This document shows positions 1 through 64,000 of a stretch of DNA of 64,000 nucleotides, piece after piece; within the stretch, counting starts at the first letter, position 1; every line of letters starts with the position of its first letter. The position numbers and the translations under genes are program-made. A model generated the notes under the pieces. It was not told the DNA's origin, made no database searches, and was given only the letters and a program-made list of their open reading frames with translations. Origin of the DNA: Sporosarcina sp. ANT_H38 (GTDB lineage: Bacteria; Bacillota; Bacilli; Bacillales_A; Planococcaceae); NCBI RefSeq assembly GCF_008369195.1, contig NZ_VOBC01000003.1:372001-436000 (forward strand), in the 5' to 3' direction.

Positions 1-2
1 GG

Positions 3-422
3 ACCTATGTCTTACTCAGTATGGGTGGTCCGTTACTGGCACTAGGCTATATTTGTGCATTTGCTTACGTCTACACCAATTTTTCCGGTTCAAGAATGAT
101 GCGTGCTTTCGAAAATGTTGGAAAACTATCGCTGACGAATTATCTTCTCCAAACGGTAATCTGTACATTCATCTTTTATGGCTACGGACTCGGTCAATTT
201 GGGGAACTCGGCGTCTTGAACAGCATTTTACTGGGACTCGTCATTTTCTCTGCTCAATGTCTATTCAGTTATTCGTATCTAAAATATTTCCGTCGTGGAC
301 CAATCGAATTTATCCTTCGTATGTGGACAAATTTCTCTTGGAACGGCCGCGTAAAAGCCAAGAATAAGAAATTAAGTTATCCACATGTCGATAACCAACA
401 ACCACGTTTAACAGAAAAATAG
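3..422 (+). CDS. DUF418 family membrane protein, C-terminal part
   Basis: The reading frame is open from the window edge, so this is only the C-terminal 139 or so residues. It shows three hydrophobic segments and the family-typical block GKLSLTNYLLQTVIC...FYGYGL followed by a basic FRRGPIEFILRMWT end, as in the DUF418/YeiB family of polytopic membrane proteins. Family members are inner-membrane proteins of unproven function, often grouped with acyltransferase-like membrane proteins. The stop is followed 200 bp later by a strong bidirectional terminator. The family call is from remembered C-terminal motifs; no specific role can be given. Confidence 0.8.
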   Translation, partial: TYVLLSMGGPLLALGYICAFAYVYTNFSGSRMMRAFENVGKLSLTNYLLQTVICTFIFYGYGLGQFGELGVLNSILLGLVIFSAQCLFSYSYLKYFRRGPIEFILRMWTNFSWNGRVKAKNKKLSYPHVDNQQPRLTEK

Positions 423-620
423 GTTATCCACAGCTATGATGAAAATAATGACGCCTACATGGATTCCTATACGAGATCAGAGATTGAAAATCTCATTAAT
501 ACTTTTCAAGAAAAAAATGCTTTAAACATTTTTCTTACGGAAGAGGCTAGATGAAATAACCAGATAATATAATTGCCACGGCTGAATTAAGAACTACTTT
601 ATGTAGAACAAATAATTGCG
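423..620. other. Intergenic, possible gene remnant
   Basis: Between the DUF418 gene and the terminator I see no complete gene. One plus-strand frame is open from 423 to the TGA at 552-554 and encodes a coding-like acidic peptide (contains DAYMDSYTRSEIENLINTF), but it has no convincing start or ribosome binding site. It may be the decayed tail of a lost gene. Confidence 0.25.
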
Positions 621-658
621 TAATGAAAAGCGTGCTAAATTCAGCACGCTTTTCATTA
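621..658. terminator. Bidirectional terminator hairpin
   Basis: A perfect 16-bp inverted repeat (621-636 against 643-658, loop AAATTC) with A-rich and T-rich flanks separates the rightward DUF418 gene from the leftward GNAT gene. It would end transcription from both sides. Confidence 0.8.
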
Positions 659-664
659 CTTAAG

Positions 665-1117
665 TCACTGCTTTTCTTGTAACTCCCATTTAATCATATT
701 ATCCTCTTTCCCAACTTCCTCCATCCCCAGTTTCTTTAATACTTTGATAGAAGCATAATTATCATCTAAACACTCTGCAATGACACGATCTACTCTTTGA
801 GAAGCGAATGCCCAATTTACTATCTCATTAACCGCTTCAGTTGCATAACCTTTCCCCCATTCAGAAGGAATAATACCATAACCAACTTCAACTATTTTAT
901 CTGCTTGCGGCCTACCTTTGAAACCAATATCCCCAATAACGGAGTTGCTCTCATTATCTATGACGAACCATGGCCCCCACCCTAAAATAGTTGCATCCTT
1001 TTTAAGTTCTTCAATATGAAAATCGATATGTGGGCCAATCTCATATTTATCGATTATGGACGAAAGAAAATCCTCAGTGCAAGGTACAAGTGTTAATCTT
1101 TTTGTTTTTATATTCAC
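665..1117 (-). CDS. GNAT-family N-acetyltransferase (RimJ-like)
   Basis: 150 residues, the normal size for a single Acetyltransf_3/GNAT domain. It opens with the MNIKTKRLTLVPCTEDF beta-strand typical of RimJ/RimL-like enzymes. It carries GYGIIPSEWGKGYATEAV, the acetyl-CoA pyrophosphate loop (Q/R-x-x-G-x-G/A variant WGKGYA), and ends with the ASIKVLKKLGM helix. It should transfer acetyl from acetyl-CoA to an amine in the cytoplasm; the substrate is unknown. The start is GTG at 1115-1117 with AAGGAG eight bases upstream. It is monocistronic, bounded by terminators. Confidence 0.85.
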   Translation of the reverse strand: MNIKTKRLTLVPCTEDFLSSIIDKYEIGPHIDFHIEELKKDATILGWGPWFVIDNESNSVIGDIGFKGRPQADKIVEVGYGIIPSEWGKGYATEAVNEIVNWAFASQRVDRVIAECLDDNYASIKVLKKLGMEEVGKEDNMIKWELQEKQ

Positions 1118-1256
1118 TTTGACACTCCTTAGCAGTTATTTTATTACCTCAAAAGATTGAAACACCTTAAAATCAATCATAATCATATCCCCTTTAATTG
1201 ATCACAGGTAAATTTTAACATACATCAACCTGAAGTTTTGTTCTATGATAAAATTA

Positions 1257-1290
1257 AAAGGGGAATACACATTACTGTGTATTCCCCTTT
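1257..1290 (-). terminator. Terminator after the MetE-like gene
   Basis: A 14-bp perfect stem (1257-1270 with 1277-1290) with a six-base loop, just downstream of the leftward methyltransferase gene. The minus-strand product ends in a short T-containing tract. Confidence 0.75.
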
Positions 1291-1305
1291 ATTATCAAGT
1301 CCTGC

Positions 1306-2418
1306 TTATCCCCAAACTTCCTTCGCCACATCCACAATGAATTTCAATTTCGCCCATTGCTGTTCTTCTGTTAACTTGTTCCCGTGATGCGTTGAAGCGA
1401 ACCCGCATTGTGGACTTAAGCACAGTTGTTCAAGCGGTACGTATTGTGAAGCTTCTTGAATACGTGCAATAACCGCGTCCTTGTCTTCCACTTCTCCATT
1501 TTTCGATGTAACTACACCAAGGACAACTTTTGCGCCACCGTTTGGTACATGATCCAGCGGTTTAAAGTCTCCTGAACGTTCGTCATCATATTCCAAGAAG
1601 AAGCCATCTACTTTTTCTTTTGCAAGTAATGTTGGTGCAATCAATGCATAGCTTCCTTCAAACGCCCACGTCGATTGGTAGTTTCCGCGGCATAAATGTG
1701 TTGTTACAAATAGATCTTCAGGCTTATCTTCCAGAACACCATTAATAACGCGTAGTGCTAGGTCAATTAGTTTTTCTCTTGAGTAGGCTCCATCGTTGAA
1801 CGGGATATTCGGTGCAGAAAGCCCCGCAATATAGACATCATCCAACTGCAAGTAGCGTACACCCGCCTTGTAAAATGCATTCAAAGCGTCTTTGTATGCT
1901 TGAATAACATCTTTTGCAAATTCTTCAATGTCAGGATAAATTGTTTCATCACGAATTCCGACATTAAAGAGCTGATTCGGACTCGGAATTGTTTGTTTCG
2001 CAACGGAACGACCGCCAACAATTTCATTAAACTCAACGAAGTCTTGAATGAATGGATGATTAGGATTAAATGAAATCTTACCTGTGTTTCGAACGTTATA
2101 ACGTTCCGTTTCAATGCCGTCAAATACATAGCCAGTCTCCGGCACAAATCCTTCAATTCCATTCAGATGCTCCAAGAAGTCCAAATGCCACCACGTACGT
2201 CTAAATTCACCGTCTGTTACAAGTTCCAAGCCAACTTCAATTTGCTTATCAACAACCCGTTTAATTTCCTGCGTTTCCACTTCACGTAATTGTTGTGCAG
2301 TTACTGTGCCTTCTTTGAAGTCTTTGCGCACTTTATGCAAGTTATCTGGTCGTAGTAAACTTCCAACGTGATCTGCTCGGAATGGTGCTTTCGTTAGTGT
2401 TGTCGATTGATTTGTCAT
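1306..2418 (-). CDS. MetE-like cobalamin-independent methyltransferase (YxjG/YxjH type)
   Basis: 370 residues from ATG 2416-2418, chosen because AGAGGG lies at proper distance; upstream codons in frame lack a ribosome binding site. The protein matches the short single-barrel MetE family (YxjG/YxjH of Bacillus), half the size of true MetE. Visible features are FRADHVGSLLRP at the N terminus, DGEFRR, and the zinc-site blocks THLCRGN and SPQCGFAS. Relatives transfer a methyl group to homocysteine or a related thiol, with the donor poorly defined. It is second in an operon 81 bases behind the cyclase gene, and both are under the S-box at 3371-3491, so expression should rise when S-adenosylmethionine is low. 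Confidence 0.85.
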   Translation of the reverse strand: MTNQSTTLTKAPFRADHVGSLLRPDNLHKVRKDFKEGTVTAQQLREVETQEIKRVVDKQIEVGLELVTDGEFRRTWWHLDFLEHLNGIEGFVPETGYVFDGIETERYNVRNTGKISFNPNHPFIQDFVEFNEIVGGRSVAKQTIPSPNQLFNVGIRDETIYPDIEEFAKDVIQAYKDALNAFYKAGVRYLQLDDVYIAGLSAPNIPFNDGAYSREKLIDLALRVINGVLEDKPEDLFVTTHLCRGNYQSTWAFEGSYALIAPTLLAKEKVDGFFLEYDDERSGDFKPLDHVPNGGAKVVLGVVTSKNGEVEDKDAVIARIQEASQYVPLEQLCLSPQCGFASTHHGNKLTEEQQWAKLKFIVDVAKEVWG

Positions 2419-2499
2419 GGTATATTCCCTCTTTCTATTTTTGGAGTAGATTACGATTTTATTAGGACAAAAATGCAAATGAGCAGAACCTCTTTTTTC

Positions 2500-3237
2500 T
2501 TATGGCAGTATCGCGAATGAGCGTACTGGGAATCCAGATGCTTTTTCCGGCTTTGGAACAATGTTAAAAATGACTGCGCCTTTTGGTGGCACTTTATCTA
2601 AATTCGTTAATAGCTCAATTTGATAGGTATCTTGTTCAAGGACGTAATATTCCCCCAGCAGAGCTTGATTCTTCTGAAAATCGATGGCTGAATCCGTATC
2701 GAATGTTTCATGACCGACTGCTTTCACTTTTCTTTCATCGAATAAAAACTGTAAAGCAGCAAGGCCCCAACCCGGTATGCGGTTATTCCCATCAGCATCT
2801 TTATTGCAAAACGCCTCGTTATCCGGCCAGCGTTTGCTCCAATCTGTACGTAGTGCCACAAATGTACTTGCCTCAATTTGCCCGTGCTGAGCTTCAAACT
2901 TCAGAATATCTTCAACAGTTAATGTGAAATCATGATTGTCCTCGGATTCTTTCGATTTATCGATGACCACAAGCGGTAATACCAATTCCTTTAAACTGAG
3001 TTCATCCAAGTATCTTGTATCACGAACGAAGTGGATTGGTGCATCAATATGTGTGCCATATTGTCCCGCAAATTTAAAACTCTGTGCAAAAAATCCATCA
3101 TCATGATTAAATAATGTCGTAAACTCCGCTGCATCAAATGCTGAAAAGTGGGGTGAGTTGGGTCCAAAGGTATGTGTTAAATCGACCCACTCTTTCTTTT
3201 TTAACAAAGCAATTGCATCGATTAATTCATTAGAAAT
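2500..3237 (-). CDS. Cyclase-family metal-dependent hydrolase, apparent AUU start
   Basis: About 245 residues, matching the kynurenine-formamidase/cyclase family (PF04199). WVDLTHTFGP is followed by the metal-binding signature GTHIDAPIHF and a late GHETFDTD segment that fits the third metal/catalytic region. Members hydrolyse amide or ester bonds with a divalent metal; the substrate here is unknown. The first ordinary start in frame is TTG at 3205-3207, but it has no ribosome binding site. Ten codons upstream, ATT at 3235-3237 is seven bases after GAGAGGAG, and the added residues (SNELIDAIAL) look like the normal N terminus. I therefore prefer an AUU start. It is the first gene of the S-box operon. 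Confidence 0.75.
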   Translation of the reverse strand: MSNELIDAIALLKKKEWVDLTHTFGPNSPHFSAFDAAEFTTLFNHDDGFFAQSFKFAGQYGTHIDAPIHFVRDTRYLDELSLKELVLPLVVIDKSKESEDNHDFTLTVEDILKFEAQHGQIEASTFVALRTDWSKRWPDNEAFCNKDADGNNRIPGWGLAALQFLFDERKVKAVGHETFDTDSAIDFQKNQALLGEYYVLEQDTYQIELLTNLDKVPPKGAVIFNIVPKPEKASGFPVRSFAILP

Positions 3238-3322
3238 AATAATTCTCCTCTCATCTTTTGTAGGTAACTTTAGTTTCCAGAAATAACAAAAGCGAAGGGC
3301 GATCTTAGTCTAAACGAAAGAA

Positions 3323-3354
3323 AAAACCTCTTCTATATTTCAAGAAGAGGTTTT
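3323..3354 (-). terminator. Expression-platform terminator of the S-box
   Basis: A 12-bp perfect stem (3323-3334 with 3343-3354) lies directly after the S-box aptamer on the minus strand and is followed by a run of six T. This is the expected SAM-stabilised terminator that stops transcription before the cyclase gene. Confidence 0.9.
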
Positions 3355-3370
3355 GGCATAATCGCTTTTT

Positions 3371-3491
3371 GCTCTTCTTATCTCCAAGCCCTAAGCATTA
3401 CACTTAAGCTTCTGGAATTAGCACAGTACTTTTAAAAGTCTGTTGCTGAGGTATCATCGGGCCAGTCCCTACACCTCTCTGGATAAGAAAG
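3371..3491 (-). ncRNA. SAM-I (S-box) riboswitch
   Basis: Read on the minus strand, the leader carries the S-box core: a P1 stem of TTCTTATC with GATAAGAA, then AGAGAGGTGTAGGGACTGG, CCCGATGA, ACCTCAGCAAC, GTGCTAATTCCAG, and the closing GGAGATAAGAAG. It precedes a terminator and the cyclase/MetE-like operon. S-boxes bind S-adenosylmethionine and switch off methionine-related genes by termination. The identification rests on near-complete consensus. Confidence 0.95.
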
Positions 3492-3515
3492 TTACGTATT
3501 TAATTGTTAAATAGT

Positions 3516-3544
3516 ACAATACACGGATTATAATAGATTGTCAA
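3516..3544 (-). promoter_or_regulatory. SigA-type promoter for the S-box operon
   Basis: On the minus strand TTGACA (3539-3544) and TATTGT (3516-3521) are separated by 17 bases. They sit about 25 bases upstream of the S-box P1 stem, the right place for the leader's transcription start. Confidence 0.7.
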
Positions 3545-3611
3545 CACAGAAAATAGATACTATTTAGACTATACATACTTATACTAACTAAAACACCTGA
3601 TAAACAAAAAC

Positions 3612-3631
3612 GTCCGTAAACATATACGGAC
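3612..3631. terminator. Short hairpin, possible terminator
   Basis: GTCCGTA (3612-3618) pairs with TACGGAC (3625-3631) and is flanked by A-rich and T-rich sequence. No gene is seen in 3545-3767, so its partner gene is unclear. Confidence 0.35.
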
Positions 3632-3767
3632 TTTTCACGATTACTTCTTTTCTTTTTATGCTCCATCGAATTTCCCCCTTACTAAAAACAGAATATAGAC
3701 CATCACTCTCCCCATTTGAATGATACTTTACTAAAGGGGAAAGACATTTTGAAAGCTCTATCCAACT

Positions 3768-3805
3768 AAAACAAGCAAGCTACTAAAAAGTAGCTTGCTT
3801 GTTTT
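3768..3805 (-). terminator. Terminator after the DUF2798 gene
   Basis: A 17-bp perfect stem (3768-3784 with 3789-3805, four-A loop) overlaps the first base of the stop codon of the leftward DUF2798 gene. Confidence 0.85.
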
Positions 3806-4287
3806 CACGCGTTTAATTCAGGTTTTTGTGTCGACGGTTTAATGTATTTAGCTAATAGCCTACGTGAGATTGGTCCAACAATTAATAACTGCGATGGAAA
3901 CGCTACTATAAGGTTTAGACCAACTATTTTAAGGTAAGCTGTGAAAATTGAACCTTCAATTCCTGTCATTAACGTCGTCAAAATAAGTCCGTATACTGAC
4001 ATAATAAGAACCATTATAGGGACCATACATAAAGACATCGCCACAATAAAGTTGATATCTTTCGATTTATCATAAGGCAGTGATAATGCAAATTTACGCC
4101 CTAAAGGTTCAACGAACGACTCTGCAATAAAAGCGACGATAAATGTTATAACAAATTGAATCACTGCACTCCCTACTGTAAACGATGAAAATCCGTGTAA
4201 AGCTGTGTTGTAAAATGACATAATAAGAACCATTCCAAAACACATAAACAGCCCGAAAATAATGCCTTCTTTTTTATTACTAGGCAA
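3805..4287 (-). CDS. DUF2798 family membrane protein
   Basis: 160 residues with four predicted membrane segments (about residues 8-26, 36-57, 82-107 and 120-145). The duplicated feature of GLFMCFGMVLIMSFYN and VAMSLCMVPIMVLIMSVYG, each followed by a second helix, is typical of DUF2798 proteins, which consist of two tandem two-helix repeats. The function is unknown. The start is TTG at 4285-4287 behind AAAGGTTGG. It stands alone, with terminators on both sides. Confidence 0.75.
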   Translation of the reverse strand: MPSNKKEGIIFGLFMCFGMVLIMSFYNTALHGFSSFTVGSAVIQFVITFIVAFIAESFVEPLGRKFALSLPYDKSKDINFIVAMSLCMVPIMVLIMSVYGLILTTLMTGIEGSIFTAYLKIVGLNLIVAFPSQLLIVGPISRRLLAKYIKPSTQKPELNA

Positions 4288-4427
4288 ATAAAACCAACCT
4301 TTCTTTTAGAAGATGAATGTAATTATATATGCCAATATTTTTTTACATAAGTGACGTTTCTGTGAATCTTTTTAACAATGACAAAAATAATTATTAATCT
4401 TTGAAAGAGCTTTATATCCAGGTATTT

Positions 4428-4464
4428 AAAAGAGCCCAATTCTTATGCGAATTTGGGCTCTTTT
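4428..4464 (-). terminator. Terminator after the thioesterase gene
   Basis: AAAAGAGCCCA (4428-4438) pairs with TGGGCTCTTTT (4454-4464), and the stem extends inward with AAT/ATT. It lies 80 bases downstream of the leftward thioesterase stop. Confidence 0.8.
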
Positions 4465-4542
4465 GGTGTGTTTAATTTCGAAGAACTGAACGGATTACTT
4501 TAAACCAAATTTCACCTTTTAAACGATTAACACAGTCAACGA

Positions 4543-5019
4543 TTAGTGTTTCATCTCACTCCGCAATTTCCGATGCTCGCGACGTGCAGGTGCCGTTTCG
4601 AATAGACTCTTTTCAACTTCCGTTTCCGGGAATATCCCCGCTACAGGAATTGGTTTATTGTTCTCATCCATAGCCACCATTGTAAGGAAAGATTCAGTCG
4701 TCAGCTTCGTTACACCTGTCAATAAATTCATGGAATGGACGGAAACGAATACTTCCATCGACGTACGGCCGGTGAAACTGACGATGGCTTCGAGTTCCAG
4801 TACGTCACCTACACGTGCTGAAGATAAGAAATCGACTGAATCGATAGATGCGGTTACAACTGAATGGTGAGAATGTTTCATCGCTGTAATTGCAGCGATT
4901 TCATCTATGTATGATAGAACATGCCCACCAAAAATTGTTTGTAAATGATTCGTGTCTGGTGGTAATACAAGTTTGGTTTGAATAGTACGCGAATGGCTCA
5001 TTGGTCGTTTTTCTGTCAT
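4543..5019 (-). CDS. Hotdog-fold acyl-CoA thioesterase (YkhA/YciA type)
   Basis: 158 residues, a single hotdog domain. The family hallmark NHLQTIFGGHVLSYIDEIAA holds the catalytic region (N-x-x-x-x-x-x-G-G and D/E). VDSVDFLSSARVGDVLELEA and the SFLTMVAMDE strand follow. It should hydrolyse acyl-CoAs to free acid and CoA in the cytoplasm. The start ATG has GGGGAATAACAG upstream. It is monocistronic. Confidence 0.9.
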   Translation of the reverse strand: MTEKRPMSHSRTIQTKLVLPPDTNHLQTIFGGHVLSYIDEIAAITAMKHSHHSVVTASIDSVDFLSSARVGDVLELEAIVSFTGRTSMEVFVSVHSMNLLTGVTKLTTESFLTMVAMDENNKPIPVAGIFPETEVEKSLFETAPARREHRKLRSEMKH

Positions 5020-5139
5020 CTGTTATTCCCCATTTCCTTGAGTAGCTTACTTTTTAGTATACCCGTTTTCCTGAAGATTGACTGAAGTTAACTATAATCC
5101 TTAAGAAAAGTGTGGATTGCTAAAAAACGGTATCATACG

Positions 5140-5880
5140 CTATCCTTGTTGCCTTTCCGTAAGCAACGATCCGAATAACTTTTTAGAATAAAGATGGGAA
5201 AATTTGAACGCGCCTTCCTCCTTAACACTTTCATCGACAATCTCTCCATCTTTCATAACATAAATTCGGTCGCACATATATTCGACTACTTGTAAGTCAT
5301 GGGAAATCAATAGAATAGCCATACCGGTCTCCCGATTCAACTCAATGAGTAAGTCAATAATTTCTCTCTGTACTAAACGGTCTAAACTAGAGACGATTTC
5401 GTCGCATATTAATAATTCCGGATTAACAAGAATGGACCGTAGTAGATTGACACGTTGCCTTTCGCCGCCACTCAATTCAGATGGCCGTCGCTTCAAATGT
5501 GCTTCTGTCAATTTTACTTTTCCAAGCATATGACGAATATGCGTATCCATGTCGACTATTTTATGCCGCAGGGGCTCCATCAGAATTTCCCTGACAGTCC
5601 AAGATGGATTAAGTGCAGCCGACGCATTTTGGAAAATCAGCTGGCATCCTTCATAAAACCTCTTTTTCGAACGACTCGTGACAGGTATTCCCTGGAATGA
5701 AACGATACCAGCATCCGGGACTTCAAGGTGCATAATGAGCCGTGATAATGTGCTTTTCCCACTGCCACTTTCCCCAACAAGGCCTACGATTTCACTTTCA
5801 CCAATAGCCATTTCAATTCCACTAAGAACTTTCTTCCCTTTACGATAACTCTTCGATACATTTTCCACAGTTAATAGCAT
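5140..5880 (-). CDS. nikE: Nickel ABC transporter ATP-binding protein NikE
   Basis: 246 residues. Walker A GESGSGKST is near residue 36, the signature LSGGERQR near 140, Walker B LLICDE near 160 and the switch histidine in LLISHD. Length is that of NikE (about 250-270). It lacks the C-terminal cysteine-containing extension of oligopeptide ATPases, which supports a Nik/Cnt-type metal transporter. It is the last gene of the five-gene operon, 21 bases after nikD. It should power nickel import for the adjacent urease. A nickelophore or short-peptide substrate cannot be excluded. Confidence 0.8.
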   Translation of the reverse strand: MLLTVENVSKSYRKGKKVLSGIEMAIGESEIVGLVGESGSGKSTLSRLIMHLEVPDAGIVSFQGIPVTSRSKKRFYEGCQLIFQNASAALNPSWTVREILMEPLRHKIVDMDTHIRHMLGKVKLTEAHLKRRPSELSGGERQRVNLLRSILVNPELLICDEIVSSLDRLVQREIIDLLIELNRETGMAILLISHDLQVVEYMCDRIYVMKDGEIVDESVKEEGAFKFSHLYSKKLFGSLLTERQQG

Positions 5881-5901
5881 TCTCTTCTCGCCCTTCCCGA
5901 C

Positions 5902-6651
5902 TTAAAACCGACTCTCCAACAGCCGTTTTGTATAAGGGTGTTCTGGCCGTTTAAATCGTTCCTCAACAATTCCTGTCTCGACTACTTTTCCCTCAAACAT
6001 GACAACCATTTCATGTGCCGCCTCAGCTACTATATCCAAGTCGTGCGTGATTAACAAAATCGTTGTCCCCTGCTCTTCATTCAAAGATTTTAGTAAGTCC
6101 ATAAACTCCTTCTGCAACATCCTATCTAGTGCTGATGTAGGTTCATCGGCAATCAAGAGATCTGGTTCTACATATAAAGCACACGCAATCATACAACGTT
6201 GCAACATCCCTCCAGAAAGCTCAAATGGATATTGATGAAAAATGTCTACAGAAAGGCCGAGATTATCCAAAATACGGGTCATCTTCAAAGTGAACTGTTT
6301 AAGCGAGTCCCCTTTTCGTACGCCTGAAAATGAATAAAGTTGGCGGTCCATTTTTACAGAAGGATTAAAACTATTTGCTGCATCTTGAAAAATTGTAAAG
6401 ATAGATGACTTCCTAATTTTCATCATTTCCCGTGTTGAACGACCAATTAAGTTCATTCCATTGAACGACGCTTGTCCAGTCGCGGTCATACCTGGCGGCA
6501 AAATACCGAGCAATGCTGCGACAGTCATACTTTTCCCACTGCCACTTCCACCAATAATCGATGTGATTTTTCCACGTGGAATCGAAAACGAGCTGTCTTC
6601 CACAATGTACTTTTCATCGATAAAAATCGATAACTGGTCCACTTTAAGCAT
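5902..6651 (-). CDS. nikD: Nickel ABC transporter ATP-binding protein NikD
   Basis: 249 residues with Walker A GGSGSGKS (near residue 35), signature LSGGMLQRC, Walker B LLIADEPTSALD and the H-loop LLITHD. The short length without an oligopeptide-type C-terminal tail fits NikD. It overlaps nikC by 8 bases and precedes nikE, so the two ATPases probably form a heterodimer on the cytoplasmic face of the NikBC channel. Two slightly different ATPases per system is the Nik/Opp family norm. Confidence 0.8.
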   Translation of the reverse strand: MLKVDQLSIFIDEKYIVEDSSFSIPRGKITSIIGGSGSGKSMTVAALLGILPPGMTATGQASFNGMNLIGRSTREMMKIRKSSIFTIFQDAANSFNPSVKMDRQLYSFSGVRKGDSLKQFTLKMTRILDNLGLSVDIFHQYPFELSGGMLQRCMIACALYVEPDLLIADEPTSALDRMLQKEFMDLLKSLNEEQGTTILLITHDLDIVAEAAHEMVVMFEGKVVETGIVEERFKRPEHPYTKRLLESRF

Positions 6652-7456
6652 TCGAACGCCTCCGTTTCGGATCTTTCAATGCTTCACCTATGAAGTTAAC
6701 GGATAAAATCGTAATAAAGATCATGATTCCTGGAAATAATCCTATCCACCATGCTCCAATTAATATATCGTTTTGTGCGTAGAACAACATATTTCCCCAC
6801 GACGGAATTGCAGGCGGAACGCCGATACCTAGAAAACTGAGCGACACCTCAATAAATATTGCTCCTGCAAAGTTAAACAGCGTTACAACAAAAATAGCAG
6901 GCACGCTATTACGAAGCATATGGCTAAAAATGATTTTCCATACGGGTGTGCCAAACATGGTAGCCATTTTTACAAATTCAGCTTCTTTCAGTCTTATGAA
7001 TTCCGATCGAACGATGCGAGCCGTGACCAGCCACCCGGTAATTCCAATAATGAGCGCCATACTCCACATGCCACCTTGCATAAATGCTTGAAACGCCAAT
7101 AGTAGAATAAGTGATGGAATCGTGATAAGCGCTTCAAGAAAACTCATCATTATCTTATCGACATAACCGCCAACAAAACCACTAATTCCACCATAAAGTA
7201 CGCCGATAGCTAGAGATAGGACTACGGAAACACTCGCAACAGTGAGCGTTACTTTACCACCCTCTAACAATCGAGAAAACACATCGCGTCCGAGATGATC
7301 CGTCCCAAGCAGATGGCCATCTCCCGGTGGTGCATAGACTTTATCCATATTCATTTCATTTGCTGGATATGTTGAAAAGAGACCTGCGAAAGTCGTCATA
7401 ATGACGATCAAACCAAGGATCATACACCAGAAAATCAATACTTTTCGAGACCTCAT
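6644..7456 (-). CDS. nikC: Nickel ABC transporter permease NikC
   Basis: 270 residues, matching NikC length, with a signal-anchor helix (residues 7-28) and about five further helices. The dipeptide/nickel permease N-terminal motif GTDHLGRDVFSRLLEGG is present. The EAA-type coupling loop lies around residues 155-190 (LKEAEFVKMATMFG, then HMLRNSVPAI). It overlaps nikB by four bases (ATGA) and nikD by eight, indicating tight translational coupling. It forms the membrane channel with NikB. Confidence 0.8.
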   Translation of the reverse strand: MRSRKVLIFWCMILGLIVIMTTFAGLFSTYPANEMNMDKVYAPPGDGHLLGTDHLGRDVFSRLLEGGKVTLTVASVSVVLSLAIGVLYGGISGFVGGYVDKIMMSFLEALITIPSLILLLAFQAFMQGGMWSMALIIGITGWLVTARIVRSEFIRLKEAEFVKMATMFGTPVWKIIFSHMLRNSVPAIFVVTLFNFAGAIFIEVSLSFLGIGVPPAIPSWGNMLFYAQNDILIGAWWIGLFPGIMIFITILSVNFIGEALKDPKRRRSNA

Positions 7457-8424
7457 CTACTGTATGCCCCTTTCCGTAACTTGGGATCCATCGCATACAT
7501 GATAAAGTCGATGATGAATAAACTCAAGACGACTAGTAACCCGATGACAAGTATACCGCCCATAACCACCGGAAAGTCTTTCACCATGACCGCCTTTACA
7601 ATTAGCTGTCCGAGCCCTGACCATGCAAATAGTGATTCAACGATTATTGAACCACCAAAGAATGAAGGTAACGTCATCCCGATGTAATTCAAATACGGAA
7701 CAGATGAATTGTGCAAAATTCCTTTTCTGATTTCACGTTCTACTACTCCATTTGCTCTTGCGACCATGACATAGTATTTACTGCTTTCTGCCTTTATACT
7801 TTCTTGAAGGAAGCGAGCGTAGATGCCTGTATGCGTCAGAATAATGACAGCAGCGGGCATTATAAGATGGCGCAGTTTGTCTAGTAGACCCCCATCACCT
7901 CCGACCTCCCCCGAACCCGAGGATGGGAGGATTCCGAGTTTAACTGAAAAAAAGAAGATAAGTAAAATTCCGAGCCAAAATGACGGGATGGAGGAAGACG
8001 CAATGCTAATTGCTGATAATCCTTTGTCCCACCATGAACCGGCTTTCATACCTGCGATGGTTCCAAGCAAAAGAGATCCGATAATAATGAAAAAAATTGT
8101 CACACCAAAGAGTAACAACGTATTTGGCAACCGTTCCAAAACAATCACAGTCACGGGACGGCCTTCCTTAGACGAATAACCTAAATTCCCTTTTACTATT
8201 TCCTTCAGCCATGAACCGTATTGCTCAATTACCGGTCGGTCAAGCGAAAAAGCACTACTGATCCGTTCTTTCTCGGCCGTACTCAACGTTTGTGCATTGC
8301 CTCCATAGAATGCCGTTGCCGGATCACCTGGAGCCATATGCATGATGAAAAAAGAGAGGAAGCTAATGACGATGAGGACAATTGTCCCCATCATCATCCG
8401 CTTCCCGATCCATTTAACGTTCAT
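7453..8424 (-). CDS. nikB: Nickel ABC transporter permease NikB
   Basis: 323 residues from ATG 8422-8424, chosen because GAGGAG is nine bases upstream; an earlier in-frame start at 8466 would lie deep inside nikA. It has the OppB/NikB pattern: an N-terminal helix, the MAPGDPATAFYGG segment, then five more helices with the coupling sequence YYVMVARANGV and the end motif LFIIDFIMYAMDPKLR. It overlaps the nikA stop by 11 bases. Confidence 0.8.
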   Translation of the reverse strand: MNVKWIGKRMMMGTIVLIVISFLSFFIMHMAPGDPATAFYGGNAQTLSTAEKERISSAFSLDRPVIEQYGSWLKEIVKGNLGYSSKEGRPVTVIVLERLPNTLLLFGVTIFFIIIGSLLLGTIAGMKAGSWWDKGLSAISIASSSIPSFWLGILLIFFFSVKLGILPSSGSGEVGGDGGLLDKLRHLIMPAAVIILTHTGIYARFLQESIKAESSKYYVMVARANGVVEREIRKGILHNSSVPYLNYIGMTLPSFFGGSIIVESLFAWSGLGQLIVKAVMVKDFPVVMGGILVIGLLVVLSLFIIDFIMYAMDPKLRKGAYSR

Positions 8425-9988
8425 TCCACTTCCACTCCTCGACGTTCCAAAGAAAACCTGATCCATGATGGCCGAGTATTCTCTCTTTTACACCACCCAG
8501 GTTTTTATTAATGCCATAAATCGCATTCGCATAGGCAATAAAATCAAATGGTGGATCTAATGCTAGCTCTGTTTGGAACTCCTTATAAACCGCTTTTCGT
8601 TCCTCTGTATCTGTCAACAAACGGCCTTTCTCAAGCAAAGCATCTACTTTTGCATTTGAGTAATTGCCGTAGTTGTATCCTGAACTTATTTTACTCGACT
8701 GATCTGTGTGGAACAGAATATGCGTGTGATGATCCGCATCGTACGGGCTTCCCCATGCAATAACGAACGCATCTGTATCTTCAATGGTGATTGCGCTCCA
8801 GTCCAGTGCAGCTACTTTTACATCAGCTCCGATTGCTTTAAATCCTTCAGCTGTATAATTGGCTATATTCACACGGACTGTATCCGTTACAGGAACTGTA
8901 ATCGTAAATGACAATTTTTCACCGTCTTTATAACGGAAGCCATCTTTTTCTTCTTTCCAGCCCGCTTCATCCAGAAGTGTTTCCGCTTTCTCAACATTGT
9001 ACGTATATTTCTCTACTTCAGCGTTGTTGAATGCATGTTTTTGAAGCGGCGAATAGGCTTCAGTTCCATACCCTTTTAAGATACCTTTGACGATTGCCGT
9101 GCGATCCGTCGCGTAACTGAATGCACGCCTTACATTGACATCTTTCCATAACTCTTTGTTCATATTATAGAGAATACCGCGATAATCCGCAGATTCTATA
9201 TCATGTATTTCGATATTTTGTTCATCTTTCAAACTAATTGCCTGTACCGGATCTAGTAGCGCAATATCTACTTCACCTGATTTTAATTGTAGCGCCCGCA
9301 CATTGCTATCCGGGATGAATTTAAAAATCACTTTTTCAATAGATGGTTTCGTCCCATGAAAATCGTTGTACGCTTTTAACGTCAAACTGTTTCCACGATC
9401 CCATTTATCAAACATATACGGGCCCGCACCAATGGGATGGCTGTTGAATTTAGCCGTTCGCATTTCGACATTTTCAAATGCATGCTTCGGAAGTATTGGT
9501 ACTGTCAATTTATCAAGTATCTGTATAAACGGGTGTTTTAACGTCAATTCAAATGTAAACTTATCCACTTCTTTCAAAGAATCCACTTCGGCGAAGTCTG
9601 CTTTTAAAAACGAAGCATTAGCATCATCTAAAATGCTTTCAATCGTGAAAATGACGTCTTCAGCCGTTAAAAGCTCTCCATCATGGAACTTGATATCATC
9701 TTTTAGATTAAACGTATAAGTCAAATTGTCCTGAGAAACGGTATACGATTCAGCAATGTCAGTAATCGTCTTATTGTTTTCGTCAAATCTCATAAGACCA
9801 CGGAACAGCAATGCATCAAGATTTGTCTCTTCCAGAATCGGATTTAGCCCTTCAAACTCAGATTCAGATGCGTATACGAGGCGGTTTTCTTTCGGCTTAG
9901 CCTCGGCTTCCTCTTTTTTTGAACAACCCGAAACAATTGCTATTAGTATTGAAAAAATAATTAGAAATTTAATCCTTTTACTCAACAT
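8414..9988 (-). CDS. nikA: Nickel/peptide-binding lipoprotein NikA
   Basis: 524 residues, exactly the family size for NikA. The lipoprotein signal ends in IVSGC, so the mature protein is lipid-anchored outside the membrane. The SBP_bac_5 fold is shown by LKDDIKFHDGELLTAEDV, HPIGAGPYMFDKW and VRRAFSYATDRTAIVKG. The C terminus contains HHGSGFLWN. It is the first gene of the nik operon, beginning 160 bases after the urease terminator, so it has its own promoter. A TATAAT box (plus-strand 10034-10039) is visible but its -35 is weak. Nickel specificity is inferred from length and urease linkage. Confidence 0.8.
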   Translation of the reverse strand: MLSKRIKFLIIFSILIAIVSGCSKKEEAEAKPKENRLVYASESEFEGLNPILEETNLDALLFRGLMRFDENNKTITDIAESYTVSQDNLTYTFNLKDDIKFHDGELLTAEDVIFTIESILDDANASFLKADFAEVDSLKEVDKFTFELTLKHPFIQILDKLTVPILPKHAFENVEMRTAKFNSHPIGAGPYMFDKWDRGNSLTLKAYNDFHGTKPSIEKVIFKFIPDSNVRALQLKSGEVDIALLDPVQAISLKDEQNIEIHDIESADYRGILYNMNKELWKDVNVRRAFSYATDRTAIVKGILKGYGTEAYSPLQKHAFNNAEVEKYTYNVEKAETLLDEAGWKEEKDGFRYKDGEKLSFTITVPVTDTVRVNIANYTAEGFKAIGADVKVAALDWSAITIEDTDAFVIAWGSPYDADHHTHILFHTDQSSKISSGYNYGNYSNAKVDALLEKGRLLTDTEERKAVYKEFQTELALDPPFDFIAYANAIYGINKNLGGVKERILGHHGSGFLWNVEEWKWNER

Positions 9989-10110
9989 AATATCCTCCGT
10001 TAACTTATTATTTTAAATTGGTTTTCATTACTTATTATAATCTACTTTTCTCTCCTAATACACCATGCTAGGAAATATGCCTAACGAAGGAAGATATAAT
10101 TATTAACTTT

Positions 10111-10145
10111 CAAAACCCGACAACTATACTAGTTACCGGGTTTTG
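10111..10145 (-). terminator. Terminator of the urease operon
   Basis: CAAAACCCG (10111-10119) pairs with CGGGTTTTG (10137-10145), four bases beyond the ureD stop. It separates ureABCEFGD from nikABCDE. Confidence 0.75.
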
Positions 10146-10149
10146 AGTG

Positions 10150-10974
10150 TTAATATTTTCTGAGGAAACTTGGGGTTTTGTTAAACCATCCTTCATTTAC
10201 AATACGTTGACCATCGGCAAATATTTTCTCGATGGTTTGGGTGCTATTTGCTAAGACTCTCAAGGTAAATCCAGGAACAGGCAGTTTCGAAATCCCGATC
10301 TTGAACTCGTTTGTCTCCTCATGAATAGCATCATATAGCTTATCAATTAGCTCAGAATCCGTTTTCTCGCCGACCACAATCATCGAGCCTAAATGAGAAA
10401 ACCCTTCCATATGGCCGAGTGCATCTAGATTGTTTGTAGCCGGATTTAATTTGACATGATCATAAACGACTAGCTCATCATCCATATAGATTTCATTTAA
10501 TAATTGAAGTGTGTTATAGCTAAATCGTTCGCCATCAGGGGACCATCCTGGAGTAATTATATCCGAGTAAAGGAGTGCAGCTCCTTTTTCCATATGAATC
10601 ACCGTTTTTTGTTTATAGCGGGCATCCCGATAACCGATGATTGGGTCAGGAATATACTCAAGGTAACTGCCTTCCTTAAGGTCAATTACTGTTTCCTGAT
10701 AGGCAAGCGTTTTAGGCGTTTTATATATTTTAGTTGCTGATTGCGTTGTTAGGGTTAGCATAGCCTGTTTGTCCAATGTAATTTGCATTCTATAGCGGTC
10801 GCCGTCTAAATAGCCACCACCAGGATTTAAAATATAATAACAGGCTTGTCCAGATTCATCATGATAAATGGGACGCATAACCTTATATGCCCCCTGGAAA
10901 TACACATTCCTAGCAACGGTCTTTCCATTTCTCACCTCAGCATCCAAACGTAAAATCCCTGTCCAGTCCTCCAT
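10150..10974 (-). CDS. ureD: Urease accessory protein UreD
   Basis: 274 residues, normal for UreD (UreH). It opens with GILRLDAEVRNGKTVARN, and then PGGGYLDGDRYRMQI and LTTQSATKIYKT give the family's central block; PGWSPDGERFSY is also typical. UreD binds apo-urease and, with UreF and UreG, builds the platform through which nickel reaches the active site. It is the last urease gene, one base after ureG, and ends at a terminator. The family is poorly conserved but the context makes the call secure. Confidence 0.95.
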   Translation of the reverse strand: MEDWTGILRLDAEVRNGKTVARNVYFQGAYKVMRPIYHDESGQACYYILNPGGGYLDGDRYRMQITLDKQAMLTLTTQSATKIYKTPKTLAYQETVIDLKEGSYLEYIPDPIIGYRDARYKQKTVIHMEKGAALLYSDIITPGWSPDGERFSYNTLQLLNEIYMDDELVVYDHVKLNPATNNLDALGHMEGFSHLGSMIVVGEKTDSELIDKLYDAIHEETNEFKIGISKLPVPGFTLRVLANSTQTIEKIFADGQRIVNEGWFNKTPSFLRKY

Positions 10975-10975
10975 C

Positions 10976-11587
10976 TTACTCCATGCCCTTTAAAAGTACG
11001 TTCTTTCTAATCCAATCAACAACTTGATCGAGACCTGTATTGTCTTTTAAATTTGTAAATACATAAGGCTTATTTCCACGGAATGTTTGTGTATCAGATT
11101 CCATAACTTCTAAGCTCGCTCCAACATAAGGTGCTAAGTCAATTTTATTAATGACAAACATGTCCGATTTGATCATGCCTTGTCCACCTTTTCTTGGAAT
11201 CTTTTCCCCTTGTGCTACATCTATAATATAAATGGAGAAATCAACAAGTTCCGGACTAAAAGTAGCAGCAAGATTATCTCCACCGCTTTCTACGAAAATT
11301 AATTCAACATCCGGATGCAGTTCTATTAATTCATCAATTGCAGCAAAGTTCATAGAAGCATCTTCACGTATCGCGGTATGAGGGCAACCACCAGTTTCCA
11401 CACCTATAATACGGTCCGCAGGCAATACACCATTTTGCATCAAGAATTTTGCATCTTCTTTTGTATAAATATCATTTGTTACTACCGCCATACTAATTTC
11501 ATCTTTAAAATAACGTGTTAACTTTTCAACTAACAACGTTTTTCCTGCACCGACTGGTCCACCTACACCGATTTTAATTGGTTCCAT
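10976..11587 (-). CDS. ureG: Urease accessory GTPase UreG
   Basis: 203 residues from ATG 11585-11587. The nearby GTG three codons earlier is too close to the GGAAG ribosome binding site. It is a SIMIBI GTPase with P-loop GGPVGAGKT near residue 9, the nickel-binding CPH motif in [29 protein letters not shown], and the NKIDLAPYV base-recognition motif. UreG hydrolyses GTP while delivering nickel to urease. It is separated from ureF by the 470-bp repeat region, unlike all other gene junctions in this operon. Confidence 0.97.
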
Positions 11588-12057
11588 AACTAACACTTCC
11601 TTTTACTTATTGTTTAGTTCGTTGCACCTAGCCCCTCGAGTCGCTTCAGTCTTGCTGGTAAAGGCAAAGAACGCCTTTACCTTCAAGACTTCCAGCGCTT
11701 GTCGGGGCTGTACAGGCGCTTTCGCTTTTCATGTTGTCTAGGCTTCAGCGCCTAGCCCCTCGAGTCGCTTCAGCCTTGCTGGTAAAGGCAAGAACGCCTT
11801 TACCTTCAAGCCTTCCAGCGCTTGTCAGGGCTGTACAGGCGCTTTCGCTTTTCATGTTGTCTAGGCTTCAGCGCCTAGAGGCTAGGGTCATAAGTCAGTC
11901 CGACTAGGAAGGATTGAACTGCATCCTTCCCGGGCAAAGAGCGCCGCTTCGCCAGCCCGTCTTATGCCTGTCGCGGACCTATAGGATATAGGTCATGCAA
12001 CCGTCGCCACAGGAAGTGGCGACGGTTGCCTTTCCTTTATCCATGCGCTTTCGCTTT
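11588..12057. repeat. Hairpin-rich repeat region between ureF and ureG
   Basis: No gene is present. Two tandem copies of a unit of about 124 bp (11628-11751 and 11752-11874) begin with CCTAGCCCCTCGAGTCGC. Each contains GGTAAAGGC pairing with GCCTTTACC. Further perfect stems follow: GGAAGGAT/ATCCTTCC (11908-11931), GACCTATA/TATAGGTC (11976-11994), and a 14-bp stem at 11997-12010 with 12016-12029. GCGCTTTCGCTTTTCATG occurs three times, the last copy running into the ureF stop codon. The GC-rich composition contrasts with neighbouring AT-rich spacers. It resembles interspersed repeats I recall from Bacillaceae genomes, but I cannot name the family. Confidence 0.85.
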
Positions 12058-12744
12058 TCATGACATAAAAATACGGATGTTGACACGTTCATGTTTCATT
12101 TGAGATAGCTCCAGGCCTGGGGAGACAATTCCGAAGTCGTCCTCATCTAAATACTGGACTTTTTCTGCAGCCATTGCTAAAGGACCTTGGAACTGCTGAA
12201 TCGTTTTTTGACCGGCAGTTTGCCCTAAAGGGATAGCCCTTACAGCATTTTGAACAAGTGTTGAGATTGTGGAGTATAGGTAATAGAGGGTAGTTGTTGT
12301 TTTTGGAACGCCCAGATGGTGACCTATGATCGTAAACACAATCGCTGGATGGCCAAATGATTGTTTCTGCTTAATACGTTTGCGATACTCTGAAAAAACA
12401 GGTACATCATATAATGATTCTACAAGTTTTAACATACGCTCACCTATTCTTTGTGTCCCTTCTCTCGTTTCACGCGGAAGGTTTTGCACAGTCAACATTC
12501 GATCCAACTTCCATATCTTTTGTAAATCATTCTCTTCCAACGCTTCATAAACAAGACGGGAAGCGAGCCCGTCTGAATAGATGAGCTGTTCATTTAAGTA
12601 AACGTCAAGCCATTGTAAAAATGATTCTTGATCGTGAACCCTGTCTTCTTGAATATAGCTTTCCAGACCATATGAATGGCTAAATGCACCTGTTGGAAAA
12701 CTCGAATCACAAAGTTGGAAAAGAGACAGAGTATTATTATCCAT
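12058..12744 (-). CDS. ureF: Urease accessory protein UreF
   Basis: 228 residues, usual for UreF. The N terminus has [19 protein letters not shown], the strongest UreF signature. Family blocks [15 protein letters not shown] and [16 protein letters not shown] follow. UreF joins UreD on apo-urease and acts as the gate for UreG-dependent nickel insertion. It overlaps ureE by eight bases. The stop codon lies at the edge of the repeat region that separates it from ureG, so the last one or two residues may be repeat-derived. Confidence 0.95.
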
Positions 12745-13192
12745 GACTATGCCCGATATGTCTAAACGCCTGTTTCACTTTCCGATCTTCACGTTTATAA
12801 GTTATCTGAAGTTCTTTCAGCAAATCTTCTACAAGATAATCATACTGGACAAGCATGTCATCATCCTCAAATTGTGCCGGAAGATGGCGATTCCCTAATT
12901 GATGGGCAATTGTACCCATTTCGTGTAAGCTGCGAGGACTAATGACCAACAAATCATCCGAGATAACTTCAATCATGATGAGATTTTTATCGTCCATATA
13001 TAAAACATCTCCGGCAACTAGGTCACGTGATTCCTTTAAACGTATACCAATTTCTTGGCCGTGATCAGTCTTGACGAGTTGAACTCGTTTCACTAAATGA
13101 GAACTTTCAAGATATACTTTTTCAATATGGCGTTTTTCTACCTCTTCTTTTTCCATATTATTGATATTTATCATAATTTTCTCAACTATCAA
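12737..13192 (-). CDS. ureE: Urease nickel metallochaperone UreE
   Basis: 151 residues from TTG 13190-13192, selected because GAGGTG precedes it and the resulting start IVEKIM matches the family N terminus; an upstream ATG at 13243 would lie inside ureC. Domains are the N-terminal peptide-binding half ([21 protein letters not shown] region) and the C-terminal metal-binding half ([12 protein letters not shown]). The tail is only weakly histidine-rich (HIGHSHG), so extra nickel storage is probably small. It supplies nickel to UreG. It lies ten bases after ureC and overlaps ureF. Confidence 0.95.
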
Positions 13193-13202
13193 CACTTTCA
13201 CC

Positions 13203-14915
13203 TCAAAATAGGAAATATCGTTGCCCCATTGGTACTTCATCAACAGGATCGCAAGTAATTAATTCCCCGTTTATTTTAACCTCATATGTTTGTGGATCAA
13301 CTGTAATCTCTGGTGTTTCACTGTTAAGTTTCATATCTTTTTTCGTCAGATTACGAATGCCATGAACAGGAAGAACAACTTTTTCCAAGCCAAGTTTTTC
13401 ATGTACTTTGTCATCAAATGCAGCTTGTGAAATAAACGTAATTGAACTCTTAGATAACGCTTTACCCATTTGTGCATACATCGGACGATAAATGACAGGC
13501 TGTGGAGTCGGAATCGATGCATTGGCATCTCCCATTACACTCTCAACAACAAATCCGTTTTTAAGAACCATTTCAGGCTTCGCGCCGAAAAATGCAGGTG
13601 ACCAAAGAACTAAGTCAGCAAATTTACCGACTTCCAAAGAACCAACATATTCAGATATTCCGTGAGTAATGGCTGGATTGATTGTATATTTGGCAATGAA
13701 ACGTTTCACACGATTATTATCGGAAAGCTCACTGTCTCCCTCCATTATTCCTCGTTGTTTTTTCATTTTATCGGCAGTTTGCCAAGTACGTATTATGACC
13801 TCACCGACGCGTCCCATTGCTTGAGCATCAGAACTAACCATACTGAATACACCCATGTCATGAAGAATATCTTCAGCGGCAATTGTTTCTTTTCGAATAC
13901 GTGAGTCTGCAAAGGCAAGATCCTCAGGAATAGATGGATTTAAATGATGACAAACCATTAACATATCCAAATGCTCATCAATTGTATTCACCGTGTAAGG
14001 TAGTGTCGGATTAGTAGATGATGGTAAAACATTCATGATCCCAGCAGATTTGATCAAGTCAGGAGCATGTCCTCCACCAGCACCTTCAGTGTGGTACATA
14101 TGAATAACTCGGTCTTTAATCGCAGCCATTGTGGTTTCCATAAAGCCGCCTTCATTCAATGTATCTGCGTGAACGGCAACTTGAATATCATATTTATCAG
14201 CAACGCTTAGTGCATTGTCAAGTGCTGAAGCTGTAGCGCCCCAATCCTCATGAACTTTTAAACCGATTACTCCCGCCATTACTTGCTCGATAAGCGGTTC
14301 TTCAGTAGCAGCTTGCCCTTTTCCTGTAAAACCTACATTAATTGGCATTCCCTCTGCCGCTAAAAGCATACGATGAATATTCCACTCACCTGGTGATACC
14401 GTGGTTGCTTTAGATCCTGCTGCTGGGCCAGTTCCTCCTCCAATTAAAGTCGTAAGACCAGAAGCCAATGCCGTTTCAATTTGTGCAGGATTGATAAAGT
14501 GAACATGTGTATCAATTCCGCCAGCCGTTACAATCATGCCTTCTCCAGCAATGATTTCTGTGGAAGCTCCAATTACAATATCTACATTATCCATAATTAG
14601 TGGATTTCCAGCTTTACCAATTCCAGCTATTTTACCATCACGAATCGCTATATCAGCCTTAATGATCCCAGTGTAATCAATAATAATAGCGTTTGTAATT
14701 ACTAAATCTGGAACGCCGTCTTTTCGTGTTGCAAGGGGATGTTGTCCCATTCCATCACGTATTACTTTTCCTCCGCCGAATACAACTTCCTCGCCGTAAG
14801 TTGTATAATCTTTTTCAATTTGAATCAGTAAATCTGTATCCGCTAAGCGAATGGAGTCTCCTGTTGTCGGACCGTACATTTGCGCATATTGTTTTCTTGG
14901 CATTCTAAAACTCAT
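13203..14915 (-). CDS. ureC: Urease catalytic subunit alpha UreC
   Basis: 570 residues, full length. Active-site elements are all visible: the nickel ligands in GIDTHVHFI, the carbamylated lysine in [34 protein letters not shown], the mobile-flap catalytic histidine in MVCHHLNPS, and the nickel-binding aspartate in SSDAQAMGR. It hydrolyses urea to ammonia and carbamate in the cytoplasm. It overlaps ureB by four bases (ATGA). No damage is seen, so the enzyme should be functional if nickel is available. Confidence 0.99.
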
Positions 14916-15235
14916 TTGTTGACACCACTTTCTAATGACCCGTCTACTTTATTGTTAAACCCATAAACCCGTCTTTCACCAGCATAATCAAGTAACTCAA
15001 TTTCTTTTTCATCACCAGGCTCGAAACGTACCGAAGCTCCAGCAGGAATATTCAAGCGTTTCCCGTATCCTTCTTCTCTACTGAATTTCAGAGCATCATT
15101 CACTTCATAAAAATGAAAGTGAGATCCTATTTGAACCGGACGATCTCCAATATTTATGACCGACAATTTTGTTATGGTTTTTCCTTGGTTGATAATAATA
15201 TCTTCATCTTTTAAAAATAATTGCCCAGGTTCCAT
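14912..15235 (-). CDS. ureB: Urease subunit beta UreB
   Basis: 107 residues, normal for a separate beta subunit. [19 protein letters not shown], then [17 protein letters not shown] and the [16 protein letters not shown] block are characteristic. It is structural and forms the (alpha-beta-gamma)3 complex with UreA and UreC. The start ATG has AGGAGG upstream; the gene lies 23 bases after ureA. Confidence 0.98.
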
Positions 15236-15258
15236 TTTAGTATTCCTCCTATCGTCAT

Positions 15259-15561
15259 TTATCTAATTGGATTATGAACTGTCACCAGTTTTGTTCCATC
15301 AGGAAACGTTGCTTCCACTTGAACGTCGTGAATCATCTCCGGAATACCATCCATAACATCTTCCCGAGTCAAAATAGTCGCACCAAATTCCATTAATTCT
15401 GCTACTGTTTTTCCATCCCTTGCGCCTTCCAACACTTCATAAGTAATAAGTGCAATTGCTTCAGGGTAGTTTAACGCTAATCCTCTTTCTCTTCTTCTTC
15501 TTGAGAGATCTGCAGCGACAACTATCAACAGCTTGTCTATCTCACGCGGTTGTAAGTGCAT
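15259..15561 (-). CDS. ureA: Urease subunit gamma UreA
   Basis: 100 residues. [39 protein letters not shown], and the end TVHNPIR are the family pattern. It is the first gene of ureABCEFGD, with AAGGAGG before the ATG. Transcription probably starts from a SigA-type promoter at 15632-15659. Confidence 0.98.
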
Positions 15562-16211
15562 TAATAATCCTCCTTGTAATTCTTACTCATGTAATATGTC
15601 CTACAAAACAAAGAAAATACCACAATGGTACATTCTATTCTTATCTGCGAGTAATTCAACTATTATCTACCGACTAATCACTCTAAATGCGAGCAGTACA
15701 AAATCCGAACATGATAAATGTTTATCACTTTACAGTTCGGAAGTTATTAAATATTTATGTCGATTTTTGTCGTTTTTTAACGTATCTTCCTTAAATAAAC
15801 GATTGCTTGTTTTGCAATGATAGAATATCATGTTTTATATGGAATAACCAGCTTCAAGTTTATCCCATTAAATCTCAGATAATTACAAAACCAAAACTGT
15901 GTTTTCGTAACTATTCTGTAACCAGAAAAAAATGTAACAATTTCAGATGCTTTCCATGTAGTTTGTGTTCCCTACATGATTGCACTCTTTTTTGCATGTC
16001 TACAGAACCACAAATATCCCTTATATATACTTATGAGGGTTTTATTCCAAGATATGTTTTATAAGGATATATCGCAAAAAGAAATGTTACATCATTTCGA
16101 CAAATTAAAAAGGGAGAAATTTATAGGAAAACGGGAATAATAAAAAACTAAAGTTTACTGGTGTTAATATAATTAAATCACTAAACTTTTTTTCAAAAAA
16201 GGAGATCATTT
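15562..16211. promoter_or_regulatory. Divergent regulatory region between ureA and the urea transporter
   Basis: 650 bp without a credible gene. On the minus strand, TTGAAT (15654-15659) and TAGAAT (15632-15637) with a 16-bp spacer form a likely ureA promoter. About 50 bp further upstream is the palindrome TGATAAA-TG-TTTATCA (15712-15727), a candidate operator. On the plus side an imperfect inverted repeat (AAAGTTTA and TAAACTTT, roughly 16149-16190) lies just before the transporter's ribosome binding site. No TnrA/GlnR consensus could be matched exactly. Confidence 0.5.
15632..15659 (-). promoter_or_regulatory. Probable ureA promoter
   Basis: The minus-strand -35 TTGAAT (15654-15659) and -10 TAGAAT (15632-15637) are separated by 16 bp and match SigA consensus in four and five of six positions. 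They lie 70 bp before ureA. Confidence 0.5.
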
Positions 16212-17135
16212 ATGAATAACAACAAACGGAGTCTATCCTTTTTATCGGCTGCTCTTAAAGGAATTTCTCAAGTTATATTAATCGATAATGCACTCTCTGG
16301 GTTTATTATCTTATTGGCTATCACCATTTCTTCGTACTCATTGGGAATCATTGCGCTACTATCCGCAATAATAGGTACTTTAGTGGGAAAACTTGGTGGG
16401 GCAGATGAAAAATTGATAAACCAAGGATTGTTAGGCTATAACTCTGTACTAACCGGATTGGCCCTGGCGTTATTCCTAACTGGTCCCTATATGTGGCTAG
16501 TAGCCTTGACTGGGTCCGCCGTCGCTGCTATCATTACGGCATCCATGATGCACTTTATGGGAAAGACAGAAGTTCCAATTCTTTCCTTTCCTTATATTAT
16601 CTTGACATGGTTCATCCTGTTGGCTTCTTACAAATTAGAAGGCATTAATCTAAGCCCGACATTAGTACCCCAAAATTTATCCAATTGGGAATTGAATACG
16701 GCAGGAGAAATTTATTTTCTAGATGTAATTTTTAATGGTATTGGGGAAATCTTTTTCCTTTCTGCAGCATTACCTGGAATATTAATCTTTATTGCAGTAT
16801 TTATTGCAGGGTGGAAACTCGGGATATATGCAATAATTGGTAATATCGTTGCTCTACTCACGGCTTATGTTTTAGGCGGAGAACACAACGTAATTATGTT
16901 AGGCCTGTATGGCTATAATGCGATTTTAACTATTATAGCTGTTTCTGCAGTTTTCAAAAATGAACATAGTCGCTTTTCACCTATTACAGGCATCCTTGCG
17001 GCCTGTTTAACGGTCCCACTTACTGCAAGCATTAGCATTTGGCTATTACCCTATGGGCTTATGGCTTTAACGATGCCGTTTGTCCTGTGCACATGGCTAA
17101 TACTTGGCGCAAGAAAAGTCCTTCCAAAGTTGTAA
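16212..17135 (+). CDS. Urea transporter (UT family)
   Basis: 307 residues and about ten membrane helices. The protein has the internal duplication of the UT/Yut family (PF03253), with LLGYNSVLTGLALALF near residue 77 and its echo LYGYNAILTIIAV near 235; these form the selectivity filter in known structures. It should let urea pass down its gradient into the cell for urease. ATG has AAAGGAG seven bases upstream. It is divergent from ureA across a shared regulatory region and ends before a perfect terminator. Confidence 0.93.
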   Translation: MNNNKRSLSFLSAALKGISQVILIDNALSGFIILLAITISSYSLGIIALLSAIIGTLVGKLGGADEKLINQGLLGYNSVLTGLALALFLTGPYMWLVALTGSAVAAIITASMMHFMGKTEVPILSFPYIILTWFILLASYKLEGINLSPTLVPQNLSNWELNTAGEIYFLDVIFNGIGEIFFLSAALPGILIFIAVFIAGWKLGIYAIIGNIVALLTAYVLGGEHNVIMLGLYGYNAILTIIAVSAVFKNEHSRFSPITGILAACLTVPLTASISIWLLPYGLMALTMPFVLCTWLILGARKVLPKL

Positions 17136-17184
17136 CTTTTTATCTAAACCTATCGTATGGAAAACCGAAACGGTCAGGTCATAC

Positions 17185-17227
17185 AAAGAAAGCCCATTGT
17201 CGACTACATCGACAATGGGCTTTCTTT
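17185..17227. terminator. Bidirectional terminator
   Basis: A 19-bp perfect stem (17185-17203 with 17209-17227, loop CTACA) lies between the rightward urea transporter and the leftward carboxypeptidase. Confidence 0.9.
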
Positions 17228-17274
17228 CCTAATATCGGATTTCACGTCCAATGCTAACTATTCGTCAAGTTCGC

Positions 17275-18198
17275 TTATTCCACACCCGGCAATATGGTTA
17301 GCGTTTTGTTATCACCGTCTAGTCTTGCACCAACGCCAAGCGGTATAGCAAAGTGGGGTTGGCCATGGCCAATTTTAAATCCTTTCACGACAGGTATGTC
17401 AAGATTACCGGTATAATATTCAAATACCTCATCAAGTGTTAGCGATTCTTTCTGTTTTTTCGGCTCGGTTTTCGAGAAATCTCCAATGACAATTCCTACT
17501 GCATCTTTGAGTTTACCAGCCATGCGCAATTGATTGAGAAGTCCATCAACTTTGTACGGCTCTTCGCCTACATCTTCTATAAAGAGCAACTTGTCCTTCG
17601 TGTCTACTTCAAATTTAGTACCTATTCCGCTGGCGAGTAGTGACAGATTACCTCCAACTAGTTCACCCTGTGCAACCCCAGCTGATATAGTTTCAAGAGG
17701 TGAAATCGCTTCTGTGTAATGAAGTTCCATTGGCTCAAATAACTGTTGGAACATTTTCGCAGACAATTCGTGGAACGTGTCTTTTCCAACACATGATGCA
17801 AGCATCGGTCCGTGGAACGTCACAAGATTGGAATATAGACCCATCGCCGTATGCAGGTAAGTGATATCACTGAAACCCCAAAAGATTTTCGGGTTCTCTT
17901 GCATTAGCTGCAGATCGATCCTATCGGTATAACGGGCAGAACCATATCCTCCGCCCGCACAAATAATTCCTTTAATCTGGGGATCTGCGAACATATCATG
18001 CAGGTCTTCAAGTCGCTCATCGTCTGTCCCTGCAAGATAACCGTTAACATTCTCGAGATGCTTTCCAAACTTCCATTTCAAGCCGAGTTTTTCTAAAAAC
18101 ACAAGCGATTGTTCCAGTGTTTCCTGATTGGGTGGACTGGATGGTGCAATTATCCCAATCGTGTCGCCCTTTTGTAGACGTTGTGGTCGTATTTTCAT
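17275..18198 (-). CDS. LD-carboxypeptidase (peptidase S66)
   Basis: 307 residues, the size of LdcA/YkfA. GDTIGIIAPSSP at the N terminus, CAGGGYGSARYTDRID, and the nucleophile serine in FWGFSDITYLH are S66 signatures; VGEEPYKVDGLLNQL carries the catalytic-glutamate region and KGFKIGHGQPHFAIPLG the histidine. It cleaves the L,D bond between diaminopimelate and D-alanine of murein peptides in the cytoplasm. The position downstream of a five-gene peptide importer matches the dpp-ykf arrangement for reuse of wall peptides. MccF-like immunity is a less likely alternative. Confidence 0.9.
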   Translation of the reverse strand: MKIRPQRLQKGDTIGIIAPSSPPNQETLEQSLVFLEKLGLKWKFGKHLENVNGYLAGTDDERLEDLHDMFADPQIKGIICAGGGYGSARYTDRIDLQLMQENPKIFWGFSDITYLHTAMGLYSNLVTFHGPMLASCVGKDTFHELSAKMFQQLFEPMELHYTEAISPLETISAGVAQGELVGGNLSLLASGIGTKFEVDTKDKLLFIEDVGEEPYKVDGLLNQLRMAGKLKDAVGIVIGDFSKTEPKKQKESLTLDEVFEYYTGNLDIPVVKGFKIGHGQPHFAIPLGVGARLDGDNKTLTILPGVE

Positions 18199-18333
18199 AA
18201 TTATTACTTCCTTTCATTCACCTTGTTAGTTTAGAAAGATTAGATTTACACTACCGCTCATTGTAATTTTATCATATACCGATAATACGCTATAGCTCTC
18301 CCTACTTATACACATATGGATTAACCCGAATAA

Positions 18334-18370
18334 GAAAAAACTGCTATCCAGATTAATCTGGATAGCAGTC
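18334..18370 (-). terminator. Terminator after the oligopeptide ABC operon
   Basis: A 30-bp perfect palindrome (18340-18369) is followed on the minus strand by six T. It lies just past the binding-protein gene, so the carboxypeptidase downstream is probably expressed partly by readthrough or from its own promoter. Confidence 0.85.
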
Positions 18371-18382
18371 TTCAATAAATAG

Positions 18383-20197
18383 TTATTCACTTACACCCAT
18401 CTCAAACAAGCGTAGTTCAGATGCTGGGTCGATAGAGTAGTTGACCATACGTTTGCTAACACCCATTAGGGAGTAACGGTAAACAGTTGGAGCAACAGGT
18501 ACTTCTTCAACCATTAGCGCTTGCCATTGATTGTAGATGTCTTTACGGTACTCAGAATCGAATGCTTTCACAGAAGTTCCTGCTGCAAGAAGCTCATCGT
18601 TCTTTTCGCTCGTGTAACGAGTGTAGTTGAACGCTGCTTCTCTTCCGTATAGACCTGCAGGATCTGGATCTGTCCCAGTTCCCCATGCAGCTTGGTAAAT
18701 GTCAATTTTCGGTTCATCCGTTTCTACCATTTCGTAGAATGAGTTGAACTCGTGTAGACGACCGTCTAGAAGTTGAACTTTAATACCTACGTCAGCCCAG
18801 TTTTGCATATAGAACTGTACAATTGGTTCTGCCGTTTCTCCACCTGACATTGAAGCGAAGTTAAGAACAAATTCTTTTCCTTTATCATCTTCACGGATAC
18901 CATCGCCATCAACGTCTTTGTATCCAGCTTCGTCAAGAAGTGCTTTTGCTTTTTCTGGATCGTATGAACGTCCTTCAAGGCTAGCATCATGGAAACTTGC
19001 AAAGACAGGGATGATCAAGCTCGTTGCTGGGAAACGAAGACCGTGGTAAAGTTCTTTACCAATAGTTTCGTTATCCATTGCATGCCACATTGCTTGACGA
19101 ACAAGTTTGTTACCCAATTTAGCATTTGGATCTGTTATGTTTGTTTTCTTTTCTGCATCCCATTTACCAAGTTTGAACCCGATATATGTGTAAGCAGTGT
19201 CAACTTGTGCAAGGAGTTCGACGTTTTCAATTGCTTTTGCATTTTCATATTGATCGACCGGAATTTCTGCATAATCGATTTCACCTTTTTTCAGTGCTTC
19301 CAGTACAGATGCAGAGCTTACTACTTTTAGAACAATCGATTTTAGTGCAGGTTTGCCTCTCCAGTATTCATCATAACGTTCATAAAGAACTGATTCTCCT
19401 GGAACAACTTTTACAACTTTATACGGTCCAAAACCAATTGGAGTTGTACGGATTTTTTCAGATGCTACGATTTCTTCAAGTGAAGTCATATCACCAAGAT
19501 AGTGTCTAGGAGTTGGGTGTGACCAGAATCCTGACAACAGTGATGGTGATGCTTCTGTAAATGTGACAGAAATTGTTTTATCGTCTATTACTTTGATACC
19601 AGAAATTTTATCTGTTTTACCTTCATGGTATGCCGGCATTCCTTCTACGTTTGAAACCATGAATGTATAACGAGTTCCTACATAGTCAGGATGACCAAGA
19701 AGTTCATATGTGTAAAGAAGGTCATCAGCTTTTACAGGCTCACCGTCATGCCATTTAACGCCATCTTTAATTGTAAGTGTAATTGTTTTATTGTCATCAG
19801 AAATTGTATAGTCTGCTGCACCATTATTAGTGATCAAGAAGTCACCATCAACGTCCAGAAGGCTTTCAGTAAAGAATTGCATTACATCAAAGTCTGGAGC
19901 TCCAGAGTAGAATACGCGGTTCAATGTACCTTCGAACGGCGTGTCAGAAACTAGACCGAACGTAAGTTCGCCGTCTTCTTTTACTGCTGCAGAGTTTGTA
20001 ACGTCTAGCGGGAATACAAGTTCACCGCTTTCTTCAGCCGGTTTTTCTTCCGGTTTTTCCTCTGGTTTTGTTTCTTCTTCCTTGCCTGTTTCTGCTTCTT
20101 TCTCGCCCTCTGCGTTTTCTTTACCTGTACATGCAGCTAGAAATATGCTGAGAACAAGCATTAGACCAACGAGTAACATGAGTTGCTTCTTTACCAA
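18383..20197 (-). CDS. Oligopeptide ABC transporter substrate-binding lipoprotein
   Basis: 604 residues. The lipoprotein signal ends in IFLAAC and is followed by an acidic, proline- and lysine-rich linker (residues 25-58, repeated EEKP units) that tethers the domain away from the membrane. The SBP_bac_5 fold is shown by LTIKDGVKWHDGEPVKADD, IGFGPYKVVKVVPGES and RQAMWHAMDNETIG. It is longer than DppE (about 540) and NikA. The start is TTG with GGGGAGG eight bases upstream. It captures peptides outside the cell and is last in the operon D-F-B-C-A. Confidence 0.88.
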   Translation of the reverse strand: MVKKQLMLLVGLMLVLSIFLAACTGKENAEGEKEAETGKEEETKPEEKPEEKPAEESGELVFPLDVTNSAAVKEDGELTFGLVSDTPFEGTLNRVFYSGAPDFDVMQFFTESLLDVDGDFLITNNGAADYTISDDNKTITLTIKDGVKWHDGEPVKADDLLYTYELLGHPDYVGTRYTFMVSNVEGMPAYHEGKTDKISGIKVIDDKTISVTFTEASPSLLSGFWSHPTPRHYLGDMTSLEEIVASEKIRTTPIGFGPYKVVKVVPGESVLYERYDEYWRGKPALKSIVLKVVSSASVLEALKKGEIDYAEIPVDQYENAKAIENVELLAQVDTAYTYIGFKLGKWDAEKKTNITDPNAKLGNKLVRQAMWHAMDNETIGKELYHGLRFPATSLIIPVFASFHDASLEGRSYDPEKAKALLDEAGYKDVDGDGIREDDKGKEFVLNFASMSGGETAEPIVQFYMQNWADVGIKVQLLDGRLHEFNSFYEMVETDEPKIDIYQAAWGTGTDPDPAGLYGREAAFNYTRYTSEKNDELLAAGTSVKAFDSEYRKDIYNQWQALMVEEVPVAPTVYRYSLMGVSKRMVNYSIDPASELRLFEMGVSE

Positions 20198-20218
20198 TTG
20201 TATTACCTCCCCTTTTTT

Positions 20219-21124
20219 TTAAGCTAATCTTTGTCTTGCGTCAGACGCGCGCTTAACCGCTTGCCCGACATAATTTATACACAGCATCATTACTAAAATC
20301 AGTAATGCTGCGGGTAACCATACCCACCACTTATTCTGTACAATATCCGGGTTTGTCGCATAGCTGATCAGCCTCCCAAGGGAAGGTGTTCCCGCCGGCA
20401 GACCAAATCCTAAGAACGTGAGACCTGTCTCTAACCCTATATTTCCCGCAAGCGTAAGCGTCATATTAACTATGACGAGAGAACTTAAATTTGGAAACAA
20501 TTCAAAGAACATAATTTTCCAACTTGGTGTTCCTAACGTCTTGGAGGCATTGATATAGTCAAGTTCCCGTTCAGCGAGTCCCCTTGACCGGATCAGCCGT
20601 GCTTTTCCAAACCAAGCAAACGAACTCATGATTAAAATGAAGCTAAAAATCGTATAGTTTGGAACAATAACCACGAATACAATGATGATCATAAGTGACG
20701 GCAGAACCATTAGGAAATCTATGATTCGCATAATGATATTATCAACGATTCCTCCATAAAAGCCCGAAATCAGACCAACTGTCAAACCAAAAACTCCAGC
20801 AATTAATGAGACGCTTAATCCGATTGTGAAAGAGTTCCGTGTCCCTAGCATCAGCTGACTTAACACATCACGTCCACCGTCATCCGTCCCAAGCCAATTG
20901 TCGGCAGAGGGTGGTTTCCAGTTATTGAAGAAGTTAACGCGTGTCAGTGCCGCCTGGTCGATGAATAATGGAGATAAATAGGCAGCCGACAAAATGATTG
21001 TAAGTAAGACAAGTGAACCTAATGCCATTTTGTCATTTCTTATTTCACGCCAAATCGTTTTTGAAAAAGAGGGATTATTCTCTTTTTCCTTCGCCATCAG
21101 TTCTTTTTCATTTAACACAACCAC
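20219..21124 (-). CDS. Oligopeptide ABC transporter permease (OppC/DppC type)
   Basis: 301 residues with an N-terminal cytosolic stretch, a signal-anchor helix (about 34-55) and five further helices. The family motif GTDDGGRDVLSQLMLGTRNS, a coupling loop around LDYINASKTLGTPSWK, and LGFGLPAGTPSLGRLISYA are visible. It partners the OppB-type permease 30 bases upstream. Confidence 0.88.
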   Translation of the reverse strand: MVVLNEKELMAKEKENNPSFSKTIWREIRNDKMALGSLVLLTIILSAAYLSPLFIDQAALTRVNFFNNWKPPSADNWLGTDDGGRDVLSQLMLGTRNSFTIGLSVSLIAGVFGLTVGLISGFYGGIVDNIIMRIIDFLMVLPSLMIIIVFVVIVPNYTIFSFILIMSSFAWFGKARLIRSRGLAERELDYINASKTLGTPSWKIMFFELFPNLSSLVIVNMTLTLAGNIGLETGLTFLGFGLPAGTPSLGRLISYATNPDIVQNKWWVWLPAALLILVMMLCINYVGQAVKRASDARQRLA

Positions 21125-21154
21125 ATGTTTTCCCTCCCCTTCTGTTCATTTCCA

Positions 21155-22123
21155 TCAATCAATGCGGATTCGTGGATCGACAATGCTAAGAATAATATCC
21201 GAGAGCATTGTTCCGACAATTGCAGCTGCGCCTGAAATCATGACAAGAGCTGTAACGACCGTAAAGTCACGTAGCATGATCGACTCTAAGAAAAGTTTTC
21301 CGAGTCCGGGATAACTGAAAATCATCTCAATGAAGATTGAACCTGTAATAAGAAATGTAATTTCATAACCGAAAAATGCTGCAATCGGCAATAGAGAGTT
21401 ACGCAAAATATGACGCGTATACACCTTACCTTCTGGAACCCCTTTAGCACGGGCTGTCTTAACGAAATCTTTTAGCTTGGTATCGATAATGTCATTACGT
21501 AAATATTGAATGGTTCCGAACGTCGCAAGCAAAGCACCCGACATGACCGGTAAAATTAAGTGTTTTACTTTACTAACTATATAATCCCATGATCCTTCAT
21601 CAACCCGTATATCGACACTTCCGCTAATTGGGGTCCAACCTAGGATGAAGCTGAAGAGAAATAACATTAAGAGTGCAAAGACAAATAATGGCGTTGCAAA
21701 GGCAAAATAATTATAGGTGACGATCATCTTATCCGCCCAAGTATCCGTCCACCTGCCAGCAATGATGCCAAGAGGAATAGCGATTATATAGGTCACTATC
21801 AATGTTCCGATTGATAATAGCATCGTATTCGCAACTCTTCCGGCAAGCAATGTCGTAACCGGCTGTTTGTGTGTGTACGACTGACCGAGGTCCCCCTGTA
21901 CCGCTTTCCCAATCCAAGCTCCATACTGGACATACCACGGATCGTTCAAACCGTACTTCTCACGAATTTTCTCAATCTGTTCAGGCGTCGCATCGGGGTT
22001 TCCCATGAATGCCCCTGTTACTGCATCGCCAGGCATTTGTTTCGCGAGCACGAAGATTATCAAACTAAGAAGTATTAGCTGTGGAATCATGATCAATGTT
22101 CTTCTCAATATAAATGTCAGCAT
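21155..22123 (-). CDS. Oligopeptide ABC transporter permease (OppB/DppB type)
   Basis: 322 residues and six helices. The start MLTFILRRTLIMIPQLILLS, then AKQMPGDAVTGAFMGNP and YGLNDPWYVQYGAW give the OppB pattern. The coupling loop is KDFVKTARAKGVPEGKVY, and the protein ends with IILSIVDPRIRID. It lies 17 bases after the second ATPase gene. Confidence 0.88.
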   Translation of the reverse strand: MLTFILRRTLIMIPQLILLSLIIFVLAKQMPGDAVTGAFMGNPDATPEQIEKIREKYGLNDPWYVQYGAWIGKAVQGDLGQSYTHKQPVTTLLAGRVANTMLLSIGTLIVTYIIAIPLGIIAGRWTDTWADKMIVTYNYFAFATPLFVFALLMLFLFSFILGWTPISGSVDIRVDEGSWDYIVSKVKHLILPVMSGALLATFGTIQYLRNDIIDTKLKDFVKTARAKGVPEGKVYTRHILRNSLLPIAAFFGYEITFLITGSIFIEMIFSYPGLGKLFLESIMLRDFTVVTALVMISGAAAIVGTMLSDIILSIVDPRIRID

Positions 22124-22140
22124 TTTTTCACAATTCCCCT

Positions 22141-23067
22141 TTACTGCAATGCAACGGAATGTGTATCAGAAACCCTTTTCAGGTCAAACATCCGTCCATC
22201 TTTATCGAAATAACTATCATAGTCTGTCCGGTATGCCTCATTGATGGACTGACGGAGATGCGTTTTCTCAAATCGCTTTTCCGGATTCATTTCCGGAATC
22301 GCCGCAATAAGCCTCTTCGTGTATAAGTGTTGTGGATTGCTATAAACGTCCGCGGCTGTTCCTTCTTCAACGAAACGTCCTTTATACATGATGCCGATTC
22401 TGTCACACATATGTTGGATTATCCCTAAGTCATGAGAAATGAATAAGTACGTTAGATTAAATTCCTTTTGAATTTCCTGCATAAAGTTCAACACTTGGGC
22501 TTGAACGGACACATCTAATGCGGAAACAGGCTCATCTGCAATGATCAATTTAGGATTCAGCGTGAGCGCACGAGCGATTCCAATACGTTGGCGTTGACCA
22601 CCGGAAAATTGGTGCGGATACTTATAAACCGATTCAGGATTCAAACCAACTCGTTCAATAAGTGTCTTTACCCTTTTCAACTCTTCGCCGGGCGACATAC
22701 GTTCGAAGTTTCGAAGCGGTTCAGAAATGATACTCAATACGTTTTTCCGAACATTTAACGATGAGTAAGGGTCTTGGAAAATCATTTGGATGTCTTTTGT
22801 TTGCTGTCTTCTATCTGTACCTCTCAGCTTCGCGAGGTCATTACCTTCAAAAAGAATTTCGCCGTCTGTCGCTTTATTGAGGCCAATAATTGCACGTCCA
22901 GTTGTCGTCTTTCCACAACCTGATTCACCTACAAGACCATATGTCTCGCCCGGCTCCAGTTCGAAGCTGACACCGTCAACTGCTCTTACTTGATCGACCA
23001 CTCGGCGGAAAAAACCTCCCCGAATTGGGTAATGTACTTTTAACTTATTTACTTTAAGTAGCGACAC
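22141..23067 (-). CDS. Oligopeptide ABC transporter ATPase (OppF type)
   Basis: 308 residues with Walker A GESGCGKTT, signature FSGGQRQRIGIARAL, Walker B LIIADEPVSALD and H-loop FISHD. The C-terminal segment YTKRLIAAIPEMNPEKR is the normal OppF end. The start is GTG at 23065-23067, overlapping the OppD-type gene by 14 bases with GGAG upstream. It pairs with that ATPase. Confidence 0.9.
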   Translation of the reverse strand: MSLLKVNKLKVHYPIRGGFFRRVVDQVRAVDGVSFELEPGETYGLVGESGCGKTTTGRAIIGLNKATDGEILFEGNDLAKLRGTDRRQQTKDIQMIFQDPYSSLNVRKNVLSIISEPLRNFERMSPGEELKRVKTLIERVGLNPESVYKYPHQFSGGQRQRIGIARALTLNPKLIIADEPVSALDVSVQAQVLNFMQEIQKEFNLTYLFISHDLGIIQHMCDRIGIMYKGRFVEEGTAADVYSNPQHLYTKRLIAAIPEMNPEKRFEKTHLRQSINEAYRTDYDSYFDKDGRMFDLKRVSDTHSVALQ

Positions 23068-24073
23068 AAGTCTCAGCTCCTACTCTCTCCACAGGGAAGT
23101 GGAAGTTTTTATAGCAGCTACAACGAACGAAATGACCCGGCTCTACTTCATGTAATTGTGGGTTCATTTCATGTTCTTCCTCAGGAATCCATTTAATACG
23201 AGGAGCAAACCTGCAACCTGTTCGATCTAGATTTTGGATTGAAGGAACAATTCCTTCAATAACATGAAGTTTTTCTTTCGCTTCCATATTCGCCGGGATT
23301 GAATTTAATAACGAACGGGTATAGGGGTGTAAAGGATTTGCAAAAAGTTCACGAACTTCAGCAATTTCCACTATCTCTCCTGCATACATAACCGCAACAC
23401 GGTCAGCCATTTCTGCTACAACACCCAGATCATGTGTAATGAGAATAATGCCTGACTTGATTTGGTTTTGAAGTTCTTTCATAAGATCCATAATTTGTGC
23501 TTGAATTGTTACGTCCAAAGCAGTCGTTGGCTCATCTGCAATTAAAAGTACTGGATCACACGCAAGTGCGATTGCAATGACGACACGTTGCCTCATACCA
23601 CCAGACAGTTCATGCGGATATTGCCCATATACGCGTTGTTCATTCTTAATACCTACACGGCGAAGAATATCGAGTACACGCTTCTTCTTATCAGCTGATG
23701 TAAGTTTCATATGGTAATCCATTGGTTCTTCAATTTGTCTACCGATTGTCGCTAGCGGATTTAGTGCAGTCATCGGATCTTGGAAAATCATACCGATATC
23801 TTTACCTCGAACTTTGTTCAATTTAGACACCGGTAGACTCAAAAGATTCTGACTATTAAAGTTAACTTGTCCTTCAAGTTTCGTCGATTTTAAATTATGA
23901 AGTCCCATTATGGAAAGGGCTAATGCACTTTTCCCACAACCCGACTCCCCCACGATTGCCACAACCTCGTTCTCATGGACCGTTAAGGAAACATCATCTA
24001 CCGCAGCATAGTAGTTACCCTTGATGCTAAACGATGTACGGAGATTAGCAATTTCCAATACTGGCTTTCCCAA
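23054..24073 (-). CDS. Oligopeptide ABC transporter ATPase (OppD type)
   Basis: 339 residues with Walker A GESGCGKSA, signature LSGGMRQRVVIAIAL, Walker B LLIADEPTTALD and H-loop LITHD. The C-terminal oligopeptide domain is present: GCRFAPRIKW and RCSCYKN supply the cysteines that form the cluster in DppD/OppD-type ATPases. The start is TTG at 24071-24073, with AAGGAGG eight bases before it. It is first in the operon, behind a clear promoter at 24149-24177. Confidence 0.9.
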   Translation of the reverse strand: MGKPVLEIANLRTSFSIKGNYYAAVDDVSLTVHENEVVAIVGESGCGKSALALSIMGLHNLKSTKLEGQVNFNSQNLLSLPVSKLNKVRGKDIGMIFQDPMTALNPLATIGRQIEEPMDYHMKLTSADKKKRVLDILRRVGIKNEQRVYGQYPHELSGGMRQRVVIAIALACDPVLLIADEPTTALDVTIQAQIMDLMKELQNQIKSGIILITHDLGVVAEMADRVAVMYAGEIVEIAEVRELFANPLHPYTRSLLNSIPANMEAKEKLHVIEGIVPSIQNLDRTGCRFAPRIKWIPEEEHEMNPQLHEVEPGHFVRCSCYKNFHFPVERVGAETCVAT

Positions 24074-24148
24074 GAAAGTTTCCTCCTTACATTACTTAAA
24101 ATACCAAACTGTTAATATTAAATTTTCTGATATTGAATCACTTTCACC

Positions 24149-24177
24149 AATATACTATACAAATTTCCAGATGACAA
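24149..24177 (-). promoter_or_regulatory. Promoter of the oligopeptide ABC operon
   Basis: The minus-strand TTGTCA (24172-24177) and TATATT (24149-24154) are separated by 17 bp, each matching SigA consensus in five of six positions. They lie 75 bp before the OppD-type gene. The rest of 24178-24317 is AT-rich with no gene. Confidence 0.75.
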
Positions 24178-24317
24178 CACTATATTTTTAGAATATTATA
24201 TCTGGCAAATAGTAGATATATGACAAACATGTTACAAACGCTGATTTAAAAGCGTTTATTATTTCCGAAATACTTTTATTTATATTTGGATTTTTTTGTA
24301 TTTCATTCAAAAAACAC

Positions 24318-24350
24318 AAAAATCCCATTCCGGCTTGGAATGGGATTTTT
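24318..24350 (-). terminator. Terminator after the DUF4003 gene
   Basis: A 14-bp perfect stem (24318-24331 with 24337-24350) with T-rich flanks on both strands. It lies about 107 bases past the DUF4003 stop. Confidence 0.8.
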
Positions 24351-24456
24351 TTACTGGTTCAAAATGATGTATTTATTTTAAGCTCCGTTATTTCTTAGTC
24401 CACATGAGATTAACGGTGCAATATATTACTATTTATTCATGCGTCCCTTTTTAATT

Positions 24457-25431
24457 TCAAGTGTTCGATGAACTATCTGATGAAGACGCAACAATTGCGG
24501 CAATTGTCGCAGCCATTACCGCTTGCTGCGCTTGAATAATTAATTCTACAGACGTGGCTAGACTAACACTCGCTTCTTCTGCACTTTCAGTCAACTTATG
24601 CATAATGTAACCAATCGCAATAGATAGCGCCATTTCCCTATTCCACTTAAAAGGTTTGGATTGCTCCAGTAAGTGCGTTAATTCGACAATACTATTCAAC
24701 TCATTGTGATCTATTCCAAAAACAGTTAAAAAACCAATCATTGGGTAGTGCACAGGTCGTACTTTTGTACTCCGTTTGAAATGAATCAATACCTCCACAG
24801 CCCGCGCTACAAGAAGTGGATCGAAGTTAATTTGTATGTATGTCATGACCTGTGAAAGCCATTGCAGTTCATTTCCCGAACGAAATCCCTCTGTTCGCAG
24901 TGCGTCGTAATATACACGCATTGATTTGGCGTGCTCAATTGGATCAGCACCCCTTTTCCCTAACAACACTGCATAGGCATAATCGTCGTCAGATGTCAGG
25001 AAGAAATGTTGCTTTTTTATGGCGTCATATAGTTTTTTTGCTTGGCGTGCTTCGTTTTCATAGAGATCTGGGTCGTTCGTTAAAAGTAGAGCCGCTAAAT
25101 ACGAATGGATCGTATTACGAAAGCCAAGCCCCTTTAATACTTGCTGCTTTGCGAATAAACGAGCTACCTCTTTGTCAATATCCGCCCCAGGCTGATCTAA
25201 AAACGCGGCCACCATAGGAAGAAGATTGCCTCGCAGTGGAGAAAGCCAACTAGATTTTTCTTTAAGTGCATCCATCACCCGGCTCAAACTTTCTGCGTCA
25301 AATTCCCTTTCAGATGTGACATAATACGAAGTAATTGTCAGTACGACATTTTTTTCCACCGTCCAACCCGCCAACGACTTCACCTTCTCATATGTCGTTT
25401 CGACTTCCTGTCTAATCACATTCGCATCCAT
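24457..25431 (-). CDS. DUF4003 family protein
   Basis: 324 residues from ATG 25429-25431; the ATG three codons earlier abuts the AGGAG and is too close. The protein is soluble, helical and acidic-neutral, with WLSPLRGNLLPMVAAFL near residue 60 and KARRLYDAIKK-like helices. It ends in a low-complexity AVMAATIAAIVASSSDSS tail. I assign DUF4003 (Bacillus YvdQ-like) from its overall pattern. No catalytic motif is visible and the function is unknown. It stands alone. Confidence 0.6.
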   Translation of the reverse strand: MDANVIRQEVETTYEKVKSLAGWTVEKNVVLTITSYYVTSEREFDAESLSRVMDALKEKSSWLSPLRGNLLPMVAAFLDQPGADIDKEVARLFAKQQVLKGLGFRNTIHSYLAALLLTNDPDLYENEARQAKKLYDAIKKQHFFLTSDDDYAYAVLLGKRGADPIEHAKSMRVYYDALRTEGFRSGNELQWLSQVMTYIQINFDPLLVARAVEVLIHFKRSTKVRPVHYPMIGFLTVFGIDHNELNSIVELTHLLEQSKPFKWNREMALSIAIGYIMHKLTESAEEASVSLATSVELIIQAQQAVMAATIAAIVASSSDSSSNT

Positions 25432-25549
25432 TGAACACATCTCCTTTTATATATGTACGCTTGTCCGCAAGAAAGGTTTCATAAAACTTGGAAAAATCTT
25501 TACTGCTTGCTATGCTTTTCGAAAATATCTATAGAATTGAGTGATCTAC

Positions 25550-26380
25550 ATGACCGAATTTGAAACGATTCTTGATACCCAATTATTCCAATCCAAAGAG
25601 ACGCTAAAAGAGCAACTTGACTCGCTTGGTGTTAAATCGGGCGATCATCTCATTGTCCATTCATCCCTCAAATCAATGGGGTGGATTGCAGGTGGTGCAC
25701 AAGCCGTAGTCGAAGCACTTATGGAAACGGTGACGCCAAACGGGACAATCATCATGCCCGCACAGTCCGCCGATAATTCGGAACCGTCTTACTGGATGCT
25801 TCCCCCCGTGCCCGAAGCGTGGCATGAGCCGATACGCCAATCTATCACCGCTTACGACCCGGACTTAACCCATTTGCGCGGAATGGGGAAAGTTGCTGAA
25901 TGCTTTCACCGCCATCCCAAAACAATTCGAAGTTCTCACCCAGCTCATTCGTTCATGGCATGGGGACTACACGCAGATAGCTGGATGAGTGAACACCCAC
26001 TTGAGGATTCATTCGGACCTAGTTCTCCGCTCGGAAAAATGTTGAATGCGAATGTGAAGATCATTATGATTGGCGTCAGTTATGAATCGTGTACTGCCCT
26101 TCATTTATCCGAATACCTAGCTCCTGAACTAACAGTTTCCCCTCAAGGTGCAGCCATCATTCAAGACGGTGAAAGAATTTGGGCGACTTTTGATATGGCT
26201 GATGTCGATTCAGAAATCTTCCCTGAATTGGGTACCGTATTCGAGGAAAAGAACCCCGGCATCGCTTTCGATGGCAAGTTAGGACAAGCGCTTTGCAAAA
26301 TTGTTCCAATGAAACCACTTGTCGATTTTGGGACTGTATGGATAACCGAAAAAAGAATGTCAGAAGTAGTCGCTAAATAG
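25550..26380 (+). CDS. AAC(3)-family N-acetyltransferase (YokD-like)
   Basis: 276 residues from ATG 25550. The family pattern is plain: GDHLIVHSSLKSMGWIAGGA near residue 30, NGTIIMPAQSADNSEPSYW, then RGMGKVAECFHRHPKTIRS and SHPAHSFMAWG, which holds the conserved histidine region. Related enzymes acetylate the 3-amino group of aminoglycosides, but the Bacillus YokD relatives have no proven antibiotic role, so resistance cannot be inferred. It is monocistronic. Confidence 0.85.
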   Translation: MTEFETILDTQLFQSKETLKEQLDSLGVKSGDHLIVHSSLKSMGWIAGGAQAVVEALMETVTPNGTIIMPAQSADNSEPSYWMLPPVPEAWHEPIRQSITAYDPDLTHLRGMGKVAECFHRHPKTIRSSHPAHSFMAWGLHADSWMSEHPLEDSFGPSSPLGKMLNANVKIIMIGVSYESCTALHLSEYLAPELTVSPQGAAIIQDGERIWATFDMADVDSEIFPELGTVFEEKNPGIAFDGKLGQALCKIVPMKPLVDFGTVWITEKRMSEVVAK

Positions 26381-26440
26381 AAATAGTAACTGGACAACCC
26401 TATCCTAGAAATATACGAAAAAGAAGTGACACTGTATAAG

Positions 26441-26487
26441 AAACGCCCCTCCTTACGCGGTTTTTCACGCAAGGAAGGGCGTTTTTC
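26441..26487. terminator. Bidirectional terminator between AAC(3)-like gene and trpA
   Basis: AAACGCCC...CCTT at 26441-26454 pairs with AAGG...GGGCGTTT at 26471-26484, with small internal mismatches. It would end both the rightward acetyltransferase and the leftward trp operon. Confidence 0.75.
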
Positions 26488-26532
26488 TACATGATTCGCT
26501 GTCTAGCAGGCGACTTACGACTTGCGCTTTTC

Positions 26533-27306
26533 TTATTTCGACATTTTCACTAATGCTTCGACCGCTGTTAAATCATTTCTATGAAAAGCAGTAACAATCG
26601 CACTGCCCACAATGACACCGTCTGCAAGCGCACCAATTGACCGGACCTGTTCAGGTGTTGAAATACCAAACCCAGCTAGAACAGGCACAGGACTTACCGC
26701 TTTCAACTGCTCCAAATGGGCAGCAAGATCATCTCCAAATCCATCCCGCACTCCTGTAATTCCGTTTACTGTCACCGCGTACACAAAGCCTTCAGCTTCC
26801 GCTGTTATTTTCTTAATCCGTTCTGGTGGGCTTGTTAGCGAGACGAGTGGAATGAGTGCAATATTAGCCTTCATAAGCGCATCCCGCAACAATCCACTTT
26901 CTTCGTATGGCAAGTCAGGCACAATAAGTCCGCTAATTCCGCTGTTTTGACAATCCATAGCAAATTGATCAACGCCATAGCTCAAAATTGGATTTAAATA
27001 AGTCATGATAACAAGCGGTACGGTGATTTCATCCTTGAATAAAGTAAGTTCTTTCAACACAGTTCGAAGTGTTACCCCTTTAGCAAGTGCCCGTACTCCA
27101 GCTTGTTCAATTACTGGACCGTCTGCCACAGGATCTGAAAAAGGTATGCCAAGTTCGATTGCAGTCACACCTGTTTGTTGTAGAAATAGTATGTTTTTCT
27201 TAATCGTTTCAAGACCGCCGTCACCAGCCATTATATAGGGCACAAACGCTTTATGACCACGGGTTACACAATCAGTAATGGCGTAAGTTAAGTCTTGCTT
27301 AGTCAT
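26533..27306 (-). CDS. trpA: Tryptophan synthase alpha chain TrpA
   Basis: 257 residues. [14 protein letters not shown], then the catalytic glutamate in [19 protein letters not shown], the catalytic aspartate region in [12 protein letters not shown], and the phosphate site [10 protein letters not shown] are visible. It converts indole-3-glycerol phosphate to indole and glyceraldehyde 3-phosphate. It overlaps trpB by eight bases and ends the operon. Confidence 0.98.
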
Positions 27307-28513
27307 TCAAGCCACCTCCTAATGCATCGCGTACCGTTTGGACATCTTTATCGCCTCGTCCTGAAAGGCAAATGACAAGAATTTCTTCCTCTCCCATCCT
27401 ACCCGCCAGTTCGACTGCAAAGTGAACCGCATGTGCACTTTCTAGTGCCGGGATGATTCCCTCCACTTTCGCCAATAACTGCAATCCTTCCAATGCACCT
27501 GCATCCGTTACAGATGTGTACGTAACACGCCCGATATCATGCAAATGGCTATGTTCTGGACCAACGGCTGGGTAATCAAGACCTGCTGAAATGGAATGCG
27601 CTTCCTGGATAAACCCATCGTCGTCTTGCAACACATACATATACGCCCCGTGCAAAACGCCTTCTTTGCCATCCGCAATTGCAGCTGCATGAAGTCCTGT
27701 TTCGATACCACTTCCTGCCGCCTCAACACCGTACAAAGCCACTTTTTCATCGTCAATAAACGGATGGAACATGCCGATTGCATTGCTCCCTCCTCCGATG
27801 CACGCAACAATCGCATCTGGTAAACGCCCTTCTTTCCCCACAATTTGTCGTCTCGTTTCCACACCGATAACGCGTTGAAAATCACGAACAATCCTCGGGA
27901 AGGGATGCGGACCAAGAGCTGAACCTAATATGTAATGCGTGTCTTCCACATTCGCTACCCAGTAGCGCAGCGCCTCATTGACTGCATCTTTCAGTGTGCC
28001 TGATCCTTTATCGACTGAAACGACCTTAGCTCCAAGTAACTCCATACGGAAAACATTCAATTCCTGTCTACGAATATCTTCTTTCCCCATGTAAATAACA
28101 CATTCGAGATTAAATAAGGCGCATACCGTTGCCGTTGCCACTCCGTGTTGACCCGCTCCTGTTTCCGCAACGATTTTCTTTTTGCCCATGCGTATCGCAA
28201 GGAGTGCCTGCCCAACCGTATTATTGATTTTATGGGCACCCGTATGATTTAAATCTTCGCGTTTGAGATAAATCTTTGCGCCGCCTGCTTCTTTTGTAAG
28301 TCTTTCCGCAAAGTACAGCGGCGTCTCCCGTCCGACAAAATCCTTTAAGTAGTAATTTACTTTTTCCGTGAAAGCAGGATCGACAATCGCTTCATCGTAA
28401 GCAGCCTCTAGTTCGATAAGTGCCGTCATTAATGTTTCAGGAACAAACTGCCCACCAAACCTTCCATATCGTCCTGCCTGTGTAGTCTGAGTTACATCCA
28501 TTTCTTTTACCAT
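27299..28513 (-). CDS. trpB: Tryptophan synthase beta chain TrpB
   Basis: 404 residues. [16 protein letters not shown] opens the protein; the pyridoxal-phosphate lysine lies in [14 protein letters not shown], with the substrate loop [14 protein letters not shown], the phosphate-binding [10 protein letters not shown], and [16 protein letters not shown]. It condenses indole with serine to tryptophan. GGAGAG precedes the ATG; it starts three bases after trpF. Confidence 0.98.
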
Positions 28514-28516
28514 CGC

Positions 28517-29131
28517 TTATCTCTCCTCATCTTTGACTGCTTTAATGAATGCACGAATCAAATTCCCGTCTTTTCTTCCCATACGTTCTACTCCGCTTGA
28601 AACGTCCACCATATATGGATTTACTGTCCTGATTGCCTGTGCAACATTGTCAGCGTTCAGTCCGCCCGCCAGAATCACTTTTTCCGATTGGACACCAGCG
28701 TCTTTCATTAGGTGCCAATCAAAGGTCATTCCGCTACCTCCTTTAAAGTCAGTTCCTGGCGTATCGAACAAAAAGTAGTCTGTTTCATATTGTATAGATT
28801 GCTTTGCGTATTCATCGCTGTAAACTGATAACACTTTAATGGAAGGAAGTCCGACTTTTTTGATAAAATCCGAACTTTCATCACCGTGAAATTGAATAAT
28901 ATCTAGCGGTACTTCCCGATACGTTTTCTCAATTTCATCTTGTGATGCATCTACAAATACTCCAACTTTCAGCACTCCAGTTGGAATAGTCTTCGCTAAC
29001 TCTTGCGCTTCAGCAATTGTCACTTGCCGTCTGCTTGGAGCAAAGACAAAGCCAATTGCATCCGCTCCAGCATCCACTGCTGTTTTCACATGTTGCGATT
29101 CCATTAATCCGCAAATCTTCACCTTCGTCAT
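28517..29131 (-). CDS. trpF: Phosphoribosylanthranilate isomerase TrpF
   Basis: 204 residues, a single TIM barrel. KICGLMESQHV carries the catalytic cysteine, GFVFAPSRRQV follows, the conserved aspartate lies in FLFDTPG and the phosphate site in LAGGLNADNV. It is a separate protein, not fused to TrpC. It overlaps trpC by four bases. Confidence 0.97.
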   Translation of the reverse strand: MTKVKICGLMESQHVKTAVDAGADAIGFVFAPSRRQVTIAEAQELAKTIPTGVLKVGVFVDASQDEIEKTYREVPLDIIQFHGDESSDFIKKVGLPSIKVLSVYSDEYAKQSIQYETDYFLFDTPGTDFKGGSGMTFDWHLMKDAGVQSEKVILAGGLNADNVAQAIRTVNPYMVDVSSGVERMGRKDGNLIRAFIKAVKDEER

Positions 29132-29916
29132 CGGACTACTCTTGGTAACGCGACTTGCAGAGATTGTATGGCTGTAGCAACTGAACCACTTCGCATAAGC
29201 GATTCACCGACGAGAACCGAACTCGCACCGGCATCTGCAACAAATAACGCGTCTTCTGTTTCCCAAATACCACTTTCGCTAATCAGGACACGTTCTTCAT
29301 TGAACGGAAATAGGCTCGCAATCTCTTCTGTTCTCTTTAAATCCACTTTAAATGTGCGGAGATCCCGATTGTTGACACCTATCAGTTTTGCATCGATACC
29401 AATCGCACGTTTCAGCTCCACTCCGTCATGTACTTCCACAAGTACCTCCAGTCCAGATGACAATGCATAGAGATGTAGATTGCTTAGTTCTTCATCAGTA
29501 AGAGCAGCAACAATCAGTAGAATGACAGATGCCCCCGCACTTTTCGCACGGTCAATTTGTACGGTATGGATGATAAAATCCTTGCATAGCAACGGAATCG
29601 GAACATCTTCCGCTACAGCTGCTAAGTCTTCGAAAGAGCCCTTAAAAAAATGACTATCCGTCAAAACGGAAATACATGCTGCACCTGCATTGTAATAAGC
29701 AATCGCTTGTGCGACAGGATCCGCACCTTCCGCGATAAGTCCTTTCGAAGGAGACGCACGCTTCATTTCCGCGATGACTTGCAAGCGCTCTGTTTTATAT
29801 AACTTTTTGAACAAAGAAGGACGAGACGGACGAACTTCTTGTAACACTTCCTGTTCCGCCAACATGTCTAGCACTTCACGCCGTTTCTCTTGTAAGATTT
29901 CATCCAGAATCGTCAT
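29128..29916 (-). CDS. trpC: Indole-3-glycerol phosphate synthase TrpC
   Basis: 262 residues. VIAEMKRASPSKGLIAEGAD contains the catalytic glutamate and lysine, LLCKDFIIHTVQI the second lysine, and LIGVNNRDLRTFKVDL and LISESGIWETEDA complete the barrel. It closes the indole ring. It overlaps both trpD and trpF by four bases. Confidence 0.98.
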   Translation of the reverse strand: MTILDEILQEKRREVLDMLAEQEVLQEVRPSRPSLFKKLYKTERLQVIAEMKRASPSKGLIAEGADPVAQAIAYYNAGAACISVLTDSHFFKGSFEDLAAVAEDVPIPLLCKDFIIHTVQIDRAKSAGASVILLIVAALTDEELSNLHLYALSSGLEVLVEVHDGVELKRAIGIDAKLIGVNNRDLRTFKVDLKRTEEIASLFPFNEERVLISESGIWETEDALFVADAGASSVLVGESLMRSGSVATAIQSLQVALPRVVR

Positions 29917-30944
29917 CTCGCCACCGCCTTTGCACTGATTTTCGTACTGAATGCTACTACTGCATCTAGCTTTTGCAACGCTTTACCAGATAAAATACTG
30001 TCCGTCGCCTGTTTGACACCTTCTTGAATCGTCCCCGCTTGCCCATTCGCGAATAAACCAATGCCCGCATTGAAAACGACTGTATCGAAATGAGGACCGC
30101 GAATTCCATTGAAAATCGCACGAATGATTGCCGCATTTTCCTTCGCGTTGCCTCCACGTATAGCCGAAATCGGTGCAGAGTTAAGTCCCACGTCATCCGC
30201 TGTCAGTGAAAATGGGATCAAATCGCCTTTATCAAGAAGAACAAATGCATTTTGTCCCGCAAGTGACGCTTCGTCCATTCCACCTGCTCCCGATACGATA
30301 ATTGCCCTCTCTCTGCCAAGCATGCGCAATACGGATGCATATTCCATCGTGAAGTCCGGCCTGTTTATACCCGTAAATTGTGTTTTTAATGGGATTGGAT
30401 TGGTTAGAGGCCCTACAAGATTAAAGATAGTCGGCTTACCGATTTGCTGCCGGATAGCACCGATTCGTTTCATTTTCGGATGAACGTTTGGTGCATATAA
30501 GAAGGTGATCCCTTCCTGTTCAAGCAGTTCAATTGTTTCGTCTAAGCTGAAGTCCGTATGAATGCCGAGCGCTTCCAATACATCGGAACTTCCCGCATCA
30601 CTCGAAATTTTCCGATTGCCATGCTTAGCGATAGAAGCGCCTGCTCCTGCCAATACAAACGCGGATGCCGTACTAATATTAAAAGTATTTGAGCCATCTC
30701 CGCCTGTTCCGCAGTTATCCATAAATGTTTCCCGTGGAACATTTACTTTAAGCGCGAACGATTTCATAACCGCAGCAAGAGACGCAACTTCGTGAGCCGT
30801 TTCCCCCTTTTTTGACAAAGCTAAAAGAAAATCAGCTACGTCTCTCGATTCCGTTTGCTCATTAAACATCAGCTTAGACGCTTCCAACATTTCTTCATAC
30901 ATCAAATGCTCGCCTATCTCTACTCTTCTCACAAAACTTCTCAT
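29913..30944 (-). CDS. trpD: Anthranilate phosphoribosyltransferase TrpD
   Basis: 343 residues. The phosphoribosyl-diphosphate loop DNCGTGGDGSNTFNISTASA is intact, KHGNRKISSDAGSSDVLEALG follows and GPLTNP is present. It joins anthranilate and PRPP. The start ATG has AAAGGAGAG upstream. There is a 55-base gap to trpE. No amidotransferase domain is fused to it. Confidence 0.97.
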   Translation of the reverse strand: MRSFVRRVEIGEHLMYEEMLEASKLMFNEQTESRDVADFLLALSKKGETAHEVASLAAVMKSFALKVNVPRETFMDNCGTGGDGSNTFNISTASAFVLAGAGASIAKHGNRKISSDAGSSDVLEALGIHTDFSLDETIELLEQEGITFLYAPNVHPKMKRIGAIRQQIGKPTIFNLVGPLTNPIPLKTQFTGINRPDFTMEYASVLRMLGRERAIIVSGAGGMDEASLAGQNAFVLLDKGDLIPFSLTADDVGLNSAPISAIRGGNAKENAAIIRAIFNGIRGPHFDTVVFNAGIGLFANGQAGTIQEGVKQATDSILSGKALQKLDAVVAFSTKISAKAVAR

Positions 30945-30999
30945 CTCAATCTCTCCTTTGCTCTGCTAAGCTCTTTCTCACAATCAATTCATCATTGAA

Positions 31000-32373
31000 T
31001 TAGTTTACGACTTCCAACAAAGACTTGGCTTTATTGGCCGTCTCCATGAATTCTGCTGTAGGATCTGACGCTTGCACAATGCCTGCTCCTGCCTGAACGT
31101 AAGCTTTACCGTCTTTCACAACCATCGTGCGAATTGTCAACGCAAAATCCATATTGCCATTGAAACCGATATACCCGATTGCACCGCCGTAAATACCCCG
31201 GTCCATTTTCTCCAATTCATCAATCAATTCCATTGCTCGTTTCTTCGGTGCACCTGTCACCGTACCCGCCGGAAGACATGCCGTTAACGCGTCTAATGAA
31301 TGTAGCACCGGCGATAATGTTCCCTCTGCCTCCGATACAATATGCATCACGTGCTCATAACGGACAACTTCCATATAGCTTGTGACTCGCACCGAATCCG
31401 GAAGGCACACCTTCTCCAAATCATTCCGCCCAAGGTCGACAAGCATATCGTGTTCAGCAAGTTCTTTCGGATCAGCTAGCAACTCTTTCTCGAGCGCTAT
31501 ATCTTCAGCTTTATCTACACCGCGTCGGCGTGTCCCTGCAATCGGATTCGTCATCACTTTGCCATTCGATACACGTACCAAACTTTCCGGTGACGTACCC
31601 ACGATGACATGATCATCGAATTCCATGAAATACATATAAGGTGAAGGATTACGTTTTCTTAGCTTTCGGTATAATGAAAACGGATCGCCGTTAAAGTCCG
31701 CTACTAAACGTCTCGACAGCACAACTTGTTCGACTTCGCCTTGTTCGATATATCCTTTTGCCTTGCGTACCAAATCTTCAAAATCCCGCTGAGTTACGGA
31801 ACATTTATAGTCGGATATTGCAAAAGCCGACTCTTTCTTTTCTGGTCCAGACAACATACTTTCCGCCAGTGCATCCAAATCAGGAGCGCTTTGTTCCGGA
31901 TTAATTTCCGTATGCAGCAGTGTCACCTCATTCAATACATGGTCGAAAATAATAATGGTCTCGTAAATATTGAAATTAACATCCGGGAATCCCATATCGT
32001 CATGGGAACGCGTTACACTGTCGGAACCCGCTCCATATCCCACGTAGCCAACCGCTCCACCTGTGAAAGGAAAATCGATTTCGTCTGTAATTCGCGGCAC
32101 CAATCTTTTCAATAGCACGAACAGATCACCCTCGTGTACATATTTCTTGCCCGTAGCATATACATGTTCTTCAAGTTTTCCATCACGTCCGCTGTAAGAC
32201 TTCAGTGGATCCATTCCAAGGAAGGAGTAGCGCCCCGACCCATCGCGCTTCGAAGAACTTTCTAGTAAAAACTTTCTTTCCCCCTGCATTCTTCTAAAAA
32301 TCAATATCGGTGTTAATGAATCCCCATTTAATTTCTTCATTGTCGTCCGTAAACTCGTCTGTTCTTTGCTCAT
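31000..32373 (-). CDS. trpE: Anthranilate synthase component I TrpE
   Basis: 457 residues, the chorismate-binding family. LLESSSKRDGSGRYSFLG is the tryptophan feedback region. VDLGRNDLEKVC, LPAGTVTGAPKKRAMELID and GAIGYIGFNGNMDFALTIRT are the active-site blocks. There is no trpG in the operon, so the glutaminase partner must be encoded elsewhere, probably by a pabA/trpG-type gene in the folate cluster as in Bacillus subtilis. It is the first structural gene after the T-box. Confidence 0.97.
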   Translation of the reverse strand: MSKEQTSLRTTMKKLNGDSLTPILIFRRMQGERKFLLESSSKRDGSGRYSFLGMDPLKSYSGRDGKLEEHVYATGKKYVHEGDLFVLLKRLVPRITDEIDFPFTGGAVGYVGYGAGSDSVTRSHDDMGFPDVNFNIYETIIIFDHVLNEVTLLHTEINPEQSAPDLDALAESMLSGPEKKESAFAISDYKCSVTQRDFEDLVRKAKGYIEQGEVEQVVLSRRLVADFNGDPFSLYRKLRKRNPSPYMYFMEFDDHVIVGTSPESLVRVSNGKVMTNPIAGTRRRGVDKAEDIALEKELLADPKELAEHDMLVDLGRNDLEKVCLPDSVRVTSYMEVVRYEHVMHIVSEAEGTLSPVLHSLDALTACLPAGTVTGAPKKRAMELIDELEKMDRGIYGGAIGYIGFNGNMDFALTIRTMVVKDGKAYVQAGAGIVQASDPTAEFMETANKAKSLLEVVN

Positions 32374-32404
32374 CTCAGCTCAACTCTCCTCTTTTAGACT
32401 ATTT

Positions 32405-32748
32405 TTTTGAATAAAAAAAGCCCTCTGCAAAAGGACAGATTAGTCCGATTGCAGAGGACGGAATACACCGCGTTGCCACCTCTAATTGAAGCATTGCTGC
32501 TTCCACTTTGCGTGTCTAAAAGACACATCCCGTAACGTGGGATCTCACGTCCAACTTGAAAAAAATTCAAATCGGCTCTCATAAGTCCATTCACATCGGC
32601 CACGAATCAGTTTCCACCACCCACTGACTCTCTACAATCGCGTACCCATGCTACTCTTCTTATTCAATAATTTCTCAGCTATGCTCTTCTCAACTCGTCT
32701 GTCGTGGGCGACACCGCTCTCGGTACCTTCTGCCCGTCTTTGAATAAA
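32405..32748 (-). ncRNA. tRNA-Trp T-box leader
   Basis: Minus-strand leader with Stem I (AGAGAGTCAGTGG, then GTGGAAACTGA). The specifier context GTGAA-TGG-ACTT puts a TGG (tryptophan) codon at plus 32587-32589. The T-box core AGAGGTGGCAACGCGG is at 32468-32483, its UGGC able to pair with the tRNA-Trp acceptor end. The terminator follows at 32413-32457. Uncharged tRNA-Trp should stabilise the antiterminator and turn on trpEDCFBA. Confidence 0.95.
32413..32457 (-). terminator. T-box regulated terminator
   Basis: CCTCTGCAA (32422-32430) pairs with TTGCAGAGG (32449-32457); on the minus strand it is followed by GC and seven T. It competes with the T-box antiterminator in front of trpE. Confidence 0.9.
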
Positions 32749-32759
32749 ATATTGTTCTA

Positions 32760-32789
32760 ATCTTAGTATGAATAGCATCAAGTTGTCAA
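32760..32789 (-). promoter_or_regulatory. trp operon promoter
   Basis: The minus-strand perfect -35 TTGACA (32784-32789) and -10 TAAGAT (32760-32765) are 18 bp apart, directly upstream of the T-box leader. Confidence 0.75.
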
Positions 32790-32906
32790 CCTCTTCAGTA
32801 AAGTAATGTCATTTATTTTTCTTTTACACATTGAAGATATGTTTCATTTAGTCGTTTGATTCCCAATGCGGTATACTTAATTCAACAATAAAAGCAGGTG
32901 ATCCTA

Positions 32907-33611
32907 ATGAGAATCAATAAATATTTAAGCGAAGCTGGGATTGTTTCACGTCGCGGTGCGGATAAATGGATAGAAGATGGTCGTATTACAATTAACGGGC
33001 AGCTAGCTGAGCTCGGCAGTAAAGTTGAAAGCGGCGACGAAGTACGGGCTGACGGAAAACTCGTGAAGTCGGAAGAGCAACTCGTCTATCTTGTGCTCAA
33101 TAAACCCGTCGGCATTACAAGTACGACAGAACGTCATATTAAAGGCAATGTCATCGACTTCGTCAACCATCCACTACGTATTTTTCATATCGGGCGGCTC
33201 GACAAAGATTCAGACGGACTTCTTCTTCTTACAAATGACGGCGATATCGTCAATGAAATCTTACGTGAAGAAAATGGTCACGAAAAAGAATATATCGTCA
33301 CTGTCGACCAACCGATCACGAAGGAATTCATCAGACAGATGGAGGCCGGTGTCCCGATATTAGATACGGTGACAAAACCATGTAAAGTAAAACAACTGGG
33401 TCCGCGCAAATTCAACATGACATTGACTCAAGGTTTGAACCGTCAAATCCGCCGCATGTGTTCTGCACTCGGCTACAATGTACGGAAATTACAACGAACA
33501 CGGATTATGAACGTCCATCTCGGTGACTTGCCTAATGGGCAATGGCGTGATTTGACCGAGCAAGAACTGTCAGGAATGTTCAAGATGTTGAACTATGAAC
33601 CGAAACGTTAA
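32907..33611 (+). CDS. 23S rRNA pseudouridine synthase, RluF-like
   Basis: 234 residues from ATG 32907 (AGGTG upstream). An N-terminal S4 RNA-binding domain ([21 protein letters not shown] region, residues 1-60) is followed by a pseudouridine synthase domain with the catalytic aspartate in [19 protein letters not shown] and the [21 protein letters not shown]-contact block. The latter resembles RluF (U2604) more than RluB. It isomerises a uridine of 23S rRNA. The exact target is inferred. Confidence 0.88.
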
Positions 33612-33616
33612 AGAGA

Positions 33617-33660
33617 AAAAGCTGATCCTTATCCGGAGTTTCCGGCGAGGATCAGCTTTT
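33617..33660. terminator. Bidirectional terminator
   Basis: AAAAGCTGATCCT (33617-33629) pairs with AGGATCAGCTTTT (33648-33660), with CCGGA/TCCGG closing the inner loop. It lies between the convergent rluF-like and carboxypeptidase genes. Confidence 0.85.
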
Positions 33661-33687
33661 ATTTTTAAACATCTAATGCAAACAGAT

Positions 33688-35238
33688 TCACTTTCGATAA
33701 TTCGCCAATGTGATGGCAATAGCGTCTAGTACTTCGACCGTTCTGTCGCTTAAGTAATTGTTAACCATAACTGAAAATATAAGCAGCTCGCCATCTTTTG
33801 TTGTCACATATCCCGACAACGCAGCAACCCCGTTCAACGCTCCCGTCTTCGCTTGGACATTCCCCTCCGCCGCAGTTCCTTTCATGCGATGACGCAATGT
33901 ACCACCGATAAACCGTTCTCCATTTCCTGCTACGGGAAGTGCATTTAGGAATGTCGGATACCAGGGTTTCTTTTGTGCTACTTCGAGCAATCTCGTTACT
34001 TCATTCGCAGTGACAAGGTTTTTATGTGACATACCTGATCCGTCTCGAAGTAGCATATTCTTCGCATCAAGTCCCATATCAGCAAGGACTCCTTCCATGA
34101 CGGCAAGTCCTTTATCCCAACTACCTACACCGCCAATCACACGCCCCATCTCTTTGACAAGTACTTCGGCATGTCCATTGTTGCTTAGTTTTAAAAATGG
34201 AATAAACAACTCTTTTAACGGCATTGATTGCTTTGATGCCACTAAACTAGCTCCTTTAGGAACTTTTTTGCGCCCGACTTTCGGTGTTATAGAAAATGAA
34301 ATGCCTTGTTGTTCAACGGCCTCCTTAAATATGTTTAGTGCGTAATTCGTGGGTTCCCAGACAGAGGACCATGTGCGTGTTTTTTTTGCGCCTGCCGGAA
34401 TTGTACCGGAAACAATAAGCGTATTTGAACCATGCTGCCGTTCAACTTGGATACTTTTCTTACCTTTTTTAGCTACAGTTTGCGTCTTGTTAACAATTGT
34501 AAGATAGTTATTCGCTGGCACCATGCTGATTTTACCCGCTTGTCCCGATTTCGTGGCAGGATACACTTCGACAATCACAGTTCCTGAGTCGTAATCATCA
34601 TTCGGCGACAGCGTAAGTGCCGATACTTGGGAACCTGTATAGAAGGGTTCATCGGACCAGTTCAAGTCTTGAGAAAGCCGAATGCTGTCATACCAATAGT
34701 CATCCCCGTATACGTTTCCAGTGATGGAGCGGATTCCTCTCGCTTTTAATTCGGAAGCAAATGCTTTTAAATCATTTTTCGTCAGTGTCGGATCACCTCT
34801 ACCTCTTAAATAGAGATTGCCATGAATTACGCCGTTCTCAATCCGTCCATCCATGTACAATTCTGTTTTGAACGTATGGTCTTCTCCTAGTGTTTCAAGT
34901 GCCGCTACACCTGTCAGCAGCTTCATAACAGATGCAGGGTGAACCCGCGTATCGCCAAGATTGGAATAGACAATTTCACCGGTCGACGCTTTCCGAATGC
35001 TGATTCCAGTTGTCGCACCTTGTAACCTTGGATCGTTCAGGATCTCGTCAATTTTAGGCATTTTATCAGAGTCAATAGGGAGCATATCAGGTTCTTGAAT
35101 TTTAGCGACAGGCACTGTGATTTTGTCCAATGAAACCTCATTATTATCCTGTTGTTTCATCCCAATCATCAGTGTCACGATTGTTGCAATCACTGTAAGT
35201 GCAATTATTAACTTCCTTCTTTTACGCCTCTTTTTCAA
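33688..35238 (-). CDS. dacC: D-alanyl-D-alanine carboxypeptidase/endopeptidase (PBP4, S13 family)
   Basis: 516 residues from TTG 35236-35238. This start is chosen because GGGGGAG is eight bases upstream and gives a normal KKRRKRRKLIIALTV signal anchor; the longer frame back to 35331 lacks a ribosome binding site. Penicillin-binding motifs are in order: SVMK in HPASVMKLLTG, SNN in LSNNGHAEVLVKEM, and KTG in QAKTGALNGVAALSGY. It trims peptidoglycan outside the membrane. The ribosome binding site overlaps the TAG of the broken gene upstream, so the two were once coupled. Confidence 0.88.
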   Translation of the reverse strand: MKKRRKRRKLIIALTVIATIVTLMIGMKQQDNNEVSLDKITVPVAKIQEPDMLPIDSDKMPKIDEILNDPRLQGATTGISIRKASTGEIVYSNLGDTRVHPASVMKLLTGVAALETLGEDHTFKTELYMDGRIENGVIHGNLYLRGRGDPTLTKNDLKAFASELKARGIRSITGNVYGDDYWYDSIRLSQDLNWSDEPFYTGSQVSALTLSPNDDYDSGTVIVEVYPATKSGQAGKISMVPANNYLTIVNKTQTVAKKGKKSIQVERQHGSNTLIVSGTIPAGAKKTRTWSSVWEPTNYALNIFKEAVEQQGISFSITPKVGRKKVPKGASLVASKQSMPLKELFIPFLKLSNNGHAEVLVKEMGRVIGGVGSWDKGLAVMEGVLADMGLDAKNMLLRDGSGMSHKNLVTANEVTRLLEVAQKKPWYPTFLNALPVAGNGERFIGGTLRHRMKGTAAEGNVQAKTGALNGVAALSGYVTTKDGELLIFSVMVNNYLSDRTVEVLDAIAITLANYRK

Positions 35239-35242
35239 TCCG

Positions 35243-35656
35243 CTATCTCCCCCCGCTAATAACTTTGTTATAGCTTCTAATCTTTTCGGCAACAATGTGA
35301 TTTCTTTTACAATACCGAATAAGGCAACCAATCGGACTGCCTGAAATCCCTGTCCCGGGCCATACTTTTTTCAGCACGGCAATATCCATCTGTTGTGACA
35401 ACTTGTCCTTAAACTTGCGGTGTTGAATGGCATAACCGCATTTATAGGCATCCCATCCACTTTCATCTGCTCCTGGGACAAGTAGTCAATCTGCAAACTC
35501 TCCTACCATCTTACCGCCGTCAGACAAGATATATTCATACTCTTTTTTCGATAATGAAGATGACGAACTTGGATTATCGAATACACAGACCACTTCTTTC
35601 TGTACATGTATAATTTCATCCAGGTCTTTCAATTGACTACCTAAAACAACATCCAT
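35243..35656 (-). pseudogene. Unknown gene interrupted by one in-frame TGA
   Basis: From ATG 35654-35656, with AGAAGGA eight bases upstream, a frame runs 56 codons (MDVVLGSQLKDLDEII start) to TGA at 35486-35488. It then continues open and coding-like for 80 codons to TAG at 35243-35245, which sits inside the dacC ribosome binding region. The second half contains SGWDAYKCGYAIQHRKF and VWPGTGISGSPIGCLIRYC. Removing the single stop gives a 137-residue protein. I do not recognise the family. Either the gene is dead, or the read holds an error. Confidence 0.6.
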
Positions 35657-35737
35657 ATTTTGGTCCTTCTATTTTGTTGAATAAAAACCGATATGCTATA
35701 CTATCTAAAAATATGACTGAATAGAGGGATTATTTTC

Positions 35738-36109
35738 GTGTCAAATTTAAAAAGTATTGGCCAAATTGGGATACCTGTAAAAGAAATCAATCGAGCTATT
35801 TTATTTTACAAAGATTTACTTGAACTACCGCTTTTATTCAACACGGACTTAATGGCTTTCTTCAACTGCGACGGTGTCCGCCTTATGCTTAGTCTTCCCG
35901 AAAAGGAACAGTTCGAAAACGCGAGTTCCGTCCTTTATTTTCAAGTAGACGACATCACAGCAAGCTATAATCAATTGAAAGAAAAAGGAGTCTCTTTCAT
36001 TGATAAACCTCATTTAATCACCAAAATGGGTTCAACCGAAACATGGATGGTATTTTTCAATGATACCGAAGGGAATACACATGCACTGATGAGTGAAGTT
36101 GAGGTTTAA
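35738..36109 (+). CDS. VOC family (glyoxalase-like) protein
   Basis: 123 residues from GTG 35738 with AGAGGG upstream. The two beta-alpha-beta-beta-beta modules of the glyoxalase/bleomycin fold are visible: IGQIGIPVKEINRAILFYKDLL at the start and WMVFFNDTEGNTHALM at the end, with the usual late glutamate ligand near the C terminus. The substrate is unknown. It is monocistronic and converges on the O-acetylation operon. Confidence 0.85.
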   Translation: MSNLKSIGQIGIPVKEINRAILFYKDLLELPLLFNTDLMAFFNCDGVRLMLSLPEKEQFENASSVLYFQVDDITASYNQLKEKGVSFIDKPHLITKMGSTETWMVFFNDTEGNTHALMSEVEV

Positions 36110-36127
36110 CTATATTATTCAGGTTCA

Positions 36128-36170
36128 AAAAGGAGTTGCTTCACTCATAGCGAGTAAAGCAACTCCTTTT
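36128..36170. terminator. Bidirectional terminator
   Basis: A stem from 36128-36145 with 36153-36170 (one mismatch) and A/T-rich ends serves the rightward VOC gene and the leftward DHHW gene. Its last base is the stop codon's first base in plus coordinates. Confidence 0.85.
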
Positions 36171-37297
36171 CATGTACTTTGCGATAACCAAATCACATTT
36201 GGGTCCTTTGTAAAATTAGCAACATTGTATAAAAATAAAACTTCAGAGATGTTTTGATCATTCAAATACCTAAGGACGTCCGAATGATAATATCGAAGAT
36301 CTAGTACATGTATTTCCTCAAAGTGATTCGCTAAAAAAGGGATAAATGCATGAGCATAGGAATCTTTAATGATCGCCAACTTACGACTATTTTTGACCCC
36401 TGTTTTAATTTTCACTAGTGTATGATTACCGTCCAAAAATAGCGAATACTTATCCTTTTTCTCAAGATAATCCCATTCGTACAGTGACTCAGATTGCCGC
36501 CCATCTTCATAGGTCACCATTTGAGTAGTTTCAAAATTCGGCAGAAAAACTTCAATCTTGTCCGGCTTAATACCGATTGCATTTGTCTTAGAATGGAGTG
36601 TCCCGAAAAAGTTTTCCGTTACTGTTTCAATACGAAAATCGTCTTCTTCATATGGTTTTATTCCCAATGTTTTCGCGGATTCTCTATAAGCTAAATATGC
36701 ACCCCGCATCGTCCAATGGTGATCTGTTTTAAAATAGATTTGCTCGTTACTTTGCGATTTGAGCGCATCGTATACATCAATTACCTCCACTACGGAAGAC
36801 AATTTTTCTTTCGCGGTTTCAAATGCATCTTTTTCGCTGTATGTTTGAGCAAACAGTGGCAGTTTATCCTCATATAACGCAATCGAAGTTGGAGCAAGTA
36901 ATACATACGACCGAATACCTTCTGCATTTGCAGCAAACCTTTTTACATAGTCAATGTTTTTATCAAACTGTTCGCCAGGTTTTTCAAACGGTTCGATTAG
37001 GAATCCATCTTTTCCGAAGAACACCCCATTATTTTCTTTTTTCAATGAAGCCCTTTCCGACATCGCTTTCAACCTCACCCAACCATCTTTCCAAATAAAC
37101 TGATCAGACATGTACGTTTCAAAACGCGCCGTTAACTTTCCAGAATAAAAATTTGGCAATGTCCATTCAGGCATTTGTGCTAATGGACGGTTTTCTCTAT
37201 CAGAGAAAGCACGGTCACTAGCTACCACATTGAATAAACCTATTCCAAAAATGAATAACAGAAATGCACCTACAAAACACTTTTTATGAATAGACAA
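36170..37297 (-). CDS. DHHW-motif AlgJ/AlgX-like protein
   Basis: 375 residues with an N-terminal signal anchor (residues 8-26). It has the NRPLAQMPEW segment, YMSDQFIWKDGW and the diagnostic DHHWTMRGAYLAYRE near residue 193, with KDSYAHAFIPFLANHF downstream supplying the SGNH-like serine region. It is extracytoplasmic and should accept acetyl groups passed by the MBOAT membrane protein and move them to a surface polymer. It is third in the DUF4358-MBOAT-DHHW operon, 11 bases after the MBOAT gene. The polymer is unknown. Confidence 0.85.
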   Translation of the reverse strand: MSIHKKCFVGAFLLFIFGIGLFNVVASDRAFSDRENRPLAQMPEWTLPNFYSGKLTARFETYMSDQFIWKDGWVRLKAMSERASLKKENNGVFFGKDGFLIEPFEKPGEQFDKNIDYVKRFAANAEGIRSYVLLAPTSIALYEDKLPLFAQTYSEKDAFETAKEKLSSVVEVIDVYDALKSQSNEQIYFKTDHHWTMRGAYLAYRESAKTLGIKPYEEDDFRIETVTENFFGTLHSKTNAIGIKPDKIEVFLPNFETTQMVTYEDGRQSESLYEWDYLEKKDKYSLFLDGNHTLVKIKTGVKNSRKLAIIKDSYAHAFIPFLANHFEEIHVLDLRYYHSDVLRYLNDQNISEVLFLYNVANFTKDPNVIWLSQST

Positions 37298-37308
37298 TGT
37301 GTCACCTC

Positions 37309-38718
37309 CTAGAAGCGAAAATAAAGAAATGGGTTGTATGAATCATCCGCTAAGTAAGCGGTCGACAAGACAAGAATGAGTAAACAAAATACAGGAATTA
37401 AAATTTCGTCAATCAAGTTATGCCAACGTGTCATTTTATTCCTCAACACTTTCCAAATTGGAACCGAGCCAATAAAAGCTAATAGAAAGAGAATTACATT
37501 TGTATACGCATCGTACATGAATCGCTCATTTACCAATGCTTGTCCCGAAAATCCAAACATGATTTTCAAGTAGGTAAAGCTCATAGAAAGGTCTTCAAAA
37601 ACAAATAGTACCCAACTAATCATGATGATAATAAACGCGTAAATATGTTGAAAAATCGGATGCATTTTATTAAGTAAAACCAGTAACCCTGCTTTTTCAA
37701 TCGCAATCAATACACCAAAGTAAAGACCCCAAGCCACGAAATTCCATGCAGCTCCATGCCATAATCCGGTCAGACCCCAAACGATGAATAAATTTAGATA
37801 GAGCCTGTATTTACCTTTTCTACTCCCGCCTAGTGGTATATACACATAGTCCCGGAACCAACCGCCTAGCGTCATATGCCATCTACGCCAAAAATCCGTG
37901 ATACTGCGGGAAGCAAATGGATAATTGAAGTTTTGCGGAAAATTAAACCCGAACATTTTTCCGAGGCCGATTGCCATATCAGAATAACCGCTGAAATCGA
38001 AATACAGTTGCAAGCCGAACGCCGCAATCCCCATCCAAGCCGACAATACTGATAATTCAGCAGGACTTTGCTGCTGAATTTCACTCCATAAAAATCCTAT
38101 GTTATTGGCGAGCAACACCTTCTTACCAAGCCCGATAAGAAAAATTTTCACACCTTCTGAGAATTGATCAAGCGTAACACGTCTGTTTTTAAGTTCATGT
38201 TCAATAATTTCGTATCGTACAATGGGTCCTGCAATAAGCTGCGGAAATAAACAAACGTATAACGCTAGCGTCAACGGATTTCGTTGTGCTTTCACCCGTC
38301 CACGATACACGTCAATTGCATACGACATCGTTTGAAATGTGTAAAAAGATAAGCCAATCGGTAATGGAAGGTCTAAGGCATTTACATTCATGCCGAATAA
38401 ATTATTGATGTTTTCAATAAGGAAATCTGCATATTTGAAAAAAGACAATAAACTTAGATTAATAATAATAGATGAAAGTAATCCGAGCTTCGCTTTAAGC
38501 GGTGCAGTTAACCTGTATTTTTGTATAAATAGCCCGTGACAATAATCTGTAATAGCTGAAAAAATCATTAAAAATATATAAACAGGTTCTCCCCACGCAT
38601 AAAAGATAAGGCTAACAGTAAGGAGAATGCCATTTTTCATCTTTCTTGAACCGCAAAAATAAAGGAGTAATGTAGTTGGTAAAAAGAAAAATAGAAATAA
38701 TAAGCTACTGAATACCAC
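37309..38718 (-). CDS. MBOAT family O-acyltransferase (AlgI-like)
   Basis: 469 residues and about eleven helices. LPIGLSFYTFQTMSYAIDVYRG, PQLIAGPIVRY, LYFDFSGYSDMAIGLG, FWRRWHMTLGGWFRDYVYIP and the catalytic histidine in GLTGLWHGAAWNFVAWG are AlgI/DltB-type features. It carries acyl groups across the membrane for polysaccharide or teichoic-acid O-acetylation. The DHHW partner (not DltD) points to AlgI-like rather than D-alanylation. Confidence 0.92.
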   Translation of the reverse strand: MVFSSLLFLFFFLPTTLLLYFCGSRKMKNGILLTVSLIFYAWGEPVYIFLMIFSAITDYCHGLFIQKYRLTAPLKAKLGLLSSIIINLSLLSFFKYADFLIENINNLFGMNVNALDLPLPIGLSFYTFQTMSYAIDVYRGRVKAQRNPLTLALYVCLFPQLIAGPIVRYEIIEHELKNRRVTLDQFSEGVKIFLIGLGKKVLLANNIGFLWSEIQQQSPAELSVLSAWMGIAAFGLQLYFDFSGYSDMAIGLGKMFGFNFPQNFNYPFASRSITDFWRRWHMTLGGWFRDYVYIPLGGSRKGKYRLYLNLFIVWGLTGLWHGAAWNFVAWGLYFGVLIAIEKAGLLVLLNKMHPIFQHIYAFIIIMISWVLFVFEDLSMSFTYLKIMFGFSGQALVNERFMYDAYTNVILFLLAFIGSVPIWKVLRNKMTRWHNLIDEILIPVFCLLILVLSTAYLADDSYNPFLYFRF

Positions 38719-38829
38719 ACAATCACTCTCCTAGCTTTTGCTATGTAAATAGGCGCTTATTAAGCGCCCTTCAAAATCCGTGACATCCGCTGGAGGCTTC
38801 TAAAATCATGGAATAAGCACCTTTAGAAA

Positions 38830-39405
38830 TCACTTTACTTTTTCATCAAAAATCTGCTCTACTGCATCTACATTGTCATACGTAACATACAGAACAAAAT
38901 TACCTGTCGTTTTTAACACATTGTTTTTTACTTTTTCATATTGATCAGGAAGATATCGTTCCCATGTTTGTATTTGTGCATCTAATTCTTTTTGCAACGA
39001 AGCTTTCAATGTTTCTGCGTCCTTCTCATTCTTCGCTTTCAAGACAATTATTTCATCCGCATTGGTATTGAACATAGAATTGAACATCAAACCTTCAGCT
39101 AGTAACTCTTTATCAAGTGCTGTTCGCTCCATAAATATTTGTGTCATTGGATTGTCTGTTTTAGCATTTACTAAATTCGTTTCAGTATAACTTTGAAGAA
39201 TTTCCTCATCAGTTTGTCCATCATCGAATCCTGCATCTTTTATATCTTGTACAATTTGCCCCTTAACACTATCCATTATGTCTTTGACGGAAACTTCGGT
39301 CGTAGCTGCTTCATCCTTTTTATCGTCATTAGATCCTGTTCCCGAACAACCCACCAGCGTAAAGATAACCATTACACATATAAACATACCAAACATTTTT
39401 TTCAA
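38830..39405 (-). CDS. DUF4358 lipoprotein
   Basis: 191 residues with a lipoprotein signal ending in FTLVGC, then a charged linker and a soluble domain. TQIFMERTALDKELLAEGLMF, DEIIVLKAKNEKDAETLKA and YVTYDNVDAVEQIF fit DUF4358, a family usually found beside MBOAT/DHHW genes. It is first in the operon and, as a surface-anchored protein, may assist the O-acetylation machinery. The function is not established. Ribosome binding site AGGAGG lies before the ATG. Confidence 0.75.
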   Translation of the reverse strand: MKKMFGMFICVMVIFTLVGCSGTGSNDDKKDEAATTEVSVKDIMDSVKGQIVQDIKDAGFDDGQTDEEILQSYTETNLVNAKTDNPMTQIFMERTALDKELLAEGLMFNSMFNTNADEIIVLKAKNEKDAETLKASLQKELDAQIQTWERYLPDQYEKVKNNVLKTTGNFVLYVTYDNVDAVEQIFDEKVK

Positions 39406-39779
39406 AATAATTCCTCCTCAACTTTTCAACTACCCGTTTCTTAAGCAGTTAATTGATTTGACGGTTGACCTTCATTTTCGTTTCAGCCATTTTTTTGGCA
39501 ACTAATTTAATTGATAATTCAACCTGATGGAGGTCTCTAATCCCCCTCTTTTTCTCTTCGAAGCGGGGTTTTACTGCCCGTTAAAAACGAGCTAAACAGC
39601 GCATTGTTTCACATGGAACTTCGTTACATTGGGAGCCAGCAGTTCAAAGACGACAAAAAGTGCTGAACAATTAAATTCAACTTTTTCGAGAGTAAAGACC
39701 TTACTCATTAAGCGCTTAACCTCTGTTGAGTGCTTTTATATACGCTATGTTAAGCTGGATTTTTTTCGCAAAAAAAAAT
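39406..39779. other. Intergenic region upstream of the DUF4358 operon
   Basis: About 370 bp without a credible gene on either strand. It should hold the operon promoter on the minus strand, but I could not pick a convincing pair of boxes. A 12-bp palindrome TTAAGCGCTTAA lies near 39709-39720. Confidence 0.4.
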
Positions 39780-39809
39780 AGAGTTGTGCCTAATTTATAG
39801 GTCAACTCT
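39780..39809 (-). terminator. Terminator after the small lipoprotein gene
   Basis: AGAGTTG (39780-39786) pairs with CAACTCT (39803-39809), with an inner CCTA/TAGG stem; a run of eight T follows on the minus strand. Confidence 0.75.
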
Positions 39810-39819
39810 GATTCAATCA

Positions 39820-40248
39820 TTAATTACTTACTGATTTACTTGAAGGCTCACTGTTCGGAGCTATTTGATATTGCCAAACCTTTCCGTCTTCACCTTTATA
39901 GAAATATGAGTACATATAGGATTTTTCTTCAATAAAGTTAATATACAACTGATAGTCAAGATTGTCGGATTTTATTTCATCAAAAGCTACGGCTTCTAAA
40001 CTTCGGTCATACTTAAAGTCATTATGTTGGGACGAATCATAAAGCCAAGTTTCTGTGTTATCAACTACATCTGCAAGTTCTTCAGTTCCAAACTTTTCCC
40101 TAACTTCACTGTAAGTTAAACCAACTTTTGCATATTCCTCTACAAATTCTTTTGTAATTACAGTTTCTTTGTCCAAGTTAGCATTGTCTTCATTTGAACA
40201 AGCAACAAGAATAAAAATACAACTTAAACAACTTAATAATTTTTTCAT
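39820..40248 (-). CDS. Small lipoprotein, unknown family
   Basis: 142 residues from ATG 40246-40248, set by GGAG five bases upstream; the in-frame GTG six codons earlier has none. The signal peptide ends in FILVAC, so the protein is lipid-anchored. The mature part is acidic and has VGLTYSEVREKFGTEE, a pattern like the helix of BamE/SmpA-type beta-lactamase-inhibitor folds, then aromatic strands (YKGEDGKVWQYQI). I do not recognise a specific family. It is monocistronic. Confidence 0.65.
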   Translation of the reverse strand: MKKLLSCLSCIFILVACSNEDNANLDKETVITKEFVEEYAKVGLTYSEVREKFGTEELADVVDNTETWLYDSSQHNDFKYDRSLEAVAFDEIKSDNLDYQLYINFIEEKSYMYSYFYKGEDGKVWQYQIAPNSEPSSKSVSN

Positions 40249-40428
40249 TATAGCTCCTTTTTTCACTTTACATTATTAGCAGTATATGATTAATTATTCC
40301 AAACAACCGATTTTCCTAATTATTATACATGAAAATCCATAGTTTTCCTTCCCTCTCAAATATGTCATTAAGACAGCAATTAAAATTTACGAGTGTGGGG
40401 AAGGTAGGAATATTGAACAAAAAAACAC

Positions 40429-40473
40429 CTCAACACGCGGTCATTCTCTATCTGAGATAACATGCGAGTTGAG
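40429..40473 (-). terminator. Probable terminator after the chemoreceptor gene
   Basis: On the minus strand CTCAAC-T-CGC pairs with GCG-T-GTTGAG and is followed by GTG and a T run. It lies 140 bases past the stop at 40614. No gene is seen in 40249-40613 otherwise. Confidence 0.5.
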
Positions 40474-40613
40474 ATACTATTTTAGGTTTTAATGAAAATT
40501 ATTGCGCGTTAAAAACCTGCGATTTGTTCTGTTACTTTGATTTTTGTACCACTTAACTGAATGGGATACCATAAAAGATTGATGTTTTTTCGAGCAAATA
40601 GGCGAACTTTAAA

Positions 40614-42323
40614 TCAAACTTTAAAGAATTCAATTTGTTCTTGTAAATCTACAGCTAGATGGGCCAACGACTCTGCCGATGCTGCAATTTCCTCCATAGA
40701 TGCCAACTGTTCTTCTGTAGAAGCCGCGACATTTTGCGTTCCAGATGCAGCGTTTTCTGCAATTTCAGCTAACGCTTGCTCTGATTGGAGCACTTGATCG
40801 ATCCCAACCGATATTTGTTGAGCTGCAACGGAGACACCCTGTAACTGACTTGCTACATCATCTATTGAAATACGGATTTGTGCAAATGATTCTCCCGCTT
40901 TGTTTACTACTACAATCCCATCAGTTACTTCACTTGTCGTTTGTGCCATTGACTGAACGGCAACTTGGGTTTCCTCTTGTATCAAAGCAATCATTTGAGC
41001 GATTCTTTGAGCTGATCTAGCTGATTGTTCGGCTAATTTACGAACCTCATCCGCCACAACAGCAAATCCTTTTCCATGTTCACCGGCTCTTGCAGATTCA
41101 ATCGCGGCATTTAATGCTAACAGATTTGTCTGTGTTGCGATGTTTGTAATCTCTTCAATGATATTCCCAATATCTCGGGATCGTTCGCCCAACCCTTCCA
41201 CCACATGCGATAATTGAGAGACCGTCACATTTATGGAGCTCATTTGTTTAATAGTGGATTGAATCGCTTCGTTTCCTTCTAATGCTTTTTGCGATGTTTC
41301 AATTGCATTCGCAGAAATCCCTTGCGTACTTGATGCAATTAAATGGATACTTCCAGCCATTTCCTCAGCGATTCTCTGGCTCTCCTTCGTACCTTCCACT
41401 TGGCGCTCAGCACCAAATGCCACGTCTTGAATGGTGTGTGCAACCTCTTCACTAGCCTTTGTGGATTCTTCTGCACTCGCTGTCAATTCTTCCGACGAAG
41501 CCGCTACTTGTTCAGAAGTATTATTTACTTGTCTCATCAATTCTCGTAGCCTAGACATCATACTGTTAAATGAAATAGTTAAAATACCTATCTCATCTTT
41601 TGAGCGGTATTTCCCTTCGACTGTTAGATTACCATTTTCTGCTTCAACCATTAACGTCTCAATCTCTTTGAGTGGACTTACAATCATACGAGCAATTACG
41701 TACCCAAGCGCAACTTCTAAAATAAGCGAAAGGATAATGACCGTAATTACGATAGTATTACTCGTTTGAACGCTTTTTGTAATACTCGTATCTAAATCGT
41801 CTGCATATTTCTCTAAATAAGCTCCGATTTCTTGTAGGTGCACATTCGTATCTTCTATTTCCATTTTCAACTCTTGCTGATATTTATTATAACCTAACTC
41901 ACTTTTACCAGCTAAAGCAAGGTCCATGACTTTCTGTAGTTCTGTTATATAGTTTTCATAACTTTCTTCAAATTGGACAATCCTATCTACTTGCACGTCA
42001 GATAATAAACTTATTTTCAAGCTATTTTCCAGCTCTTTATTTTCATCTATTCGCTCAGTAATTAGCCCTTTTAATTCTTGTTTCACACTGTCATCAGATG
42101 AAAGCAACATCTCCAATGAATATCCGTCGACAGCCCGATTATTGGTACTAATTTGAGACTGCCACTTTATAGGTAATAGCGCATCCTGATACATTTGTTC
42201 AGAGTTATTCTTCATTTGTTGCATGTAGTAAAACCCGGTTCCCCCAATCACGAAAAAAATGACGATCGAGAGCGATATTAAGATAAACATTTTTCTACCT
42301 ATACTAGCATTTCGTAAGACCAT
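40614..42323 (-). CDS. Methyl-accepting chemotaxis protein
   Basis: 569 residues. Membrane helix 1 (about 11-33), an extracellular four-helix-bundle sensor domain (34-185) and helix 2 (190-212) are followed by HAMP (213-265) and a long signalling domain. The hairpin tip is canonical: [20 protein letters not shown] continuing into [20 protein letters not shown]. The repeated [13 protein letters not shown] type heptads are the methylation helices. The ligand is unknown. No C-terminal CheR/CheB docking peptide is visible. Confidence 0.93.
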
Positions 42324-42705
42324 TTACTCTTCCTCCAATTTTAATCAGTTCAAGTCATTCATTATGCAATGCTTTTATTGACGATTGCTCAGGTATTCTA
42401 CCGTTCTAGTCGAATTTCAGTCCACTTAATTAAGGTCTATTTTTAAATAAAATAACCTTTATGCCCATTCCATTAAAAATAACAAGTAGTATATACCTAT
42501 AATTACCCTCCTATTATATCACGGTTTAACTAGCTAATTCATCACTCGATATAATATATTTTGACCAATTAAAGTATTCTAAAATTTATTCTCTATCTAG
42601 CCAAGGATTGCGGAGTAACCTAAAATAACTCAGAGTAAGATAATTGCGATATTTTTTTCAATATAACCAACCTCCATATCGTCTTAATTCATTTGTTTTT
42701 CTGCA
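42324..42705. other. AT-rich intergenic region upstream of the chemoreceptor
   Basis: About 380 bp with no credible gene on either strand. It presumably contains the minus-strand chemoreceptor promoter; nothing convincing was identified. Confidence 0.4.
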
Positions 42706-42736
42706 CAAAAATAGCACTGCCAACGACAGTACTACT
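42706..42736 (-). terminator. Terminator after the NmrA-like gene
   Basis: TAGTACTG and CAGTGCTA on the minus strand pair with one mismatch and are followed by five T. It lies directly beyond the stop at 42744. Confidence 0.7.
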
Positions 42737-42743
42737 CTGTTTT

Positions 42744-43361
42744 CTAATATGAAATTCCAACACGGAATCCGATGTTGTCTCCTTGCAATAGTTCACTGTA
42801 AGCAAAAGCAGCTGTGTCACCAACGGATATTTGTTTACCATCCCCTGGCAACAAGTCGCGCTCAGTTCTGTAGCCATCTACCGCAACACCGTCCGGCAAA
42901 TAAGTAGGACATACAATTGTCCATTCAAGTCCCGATAGACGAAGCATATCATACACTTTATGGTGTTCTTCCGCCGCAAAAGTCAGCCGACGATTTGTAT
43001 CTCCTGCTTCATAACGTAACTTTTCAGGATCAATCTTACTTTGCAAGATACCAGCTGTCCCAATTGTAACGATTCGGCCAACTTCTATGTCTTTCATTGC
43101 CTTTATCATATGTGGAATCGCTTCAGTCAATGTTGTCGTCTTGTCTGTACCGAGCGCACTAAACACAACGTCCATCCCGGCAATTGCAAGCGAAACTGTG
43201 ACTGCATTACGGACATCACCTTGGATAACAGTTAACCTATCATGTGGTGCCAATTTCTCAAGTGAACGGACAAGTACCGTCACTTCATGCCCTTCAGCAA
43301 GCGCGAGTTTTAGAACTTCCCCACCCACGCGGCCAGTTGCCCCAAACAATACCATTTTCAA
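42744..43361 (-). CDS. NAD(P)-binding NmrA/SDR-like protein
   Basis: 205 residues from TTG 43359-43361, eight bases after GGAG, giving the normal KMVLFGATGRVGGEV Rossmann start. The frame is open much further upstream, but that stretch is a DNA repeat, and the first codon there lies in a terminator. The dinucleotide loop is GATGRVGG; VIQGDVRNAVTV, VFSALGTDKTT and WTIVCPTYLPDG follow the atypical SDR (YwnB/NmrA) pattern. It probably binds NADPH as a reductase or redox sensor. The substrate is unknown. Confidence 0.8.
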   Translation of the reverse strand: MKMVLFGATGRVGGEVLKLALAEGHEVTVLVRSLEKLAPHDRLTVIQGDVRNAVTVSLAIAGMDVVFSALGTDKTTTLTEAIPHMIKAMKDIEVGRIVTIGTAGILQSKIDPEKLRYEAGDTNRRLTFAAEEHHKVYDMLRLSGLEWTIVCPTYLPDGVAVDGYRTERDLLPGDGKQISVGDTAAFAYSELLQGDNIGFRVGISY

Positions 43362-43407
43362 AGGAACCATCTCCATTCTTTCATCTCTTTTTACTGTAAC
43401 ATTTTTA

Positions 43408-43554
43408 TATGATCGGTCTGCATGCTTATTTGATTGGTCTCTCACTTTATATGATCGGTCTACATGCTTTTTTGATCGGTCACACACTCTATATGGCCGG
43501 TACTCATACTTATTTAATCGGTCGCACACTTTATATAATCGGTCTACATGAATC
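43408..43554. repeat. Seven-unit 21-bp direct repeat array
   Basis: The core GATCGGTC or a one-to-three base variant begins at 43411, 43432, 43453, 43474, 43495, 43516 and 43537, exactly 21 bp apart. Odd units continue with CTACATGCTT and TATA-like flanks; even units continue with CACACTTTA, making a 42-bp higher period. It lies 50 bp upstream of the NmrA-like start, on the promoter side. Spacing of two helical turns places all cores on one DNA face. Confidence 0.9.
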
Positions 43555-43576
43555 AAGCCTAGTCTAGCACATGAAA

Positions 43577-43603
43577 AAGGGTTGCTCCTGTGAGACAACC
43601 CTT
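43577..43603 (-). terminator. Terminator after the CoA-transferase gene
   Basis: AAGGGTTG (43577-43584) pairs with CAACCCTT (43596-43603), followed by T-rich sequence on the minus strand. It lies 12 bases after the stop. Confidence 0.8.
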
Positions 43604-43614
43604 CCTGTTAGTCA

Positions 43615-45132
43615 TTAATAAGTGAGTTCTTCTACCAGCTCAAGCATAGTGCCGTTCTTCGCTAAATTTGTATGCCACGAGAATGCCTTTTCCAAGACGT
43701 GTGGCGTATGACCGCCTCTTTCAAGCGCCTCTTCGTAATAGGCACGAAGTTGATCGCGATACATCGGATGCACACAACGCTCAATAATAAGTTCAACACG
43801 TTCCCTTGGAGCAAGTCCACGTAAATCTGCATAGCCTTGTTCTGTTACAATAACGTCGACGTCATGCTCTGTGTGGTCAACATGTGAAACGAACGGAACA
43901 ATACTTGAAATATTTCCACCCTTTGCAATTGATTTCGTAACAAAAATGGCAAGGCGTGCATTGCGGGCAAAATCACCTGAACCGCCGATACCGTTCATCA
44001 TTTTCGTTCCCGAAACATGCGTTGAATTGACATTTCCGTAGATATCCAATTCAAGTGCAGTATTGATGGAGATTAAGCCCAAACGACGGATAATTTCTGG
44101 ATGATTCGAAATTTCCTGCGGACGCATGATGAGCTTATCACGATACTTCTCAAAGTTATTAAATACGTGAGCCATCTTCTTTTCGGATAACGTAATTGAA
44201 GCACAAGAAGCAAAACAAACTTTCCCTGCATCGATCAAATCGAATACAGCATCCTGTAACACTTCTGAATACACTTCTAACTCCTCAAACTCGGAGTTAA
44301 TCATTCCATGAAGAACTGCATTAGCTACCGAACCAATTCCTGACTGCAATGGAGCAAGGCACTTAGTCAATCTGCCCGCCTGAACTTCGGTGCGTAAGAA
44401 CGCTAATAAATGCTCTGCCATGATTTCCGTTTCATGATCTGGTGCATCAATCGTCGATGGTGAGTCCAATTGATTCGTAAAGACGATTCCTTTCACTTTT
44501 GACACGTCGAACGGAATGCCAATTGTTCCAATCCTGTCATCCACTTTCATTAATTGAATCGGTGATCTTTCACCCTGCTTACCAGGATCATATATATCAT
44601 GCAGCCCCTCCAATTGTAGAGACTGTGCCATATTTATTTCAATAATGATCGACTTGGCATGTTGTGCAAACGTCAACGAGTTTCCAACAGACGTCGTTGG
44701 AATAATCATTCCATCTTCGGTAATTGAAACCGCTTCCAAAATTGCAAAGTCAATTGGCTCGATAACTTCCGCGCGAATGAGTTCAGCTGTATGCGACAAA
44801 TGATGATCCACAAATAGAAGTTCACCTTCATTAATCTTTTTCCTCATCGTCGGATCGGCTTGAAAAGGTAATCTTTTATGTACAATATTAGCTTCAGCAA
44901 ACAATCGATCAACATCAGACCCTAACGATGCACCCGTATAAACATTCACTTTAAATTGTTCTGTTTCTGCACGTTTTACCAATGCCAATGGAACCGCTTT
45001 CGCGTCACCAGCGCGTGTAAATCCGCTTAGCCCAAGTGTCATGCCATCTTTAATCCAAGACGCCGCTTCTTCTGGTGAGACAACGACGTCTCTTAATTGA
45101 ACGTTTTTAATTCGATCCATAAAGTTTTCCAT
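43615..45132 (-). CDS. Acetyl-CoA hydrolase/succinate CoA-transferase family protein
   Basis: 505 residues, the full length for Ach1/ScpC/Cat1-type enzymes. GLSGFTRAGDAKAVPLAL near residue 33, the CoA-binding LQSGIGSVANAVLHG with the expected catalytic glutamate downstream in ELEVYSEVLQDAV, and NGIGGSGDFARNARLAIFV are visible. It moves CoA between acetyl-CoA and a carboxylate such as succinate or acetate. The LytTR regulator gene lies 130 bp upstream on the same strand, which suggests linked control. Confidence 0.9.
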   Translation of the reverse strand: MENFMDRIKNVQLRDVVVSPEEAASWIKDGMTLGLSGFTRAGDAKAVPLALVKRAETEQFKVNVYTGASLGSDVDRLFAEANIVHKRLPFQADPTMRKKINEGELLFVDHHLSHTAELIRAEVIEPIDFAILEAVSITEDGMIIPTTSVGNSLTFAQHAKSIIIEINMAQSLQLEGLHDIYDPGKQGERSPIQLMKVDDRIGTIGIPFDVSKVKGIVFTNQLDSPSTIDAPDHETEIMAEHLLAFLRTEVQAGRLTKCLAPLQSGIGSVANAVLHGMINSEFEELEVYSEVLQDAVFDLIDAGKVCFASCASITLSEKKMAHVFNNFEKYRDKLIMRPQEISNHPEIIRRLGLISINTALELDIYGNVNSTHVSGTKMMNGIGGSGDFARNARLAIFVTKSIAKGGNISSIVPFVSHVDHTEHDVDVIVTEQGYADLRGLAPRERVELIIERCVHPMYRDQLRAYYEEALERGGHTPHVLEKAFSWHTNLAKNGTMLELVEELTY

Positions 45133-45263
45133 CTATATAATGCCCCTTTTGTATTCATAACTTTTAGATAATATTAACTTATGTATAGGTATGAACGTGA
45201 AATTAAGGGCTGACAAAGGAATAACAGGCTGAAGCACTCATATATCTGACTCAAGCAGCATCA

Positions 45264-45908
45264 TTAAAACCCTAATAATTTGCGAAAGTAACTGGAATAC
45301 GATTGACTTACCGGAATTCGTGTTTCATTATTCATTTCCAGGACAAAAGTCGAATGCGAATCAGGATAAATCCCTTTAATATGATGGACATTAACAATAA
45401 ATGAACGGTGGCAACGGACAAATGACTCACGTGGCAATAAATACTCGAATTCTTGTAACGTGTTTTTATGAGTACCTAAAAATCCCTCTGCCACTACGTA
45501 CGTTTTTCTGTCATTCACTTCCACATACTTCACATCTGCGAAAGGCACAGGAATCCATCCATCATTTGTTTTAACTGTAACCACAGATTTCCCGTCTGTA
45601 TAAGCCGGGTAAATCGCGGTGACACAGCCCCCTAACAACTTACCATCGTAAAACGGAACAGCCATCCCGTGATAAGGGACACCAAATACATCGCGGTTAA
45701 TGAACTCGGATACCTTTTGTTTCTGGGAGATTGCCTTATATGCAATTGTCCCCTCTTTTACTAAATCACCCTGCCTAATTTTCAAATCAACCCGTTTACT
45801 AGGAAGATAATAGAGATACTCTTCTGTATTTGACACAGCAATCGAGACTTCATCTGAAAGCAATTCTCCAATAACATCTAATAATGAACTGAGGCTTAAA
45901 TTCTCCAA
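45264..45908 (-). CDS. LytTR-type DNA-binding regulator
   Basis: 214 residues. The C-terminal LytTR domain (about 110-212) has the family line VKYVEVNDRKTYVVAEGFLG, then LPRESFVRCHRSFIVNVHHI and RIPVSQSYSSYFRKLLGF. The N terminus (1-100) has no receiver domain; its strands (KVSEFINRDVFGVPYHG, GCVTAIYPAY) look like a small-molecule sensor of PAS type. It likely senses a metabolite and controls the adjacent CoA-transferase gene; that link is inference. Confidence 0.8.
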   Translation of the reverse strand: MENLSLSSLLDVIGELLSDEVSIAVSNTEEYLYYLPSKRVDLKIRQGDLVKEGTIAYKAISQKQKVSEFINRDVFGVPYHGMAVPFYDGKLLGGCVTAIYPAYTDGKSVVTVKTNDGWIPVPFADVKYVEVNDRKTYVVAEGFLGTHKNTLQEFEYLLPRESFVRCHRSFIVNVHHIKGIYPDSHSTFVLEMNNETRIPVSQSYSSYFRKLLGF

Positions 45909-46122
45909 TTTTTTAACTCCTTTTGTTTCCTCTACTTTATTAGTTTAACACTAAATTTTTTTAATGAATTAGCAGCAGAATATTCCCTTTTAGTGTCACT
46001 AAACATATAGATTTATGGGTACTGTTGTATAATTAATTGTACAACTTCCTGAATCTTGATTATACTAATAGTGTAATAGATTAAAAATTTAGAAAATAAA
46101 ACCTAGATTAGGGGGAACAACT

Positions 46123-46755
46123 ATGCATGTAAGAGACCTACTTTTGGAAAGACTTGGCGTTTCCACTGTGAATATCAATCAAACTGTGGGGGAAGCGCTG
46201 GACGCTATAAATGCGAGCGGATATAGATGTATTCCTGTTGTTGACAATGAAGACAACTATAAAGGAATGATTTATAAAGTTCACCTGATTGAATACCTTT
46301 ACGAGGACAATGGCGCTAAAACGGAGCAGATTGATCATTTACTAATGCATCAGGATACATTTATAACAGATCGTTGCTCTTTTTTAAAAGCGCTCATCAA
46401 AATTAAGGCATTGCCTTTTTTAAGTGTTGTCGAAAATGGAAAACTTGTCGGGATTCTAACGCATAACAAAGTTGAAAGTGTATTAGGGGATGCCTTCGGA
46501 TTAAAAACAGGAGGAATCAATCTTACAATATCTTCAACTGAAGCTAAAGGTATGATTGAAAAACTGACGAAAACGTTACGCGGTGAAAATATTGAGGGCA
46601 TGTTCACGCTGGATAACGGCTCGGTTCTTGCTCGAAGAGTTGTCATCACGCTTGAAAATGGCAAGACTGATGCACAAATCGATAAGTTGAAAGAAAAACT
46701 TATAAAAGAAGGATTCCGTGTCCTGCAAGTCGATAAAATTGCAAAGATAATTTAA
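46123..46755 (+). CDS. CBS-domain protein, CbpA-like (c-di-AMP binding)
   Basis: 210 residues. Two CBS motifs cover residues 1-130 (GEALDAINASGYRCIPVVDN and LSVVENGKLVGILTHNKVE). A C-terminal ACT-like part (about 140-210; GINLTISSTEAKGMIEKL, VVITLENGKTDAQ) matches the layout of CbpA from Listeria, a c-di-AMP-binding protein. It is probably a nucleotide-sensing adaptor in the cytoplasm. Ligand specificity is inferred. GGGGGAAC precedes ATG; the gene ends at a strong terminator. Confidence 0.7.
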   Translation: MHVRDLLLERLGVSTVNINQTVGEALDAINASGYRCIPVVDNEDNYKGMIYKVHLIEYLYEDNGAKTEQIDHLLMHQDTFITDRCSFLKALIKIKALPFLSVVENGKLVGILTHNKVESVLGDAFGLKTGGINLTISSTEAKGMIEKLTKTLRGENIEGMFTLDNGSVLARRVVITLENGKTDAQIDKLKEKLIKEGFRVLQVDKIAKII

Positions 46756-46766
46756 GGCATCTACCG

Positions 46767-46802
46767 AAAAGCGATGCACATTGTATAATGTGCATCGCTT
46801 TT
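46767..46802. terminator. Bidirectional terminator
   Basis: A 16-bp perfect stem (46767-46782 with 46787-46802, loop GTAT) lies between the convergent CBS and MFS genes. Confidence 0.9.
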
Positions 46803-46811
46803 TCTTTATAA

Positions 46812-48068
46812 TTATACAGCTTTCAAATCCGGTTCAGGAACACGCGCAAGTATAGCAAGACCGATGATGAACAGAATAACTAGACTGAACACACCATATG
46901 CAGAACTGCCCGTCATCTGGGCGGTCACCCCTACAAGCAAAGGGCCCATGACCGACGCAAATTTGCCGAAAATGTTATAAAATCCAAAGAACTCATTCGA
47001 TTTTTCTTTCGGAACAAGTCTAGCAAAGTACGAACGGCTTAGCGCTTGAATACCACCTTGTGAAGTAGCAACAAGCATTGCCAACACCCAGAAATCCATA
47101 GTAGTTTTCATGAAAAAAGCATAAATACAAACAATGATATAGACTCCGATTCCTACGTATAACATCTTTTTCCCAGTGAATTTTTGCGCCAATTTCCCGT
47201 AAAGTATTGAAAACGGTGCTGCCACAACTTGCGTTACGAACAAGATGATAAGAAGGTTCGTTGCGCTTATCCCTAAATCCGATCCGTAAGCCGTGGACAT
47301 TGAAATAATTGTTCCAACTCCGTCTATATAAAAGAAATAAGCCATCAAAAACAAAAAAACTGTCCGGTATTTACGGATTTCTTTAAATGTACCGCCAAGA
47401 CGTCTGAAACCGCTGGCCAACAGATTCGATTCACGCTTAATGCCATGAATCTGATGAACATTTTTGACCATTGGAATTGTGAACACGAACCACCAAATCG
47501 CAGTAATGACAAAGGCTATCCTGCTTGCAGTTGATGTTGTGAGTGGAATAATCTCTTTACCAGCCAAAAGAATGATGGCAATACTGATTATGAACGGAAT
47601 CGTGCTCCCTATATACCCCAATCCGAAGCCCCTTGCGGATATCTTATTCATCCGCTCTTCCGGCGTAACATCTACTAAAAACGCATCGTAAAATATATTC
47701 GACCCATGAAAACCAATGGCGGTGATGGTGTAAATGATCAACAACCACAACCAGTTACCGCTTGGTACGAATGCTAATGAAAGCGTCGCGGCTGTCCCCA
47801 TAAGGAAAAAGAATAGAAAGAACTTCTTCTTTAATCCTTCATAATCGGCAATCGTTCCTAAAAGAGGCCCAATCATCGCGAGTATGAATGTCGCAATGGC
47901 AACTGTGTACCCCAAATACGCAGTCGAATTCGACATACTTACGCCCGCATCTGTCGCCACCGCCTTATAATAAAGCGGAAATACCGCCGTTGTAATAATA
48001 ATCGAATACGCAGAGTTCGCCCAATCATAGAAAATCCAACTGTTCTCCTCTTTACTGTACTTCTTCAC
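46812..48068 (-). CDS. MFS transporter, UMF1 family
   Basis: 418 residues with about twelve helices. [21 protein letters not shown] at the N terminus and [21 protein letters not shown] in the first half are UMF1/BtlA (Atg22-like) signatures; [18 protein letters not shown] follows. The family exports small molecules, possibly amino acids or oligosaccharides, and the substrate here is unknown. It is monocistronic. Confidence 0.88.
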
Positions 48069-48158
48069 TCCTCATTCCCCCTTTATTCCCTAAGTACAGT
48101 GTACAATAACGGAAATCATATAATAAGGAAAAATCAAAATTTAACAATCGTAATAACC

Positions 48159-48317
48159 CTACTGTTTTGCATTAAATACATATATGGACATCGGCTTAAC
48201 TACACGACTCTTTCGTGATTCTTCTAATAAATTTATTTCGGATTGAATAAGCAACTTTAATTTGTCAGGCAAATCAACCATCTGGCTAATCTCTGCTTTA
48301 TAATCAGCTACCGTCAT
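48159..48317 (-). CDS. Small ORF coupled to the methyltransferase
   Basis: 52 codons from ATG 48315-48317 to TAG 48159-48161. The start overlaps the methyltransferase stop as ATGA, the classic coupling arrangement. The peptide is charged and helical (MTVADYKAEISQMVDLPDKL, then IQSEINLLEESRKSR). The composition is coding-like with no repeats. It has no ribosome binding site of its own, so it would depend on coupling. The family is unrecognised; it may be a small partner of the methyltransferase or a remnant. Confidence 0.5.
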   Translation of the reverse strand: MTVADYKAEISQMVDLPDKLKLLIQSEINLLEESRKSRVVKPMSIYVFNAKQ

Positions 48318-48997
48318 GGCGATTTCCCATTCAGCATCTTGTAGTTGTGGGGAATGAATAGTTTGTCATTTTTAATCGTCCAGCCGACGTTTTCGACAGC
48401 ACGTTTAATATCCGCGGGCGTAAACAGTGTACGTACATTCGAAAGACTACTTTCTTTGAAACATTCATACTGGGATTGAATAAGCACAGCCAAAAAGTGT
48501 GAGTATTGCTCAATCATTTGAATTCTAGAATCCCATTCAGCAAAACATAATGTCTTACCCCATTTTTTAACCCTCTTCAAAATCCCCTCTAGTTCCTCAA
48601 ATGATTTTAAGTACCAGGAACAATGCGAGAAAACAATATAGTCAAAACTATTTTCGAGAAAATCTATCTCCGCTGATAAAACATCAACGTTAAACTCCAT
48701 TTTAATTTGTTTTCCTAACTTCGACTGCTGTAAATAACGAGCAGAATCACCTACTGTTATCGGGGCGCCGTAATCTGGAGACGCAATATCTATCCCGTGA
48801 ATAAATCCTTCTTCTCCGACGCTATACGCTAACACAGCCGTTGTATCCCCTTGTCCACAACCGATTTCTAAAACACTACTTCCTTCTTCGATTCCCCAAA
48901 ACTCAACAAGCTTAAGACGGTGCTCCGTTTGTATTCTTTGGATATCATCATTAGACGCCATACATTTTAAAATGGTTGTAATCTCGTTTTCTTTCAT
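48314..48997 (-). CDS. Class I SAM-dependent methyltransferase
   Basis: 227 residues from ATG 48995-48997 (GAGG eight bases upstream). The SAM pocket is VLEIGCGQGDTTAVLAYSVG near residue 36, with the acidic ribose-binding residue in IHGIDIASPDYG. FDYIVFSHCSWYLKS is motif IV-like. The C terminus has LFTPADIKRAVENVGW. The substrate is unknown. The small ORF at 48159-48317 is coupled to its stop. Confidence 0.85.
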   Translation of the reverse strand: MKENEITTILKCMASNDDIQRIQTEHRLKLVEFWGIEEGSSVLEIGCGQGDTTAVLAYSVGEEGFIHGIDIASPDYGAPITVGDSARYLQQSKLGKQIKMEFNVDVLSAEIDFLENSFDYIVFSHCSWYLKSFEELEGILKRVKKWGKTLCFAEWDSRIQMIEQYSHFLAVLIQSQYECFKESSLSNVRTLFTPADIKRAVENVGWTIKNDKLFIPHNYKMLNGKSP

Positions 48998-49249
48998 ACA
49001 CGACACCTCATTTTTATGTTAAAATATGGTGCACAATCTCAACCAAAATCACTTTCTAATACTTCTTTTCTCCAAAGTTTCCTATTTCCCCTTTTTATAC
49101 AAGCATCAAGTACACAATGACGCTACACAGTTATTTATTTTAGTATGCAATTCCAACGACTCTTCTTGGTCACCCCATTTCAAATTTACTTGTATAACTT
49201 CAAATTCCCTTCTAAATGATAGAATCGCCATAGGACAGTTTTCTCGGAT

Positions 49250-50203
49250 ATGAATGATTTGCTATTTTATAAAGCGAAAAGGCGGGCGATTGATATCCAA
49301 CAGTTAATTTTACTGCAACAAGTAATTGATTATGTGGAGGATCATATTAAAGAAGACATTAAACCTGAGAAATTAGCTAAACTGGTTGGATATTCTCCTT
49401 ATCACTTTTATAGGATTTTTGATAACCATATTGGTTACACAATTATGGACTATGTCTTAAAAAGAAAACTGCAGTACGCGTTATATGAATTAGTAAAAGG
49501 TAAAAAAATAATTCAGATCGCATTAGACTATGGATTTGAGACTCATTCTGGCTTTACAAAAGCTTTCAAAAAATGTTTTGGCAGTCCGCCAAGCTTATAT
49601 AGACTTCATTGTCCTCTATCATTGCCTCAAAAAATTGATTTATTGAGCCTCAGCAAGAAAAACGTCGGCGGCATTATTATGCAACCTAAAATTGTTCAGA
49701 AACCAGCTTTTACTATTGCCGGTAAAACTTTTGAGAGTGTTATCGATAATGTCTTTTACACAAGAGATGCGCCTGCCTTTTGGGACCAAAGAATTTCCTC
49801 CGACGAATCAATCGAAAGCACACTTTACGAAGCATTATCTCCCAAAAAACATGGAGAATATTGCATCAATCTTAGTAGTGCAGCATTAGAAGACAGATTT
49901 ACTTACCTATTCGCGGTAAATTACGATCAAGATGTTCAGCTACCTGCTGGACTGATAAAGCTGCAAATTACAGATGCTACCTATGCAGTTTTTAGGACTC
50001 CACTTGTTGAAGTCGAACAGTTCGTCTCCTCCATTAAGGGAACTTGGCTCTATATTTTAGAAGATTGGCTACCTCAATCGCTATATGAAGTCGATGAAGC
50101 AGGCTATGATTTTGAGTATTACGATGAACACTGTCATGACTGGGATTACGAAAAAATATATATGGAAATTTATCTGCCGATTAAAGAAAGAAATAGAGAG
50201 TGA
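49250..50203 (+). CDS. AraC-family regulator with GyrI-like effector domain
   Basis: 317 residues. Two helix-turn-helix motifs occupy about 20-120 (KLAKLVGYSPYHFYRIFDNH and IALDYGFETHSGFTKAFKKC). A C-terminal GyrI-like/Bac_rhamnosid-type effector domain (about 140-310) contains YCINLSSAALEDRFTYLFAV and EDWLPQSLYEVDEAGYDFEYY. The architecture is that of drug- or small-molecule-responsive activators. The ATG at 49250 lacks a good ribosome binding site, so the true start is uncertain. It converges on an MFS gene. Confidence 0.82.
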   Translation: MNDLLFYKAKRRAIDIQQLILLQQVIDYVEDHIKEDIKPEKLAKLVGYSPYHFYRIFDNHIGYTIMDYVLKRKLQYALYELVKGKKIIQIALDYGFETHSGFTKAFKKCFGSPPSLYRLHCPLSLPQKIDLLSLSKKNVGGIIMQPKIVQKPAFTIAGKTFESVIDNVFYTRDAPAFWDQRISSDESIESTLYEALSPKKHGEYCINLSSAALEDRFTYLFAVNYDQDVQLPAGLIKLQITDATYAVFRTPLVEVEQFVSSIKGTWLYILEDWLPQSLYEVDEAGYDFEYYDEHCHDWDYEKIYMEIYLPIKERNRE

Positions 50204-50218
50204 TCGTTTCACTCTCTA
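50194..50218. terminator. Hairpin sharing both stop codons
   Basis: TAGAGAGTGA (50194-50203) pairs with TCACTCTCTA (50209-50218). The paired TGA and TCA are the stop codons of the rightward AraC gene and leftward MFS gene, so one ten-bp stem closes both. Confidence 0.75.
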
Positions 50219-51441
50219 GATTTATTTAAGACAACTTTATATAAAAGTAATACGGGAGTTAACAAAATTGCACTAACAATTAGTGCGATTTTTATCGTAA
50301 AACCCGTCGCTATAACTCCAATAACCGGTCCACCTCCAATTTGACCAATGGCGTCCACTTGTCCCTTCACCGAAAAGAAAGTTGCACGTATAGAGGAATC
50401 GGGAATGATTTTATTAAGCCAAATATCCTCCAATGGATACATGACTTGCCTTGTCACTTGGATAATCACATAAAATATAAGCAAGCTGATCACATACCTT
50501 GAAAACGCAAAGCCAATTAAAGAAATAACAACGAGTAAGCTGGCCACAAAAAGTACAACATAGATTTGCCTTAGGTTTTGATGAATAGAACTTCTATTCA
50601 TCAAATGGAGTGCAGCAAATGAAACAAGCACAACAATAAACTGAATCCCCCCCATTAGCACAACTAACTTCTCATCCGTTAACGCGGAAATGTTGGAGAC
50701 CTCCAAAAAATGAGCTATCCATAACCGGTCAAAGCCTTCACTATAAAACCCGACAAATAAAGCGATAAGAAATAGCATCCTCATGATAAAGCTCGCTTTA
50801 GAATAGGAAATAATGTTACCTATATTCTCCTTCATACTCCCCAGAGTAGATATTCTTTCTTCTATATCTAACGCTTTAAAGTTTTCCTCTTTCATGAAAA
50901 TCATTAAATAGACAGCTAATCCAATCATGCACAGCCCGCTGATAATGATTGGCAGGTTAATCATGAAATAGCCCATTAAAATACTGAACGGAATAGCTAT
51001 AATTTGTCCAAGATTACCAGCCTTGGCCCCTTTTATAAACACTAGTGAAGCACGTTCCTCACCTATTTCATCCGCAATCCACGCTTGCTGAGAGCCGCTA
51101 GTAAAAGTATAACCAATCCCCCATGCGATTTGAGCCACCAACACCGTTACAAAATAGGGAAATACCCCTTCAATTAAAAAACCGATTCCTATTAAAACAT
51201 ACCCAATTATTATAGATAACTTCCGACTTTTTAAATCTGAAACAACTCCAGTTGGAATCTCAAAAAGAAAAACCGATAGCTCCAAAACAGCCCCGATTAA
51301 CACGAGTTGAAGCGGATCAAGCTTTACAGTTTGCACATGATACAACAAGTTTACAGTAAAATTAAATGTGAAAAATAATTGCGATAAGAAACATATATAA
51401 ATGTAAACCCGATATGGATCGGTTGTTGTTATTCTATTCAT
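50209..51441 (-). CDS. MFS transporter
   Basis: 410 residues and about twelve helices. ELSVFLFEIPTGVVSDLKSRKLSI-like sequence near residue 50 carries the MFS loop 2-3 motif (PTGVVSDLKSRK), with IAWGIGYTFTSGSQQAWIAD following; this matches drug-efflux-type DHA carriers of Firmicutes. The second half has YPLEDIWLNKIIPDSSIRAT. The substrate is unknown. The neighbouring AraC/GyrI-type gene may be its regulator. Confidence 0.85.
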   Translation of the reverse strand: MNRITTTDPYRVYIYICFLSQLFFTFNFTVNLLYHVQTVKLDPLQLVLIGAVLELSVFLFEIPTGVVSDLKSRKLSIIIGYVLIGIGFLIEGVFPYFVTVLVAQIAWGIGYTFTSGSQQAWIADEIGEERASLVFIKGAKAGNLGQIIAIPFSILMGYFMINLPIIISGLCMIGLAVYLMIFMKEENFKALDIEERISTLGSMKENIGNIISYSKASFIMRMLFLIALFVGFYSEGFDRLWIAHFLEVSNISALTDEKLVVLMGGIQFIVVLVSFAALHLMNRSSIHQNLRQIYVVLFVASLLVVISLIGFAFSRYVISLLIFYVIIQVTRQVMYPLEDIWLNKIIPDSSIRATFFSVKGQVDAIGQIGGGPVIGVIATGFTIKIALIVSAILLTPVLLLYKVVLNKSRE

Positions 51442-51476
51442 TTTCTATCCCCCTCATCTTGATTATAGTAAGGGGG

Positions 51477-51688
51477 TTAGAAGTTTTCTTGTCCAAATTT
51501 GCGGTAATGAGCCATTGAGGTGATTTGACACAGATCAAAAAGGGAAATCCTCATCGCTGTTTTAACCTGCTCTAGCTCCATATCAGCTTCGTCCCATGTG
51601 ATTCCATACGGCGTTCCACCAGATGTATAACCGGTGAAAAAGCAAATTGTTCATCTGAAAATGACTCTTCAATGTTTTTATTGGGTTC
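51477..51688 (-). pseudogene. C-terminal gene fragment with a one-base frameshift
   Basis: One frame is open from 51688 and reads NKNIEESFSDEQFAF. After a T5 tract (plus-strand A5, 51637-51641) the coding sense continues in another frame as FTGYTSGGTPYGITWDE and ends at TAA 51477-51479. One extra T would restore a single frame. There is no start or ribosome binding site, and the upstream frame has a stop, so this is a gene tail. The family is not recognised. 51442-51476 and 51689-51803 hold no other gene. Confidence 0.65.
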
Positions 51689-51803
51689 TTACTGTTTTAG
51701 TTTTTTTAGCAATTCCATAACCTCAAAAAACGTGTTCTATCTAGACAAATTACACCTTCAGTTACTCCTTCTAACTTTAAATACTTTAACGAATTCAAAA
51801 AAA

Positions 51804-51838
51804 AAAGCGTGGCAGTCATAATAGACTTTCCACGCTTT
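51804..51838 (-). terminator. Terminator after the small helical protein gene
   Basis: AAAGCGTGG (51804-51812) pairs with CCACGCTTT (51830-51838), with an inner AGTC/GACT stem; a run of T follows on the minus strand. Confidence 0.85.
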
Positions 51839-51846
51839 CATACTAT

Positions 51847-52023
51847 TTAAAGTTCCTGATAATTTCTTTGATGGTTTCCACCATCTTTTACATCAGCATG
51901 ATACAACGCTTTGTACGCGAAGCTTTTCTCTAGGTCAAGCTCTGCCATTATCTGTTTTAGACGTTTTGACAGCTCCGGGTCATTCTTCACAAGCTTCTCC
52001 ATTTTCGTTCTTGAGTATTTCAT
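51847..52023 (-). CDS. Small basic protein, unknown
   Basis: 58 residues from ATG 52021-52023, chosen because GAGGGAGGA lies eight bases before it; the frame further upstream lacks a signal. It is highly charged and helical (KYSRTKMEKLVKNDPEL, SKRLKQIMAELDLEKSFAYK). It is divergent from the ribosome-protection GTPase gene across about 120 bp and has its own strong terminator, so it is likely expressed. I do not recognise the family. Confidence 0.65.
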   Translation of the reverse strand: MKYSRTKMEKLVKNDPELSKRLKQIMAELDLEKSFAYKALYHADVKDGGNHQRNYQEL

Positions 52024-52143
52024 AATCTGATTCCTCCCTCGCACTAAATTTGTCTTTTCAGTATAACACCTATTTAAGGTCATTCGCCCAATTCAGATTT
52101 GCTATACTAAAGGTATTAGCAAGAAATGGACAGGAGCGACACC

Positions 52144-54084
52144 ATGTATAAAACAATTGGCATACTTGCACACGTAGATGCAGGAAAAACAACTTTTTCT
52201 GAACAACTACTTTATCACACAAAAAGCATTAAACAAAGAGGACGCGTGGACCATAAAGACGCCTTCCTCGATAGCCATACAATTGAGAAAGAAAGAGGTA
52301 TTACGATTTTTGCAGATCAGGCATCTATTTCCTATAACGGATCCATCTACTACATTATCGATACACCTGGACACGTCGACTTTTCTCCTGAAATGGAACG
52401 CGCCATTCAAGTAATGGATTATGCCATTATTATCATTAGCGCAAGTGACGGCGTGGAAGGCCATACAGAAACTGTTTGGCAGCTGCTCCGCAAACATCAA
52501 GTGCCTACATTCTTTTTCATCAATAAAACGGATCGTGAAGGAACGAATATCGAAAACGTCATCCGTGAAATTCGTACAAATCTATCAGAAGACGTCTGTG
52601 ATCTTACCTTCTCCTTCAATGAAGGAATTATGCAAGAGGAACTCATTGAATTTATCGCAGAGCGTGATGAAACACTGCTTGAAACCTATATGGAATCAGG
52701 GTACGACAAGGATCTATGGCTTGCAACATTAAAGAGAATGATTAGCGACAATAAAATCTTCGTCCTTTCCAGTGGTTCTGCACTCAAGGACATTGGCGTC
52801 ATGACTTTTTTCGAGAAGCTCGATGTATTAACATCAACTTCTTACACGGATGACAGTAATTTCGCTGCACAGGTCTATAAAATCCGCCATGATGACAGTG
52901 GTAATAGGGTCACTTTCCTTAAATCATTAAGCGGCACACTTAGTGTCAGAGGCGAAGTAAACTATGGAGATTACACGGAGAAAGTGACCCAGATACGCGT
53001 CTATAACGGTAATAAGTTCAAAGCAATCGACCATGTCCATGCTGGTGAACTGTTTGCAGTTACTGGATTGACGCAAGCATCCATTGGTGACGGTATTGGA
53101 ACACTGAAAGAAAAAGCCACCTTTGATATGATTCCTACCCTAAAGTCAAAAGTGATTTTCGACACTTCTATCCACGTCAAAGAAGTACTTAGATGCTTTA
53201 ACCTGTTGGATGCGGAGGATCCTTCTTTACGCGTCTTCTGGGATGAACATTTTCAAGAAATCCATGTTCATGTTATGGGTGTCATCCAACTCGAAGTACT
53301 CCAACAAATTGTTAACGAGCGTTTTTCGATTCAAGTCTCTTTCGGCGAGCCTAAAATCCTTTATAAGGAGACCATTGAAACAACCACAACGGGTTATGGT
53401 CATTTTGAGCCTTTAAGACATTACGCGGAGGTCCACCTTTTAATTGAACCAGCTGAAAGAAATAGTGGCATACAGTTCAACAACGTCTGCCATGCAAACG
53501 ACTTACTTATTGGACACCAAAACTTAGTACGCAGCCATTTATTCGAACGAGAGCATCATGGGATATTAACCGGCTCAGCCCTTACAGATGTCAAAGTAAC
53601 TTTACTGACAGGACGAAGCCATAACGAGTACACGTCTGGCGGCGACTTTAGAGAAGCCACTTTCCGGGCATTGCGACAAGGTCTAGAACAAGTCCCCAAT
53701 ACGTTGCTCGAACCCTACTACGATTTCAAAATAAAAATCGATTTGGATAATATGGGACGAGTGCTGTCAGATATTCAACAATCATATGGCAGCTTTGAAG
53801 CTCCAGAAACGATTGGCGAAAAAGTAATTGTAAAAGGCCGCGTTCCAGTTGCTACCTTTATGAATTATAGCACCGTCTTTGCTTCATTCACCCACGGCAA
53901 AGGGACGCTTAGCCTGTTATTTGGGGGCTATGACCGCTGTCATAACCAGGAACAAGTTATTGAAGAAATCGGTTACAACAAAGAAGCAGACCCAGAATAT
54001 TCGTCTACTTCCATTTTCTTGACTAAAGGAAAAGGCTATTCAGTCCCATGGGACGAAGCGGAGAAGGCAATGCATTGTTTATAA
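52144..54084 (+). CDS. TetM/TetO-like ribosome-protection GTPase, divergent
   Basis: 646 residues from ATG 52144 (ACAGGAG upstream). The translational GTPase motifs are GILAHVDAGKTTFSEQLLY (G1), RGITI (G2), IDTPGHVDFSPEM (G3), INKTDREG (G4). EF-G-like domains II-V follow, with FREATFRALRQGLEQVPNT and LLEPYYDFKI in domain IV/V. Length and layout match Tet ribosome-protection proteins, not full EF-G (about 690). The sequence is clearly diverged from TetM, including at the C terminus (FLTKGKGYSVPWDEAEKAM), and no tet leader peptide is seen. Tetracycline resistance is possible but not shown. Confidence 0.8.
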   Translation: MYKTIGILAHVDAGKTTFSEQLLYHTKSIKQRGRVDHKDAFLDSHTIEKERGITIFADQASISYNGSIYYIIDTPGHVDFSPEMERAIQVMDYAIIIISASDGVEGHTETVWQLLRKHQVPTFFFINKTDREGTNIENVIREIRTNLSEDVCDLTFSFNEGIMQEELIEFIAERDETLLETYMESGYDKDLWLATLKRMISDNKIFVLSSGSALKDIGVMTFFEKLDVLTSTSYTDDSNFAAQVYKIRHDDSGNRVTFLKSLSGTLSVRGEVNYGDYTEKVTQIRVYNGNKFKAIDHVHAGELFAVTGLTQASIGDGIGTLKEKATFDMIPTLKSKVIFDTSIHVKEVLRCFNLLDAEDPSLRVFWDEHFQEIHVHVMGVIQLEVLQQIVNERFSIQVSFGEPKILYKETIETTTTGYGHFEPLRHYAEVHLLIEPAERNSGIQFNNVCHANDLLIGHQNLVRSHLFEREHHGILTGSALTDVKVTLLTGRSHNEYTSGGDFREATFRALRQGLEQVPNTLLEPYYDFKIKIDLDNMGRVLSDIQQSYGSFEAPETIGEKVIVKGRVPVATFMNYSTVFASFTHGKGTLSLLFGGYDRCHNQEQVIEEIGYNKEADPEYSSTSIFLTKGKGYSVPWDEAEKAMHCL

Positions 54085-54320
54085 AGGAAAACCCATTGTT
54101 ATTTAATTGTGCAGCACAAACCTCATAGATAGTAGACTATTTAAAACAAAAGGCGATTGACTTTAATTTCAAACAAATATACGATTACCACTATTACTAA
54201 TCTAATGAAAATTCTCTTGTTGAAGAGCGATTGAGGGACTGACCACTTAGGATTAATTCACAGATTCAAGTGTTTTTTCTTAAAAGAAAACCAAATTCCT
54301 TATGAAGGGTATGGATCAAC
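54085..54320. other. Intergenic region upstream of the lactate-oxidase-like gene
   Basis: 236 bp, AT-rich. No gene, terminator or clear promoter was identified. Confidence 0.4.
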
Positions 54321-55478
54321 TTGACAACAACTAGAAACGTCGACTTACTATTAAAAAATATCACCCCTACCGAATCATTTCCAATTTCATTCTCAGAATT
54401 GGAAGCAGCAGCTAAAGAAAATATGTCCCCTGGAGCATTTGGCTATATCCAATCTGGGGCAGGTAGCGAAGAAACACTGCGTAAAAATGTCTCTTCCTTT
54501 TCAAAGTTTTCTATTGTTCCTCGATTTCTAAATGACGTTTCTACTCTAGATACATCTGTAAAACTATTCGGTCGTACATATCCGTATCCATTGCTAATCG
54601 CACCTGTTGGTATGCAAAAAATCGCGCATGAAGACGGGGAAATTGCTACCGCAAAAGCAGCTGCGGTATATGGAATCCCTTTCATTCAAAGCACGGTATC
54701 TGGTTATTCAATAGAAGAGGTGGCAGAGGCTACTAGCGACAGTCCAAAATGGTTTCAGCTTTATTGGTCAAGTACTAACGCAGAAATCGGCTACAGCATG
54801 GTTAAAAGAGCCGAGGAAGCGGGTTTTGAGGCTATTGTATTAACAGTTGACACAGTAATGATGGGGTGGCGTGAAGAGGACGTGCGTAATCAATACTCCC
54901 CTTTGAAGCAAGGCTTTGGCAAAGCGAACTATGAAACAGATCCGGTATTTTTAACCTCTATTCCAACTAACGATTTTGACTCCATCATTCAAGGGATGTT
55001 GGATAACATTTACCACCCTACACTCAGTTGGGCACAAGTGGCGGAATTAAAGAAGAGAACTTCCTTGCCTATCCTCTTGAAAGGTATCTTACATCCGGAA
55101 GACGCCAAGCTGGCTATTGAAAACAACATAGATGGCATCATCGTTTCAAATCACGGTGGGCGTCAACTTGACGGAGTAATTGCAAGTATTGATGCCCTTC
55201 CGGCAATCGTAGAGGCCGTGAAAGGGAAAATCCCTGTACTTTTCGACAGCGGAATTCGTCGAGGCACCGATATTGTAAAAGCAGTTGCACTAGGGGCAGA
55301 TGCAGTACTACTTGGCAGACCTTTCGTGTACGGATTAGCAGTAGACGGACAAAAAGGCGTTGAAAAAGTATTGGAGAATTTCCTTCAAGAAATGAAAGTT
55401 TCCATTTCATTATCGGGTGTTACCAACTTAAAAGATCTTCGCAACTTAATAACTAGGAACTCTCCTACGCGTTTTTAA
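54321..55478 (+). CDS. FMN-dependent alpha-hydroxy-acid oxidase (lactate-oxidase-like)
   Basis: 385 residues. The barrel carries ISFSELEAAAKENMSPGAFGYIQSG-type N terminus (PGAFGYIQSGAGSEET), LIAPVGMQKIAHEDGE, FQLYWSSTN, LTVDT, the lysine in LLKGILHPEDA, the catalytic histidine-arginine in VSNHGGRQLDG, and the FMN-phosphate loop FDSGIRRGTDIVKAVALGA. It oxidises L-lactate or a related 2-hydroxyacid, giving pyruvate and hydrogen peroxide. The start is TTG 54321 with GAAGGG upstream. The substrate is inferred from overall resemblance to lactate oxidases. Confidence 0.85.
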   Translation: MTTTRNVDLLLKNITPTESFPISFSELEAAAKENMSPGAFGYIQSGAGSEETLRKNVSSFSKFSIVPRFLNDVSTLDTSVKLFGRTYPYPLLIAPVGMQKIAHEDGEIATAKAAAVYGIPFIQSTVSGYSIEEVAEATSDSPKWFQLYWSSTNAEIGYSMVKRAEEAGFEAIVLTVDTVMMGWREEDVRNQYSPLKQGFGKANYETDPVFLTSIPTNDFDSIIQGMLDNIYHPTLSWAQVAELKKRTSLPILLKGILHPEDAKLAIENNIDGIIVSNHGGRQLDGVIASIDALPAIVEAVKGKIPVLFDSGIRRGTDIVKAVALGADAVLLGRPFVYGLAVDGQKGVEKVLENFLQEMKVSISLSGVTNLKDLRNLITRNSPTRF

Positions 55479-55515
55479 AAAAACAAACTGCTTTCTGACG
55501 CGCTATTTATAACAA

Positions 55516-55553
55516 AAAGTAAGCCACATTCCGTCTGGAATGTGGCTTACTTT
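55516..55553. terminator. Bidirectional terminator
   Basis: A 17-bp perfect stem (55516-55532 with 55537-55553) lies between the convergent oxidase and methyltransferase genes. Confidence 0.88.
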
Positions 55554-55561
55554 CTGTCTCA

Positions 55562-56170
55562 TTAGTCTCCAAGACGGAACACCAAAAAAAGTTCGTTTGG
55601 ATCTTTTTCATGCATGCTTGACACCTTAACTCCATTTATAAGTTCAAAAGGAGTACTTGTTTCGAGGAACTCGATATAATCACTCGTCGGATAATAAAGG
55701 ATAATCTCTACAGACCGCTTGTGTTGTTCGACTGACCGTAAAATATTATCAATGACCGTCATGAAAATCTGAATTGAAAATGGATTGAAGAAATAAAAAC
55801 GGTTATCCTCCGCCTCAACTATGTATTCCTCCGCCAGACAGCGTTCAAAACGAATGAACGCATTTGACCGTCTTAACTTTTGGATATAACTTGCATGGTT
55901 TTCAAGTGCCTCCTGATACAATTGCCCACTCATTTCAATCCCTGTAACCGACACACCACATCGATTATGAATATAAAACGGAAGCCTGCCTTTGCCACAT
56001 CCAAAATCCACTAATTTATCGGTATTCTTTAATTCATATACCTCAAAAAATTCATCTAGTGCTTTATAGGGCGTTGCTTCGTATCGATTATAATGAGAGG
56101 ACTGATGCAGCCATTCCCGCATTCCAACGGTTTTAATGCGCAGCAATCGATCGCATTCTTTATCATACAT
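55562..56170 (-). CDS. Class I SAM-dependent methyltransferase
   Basis: 202 residues from ATG 56168-56170, seven bases after GGGAGG. The SAM pocket is KLVDFGCGKGRLPFYIHN near residue 60, with the acidic residue in VTGIEMSGQLYQEA. FYFFNPFSIQIFMTVIDNI resembles the NPF loop of histone-methylase-like or N6-type enzymes. The substrate is unknown. It is monocistronic. Confidence 0.8.
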   Translation of the reverse strand: MYDKECDRLLRIKTVGMREWLHQSSHYNRYEATPYKALDEFFEVYELKNTDKLVDFGCGKGRLPFYIHNRCGVSVTGIEMSGQLYQEALENHASYIQKLRRSNAFIRFERCLAEEYIVEAEDNRFYFFNPFSIQIFMTVIDNILRSVEQHKRSVEIILYYPTSDYIEFLETSTPFELINGVKVSSMHEKDPNELFLVFRLGD

Positions 56171-56753
56171 AGCCATTCCTCCCAACTTGTTTATAACCAT
56201 TGTATCTCAACATCAGAAAAAAACCTGGACATTTTAATAACAGGTTTAATTTTTTCGAGTATGCATTTTGGAGGCTTCATTTAGTTTCTATAAAGTCAGC
56301 ACCCAACAAATGTAACGTTCTTCCATCGCCGTTTTGTCGCTAGATGATGGCTTCCCGTAATGAGCCCACCAGAAGGTTTACTGGGAAGGGATTGAACTGC
56401 ATCCCTCCTTGGTCTTATTGCTCCGGCGCCTGCAGGATGCGGGTATGTAGCCTTTCATTAGTGTCACTCCTTCCCTAGAGTTGTTCGTTATACTCACGAT
56501 GTTTTATCACCTAATTAACTCCAAATAAACAGTGCCAAATATATAGTTAAGTTGGATGACGCTTCGTATGTTAGGGAATTCCTCACACAAGTTTGGATAC
56601 CGTATTTAATGCTTCAACATATATAATCACACTACCCACCCTATTAAATCTAAGTATTCGAACTATACACTTATCGAGAGTTACCAATATGGTATAATCC
56701 CCCATATACCTAATTTTTATGAATCAAAATTAGAGTAGGAAGAGGTGGATTAA
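56171..56753. repeat. Intergenic region with a diverged folded repeat
   Basis: 583 bp without a gene. Around 56340-56460 is a GC-rich block whose hairpin GGGAAGGGATTGAACTGC-ATCCCTCC (56383-56408) shares the loop ATTGAACTGCATCC with the element at 11908-11931 in the urease operon. CCTGCAGGATGCGGG follows. It looks like a diverged member of the same interspersed family. The remainder is AT-rich and should contain the permease promoter. Confidence 0.6.
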
Positions 56754-58055
56754 TTGGACACAAAACCATTACAGAAGTCCGTGACATTACTCGCGGGATT
56801 TCAGTGGCTGTTTTTTATGTTTGCCAATACGGTCGTCATTCCTATCTCCGTCGGCAGTGCTTTTCAGTTGGAGTCATTTGAAATTGTTTCTGCAATTCAA
56901 CGCTCCTTCATCTTCACAGGGGTGGCCTGTCTATTGCAAGGGCTCATCGGGCATCGTTTGGCATTAATGGAAGGTCAATCCGGACTGTGGTGGGGTGTTA
57001 TTTTAAGCTTAGCGGCTACTGCAAGTACGATGAATCTTGAACTAACTACAATTGGCGGCAGTATAGCAGTTGGGGTTATAATTTCAAGCATTCTCGTCAC
57101 AGTTTTCGGCTTTTTTGGTATGGGAGAAGTATTAAAGAAGTGGTTTACACCCGTCGTAATGTTTGTCTTTCTTCTATTACTGGCTAATCAGCTCATCACT
57201 ATTTTTCTAAAAGGAATGATTGGACTCAACATAGGTCATTCTATAGATGTAAAAGTCGCCTGTTTTTCATTTACCCTCGCCGCTCTGACAATCCTTATCC
57301 ATGTGAAAGGGAAAGGGATTATCAGTAGCTTGAATTTACTCATTGGAATGACAGTCGGGTGGATTGGCGCTGCCCTGTTGTTTCCCGTGGAAGCAACAGA
57401 AACAATTAAAACGACCCCTTTCCTTACCTGGTTTCCTTGGGGGCAACCTGCTTTTGAATGGGGCATTGTTATTACGGTCGTGATTACAGGCTTATTAAAC
57501 ACCACGAATACGATTGCCACATTAAAAGGAGCCGAAGCCATTTTTGAAAAGGAGACAACTCCCAAGCAATACCGCGCTTCCTTCATGCTGACAGGATTGT
57601 TGTCAGCGTCTTCGGGTGTGCTTGGGCTCATCCCATATGCACCGTACGCTTCATCATTGGGATTTTTACAGTCAACCGGAATACGTGAGAGGGCTCCCTT
57701 TTTTGTGGGGTCCGTGTTATTCATTCTCTTGGGGTTGGTTCCACAATTAAGTGCTTTTTTCTCAACAATTCCACATAGCGTTGGAAATACAGTACTGTTC
57801 GTTGCTTATTTACAGTTGTTTCGTTCAGCAATCCGCAACATCGAAGGTTTGACATTCGAACCCACTACCGTCTATCGCATCGCTTTACCGGCGTTATTAG
57901 GACTATCAATCATGTCACTGCCTGCAACCGCCTTTACAACAATTCCACAGCTTGTACGGCCAATCCTTTCGAATGGCATGCTTATGGGCATTTTGACTGC
58001 ACTCTTTATGGAATTATTGTATTATCTCGGTCCTGTATTTCGACAAAAGATATAA
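56754..58055 (+). CDS. NCS2-family purine/pyrimidine permease
   Basis: 433 residues with about twelve to fourteen helices. LLAGFQWLFFMFANTVVIPI at the N terminus, EGQSGLWWGVILSLAA, and VVITGLLNTTNTIATLKGAEA fit uracil/xanthine permeases of the YwdJ type. It imports a nucleobase with a cation; the exact base is unknown. The start is TTG 56754 behind AGAGGTGG. It is convergent with the LysR gene, three bases apart, with no terminator seen between. Confidence 0.85.
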   Translation: MDTKPLQKSVTLLAGFQWLFFMFANTVVIPISVGSAFQLESFEIVSAIQRSFIFTGVACLLQGLIGHRLALMEGQSGLWWGVILSLAATASTMNLELTTIGGSIAVGVIISSILVTVFGFFGMGEVLKKWFTPVVMFVFLLLLANQLITIFLKGMIGLNIGHSIDVKVACFSFTLAALTILIHVKGKGIISSLNLLIGMTVGWIGAALLFPVEATETIKTTPFLTWFPWGQPAFEWGIVITVVITGLLNTTNTIATLKGAEAIFEKETTPKQYRASFMLTGLLSASSGVLGLIPYAPYASSLGFLQSTGIRERAPFFVGSVLFILLGLVPQLSAFFSTIPHSVGNTVLFVAYLQLFRSAIRNIEGLTFEPTTVYRIALPALLGLSIMSLPATAFTTIPQLVRPILSNGMLMGILTALFMELLYYLGPVFRQKI

Positions 58056-58058
58056 ATT

Positions 58059-58949
58059 TTACAACTGCTTATTTTCTATGATCTCAACAAACTTTGTTGA
58101 AGCTCTTGACAGTGGCACACTCTTCAAAAAGCATACACCTATACTTCTCTTGGGTATTTCTTTAATTAACTGTACTTCATACAGTAAACCGTTATTTAAA
58201 TACTCTTGGGAAAATTCTTTTGTCACACATGCTATCCCTAAATTTATTTTAGCAAACTCCAATAATAAATCATGTGAACCTAATTCAAATTCCGGCGAAA
58301 TCTTTATGCCCTTAGATATCATATAATCCTCCACATACCTTCTAGAATTTGATTTTGATTCAAGAAAAATTAATGGGAGATTTACTAATTCATGCAAGCT
58401 TAAGGGTTTAGCTAATATTTTCTTAAATCTCTCCCCGTAAACAAACGTATCTTGGATATCAAAACAGGGCCTCAGTTCTAATGTAGGATCATCAATCGGG
58501 AGGTTACAAACAGCAATATCTACCCCTCCCGATTTTAAAATCGAACAAAGTTCCAATGTTGTACCATTTACAATATTAAATTTGATATTAGGATATCTAT
58601 TATGAAAAGCTTCTAAATAGGGCAGCAAAAAATACCTAGAGATTGTATCACCTACACCAATTTTTAATTCACCCGTTGTTAAATTTTTAAATTCTAACAT
58701 TTTTTCTTCTCCGACATGAATTAAATTAATAGCTGAATTAGCATATTCAAATAAAAGGCTGCCTTCATTTGTTAAAGAAACCCCTTTAGGTGTTCTATTA
58801 AAAAGACGAGTATCTAATTCCCTTTCCAACTGCTTAATTGCCTGACTAACAGCTGGTTGTGTCATATAAAGATCTTTTGCCGCCCTTGAAAAGCTTTCAC
58901 TTTTTCCTACCTTACAAAAAATTTTATATAAATCTAATCTACTCGACAC
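58059..58949 (-). CDS. LysR-family transcriptional regulator
   Basis: 296 residues from GTG 58947-58949 (AAGGGG seven bases upstream). The N-terminal winged helix (1-60) has SFSRAAKDLYMTQPAVSQAI then KQLERELDTRLFNR. The effector domain (90-290) has GELKIGVGDTISRYFLLPYL. It is divergent from the CofE-like gene across a 122-bp region, the usual arrangement for a LysR regulator and its target. The effector is unknown. Confidence 0.88.
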   Translation of the reverse strand: MSSRLDLYKIFCKVGKSESFSRAAKDLYMTQPAVSQAIKQLERELDTRLFNRTPKGVSLTNEGSLLFEYANSAINLIHVGEEKMLEFKNLTTGELKIGVGDTISRYFLLPYLEAFHNRYPNIKFNIVNGTTLELCSILKSGGVDIAVCNLPIDDPTLELRPCFDIQDTFVYGERFKKILAKPLSLHELVNLPLIFLESKSNSRRYVEDYMISKGIKISPEFELGSHDLLLEFAKINLGIACVTKEFSQEYLNNGLLYEVQLIKEIPKRSIGVCFLKSVPLSRASTKFVEIIENKQL

Positions 58950-58986
58950 ATAAGCACCCCTTATATCCATCATTCATTATATTAAT

Positions 58987-59016
58987 TTTACTTATATCAT
59001 TAAAACGGTGTATAGT
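58987..59016 (+). promoter_or_regulatory. Promoter of the CofE-like gene
   Basis: TTTACT (58987-58992) and TATAGT (59011-59016) with an 18-bp spacer, 56 bp upstream of the start. It lies in the region shared with the LysR gene. Confidence 0.6.
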
Positions 59017-59071
59017 ACAAGTAGGCAGTAAGATAATGTAAATAAACTTTGTAATAAAAGGAGCGATTCCA

Positions 59072-60262
59072 TTGGACAGAATAGTTGGAACAGTTGCGAG
59101 GGGTCTCCGTTGCCCAATAATAAATCGTGGAGACAATATAGAGGAAATTGTTGTAGATAGTGTGTTAAAAGCTGCAGAAGTTGAAGGCTTTACATTTAAT
59201 GATAAAGATATTGTCTCTGTAACAGAATCAATCGTTGCTAGAGCTCAAGGTAATTATGCGAAAATCGATGATATTGCTAAAGACGTTAGTTTGAAGTTTG
59301 GAGAAGAAACTGTTGGGGTAATATTCCCAATCCTAAGTCGTAATCGTTTCGCTATCTGCCTTCGTGGTATTGCAAAAGGCGTTAAAAAAGTTGTTTTAAT
59401 GCTTAGCTATCCATCTGATGAAGTTGGGAATCACCTAGTGGATTTGGACATGCTTGATGAAAAGGGAATTAACCCTTGGACAGACGTTTTAACAGAAAAA
59501 GAATTCCGCGGCCATTTTGGCTATAATAAACATACTTTTACTGGTGTCGATTATATTGATTACTATAAATCATTAGTTGAAGAATACGGCGTTGAATGTG
59601 AAGTTATATTCTCAAATAATCCAAAGACTATATTAGATTACACAAAACATGTTCTTACTTGTGATATCCACACGAGATTTAGAACTAAGAAAATATTGAA
59701 AGCAAATGGTGGAATTAACGTTTATAGTCTCGACAACATTTTATCTAAGTCTATTGATGGCAGTGGATATAATGAAGATTATGGTCTACTTGGATCAAAT
59801 AAATCAACAGAAGATGGTGTTAAACTTTTCCCACGCAATTGCCAGCCCGTAGTGGATAACATACAGCATATGCTCAAAGAAAAGACTGGTAAAAACGTTG
59901 AAGTGATGATTTACGGAGATGGAGCATTCAAAGATCCTGTAGGAAAAATATGGGAACTAGCTGATCCAGTTGTATCGCCAGCTTTCACAGCAGGACTTAA
60001 TGGTACACCTAATGAAATCAAATTAAAATATCTTGCTGACAATAACTTTGCTGATTTAAGAGGCGAAGAACTTAAGCAAGCTATATCACAATTCATTACC
60101 GATAAAGATGAAGATCTTGTAGGCGCGATGGAAGCACAAGGTACTACACCTAGAAGACTTACTGACCTTATTGGTTCTCTATCCGATTTAACATCAGGAA
60201 GCGGAGATAAAGGTACACCTATCGTCTTCATACAAGGTTATTTCGATAACTACACAAAATAA
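59072..60262 (+). CDS. CofE-like coenzyme F420-0 gamma-glutamyl ligase family protein
   Basis: 396 residues from TTG 59072 with AAAGGAG nine bases upstream. The family's blocks are VGTVARGLRCPII at the N terminus, DKDIVSVTESIVARAQGNYA, the arginine and metal-binding stretch near FPILSRNRFAICLRGIA, and VEVMIYGDGAFKDPVGKIWELADPV-type sequence (IYGDGAFKDPVGKIW). CofE adds glutamates to F420-0. Here no other F420 genes are seen, and this organism type is not known to make F420, so the real acceptor is uncertain. It is longer than archaeal CofE (about 250). The gene ends at a strong terminator. Confidence 0.7.
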   Translation: MDRIVGTVARGLRCPIINRGDNIEEIVVDSVLKAAEVEGFTFNDKDIVSVTESIVARAQGNYAKIDDIAKDVSLKFGEETVGVIFPILSRNRFAICLRGIAKGVKKVVLMLSYPSDEVGNHLVDLDMLDEKGINPWTDVLTEKEFRGHFGYNKHTFTGVDYIDYYKSLVEEYGVECEVIFSNNPKTILDYTKHVLTCDIHTRFRTKKILKANGGINVYSLDNILSKSIDGSGYNEDYGLLGSNKSTEDGVKLFPRNCQPVVDNIQHMLKEKTGKNVEVMIYGDGAFKDPVGKIWELADPVVSPAFTAGLNGTPNEIKLKYLADNNFADLRGEELKQAISQFITDKDEDLVGAMEAQGTTPRRLTDLIGSLSDLTSGSGDKGTPIVFIQGYFDNYTK

Positions 60263-60274
60263 GAGTGACATAAG

Positions 60275-60303
60275 AAAAAGCTAGGCTCATCGCCTAGCTT
60301 TTT
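60275..60303 (+). terminator. Terminator after the CofE-like gene
   Basis: AAAAAGCTAGGC (60275-60286) pairs with GCCTAGCTTTTT (60292-60303), loop TCATC. Confidence 0.9.
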
Positions 60304-60389
60304 CTATATTTACAACCAAGTATTTCAAAGTGAGCATAACATTGTTTTTGTACTGCAAAATCACATTGACAAACCTTCCACTCGGTTGA

Positions 60390-60562
60390 AGTATTGAATT
60401 TTGAATCCGTGCAATGACGGGCGTACGCATTTGAACTCAGCCTAGGCGCCATACAGTGCCCAGTAACTGGACACGAAGTACGAAGGCCATAAGACTTGGC
60501 GGAGCTACCTCACTTAAGGTGTGAGGCATCCCAAAGCGGTGTGGAGTGGAATTACTCACCCT
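60390..60562. other. GC-rich structured intergenic block, unidentified
   Basis: A compositional island without a gene lies between the CofE-like and VOC genes. Short stems are visible: CCTCAC/GTGAGG (60508-60513 with 60521-60526), CAGT/ACTG, and a GCGTACGC palindrome. The base composition differs from ordinary spacers here. It could be a mobile repeat fragment or a structured RNA; I could not match a known class. Confidence 0.4.
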
Positions 60563-60576
60563 ATATAGTCAGAAAT

Positions 60577-60957
60577 TCACTTTCTCTCTAGAACCGCAAA
60601 ATAATTCCCCTCATTATCAGCAAAGTTAAATACTCTGCCAGAAGGCATCGTTACCATGTCCCCGACTGTGATCTGCTTATCCTTAAAATCTCTGTATAAC
60701 TCATCAAGATTATCCGAGAAAAGCAGTAACGAAGGCGTTTGGAGATTTAATTCTGGCTGCATTTTAGCAATGAATTCCTTATTGTGGAGTATGATAGTTG
60801 TTTCCGCATCCTTTGTTGGAGCGATTTCAATCCATCTCATTCCTTGGCCATTATCTTCTTCGGAAATGACGCTAAATCCTGCTTTTTCCGTCCAAAACTT
60901 CAATGTCTCATCTTGGTTATTGACATATAGCATAATTTGACCGATTTTAGTAATCAT
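60577..60957 (-). CDS. VOC family (glyoxalase-like) protein
   Basis: 126 residues. KIGQIMLYVNNQDETLKFWTEK begins the first module; GMRWIEIAPTKDAET and FNFADNEGNYFAVLERK close the modules, with the final glutamate a likely metal ligand. It resembles the dioxygenase/PhnB-like group. The substrate is unknown. It is not closely similar to the VOC protein at 35738. Confidence 0.85.
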   Translation of the reverse strand: MITKIGQIMLYVNNQDETLKFWTEKAGFSVISEEDNGQGMRWIEIAPTKDAETTIILHNKEFIAKMQPELNLQTPSLLLFSDNLDELYRDFKDKQITVGDMVTMPSGRVFNFADNEGNYFAVLERK

Positions 60958-61149
60958 ATTTTTCTCTCCCTATCTAATTGATCGTAGTATAACCTTATTC
61001 TAACTATCATATCATTCCCAACACCATCATAAATAATTTCTTCACCTGGACCAATTTTATAACTACTTGACTCAATTTCACAATTACTTATTTCTTGTGT
61101 AAAGACGAACAATATAATTCATTGTCCGTCAATATTTCGGACTATTCTC
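60958..61149. other. Intergenic region upstream of the VOC gene
   Basis: AT-rich and without a gene. It should contain the VOC promoter on the minus strand. No strong signal was picked out. Confidence 0.4.
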
Positions 61150-61274
61150 GTTGATTGTAGCGGAAGGTGGCGACTCCTGCGGGAACAGCGCGAGCTGAAG
61201 ACCCCACAGGAGTGAAGCGACGAGGAGGCTGAAGCCGTGCCCGCGGAAAGCGTCCGCCTGAAGCGGAAATCAAC
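61150..61274. repeat. GC-rich interspersed repeat with terminal inverted repeats
   Basis: A 125-bp element bounded by GTTGATT (61150-61156) and AATCAAC (61268-61274). Inside are the phrases GGCGACTCCTGCGGGAACAG, GAAGCGACGAGGAGGCTGAA and GCCCGCGGAAAGCGTCCGCC, which I recall as a very common interspersed repeat of Bacillaceae and Planococcaceae genomes. It has no coding capacity and behaves like a MITE or REP-type element. The rest of the gap to 61485 is AT-rich and without a gene. Confidence 0.85.
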
Positions 61275-61485
61275 CTTGTTCGGATTTTATAGTTAACACT
61301 TCTATTATGAAATTGATTCACCTAAATTAACTATTATGGATTTATTATCAGAAGGTAAACTGATTAGATCAATAAACCTCTTCTGTTGAATCACCATATA
61401 TAACTCCGACTTACTGTGATAAAACCATCTTTATACTGCCTATACATCAGCAGCACACTCCTATATATTAAAATAAGGTGATGAT

Positions 61486-62250
61486 ATGAAAACAAAGATT
61501 TACTTAAACAACGAGAAATTTTTAGCAGGCATGACCGTTAAAGATGAAACCGAACTTGAAAACAATAACATGGCTCTTCATACCTGTGAAACCCCTGACA
61601 ATGTCTTGGGAAATCGTAGAAAATTAGCCGTCTCCTTGCAATGCGGATTGGATAACTTTGTTTGTGCCAATCAAACACATAGCTCGAATTTCCATCGTGT
61701 AACGCTTGATGACAAAGGACGAGGCGCGGATCGAATGGACACCGCCATTGCCGATACAGACACCCTGTATACGTATGAGCCAAATCTGTTATTATGCAGC
61801 TTTACTGCCGATTGTGTCCCGGTGATTTTTTACAATCAAGTGAATGGCCTCATTGGCGTGATCCACTCAGGATGGCAAGGAACAGTAAAAGAAATCTCCG
61901 TGAAAGTTTTTGAGCATTTAAAACAAGTTGAACAGTGTAACCCGAGCGATTTACATGTCCATATCGGTGCGGCGCTTAGCCAGGAAAAATTCGAAGTCGA
62001 TGAAGATGTTTTTTTAAAGTTCAAAGACCTTGGCTATGCGAATGATTATATTTATTACAATGACCAAACACACAAGTATCATATTAACAATCAGCAAACC
62101 GTGAAAAAACAATGCGAGTTGGCAGGCATCCCAGCTGAGCAAATCACGATTGATCAGACCTGTACGTATGTAGACCCCGCTGGTTTCTCTTATCGTCAAG
62201 ATAAACAATGCGGCAGGCATCTGAGTTTTATTATAAAAAAAGACAATTGA
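61486..62250 (+). CDS. Laccase-domain protein, PgeF/YlmD family
   Basis: 254 residues. The three family metal/active-site blocks are present: FVCANQTHSSNFH, LLCSFTADCVPVIFYN, and GVIHSGWQGTVKEIS (histidine-cysteine-histidine set), with DQTCTYVDPAGFSYRQ near the end. Relatives act as peptidoglycan-editing factors and as purine nucleoside phosphorylase/adenosine deaminase-like enzymes. It is not in a yggS/ylm cell-division cluster, so it may be an extra paralog. ATG has AAGGTGATG upstream; a terminator follows. Confidence 0.87.
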   Translation: MKTKIYLNNEKFLAGMTVKDETELENNNMALHTCETPDNVLGNRRKLAVSLQCGLDNFVCANQTHSSNFHRVTLDDKGRGADRMDTAIADTDTLYTYEPNLLLCSFTADCVPVIFYNQVNGLIGVIHSGWQGTVKEISVKVFEHLKQVEQCNPSDLHVHIGAALSQEKFEVDEDVFLKFKDLGYANDYIYYNDQTHKYHINNQQTVKKQCELAGIPAEQITIDQTCTYVDPAGFSYRQDKQCGRHLSFIIKKDN

Positions 62251-62314
62251 CCCAAAACATCTTGCGCCTCAATACTAGTCCTTGGAGAAAAATTATAATT
62301 TCTTTAGTTACAAA

Positions 62315-62347
62315 AAAGCACATCAATTTTACACATTGATGTGCTTT
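62315..62347. terminator. Bidirectional terminator
   Basis: AAAGCACATCAAT (62315-62327) pairs with ATTGATGTGCTTT (62335-62347), between the convergent PgeF-like and mqo genes. Confidence 0.88.
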
Positions 62348-62408
62348 CATTTATTACTATTTTTTCAAACAGTAAAATTTGCATACTTATGATACGGTTC
62401 TGCAAATT

Positions 62409-63893
62409 TTAGTTTTCGCTTAAACCAAGCGTCTGCGCAGTTGAAGTATGAACTTCTTGTAATAGCTCTGGATTTTCCACTAGCGACATACCATATGATG
62501 GAATCATTTCTTTGATTTTTGGTTCCCATTCTTTCATATTTTCTGGGAAACATTTATTGATGACATCAAGCATAGCGTGAACTGCAGTAGAAGCCCCCGG
62601 AGAAGCACCTAACAATGCAGCGATCGAGCCATTAGCCCCAGTAATAACTTCTGTACCAAATTGAAGCGTTCCTTTGCCGCCTGCCTCTGTATCTTTAATA
62701 ACTTGTACCCGTTGACCCGCTACCACAGTATCCCAATCTTCGCTTTTAGCAGTCGGAACATATTCGCGTAATTCTTCGATACGTTGCTCTTTCGATAACA
62801 TAAGTTGTTGGACAAGGTATTTGGTCAGTGACATATTTTTTGCACCTGCTGATAACATAGTGAAAACATTATTCGGTTTTACAGAACCTAATAAATCCAT
62901 GTTTGAACCTGTTTTCAAGAATTTTGGTGAGAAACCAGCAAATGGCCCAAACAATAATGATTTTTTATTGTCTATATATCGCGTATCAAGATGCGGGACA
63001 GACATTGGGGGAGCACCAACTGCAGCTTTACCGTATACTTTTGCATGATGTTGCTCTACAACCTCTTGATTGTTACATACTAGGAATAGTCCACTTACCG
63101 GGAATCCTCCAACATGTTTACTCTCTGGAATACCCGTTTTTTGTAGTAAAGGTAGGCTACCTCCACCGGCACCGATAAAGACAAATTTTGCAGTATGATA
63201 TTCGATTTTACCGCTCCCACTATGCACTTTCACTTCCCACAGACCTTCGCTAGTACGTTTAATATCTTTAACTTGATAATTGTAGTTCACGTCAACATTT
63301 TGATTTTTTAAGTGGTCAAATAACATATGTGTTAAAGCACCAAAGTTAACATCAGTTCCAGAGTCTACTTTGGTTGCCGCTATAGGTTCAGTTGATGGAC
63401 GTCCATTCATAATAACCGGAATCCATTCCATCAGTTTTTTCGGGTCATCGGAAAACTCCATCCCGTGAAACAGAGGATTGTTTGACATTGTTTCAAAGCG
63501 TTTTTTCAAATACGCTACATTTTTTTCACCTTGTACTAAACTCATATGAGGTAATGGCATAATAAAGTCCTGTGGATCACTTATCAGATTTTGGTTTACA
63601 AGATATGACCAAAATTGCATTGAAAGCTGGAACTGTTCATTAACTTTTATAGCTTTGCTAATATCTACCGATCCGTCTGGTTTTTCGTCGGTATAGTTAA
63701 GCTCACACAGTGCAGCATGCCCCGTTCCGGCATTATTCCATTCGTTAGAGCTTTCCTCTCCTGCGCTGTCGAGCTTCTCAAACACTTTAATTTTCCAGTC
63801 AGGTACTAATTCTTTGAGCATTGTCCCCAAAGTCGCACTCATGATTCCGGCACCAATTAAAATAACATCTGTTTTATGTTGTTTGTTACTCAT
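62409..63893 (-). CDS. mqo: Malate:quinone oxidoreductase
   Basis: 494 residues from ATG 63891-63893, with AAGGA seven bases upstream; the ATG three codons earlier directly abuts it. The FAD-binding start is [19 protein letters not shown], followed by [35 protein letters not shown], and the C-terminal [18 protein letters not shown]. It is a peripheral membrane flavoprotein that oxidises malate to oxaloacetate and reduces quinone. Mqo in place of, or beside, NAD-malate dehydrogenase is common in this bacterial group. Confidence 0.96.
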
Positions 63894-64000
63894 TTTTCCC
63901 ATCCTTACACATTAATATTTGCAGAAAGGATATAGTTGCTCCTACTTTGGCGCCACGGCAAGCCAAGTTACGACCTAGGAACACACCTTTTCTGTATCAA
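63894..64000. other. mqo leader at the window edge
   Basis: Upstream of mqo on the minus strand, TTGGC pairs with GCCAA around a GC-rich loop (about 63948-63967), followed by AGTAGGAGCAACTATATCC. There is no open frame. It may be a structured leader or the end of a repeat; the window stops before this can be settled. Confidence 0.3.

Follow-up and report, generated by a model that had tools for sequence, protein, structure and literature searches.

The array of seven 21-bp units at positions 43408..43554 of the window (the whole stretch of DNA analysed, 64 kb in length) may, as judged by sequence comparison, represent one copy of a dispersed, family-wide class of helically phased arrays that lie behind terminators and are putatively protein-binding; a probability of about one half is given to this reading. 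Arrays of this kind share a period, are dispersed in the genomes, follow terminators and keep their sites and orientation between species, with turnover of the spacers and parallel shifts of core and step. In the model proposed, an array would be an intergenic run of ∼11-bp cores set 20–21 bp apart, i.e. by two helix turns, with locus-specific spacers; it would lie just past an intrinsic terminator, with its core strand most often opposite to the terminated gene. If bound, such arrays would amount to a chromosome-organising element of a new kind, the partner protein of which changes fast, in soil bacteria that can be cultured.

The window array (+ strand) consists of the core TATGATCGGTC and a 10-nt spacer in each unit, and the spacers alternate to give a 42-bp super-unit, as found by Tandem Repeats Finder (TRF), core matching and lag counts. 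Units start at 43408, 43429, 43450, 43471, 43492, 43513 and 43534, a constant step of 21 bp, and units 1–7 match the core at 11, 9, 11, 10, 8, 9 and 10 of its 11 positions. TRF describes the array as a period of 42 with 3.5 copies (80% matches, score 194) or, alternatively, a period of 21 with 7 copies (score 95); this is the sole TRF entry of period 20–21 or 40–42 in the window. Over 126 nt there are 86 matches at lag 42 and 70 at lag 21, and the best value in 20 Markov-1 simulations (lags 15–63) is 61 matches. The preliminary description had read the region as seven cores at an exact 21-bp spacing, with alternating flanks that form a 42-bp super-repeat and with the spacing unchanged where the core has drifted. 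These points are borne out by the unit starts, the TRF periods and the lag counts, the last of them at the fifth unit, which has 8/11 core matches. A two-copy 123-bp tandem repeat (96% matches) is also present in the window, at 11627-11907; its period is unrelated to that of the 21-bp arrays.

The array lies immediately past the terminator of the gene before it. This gene (43615..45132, − strand) encodes a 505-amino-acid protein of the acetyl-CoA hydrolase/transferase family, as assigned by the open reading frame, Pfam domains and orthologous loci, and its 3′ end adjoins the array in relatives. Its intrinsic terminator (43574..43601, − strand), read by eye, has a stem at 43601-43596 / 43584-43579 and a T-run at 43578-43574, and is aimed at the array; it is not in the list of the automated scan, as its loop is 11 and the loop limit of the scan is 3–8. 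Upstream of the CoA-transferase gene, an open reading frame at 45264-45908 (−) has by eye the look of a LytTR-type regulator. The downstream neighbour of the array is an NmrA-like / NAD(P)-binding oxidoreductase gene (42744..43376, − strand; 210 amino acids from the likely start), which displays NAD_binding_10 (1.4e-36) and NmrA (4.6e-10) domains and whose likely reading frame is 31 bp from the array end.

The array was initially proposed to bind a regulator of this reductase cooperatively, and a search of orthologous sites in related genomes was suggested. The outcome of that search goes against a role specific to NmrA. Of the 68 genomes of the genus, 44 contain a match to the NmrA-like protein at E ≤ 1e-20; identity is 84–88% in six relatives, and the best named matches of the protein are in Sporosarcina, including S. 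psychrophila (86%). The gene order in genome G072 is CoA-transferase, array, a TauE-like gene (Pfam) and NmrA; G002 similarly has an array (at the contig end), a TauE-like gene of 235 amino acids and NmrA, and G027 has an array ∼0.8 kb upstream of NmrA, at a contig end. In G071, 32 detected units lie beside the CoA-transferase gene (92% identical), with NmrA ∼5 kb off and no unit of at least 9/11 in 1.5 kb on either side of it. G009 has the CoA-transferase gene followed by NmrA, with no unit of at least 9/11 there; a stretch there resembles a decayed array remnant by eye, the array being almost lost. Only in G078 among six close relatives is the array, of 5 units, directly upstream of NmrA and between it and the CoA-transferase gene, as it is in the own genome (G000). 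Unit number at the CoA-transferase site is 7 in G000, 32 in G071, 10 in G072 and 5 in G078. The array belongs with the CoA-transferase terminator, because it stays there in relatives while the position of NmrA varies. An operator array for the NmrA-like reductase would fit the placement immediately upstream of NmrA in G000 and G078, but the orthologous loci of G072, G002, G071 and G009 disagree with it and arrays elsewhere adjoin unrelated genes, and such an operator is considered highly improbable. To judge by these loci, the window array is not an NmrA control region. Protein binding is still preferred as a general mechanism; the tie to the reductase is given up. An array of this sort can pass for a promoter element and so lead to a wrong annotation of the gene beside it. 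A sigma-70 −10 element, to which TATGAT is similar, has been dropped as a candidate: other cores have TATGAG or TATCAG, and the sole promoter-like site listed is outside the array.

The arrays are found in many copies in the own genome and some of its relatives. With a strict pattern of two cores, TATGATCGGTC-N10-TATGATCGGTC, at most three mismatches and the reversed pattern as a control, the own genome contains 215 pairs (140 forward, 75 reverse) and no match to the control. Twenty-two of the 68 genus genomes have any match. Loads are 215 in G000, 207 in G072, 147 in G027, 133 in G078, 127 in G071 and 98 in G002, followed by 33 in G079, 22 in G017 and 9 in G009, with 0–3 in the remaining 59; the reversed control over all 68 gives a single match, in G014. 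A degenerate pair, TATSAKYRSTY at 21 bp, is found in 71 of the 261 family genomes and in 8 of 19 genera, and its reversed control in three genomes (6, 8 and 1 matches). The six and eight reversed matches are in G124 and G125 of genus g32, which perhaps have arrays with another core. Some genus genomes lack a match to either pattern, strict or degenerate, and this core, at least, is therefore dispensable.

The period is shared by arrays with other cores. From G073 and G034, which have one and no strict match, respectively, 400 kb near the ParB gene were taken regardless of arrays. TRF finds many arrays in these stretches, with a period of 20–21 or multiples thereof and about five core types (L369-L408), i.e. 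TTATGAGCGC, TTATCAGCGGTT/TTATCAGCACTT, AACTGTCAGGGC, TTGCACTC and AAACGTTTTCGCC; part of these array regions overlaps an open reading frame. A core-free lag scan of the same stretches displays enrichment at lags 20–21, 40–42 and 60–63, plus the codon lags 18, 36 and 54 in G073. Lags 20, 40, 41, 61 and 62, which are not favoured by coding repeats, served as the control: the 120 diverse loci (901,542 bp) contain 0, 1, 0, 0 and 0 such regions, respectively, and the 47 viral loci none. Lags 21 and 42 are frequent in both control sets (49 and 21; 16 and 18), in line with what coding repeats would produce, and the control loci had been preselected for one 21-spaced pair. In 30 loci drawn from the family-wide search, exact cores less than 70 bp apart are spaced by 20 (40 cases), 21 (55), 40–42 (15) and 61–63 (4), with one 21-bp pair per locus imposed by the search pattern itself; the top lag in these loci is 21, 42, 41, 40 or, at one locus, 39. 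A 42/84-bp array of the own genome (L231 5764-5917) is built on another core, GGACACTTC, and several core types may therefore coexist there. A 309-bp tandem duplication of 2.1 copies was noticed at L240 12434-13077, also in the own genome. The two-helix-turn spacing, not a link to a neighbour gene, looks like the common and evolving feature.

No further members were recognised in the viral contigs, the plasmid and phage records or the genome-contig loci listed. Among 47 viral contigs with a strict pair, a check for at least three units was positive in L181, L192, L219 and L222, and on reading none is of this array family; the same was found for L079, L120 and L159, the positives among the 120 genome-contig loci listed. 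The viral contig IMGVR_UViG_3300028595_000048 (L222 5100-5170) carries a four-unit 21-bp array, TTTGATCGGTCACAGTGGCAC, of unrelated sequence. The window array and a 26-unit array have no match in plasmid records, and the 26-unit array has none in phage records.

Array structure was analysed in 93 arrays, consisting of 27 from G000, 40 from G071 and 26 from G072 (the last from 100 of 109 matches listed), all of them detected by core patterns, by which weaker arrays are missed, and from match lists of limited length. The spacer is 9–10 nt and the step 20–21 bp: 719 of the steps below 30 bp are of 21 bp and 329 of 20 bp, and 21 are of other lengths (seven of 19, five of 22, five of 23, two of 18, one of 25 and one of 28). 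The early suggestion that helical phasing is important is supported, in the form of spacing by whole helix turns, by this distribution and by the recurrence of the 20–21-bp period with other cores. The step distribution also bears on a coding repeat for a heptapeptide protein. Twenty-one bp equal seven codons and array open reading frames exist, but steps of 20 bp are common and a 164-amino-acid array frame, with 595 candidates, finds none at E 1e-5; this origin is the least probable of those considered.

Spacer identity is 0.32 between adjacent units, 0.62 between every second unit (lag 2) and 0.30 between arrays, and of the 79 arrays with six or more units, 71 have an even best spacer lag. 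As alternate spacers are alike, growth is mainly by pairs of units, and spacers would be amplified mostly in pairs of 41–42 bp. Arrays less than 20 kb apart have a spacer similarity of 0.661, against 0.58–0.60 beyond 50 kb (29 near pairs; permutation p 0.0004). Near arrays share spacers more, and local spreading therefore occurs.

The position behind terminators is not peculiar to the window array. A terminator-like hairpin fires at the 3′ end of the array, within 150 bp, in 57 of 93 cases, where shuffles lead one to expect 7.2, and at the 5′ end in 39 of 93 (expected 10.8); one or both ends are so served in 77 of 93, and the median distance from T-run to array is 24 bp. Hairpins that read away from the array are also common (37/93 in the 3′ flank, 20/93 in the 5′ flank), a count that weighs against the proposed reading. 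By neighbour class, 43 arrays are between tandem genes that they oppose in strand, 16 between tandem genes whose strand they share, 26 between convergent and 7 between divergent genes, and one is without a 5′-side gene. When orthologous sites are merged, 62 sites remain, and opposite versus same strand in tandem positions is 27 to 12, a moderate bias (p 0.024). For the breakdown of terminators by gene class, the flank matching and the spacer and core pairs, flanks were taken with omission of open reading frames that run into the array. The flanking genes scanned are of housekeeping kinds and have no common theme. A Pfam scan of 20 proteins, i.e. 19 that flank own-genome arrays and the TauE-like one, yields unrelated families, and one protein without a family; among those that flank arrays are FtsZ, SpoIIGA, CTP synthase, pyrimidine nucleoside phosphorylase, lipoate ligase, a flotillin, an FtsH-like protease and chemotaxis receptors.

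As arrays adjoin terminators, they might act in a read-through transcript as an RNA element, such as an attenuator, a processing site or a terminator accessory. The core strand of the window array does fold somewhat better than its shuffles (z −2.09, 11 of 200 shuffles being as good). Over 28 arrays, however, no consistent RNA structure is found, with a mean z of −0.46 on the core strand (range −2.46 to +2.79) and +0.35 on the other strand (range −3.55 to +3.52); Rfam has no match in window positions 43000-44000, and the spacers diverge freely. An RNA element is accordingly given a very low probability.

Many arrays occupy the same sites in different species. When an orthologous site is defined by a shared flanking gene of at least 55% identity, 17 of the 27 own-genome arrays have a counterpart array in G071 and 11 of 27 have one in G072 (12 listed, 11 kept). 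Curated array pairs number 17 for G000 and G071, 11 for G000 and G072 and 12 for G071 and G072, and the relation to the 3′-side gene is kept in 39 of these 40. Spacer identity is 0.34–0.37 in orthologous pairs versus 0.29–0.30 in other pairs; core-to-core identity is 0.77–0.78 in both alike. The core of AG/GG type, by comparison, is found at matched sites in 0/11 arrays of G000 versus 10/11 of G072, in 0/12 of G071 versus 9/12 of G072, and in 1/17 of G000 versus 0/17 of G071. Arrays with 20-bp steps are 16/17 in G071 versus 6/17 in G000, and 11/12 in G071 versus 2/12 in G072. Core variant and step at matched sites track the genome, not the site.

Because core and step shift in parallel at many sites without sharing of spacers, a trans-acting binder is suggested, and this parallel shift may be taken as the main argument for function. 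A putative DNA-binding protein would occupy the cores side by side on one helix face and would set core and step in trans; unit number would be altered by tandem amplification and loss, and post-terminator space would be used since it contains neither promoters nor coding sequence. The role is envisaged as a general one, either in chromosome organisation or in the insulation of neighbouring transcription units. A partner of the ParB/Noc type has been dropped: 63 of the 68 genomes carry two ParB_N matches and the other five carry three, regardless of array load, and ParB-family gene number thus does not track the arrays.

The chief alternative is that the arrays are parasitic or neutral repeats that spread to new sites, expand and contract through slippage and unequal exchange and persist unbound in the harmless space behind terminators. 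A serious chance is given to it, although one below even. It is consistent with the patchy load in the genus (0–215 pairs), the variable unit number at the CoA-transferase site together with near-loss in G009, the locus-specific homogenised spacers shared between near neighbours and the mere 7 of 93 arrays in divergent-gene (promoter) spaces. In addition, similar repeats have been left open as to function, in the case of staphylococcal STAR (PMC3532100, available excerpt), or judged parasitic by their authors, in the case of BOX, RUP and SPRITE (PMC3049150, available excerpt). Slippage alone, however, fails to explain a single 20–21-bp period across several cores, nor does it account for conserved sites at which core and step change in parallel with no exchange of spacers. 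Geometry, conserved sites and parallel change of core and step offer a handle on the distinction between host-bound and parasitic repeats.

Among published repeats, STAR is the closest known kind, with two of three STAR features tested not found here. In the excerpt available, STAR elements are direct repeats interspersed in intergenic regions and built on a short conserved motif; the motif is GC-rich and of 14 bp, T(G/A/T)TGTTG(G/T)GGCCC(C/A), with at least 40 bp between motifs (PMC3532100). Their spacers resemble one another inside a locus but not from one locus to the next, with two types per locus in some strains, and the elements expand and contract, are abundant in some species and scarce in others, and occupy different loci in each species (PMC3532100). 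The present arrays are likewise intergenic direct repeats with locus-specific spacers that are homogenised within the locus (0.62 at lag 2 versus 0.30). They differ in the core TATGATCGGTC, which is not the 14-bp STAR motif, in the 20–21-bp step with a spacer of 9–10 nt instead of at least 40 bp between motifs, in spacers that mostly alternate and in the conservation of many sites and orientations between species; they also abut terminators, and their core differs between lineages. BOX, RUP and SPRITE of the pneumococcus are credited with extensive secondary structures, in the excerpt available (PMC3049150). The arrays resemble them as small dispersed repeats mostly limited to close relatives, and differ in that no consistent RNA structure was found in the 28 arrays or, by Rfam, in window positions 43000-44000. 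A-tract periodicity has been treated elsewhere (PMC3940949, available excerpt). Excerpts of the open-licence PMC literature contained no description recognised as one of these arrays.

Three other systems share single features with the arrays. REP/BIME elements, which are associated with RAYT transposases, have many copies, occur at the 3′ ends of genes and form hairpins; the arrays share copy number and position with them but are direct repeats, not hairpins. Mobility by a RAYT has been dropped, as the Y1 transposase domain PF01797, present in 51 of 68 genomes, is absent from the array-rich G000 and G071. Plasmid iterons and other phased protein-binding arrays consist of direct repeats spaced by about two helix turns, an arrangement made for side-by-side binding, and replication iterons are at an origin, beside an initiator gene. 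The spacing is the same here. Unlike iterons, however, there are many chromosomal arrays beside unrelated genes and not one origin, and the Pfam scan finds no replication initiator among the 19 flanking proteins. CRISPR arrays have unique spacers between their repeats, unlike the spacers here, which recur, mostly in every second unit. Bacillus Chi (AGCGG) has also been dropped, as the window core is without AGCGG.

A broader and more speculative proposal extends the protein-binding reading to a bacterial chromatin system that spans the family. The many post-terminator arrays of a genome would serve as phased landing strips; the specificity of the binder would drift, so that core and step change together with position and orientation kept, and several core systems would exist per genome, with enrichment near the origin. 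This proposal is regarded as doubtful. The dnaA gene, at C3:487,831, and the window array are ∼72 kb apart. G071 and G072 are the two genomes with a single main contig; with the terminus assumed to be opposite dnaA, raw counts place 30 of 40 arrays of G071 and 21 of 26 of G072 (from the matches listed) in the dnaA-proximal half, with p 0.002 for each. The G072 matches outside the 100 of 109 listed are beyond 4.59 Mb, likewise in the dnaA-proximal half; among the matches listed, none is between 2.41 and 3.88 Mb. The dif pattern was matched in G079 alone among six genomes. Orientation against the replication fork is seen in 29 of 40 arrays of G071 and 15 of 26 of G072, counts in which gene direction and replication direction are inseparable.
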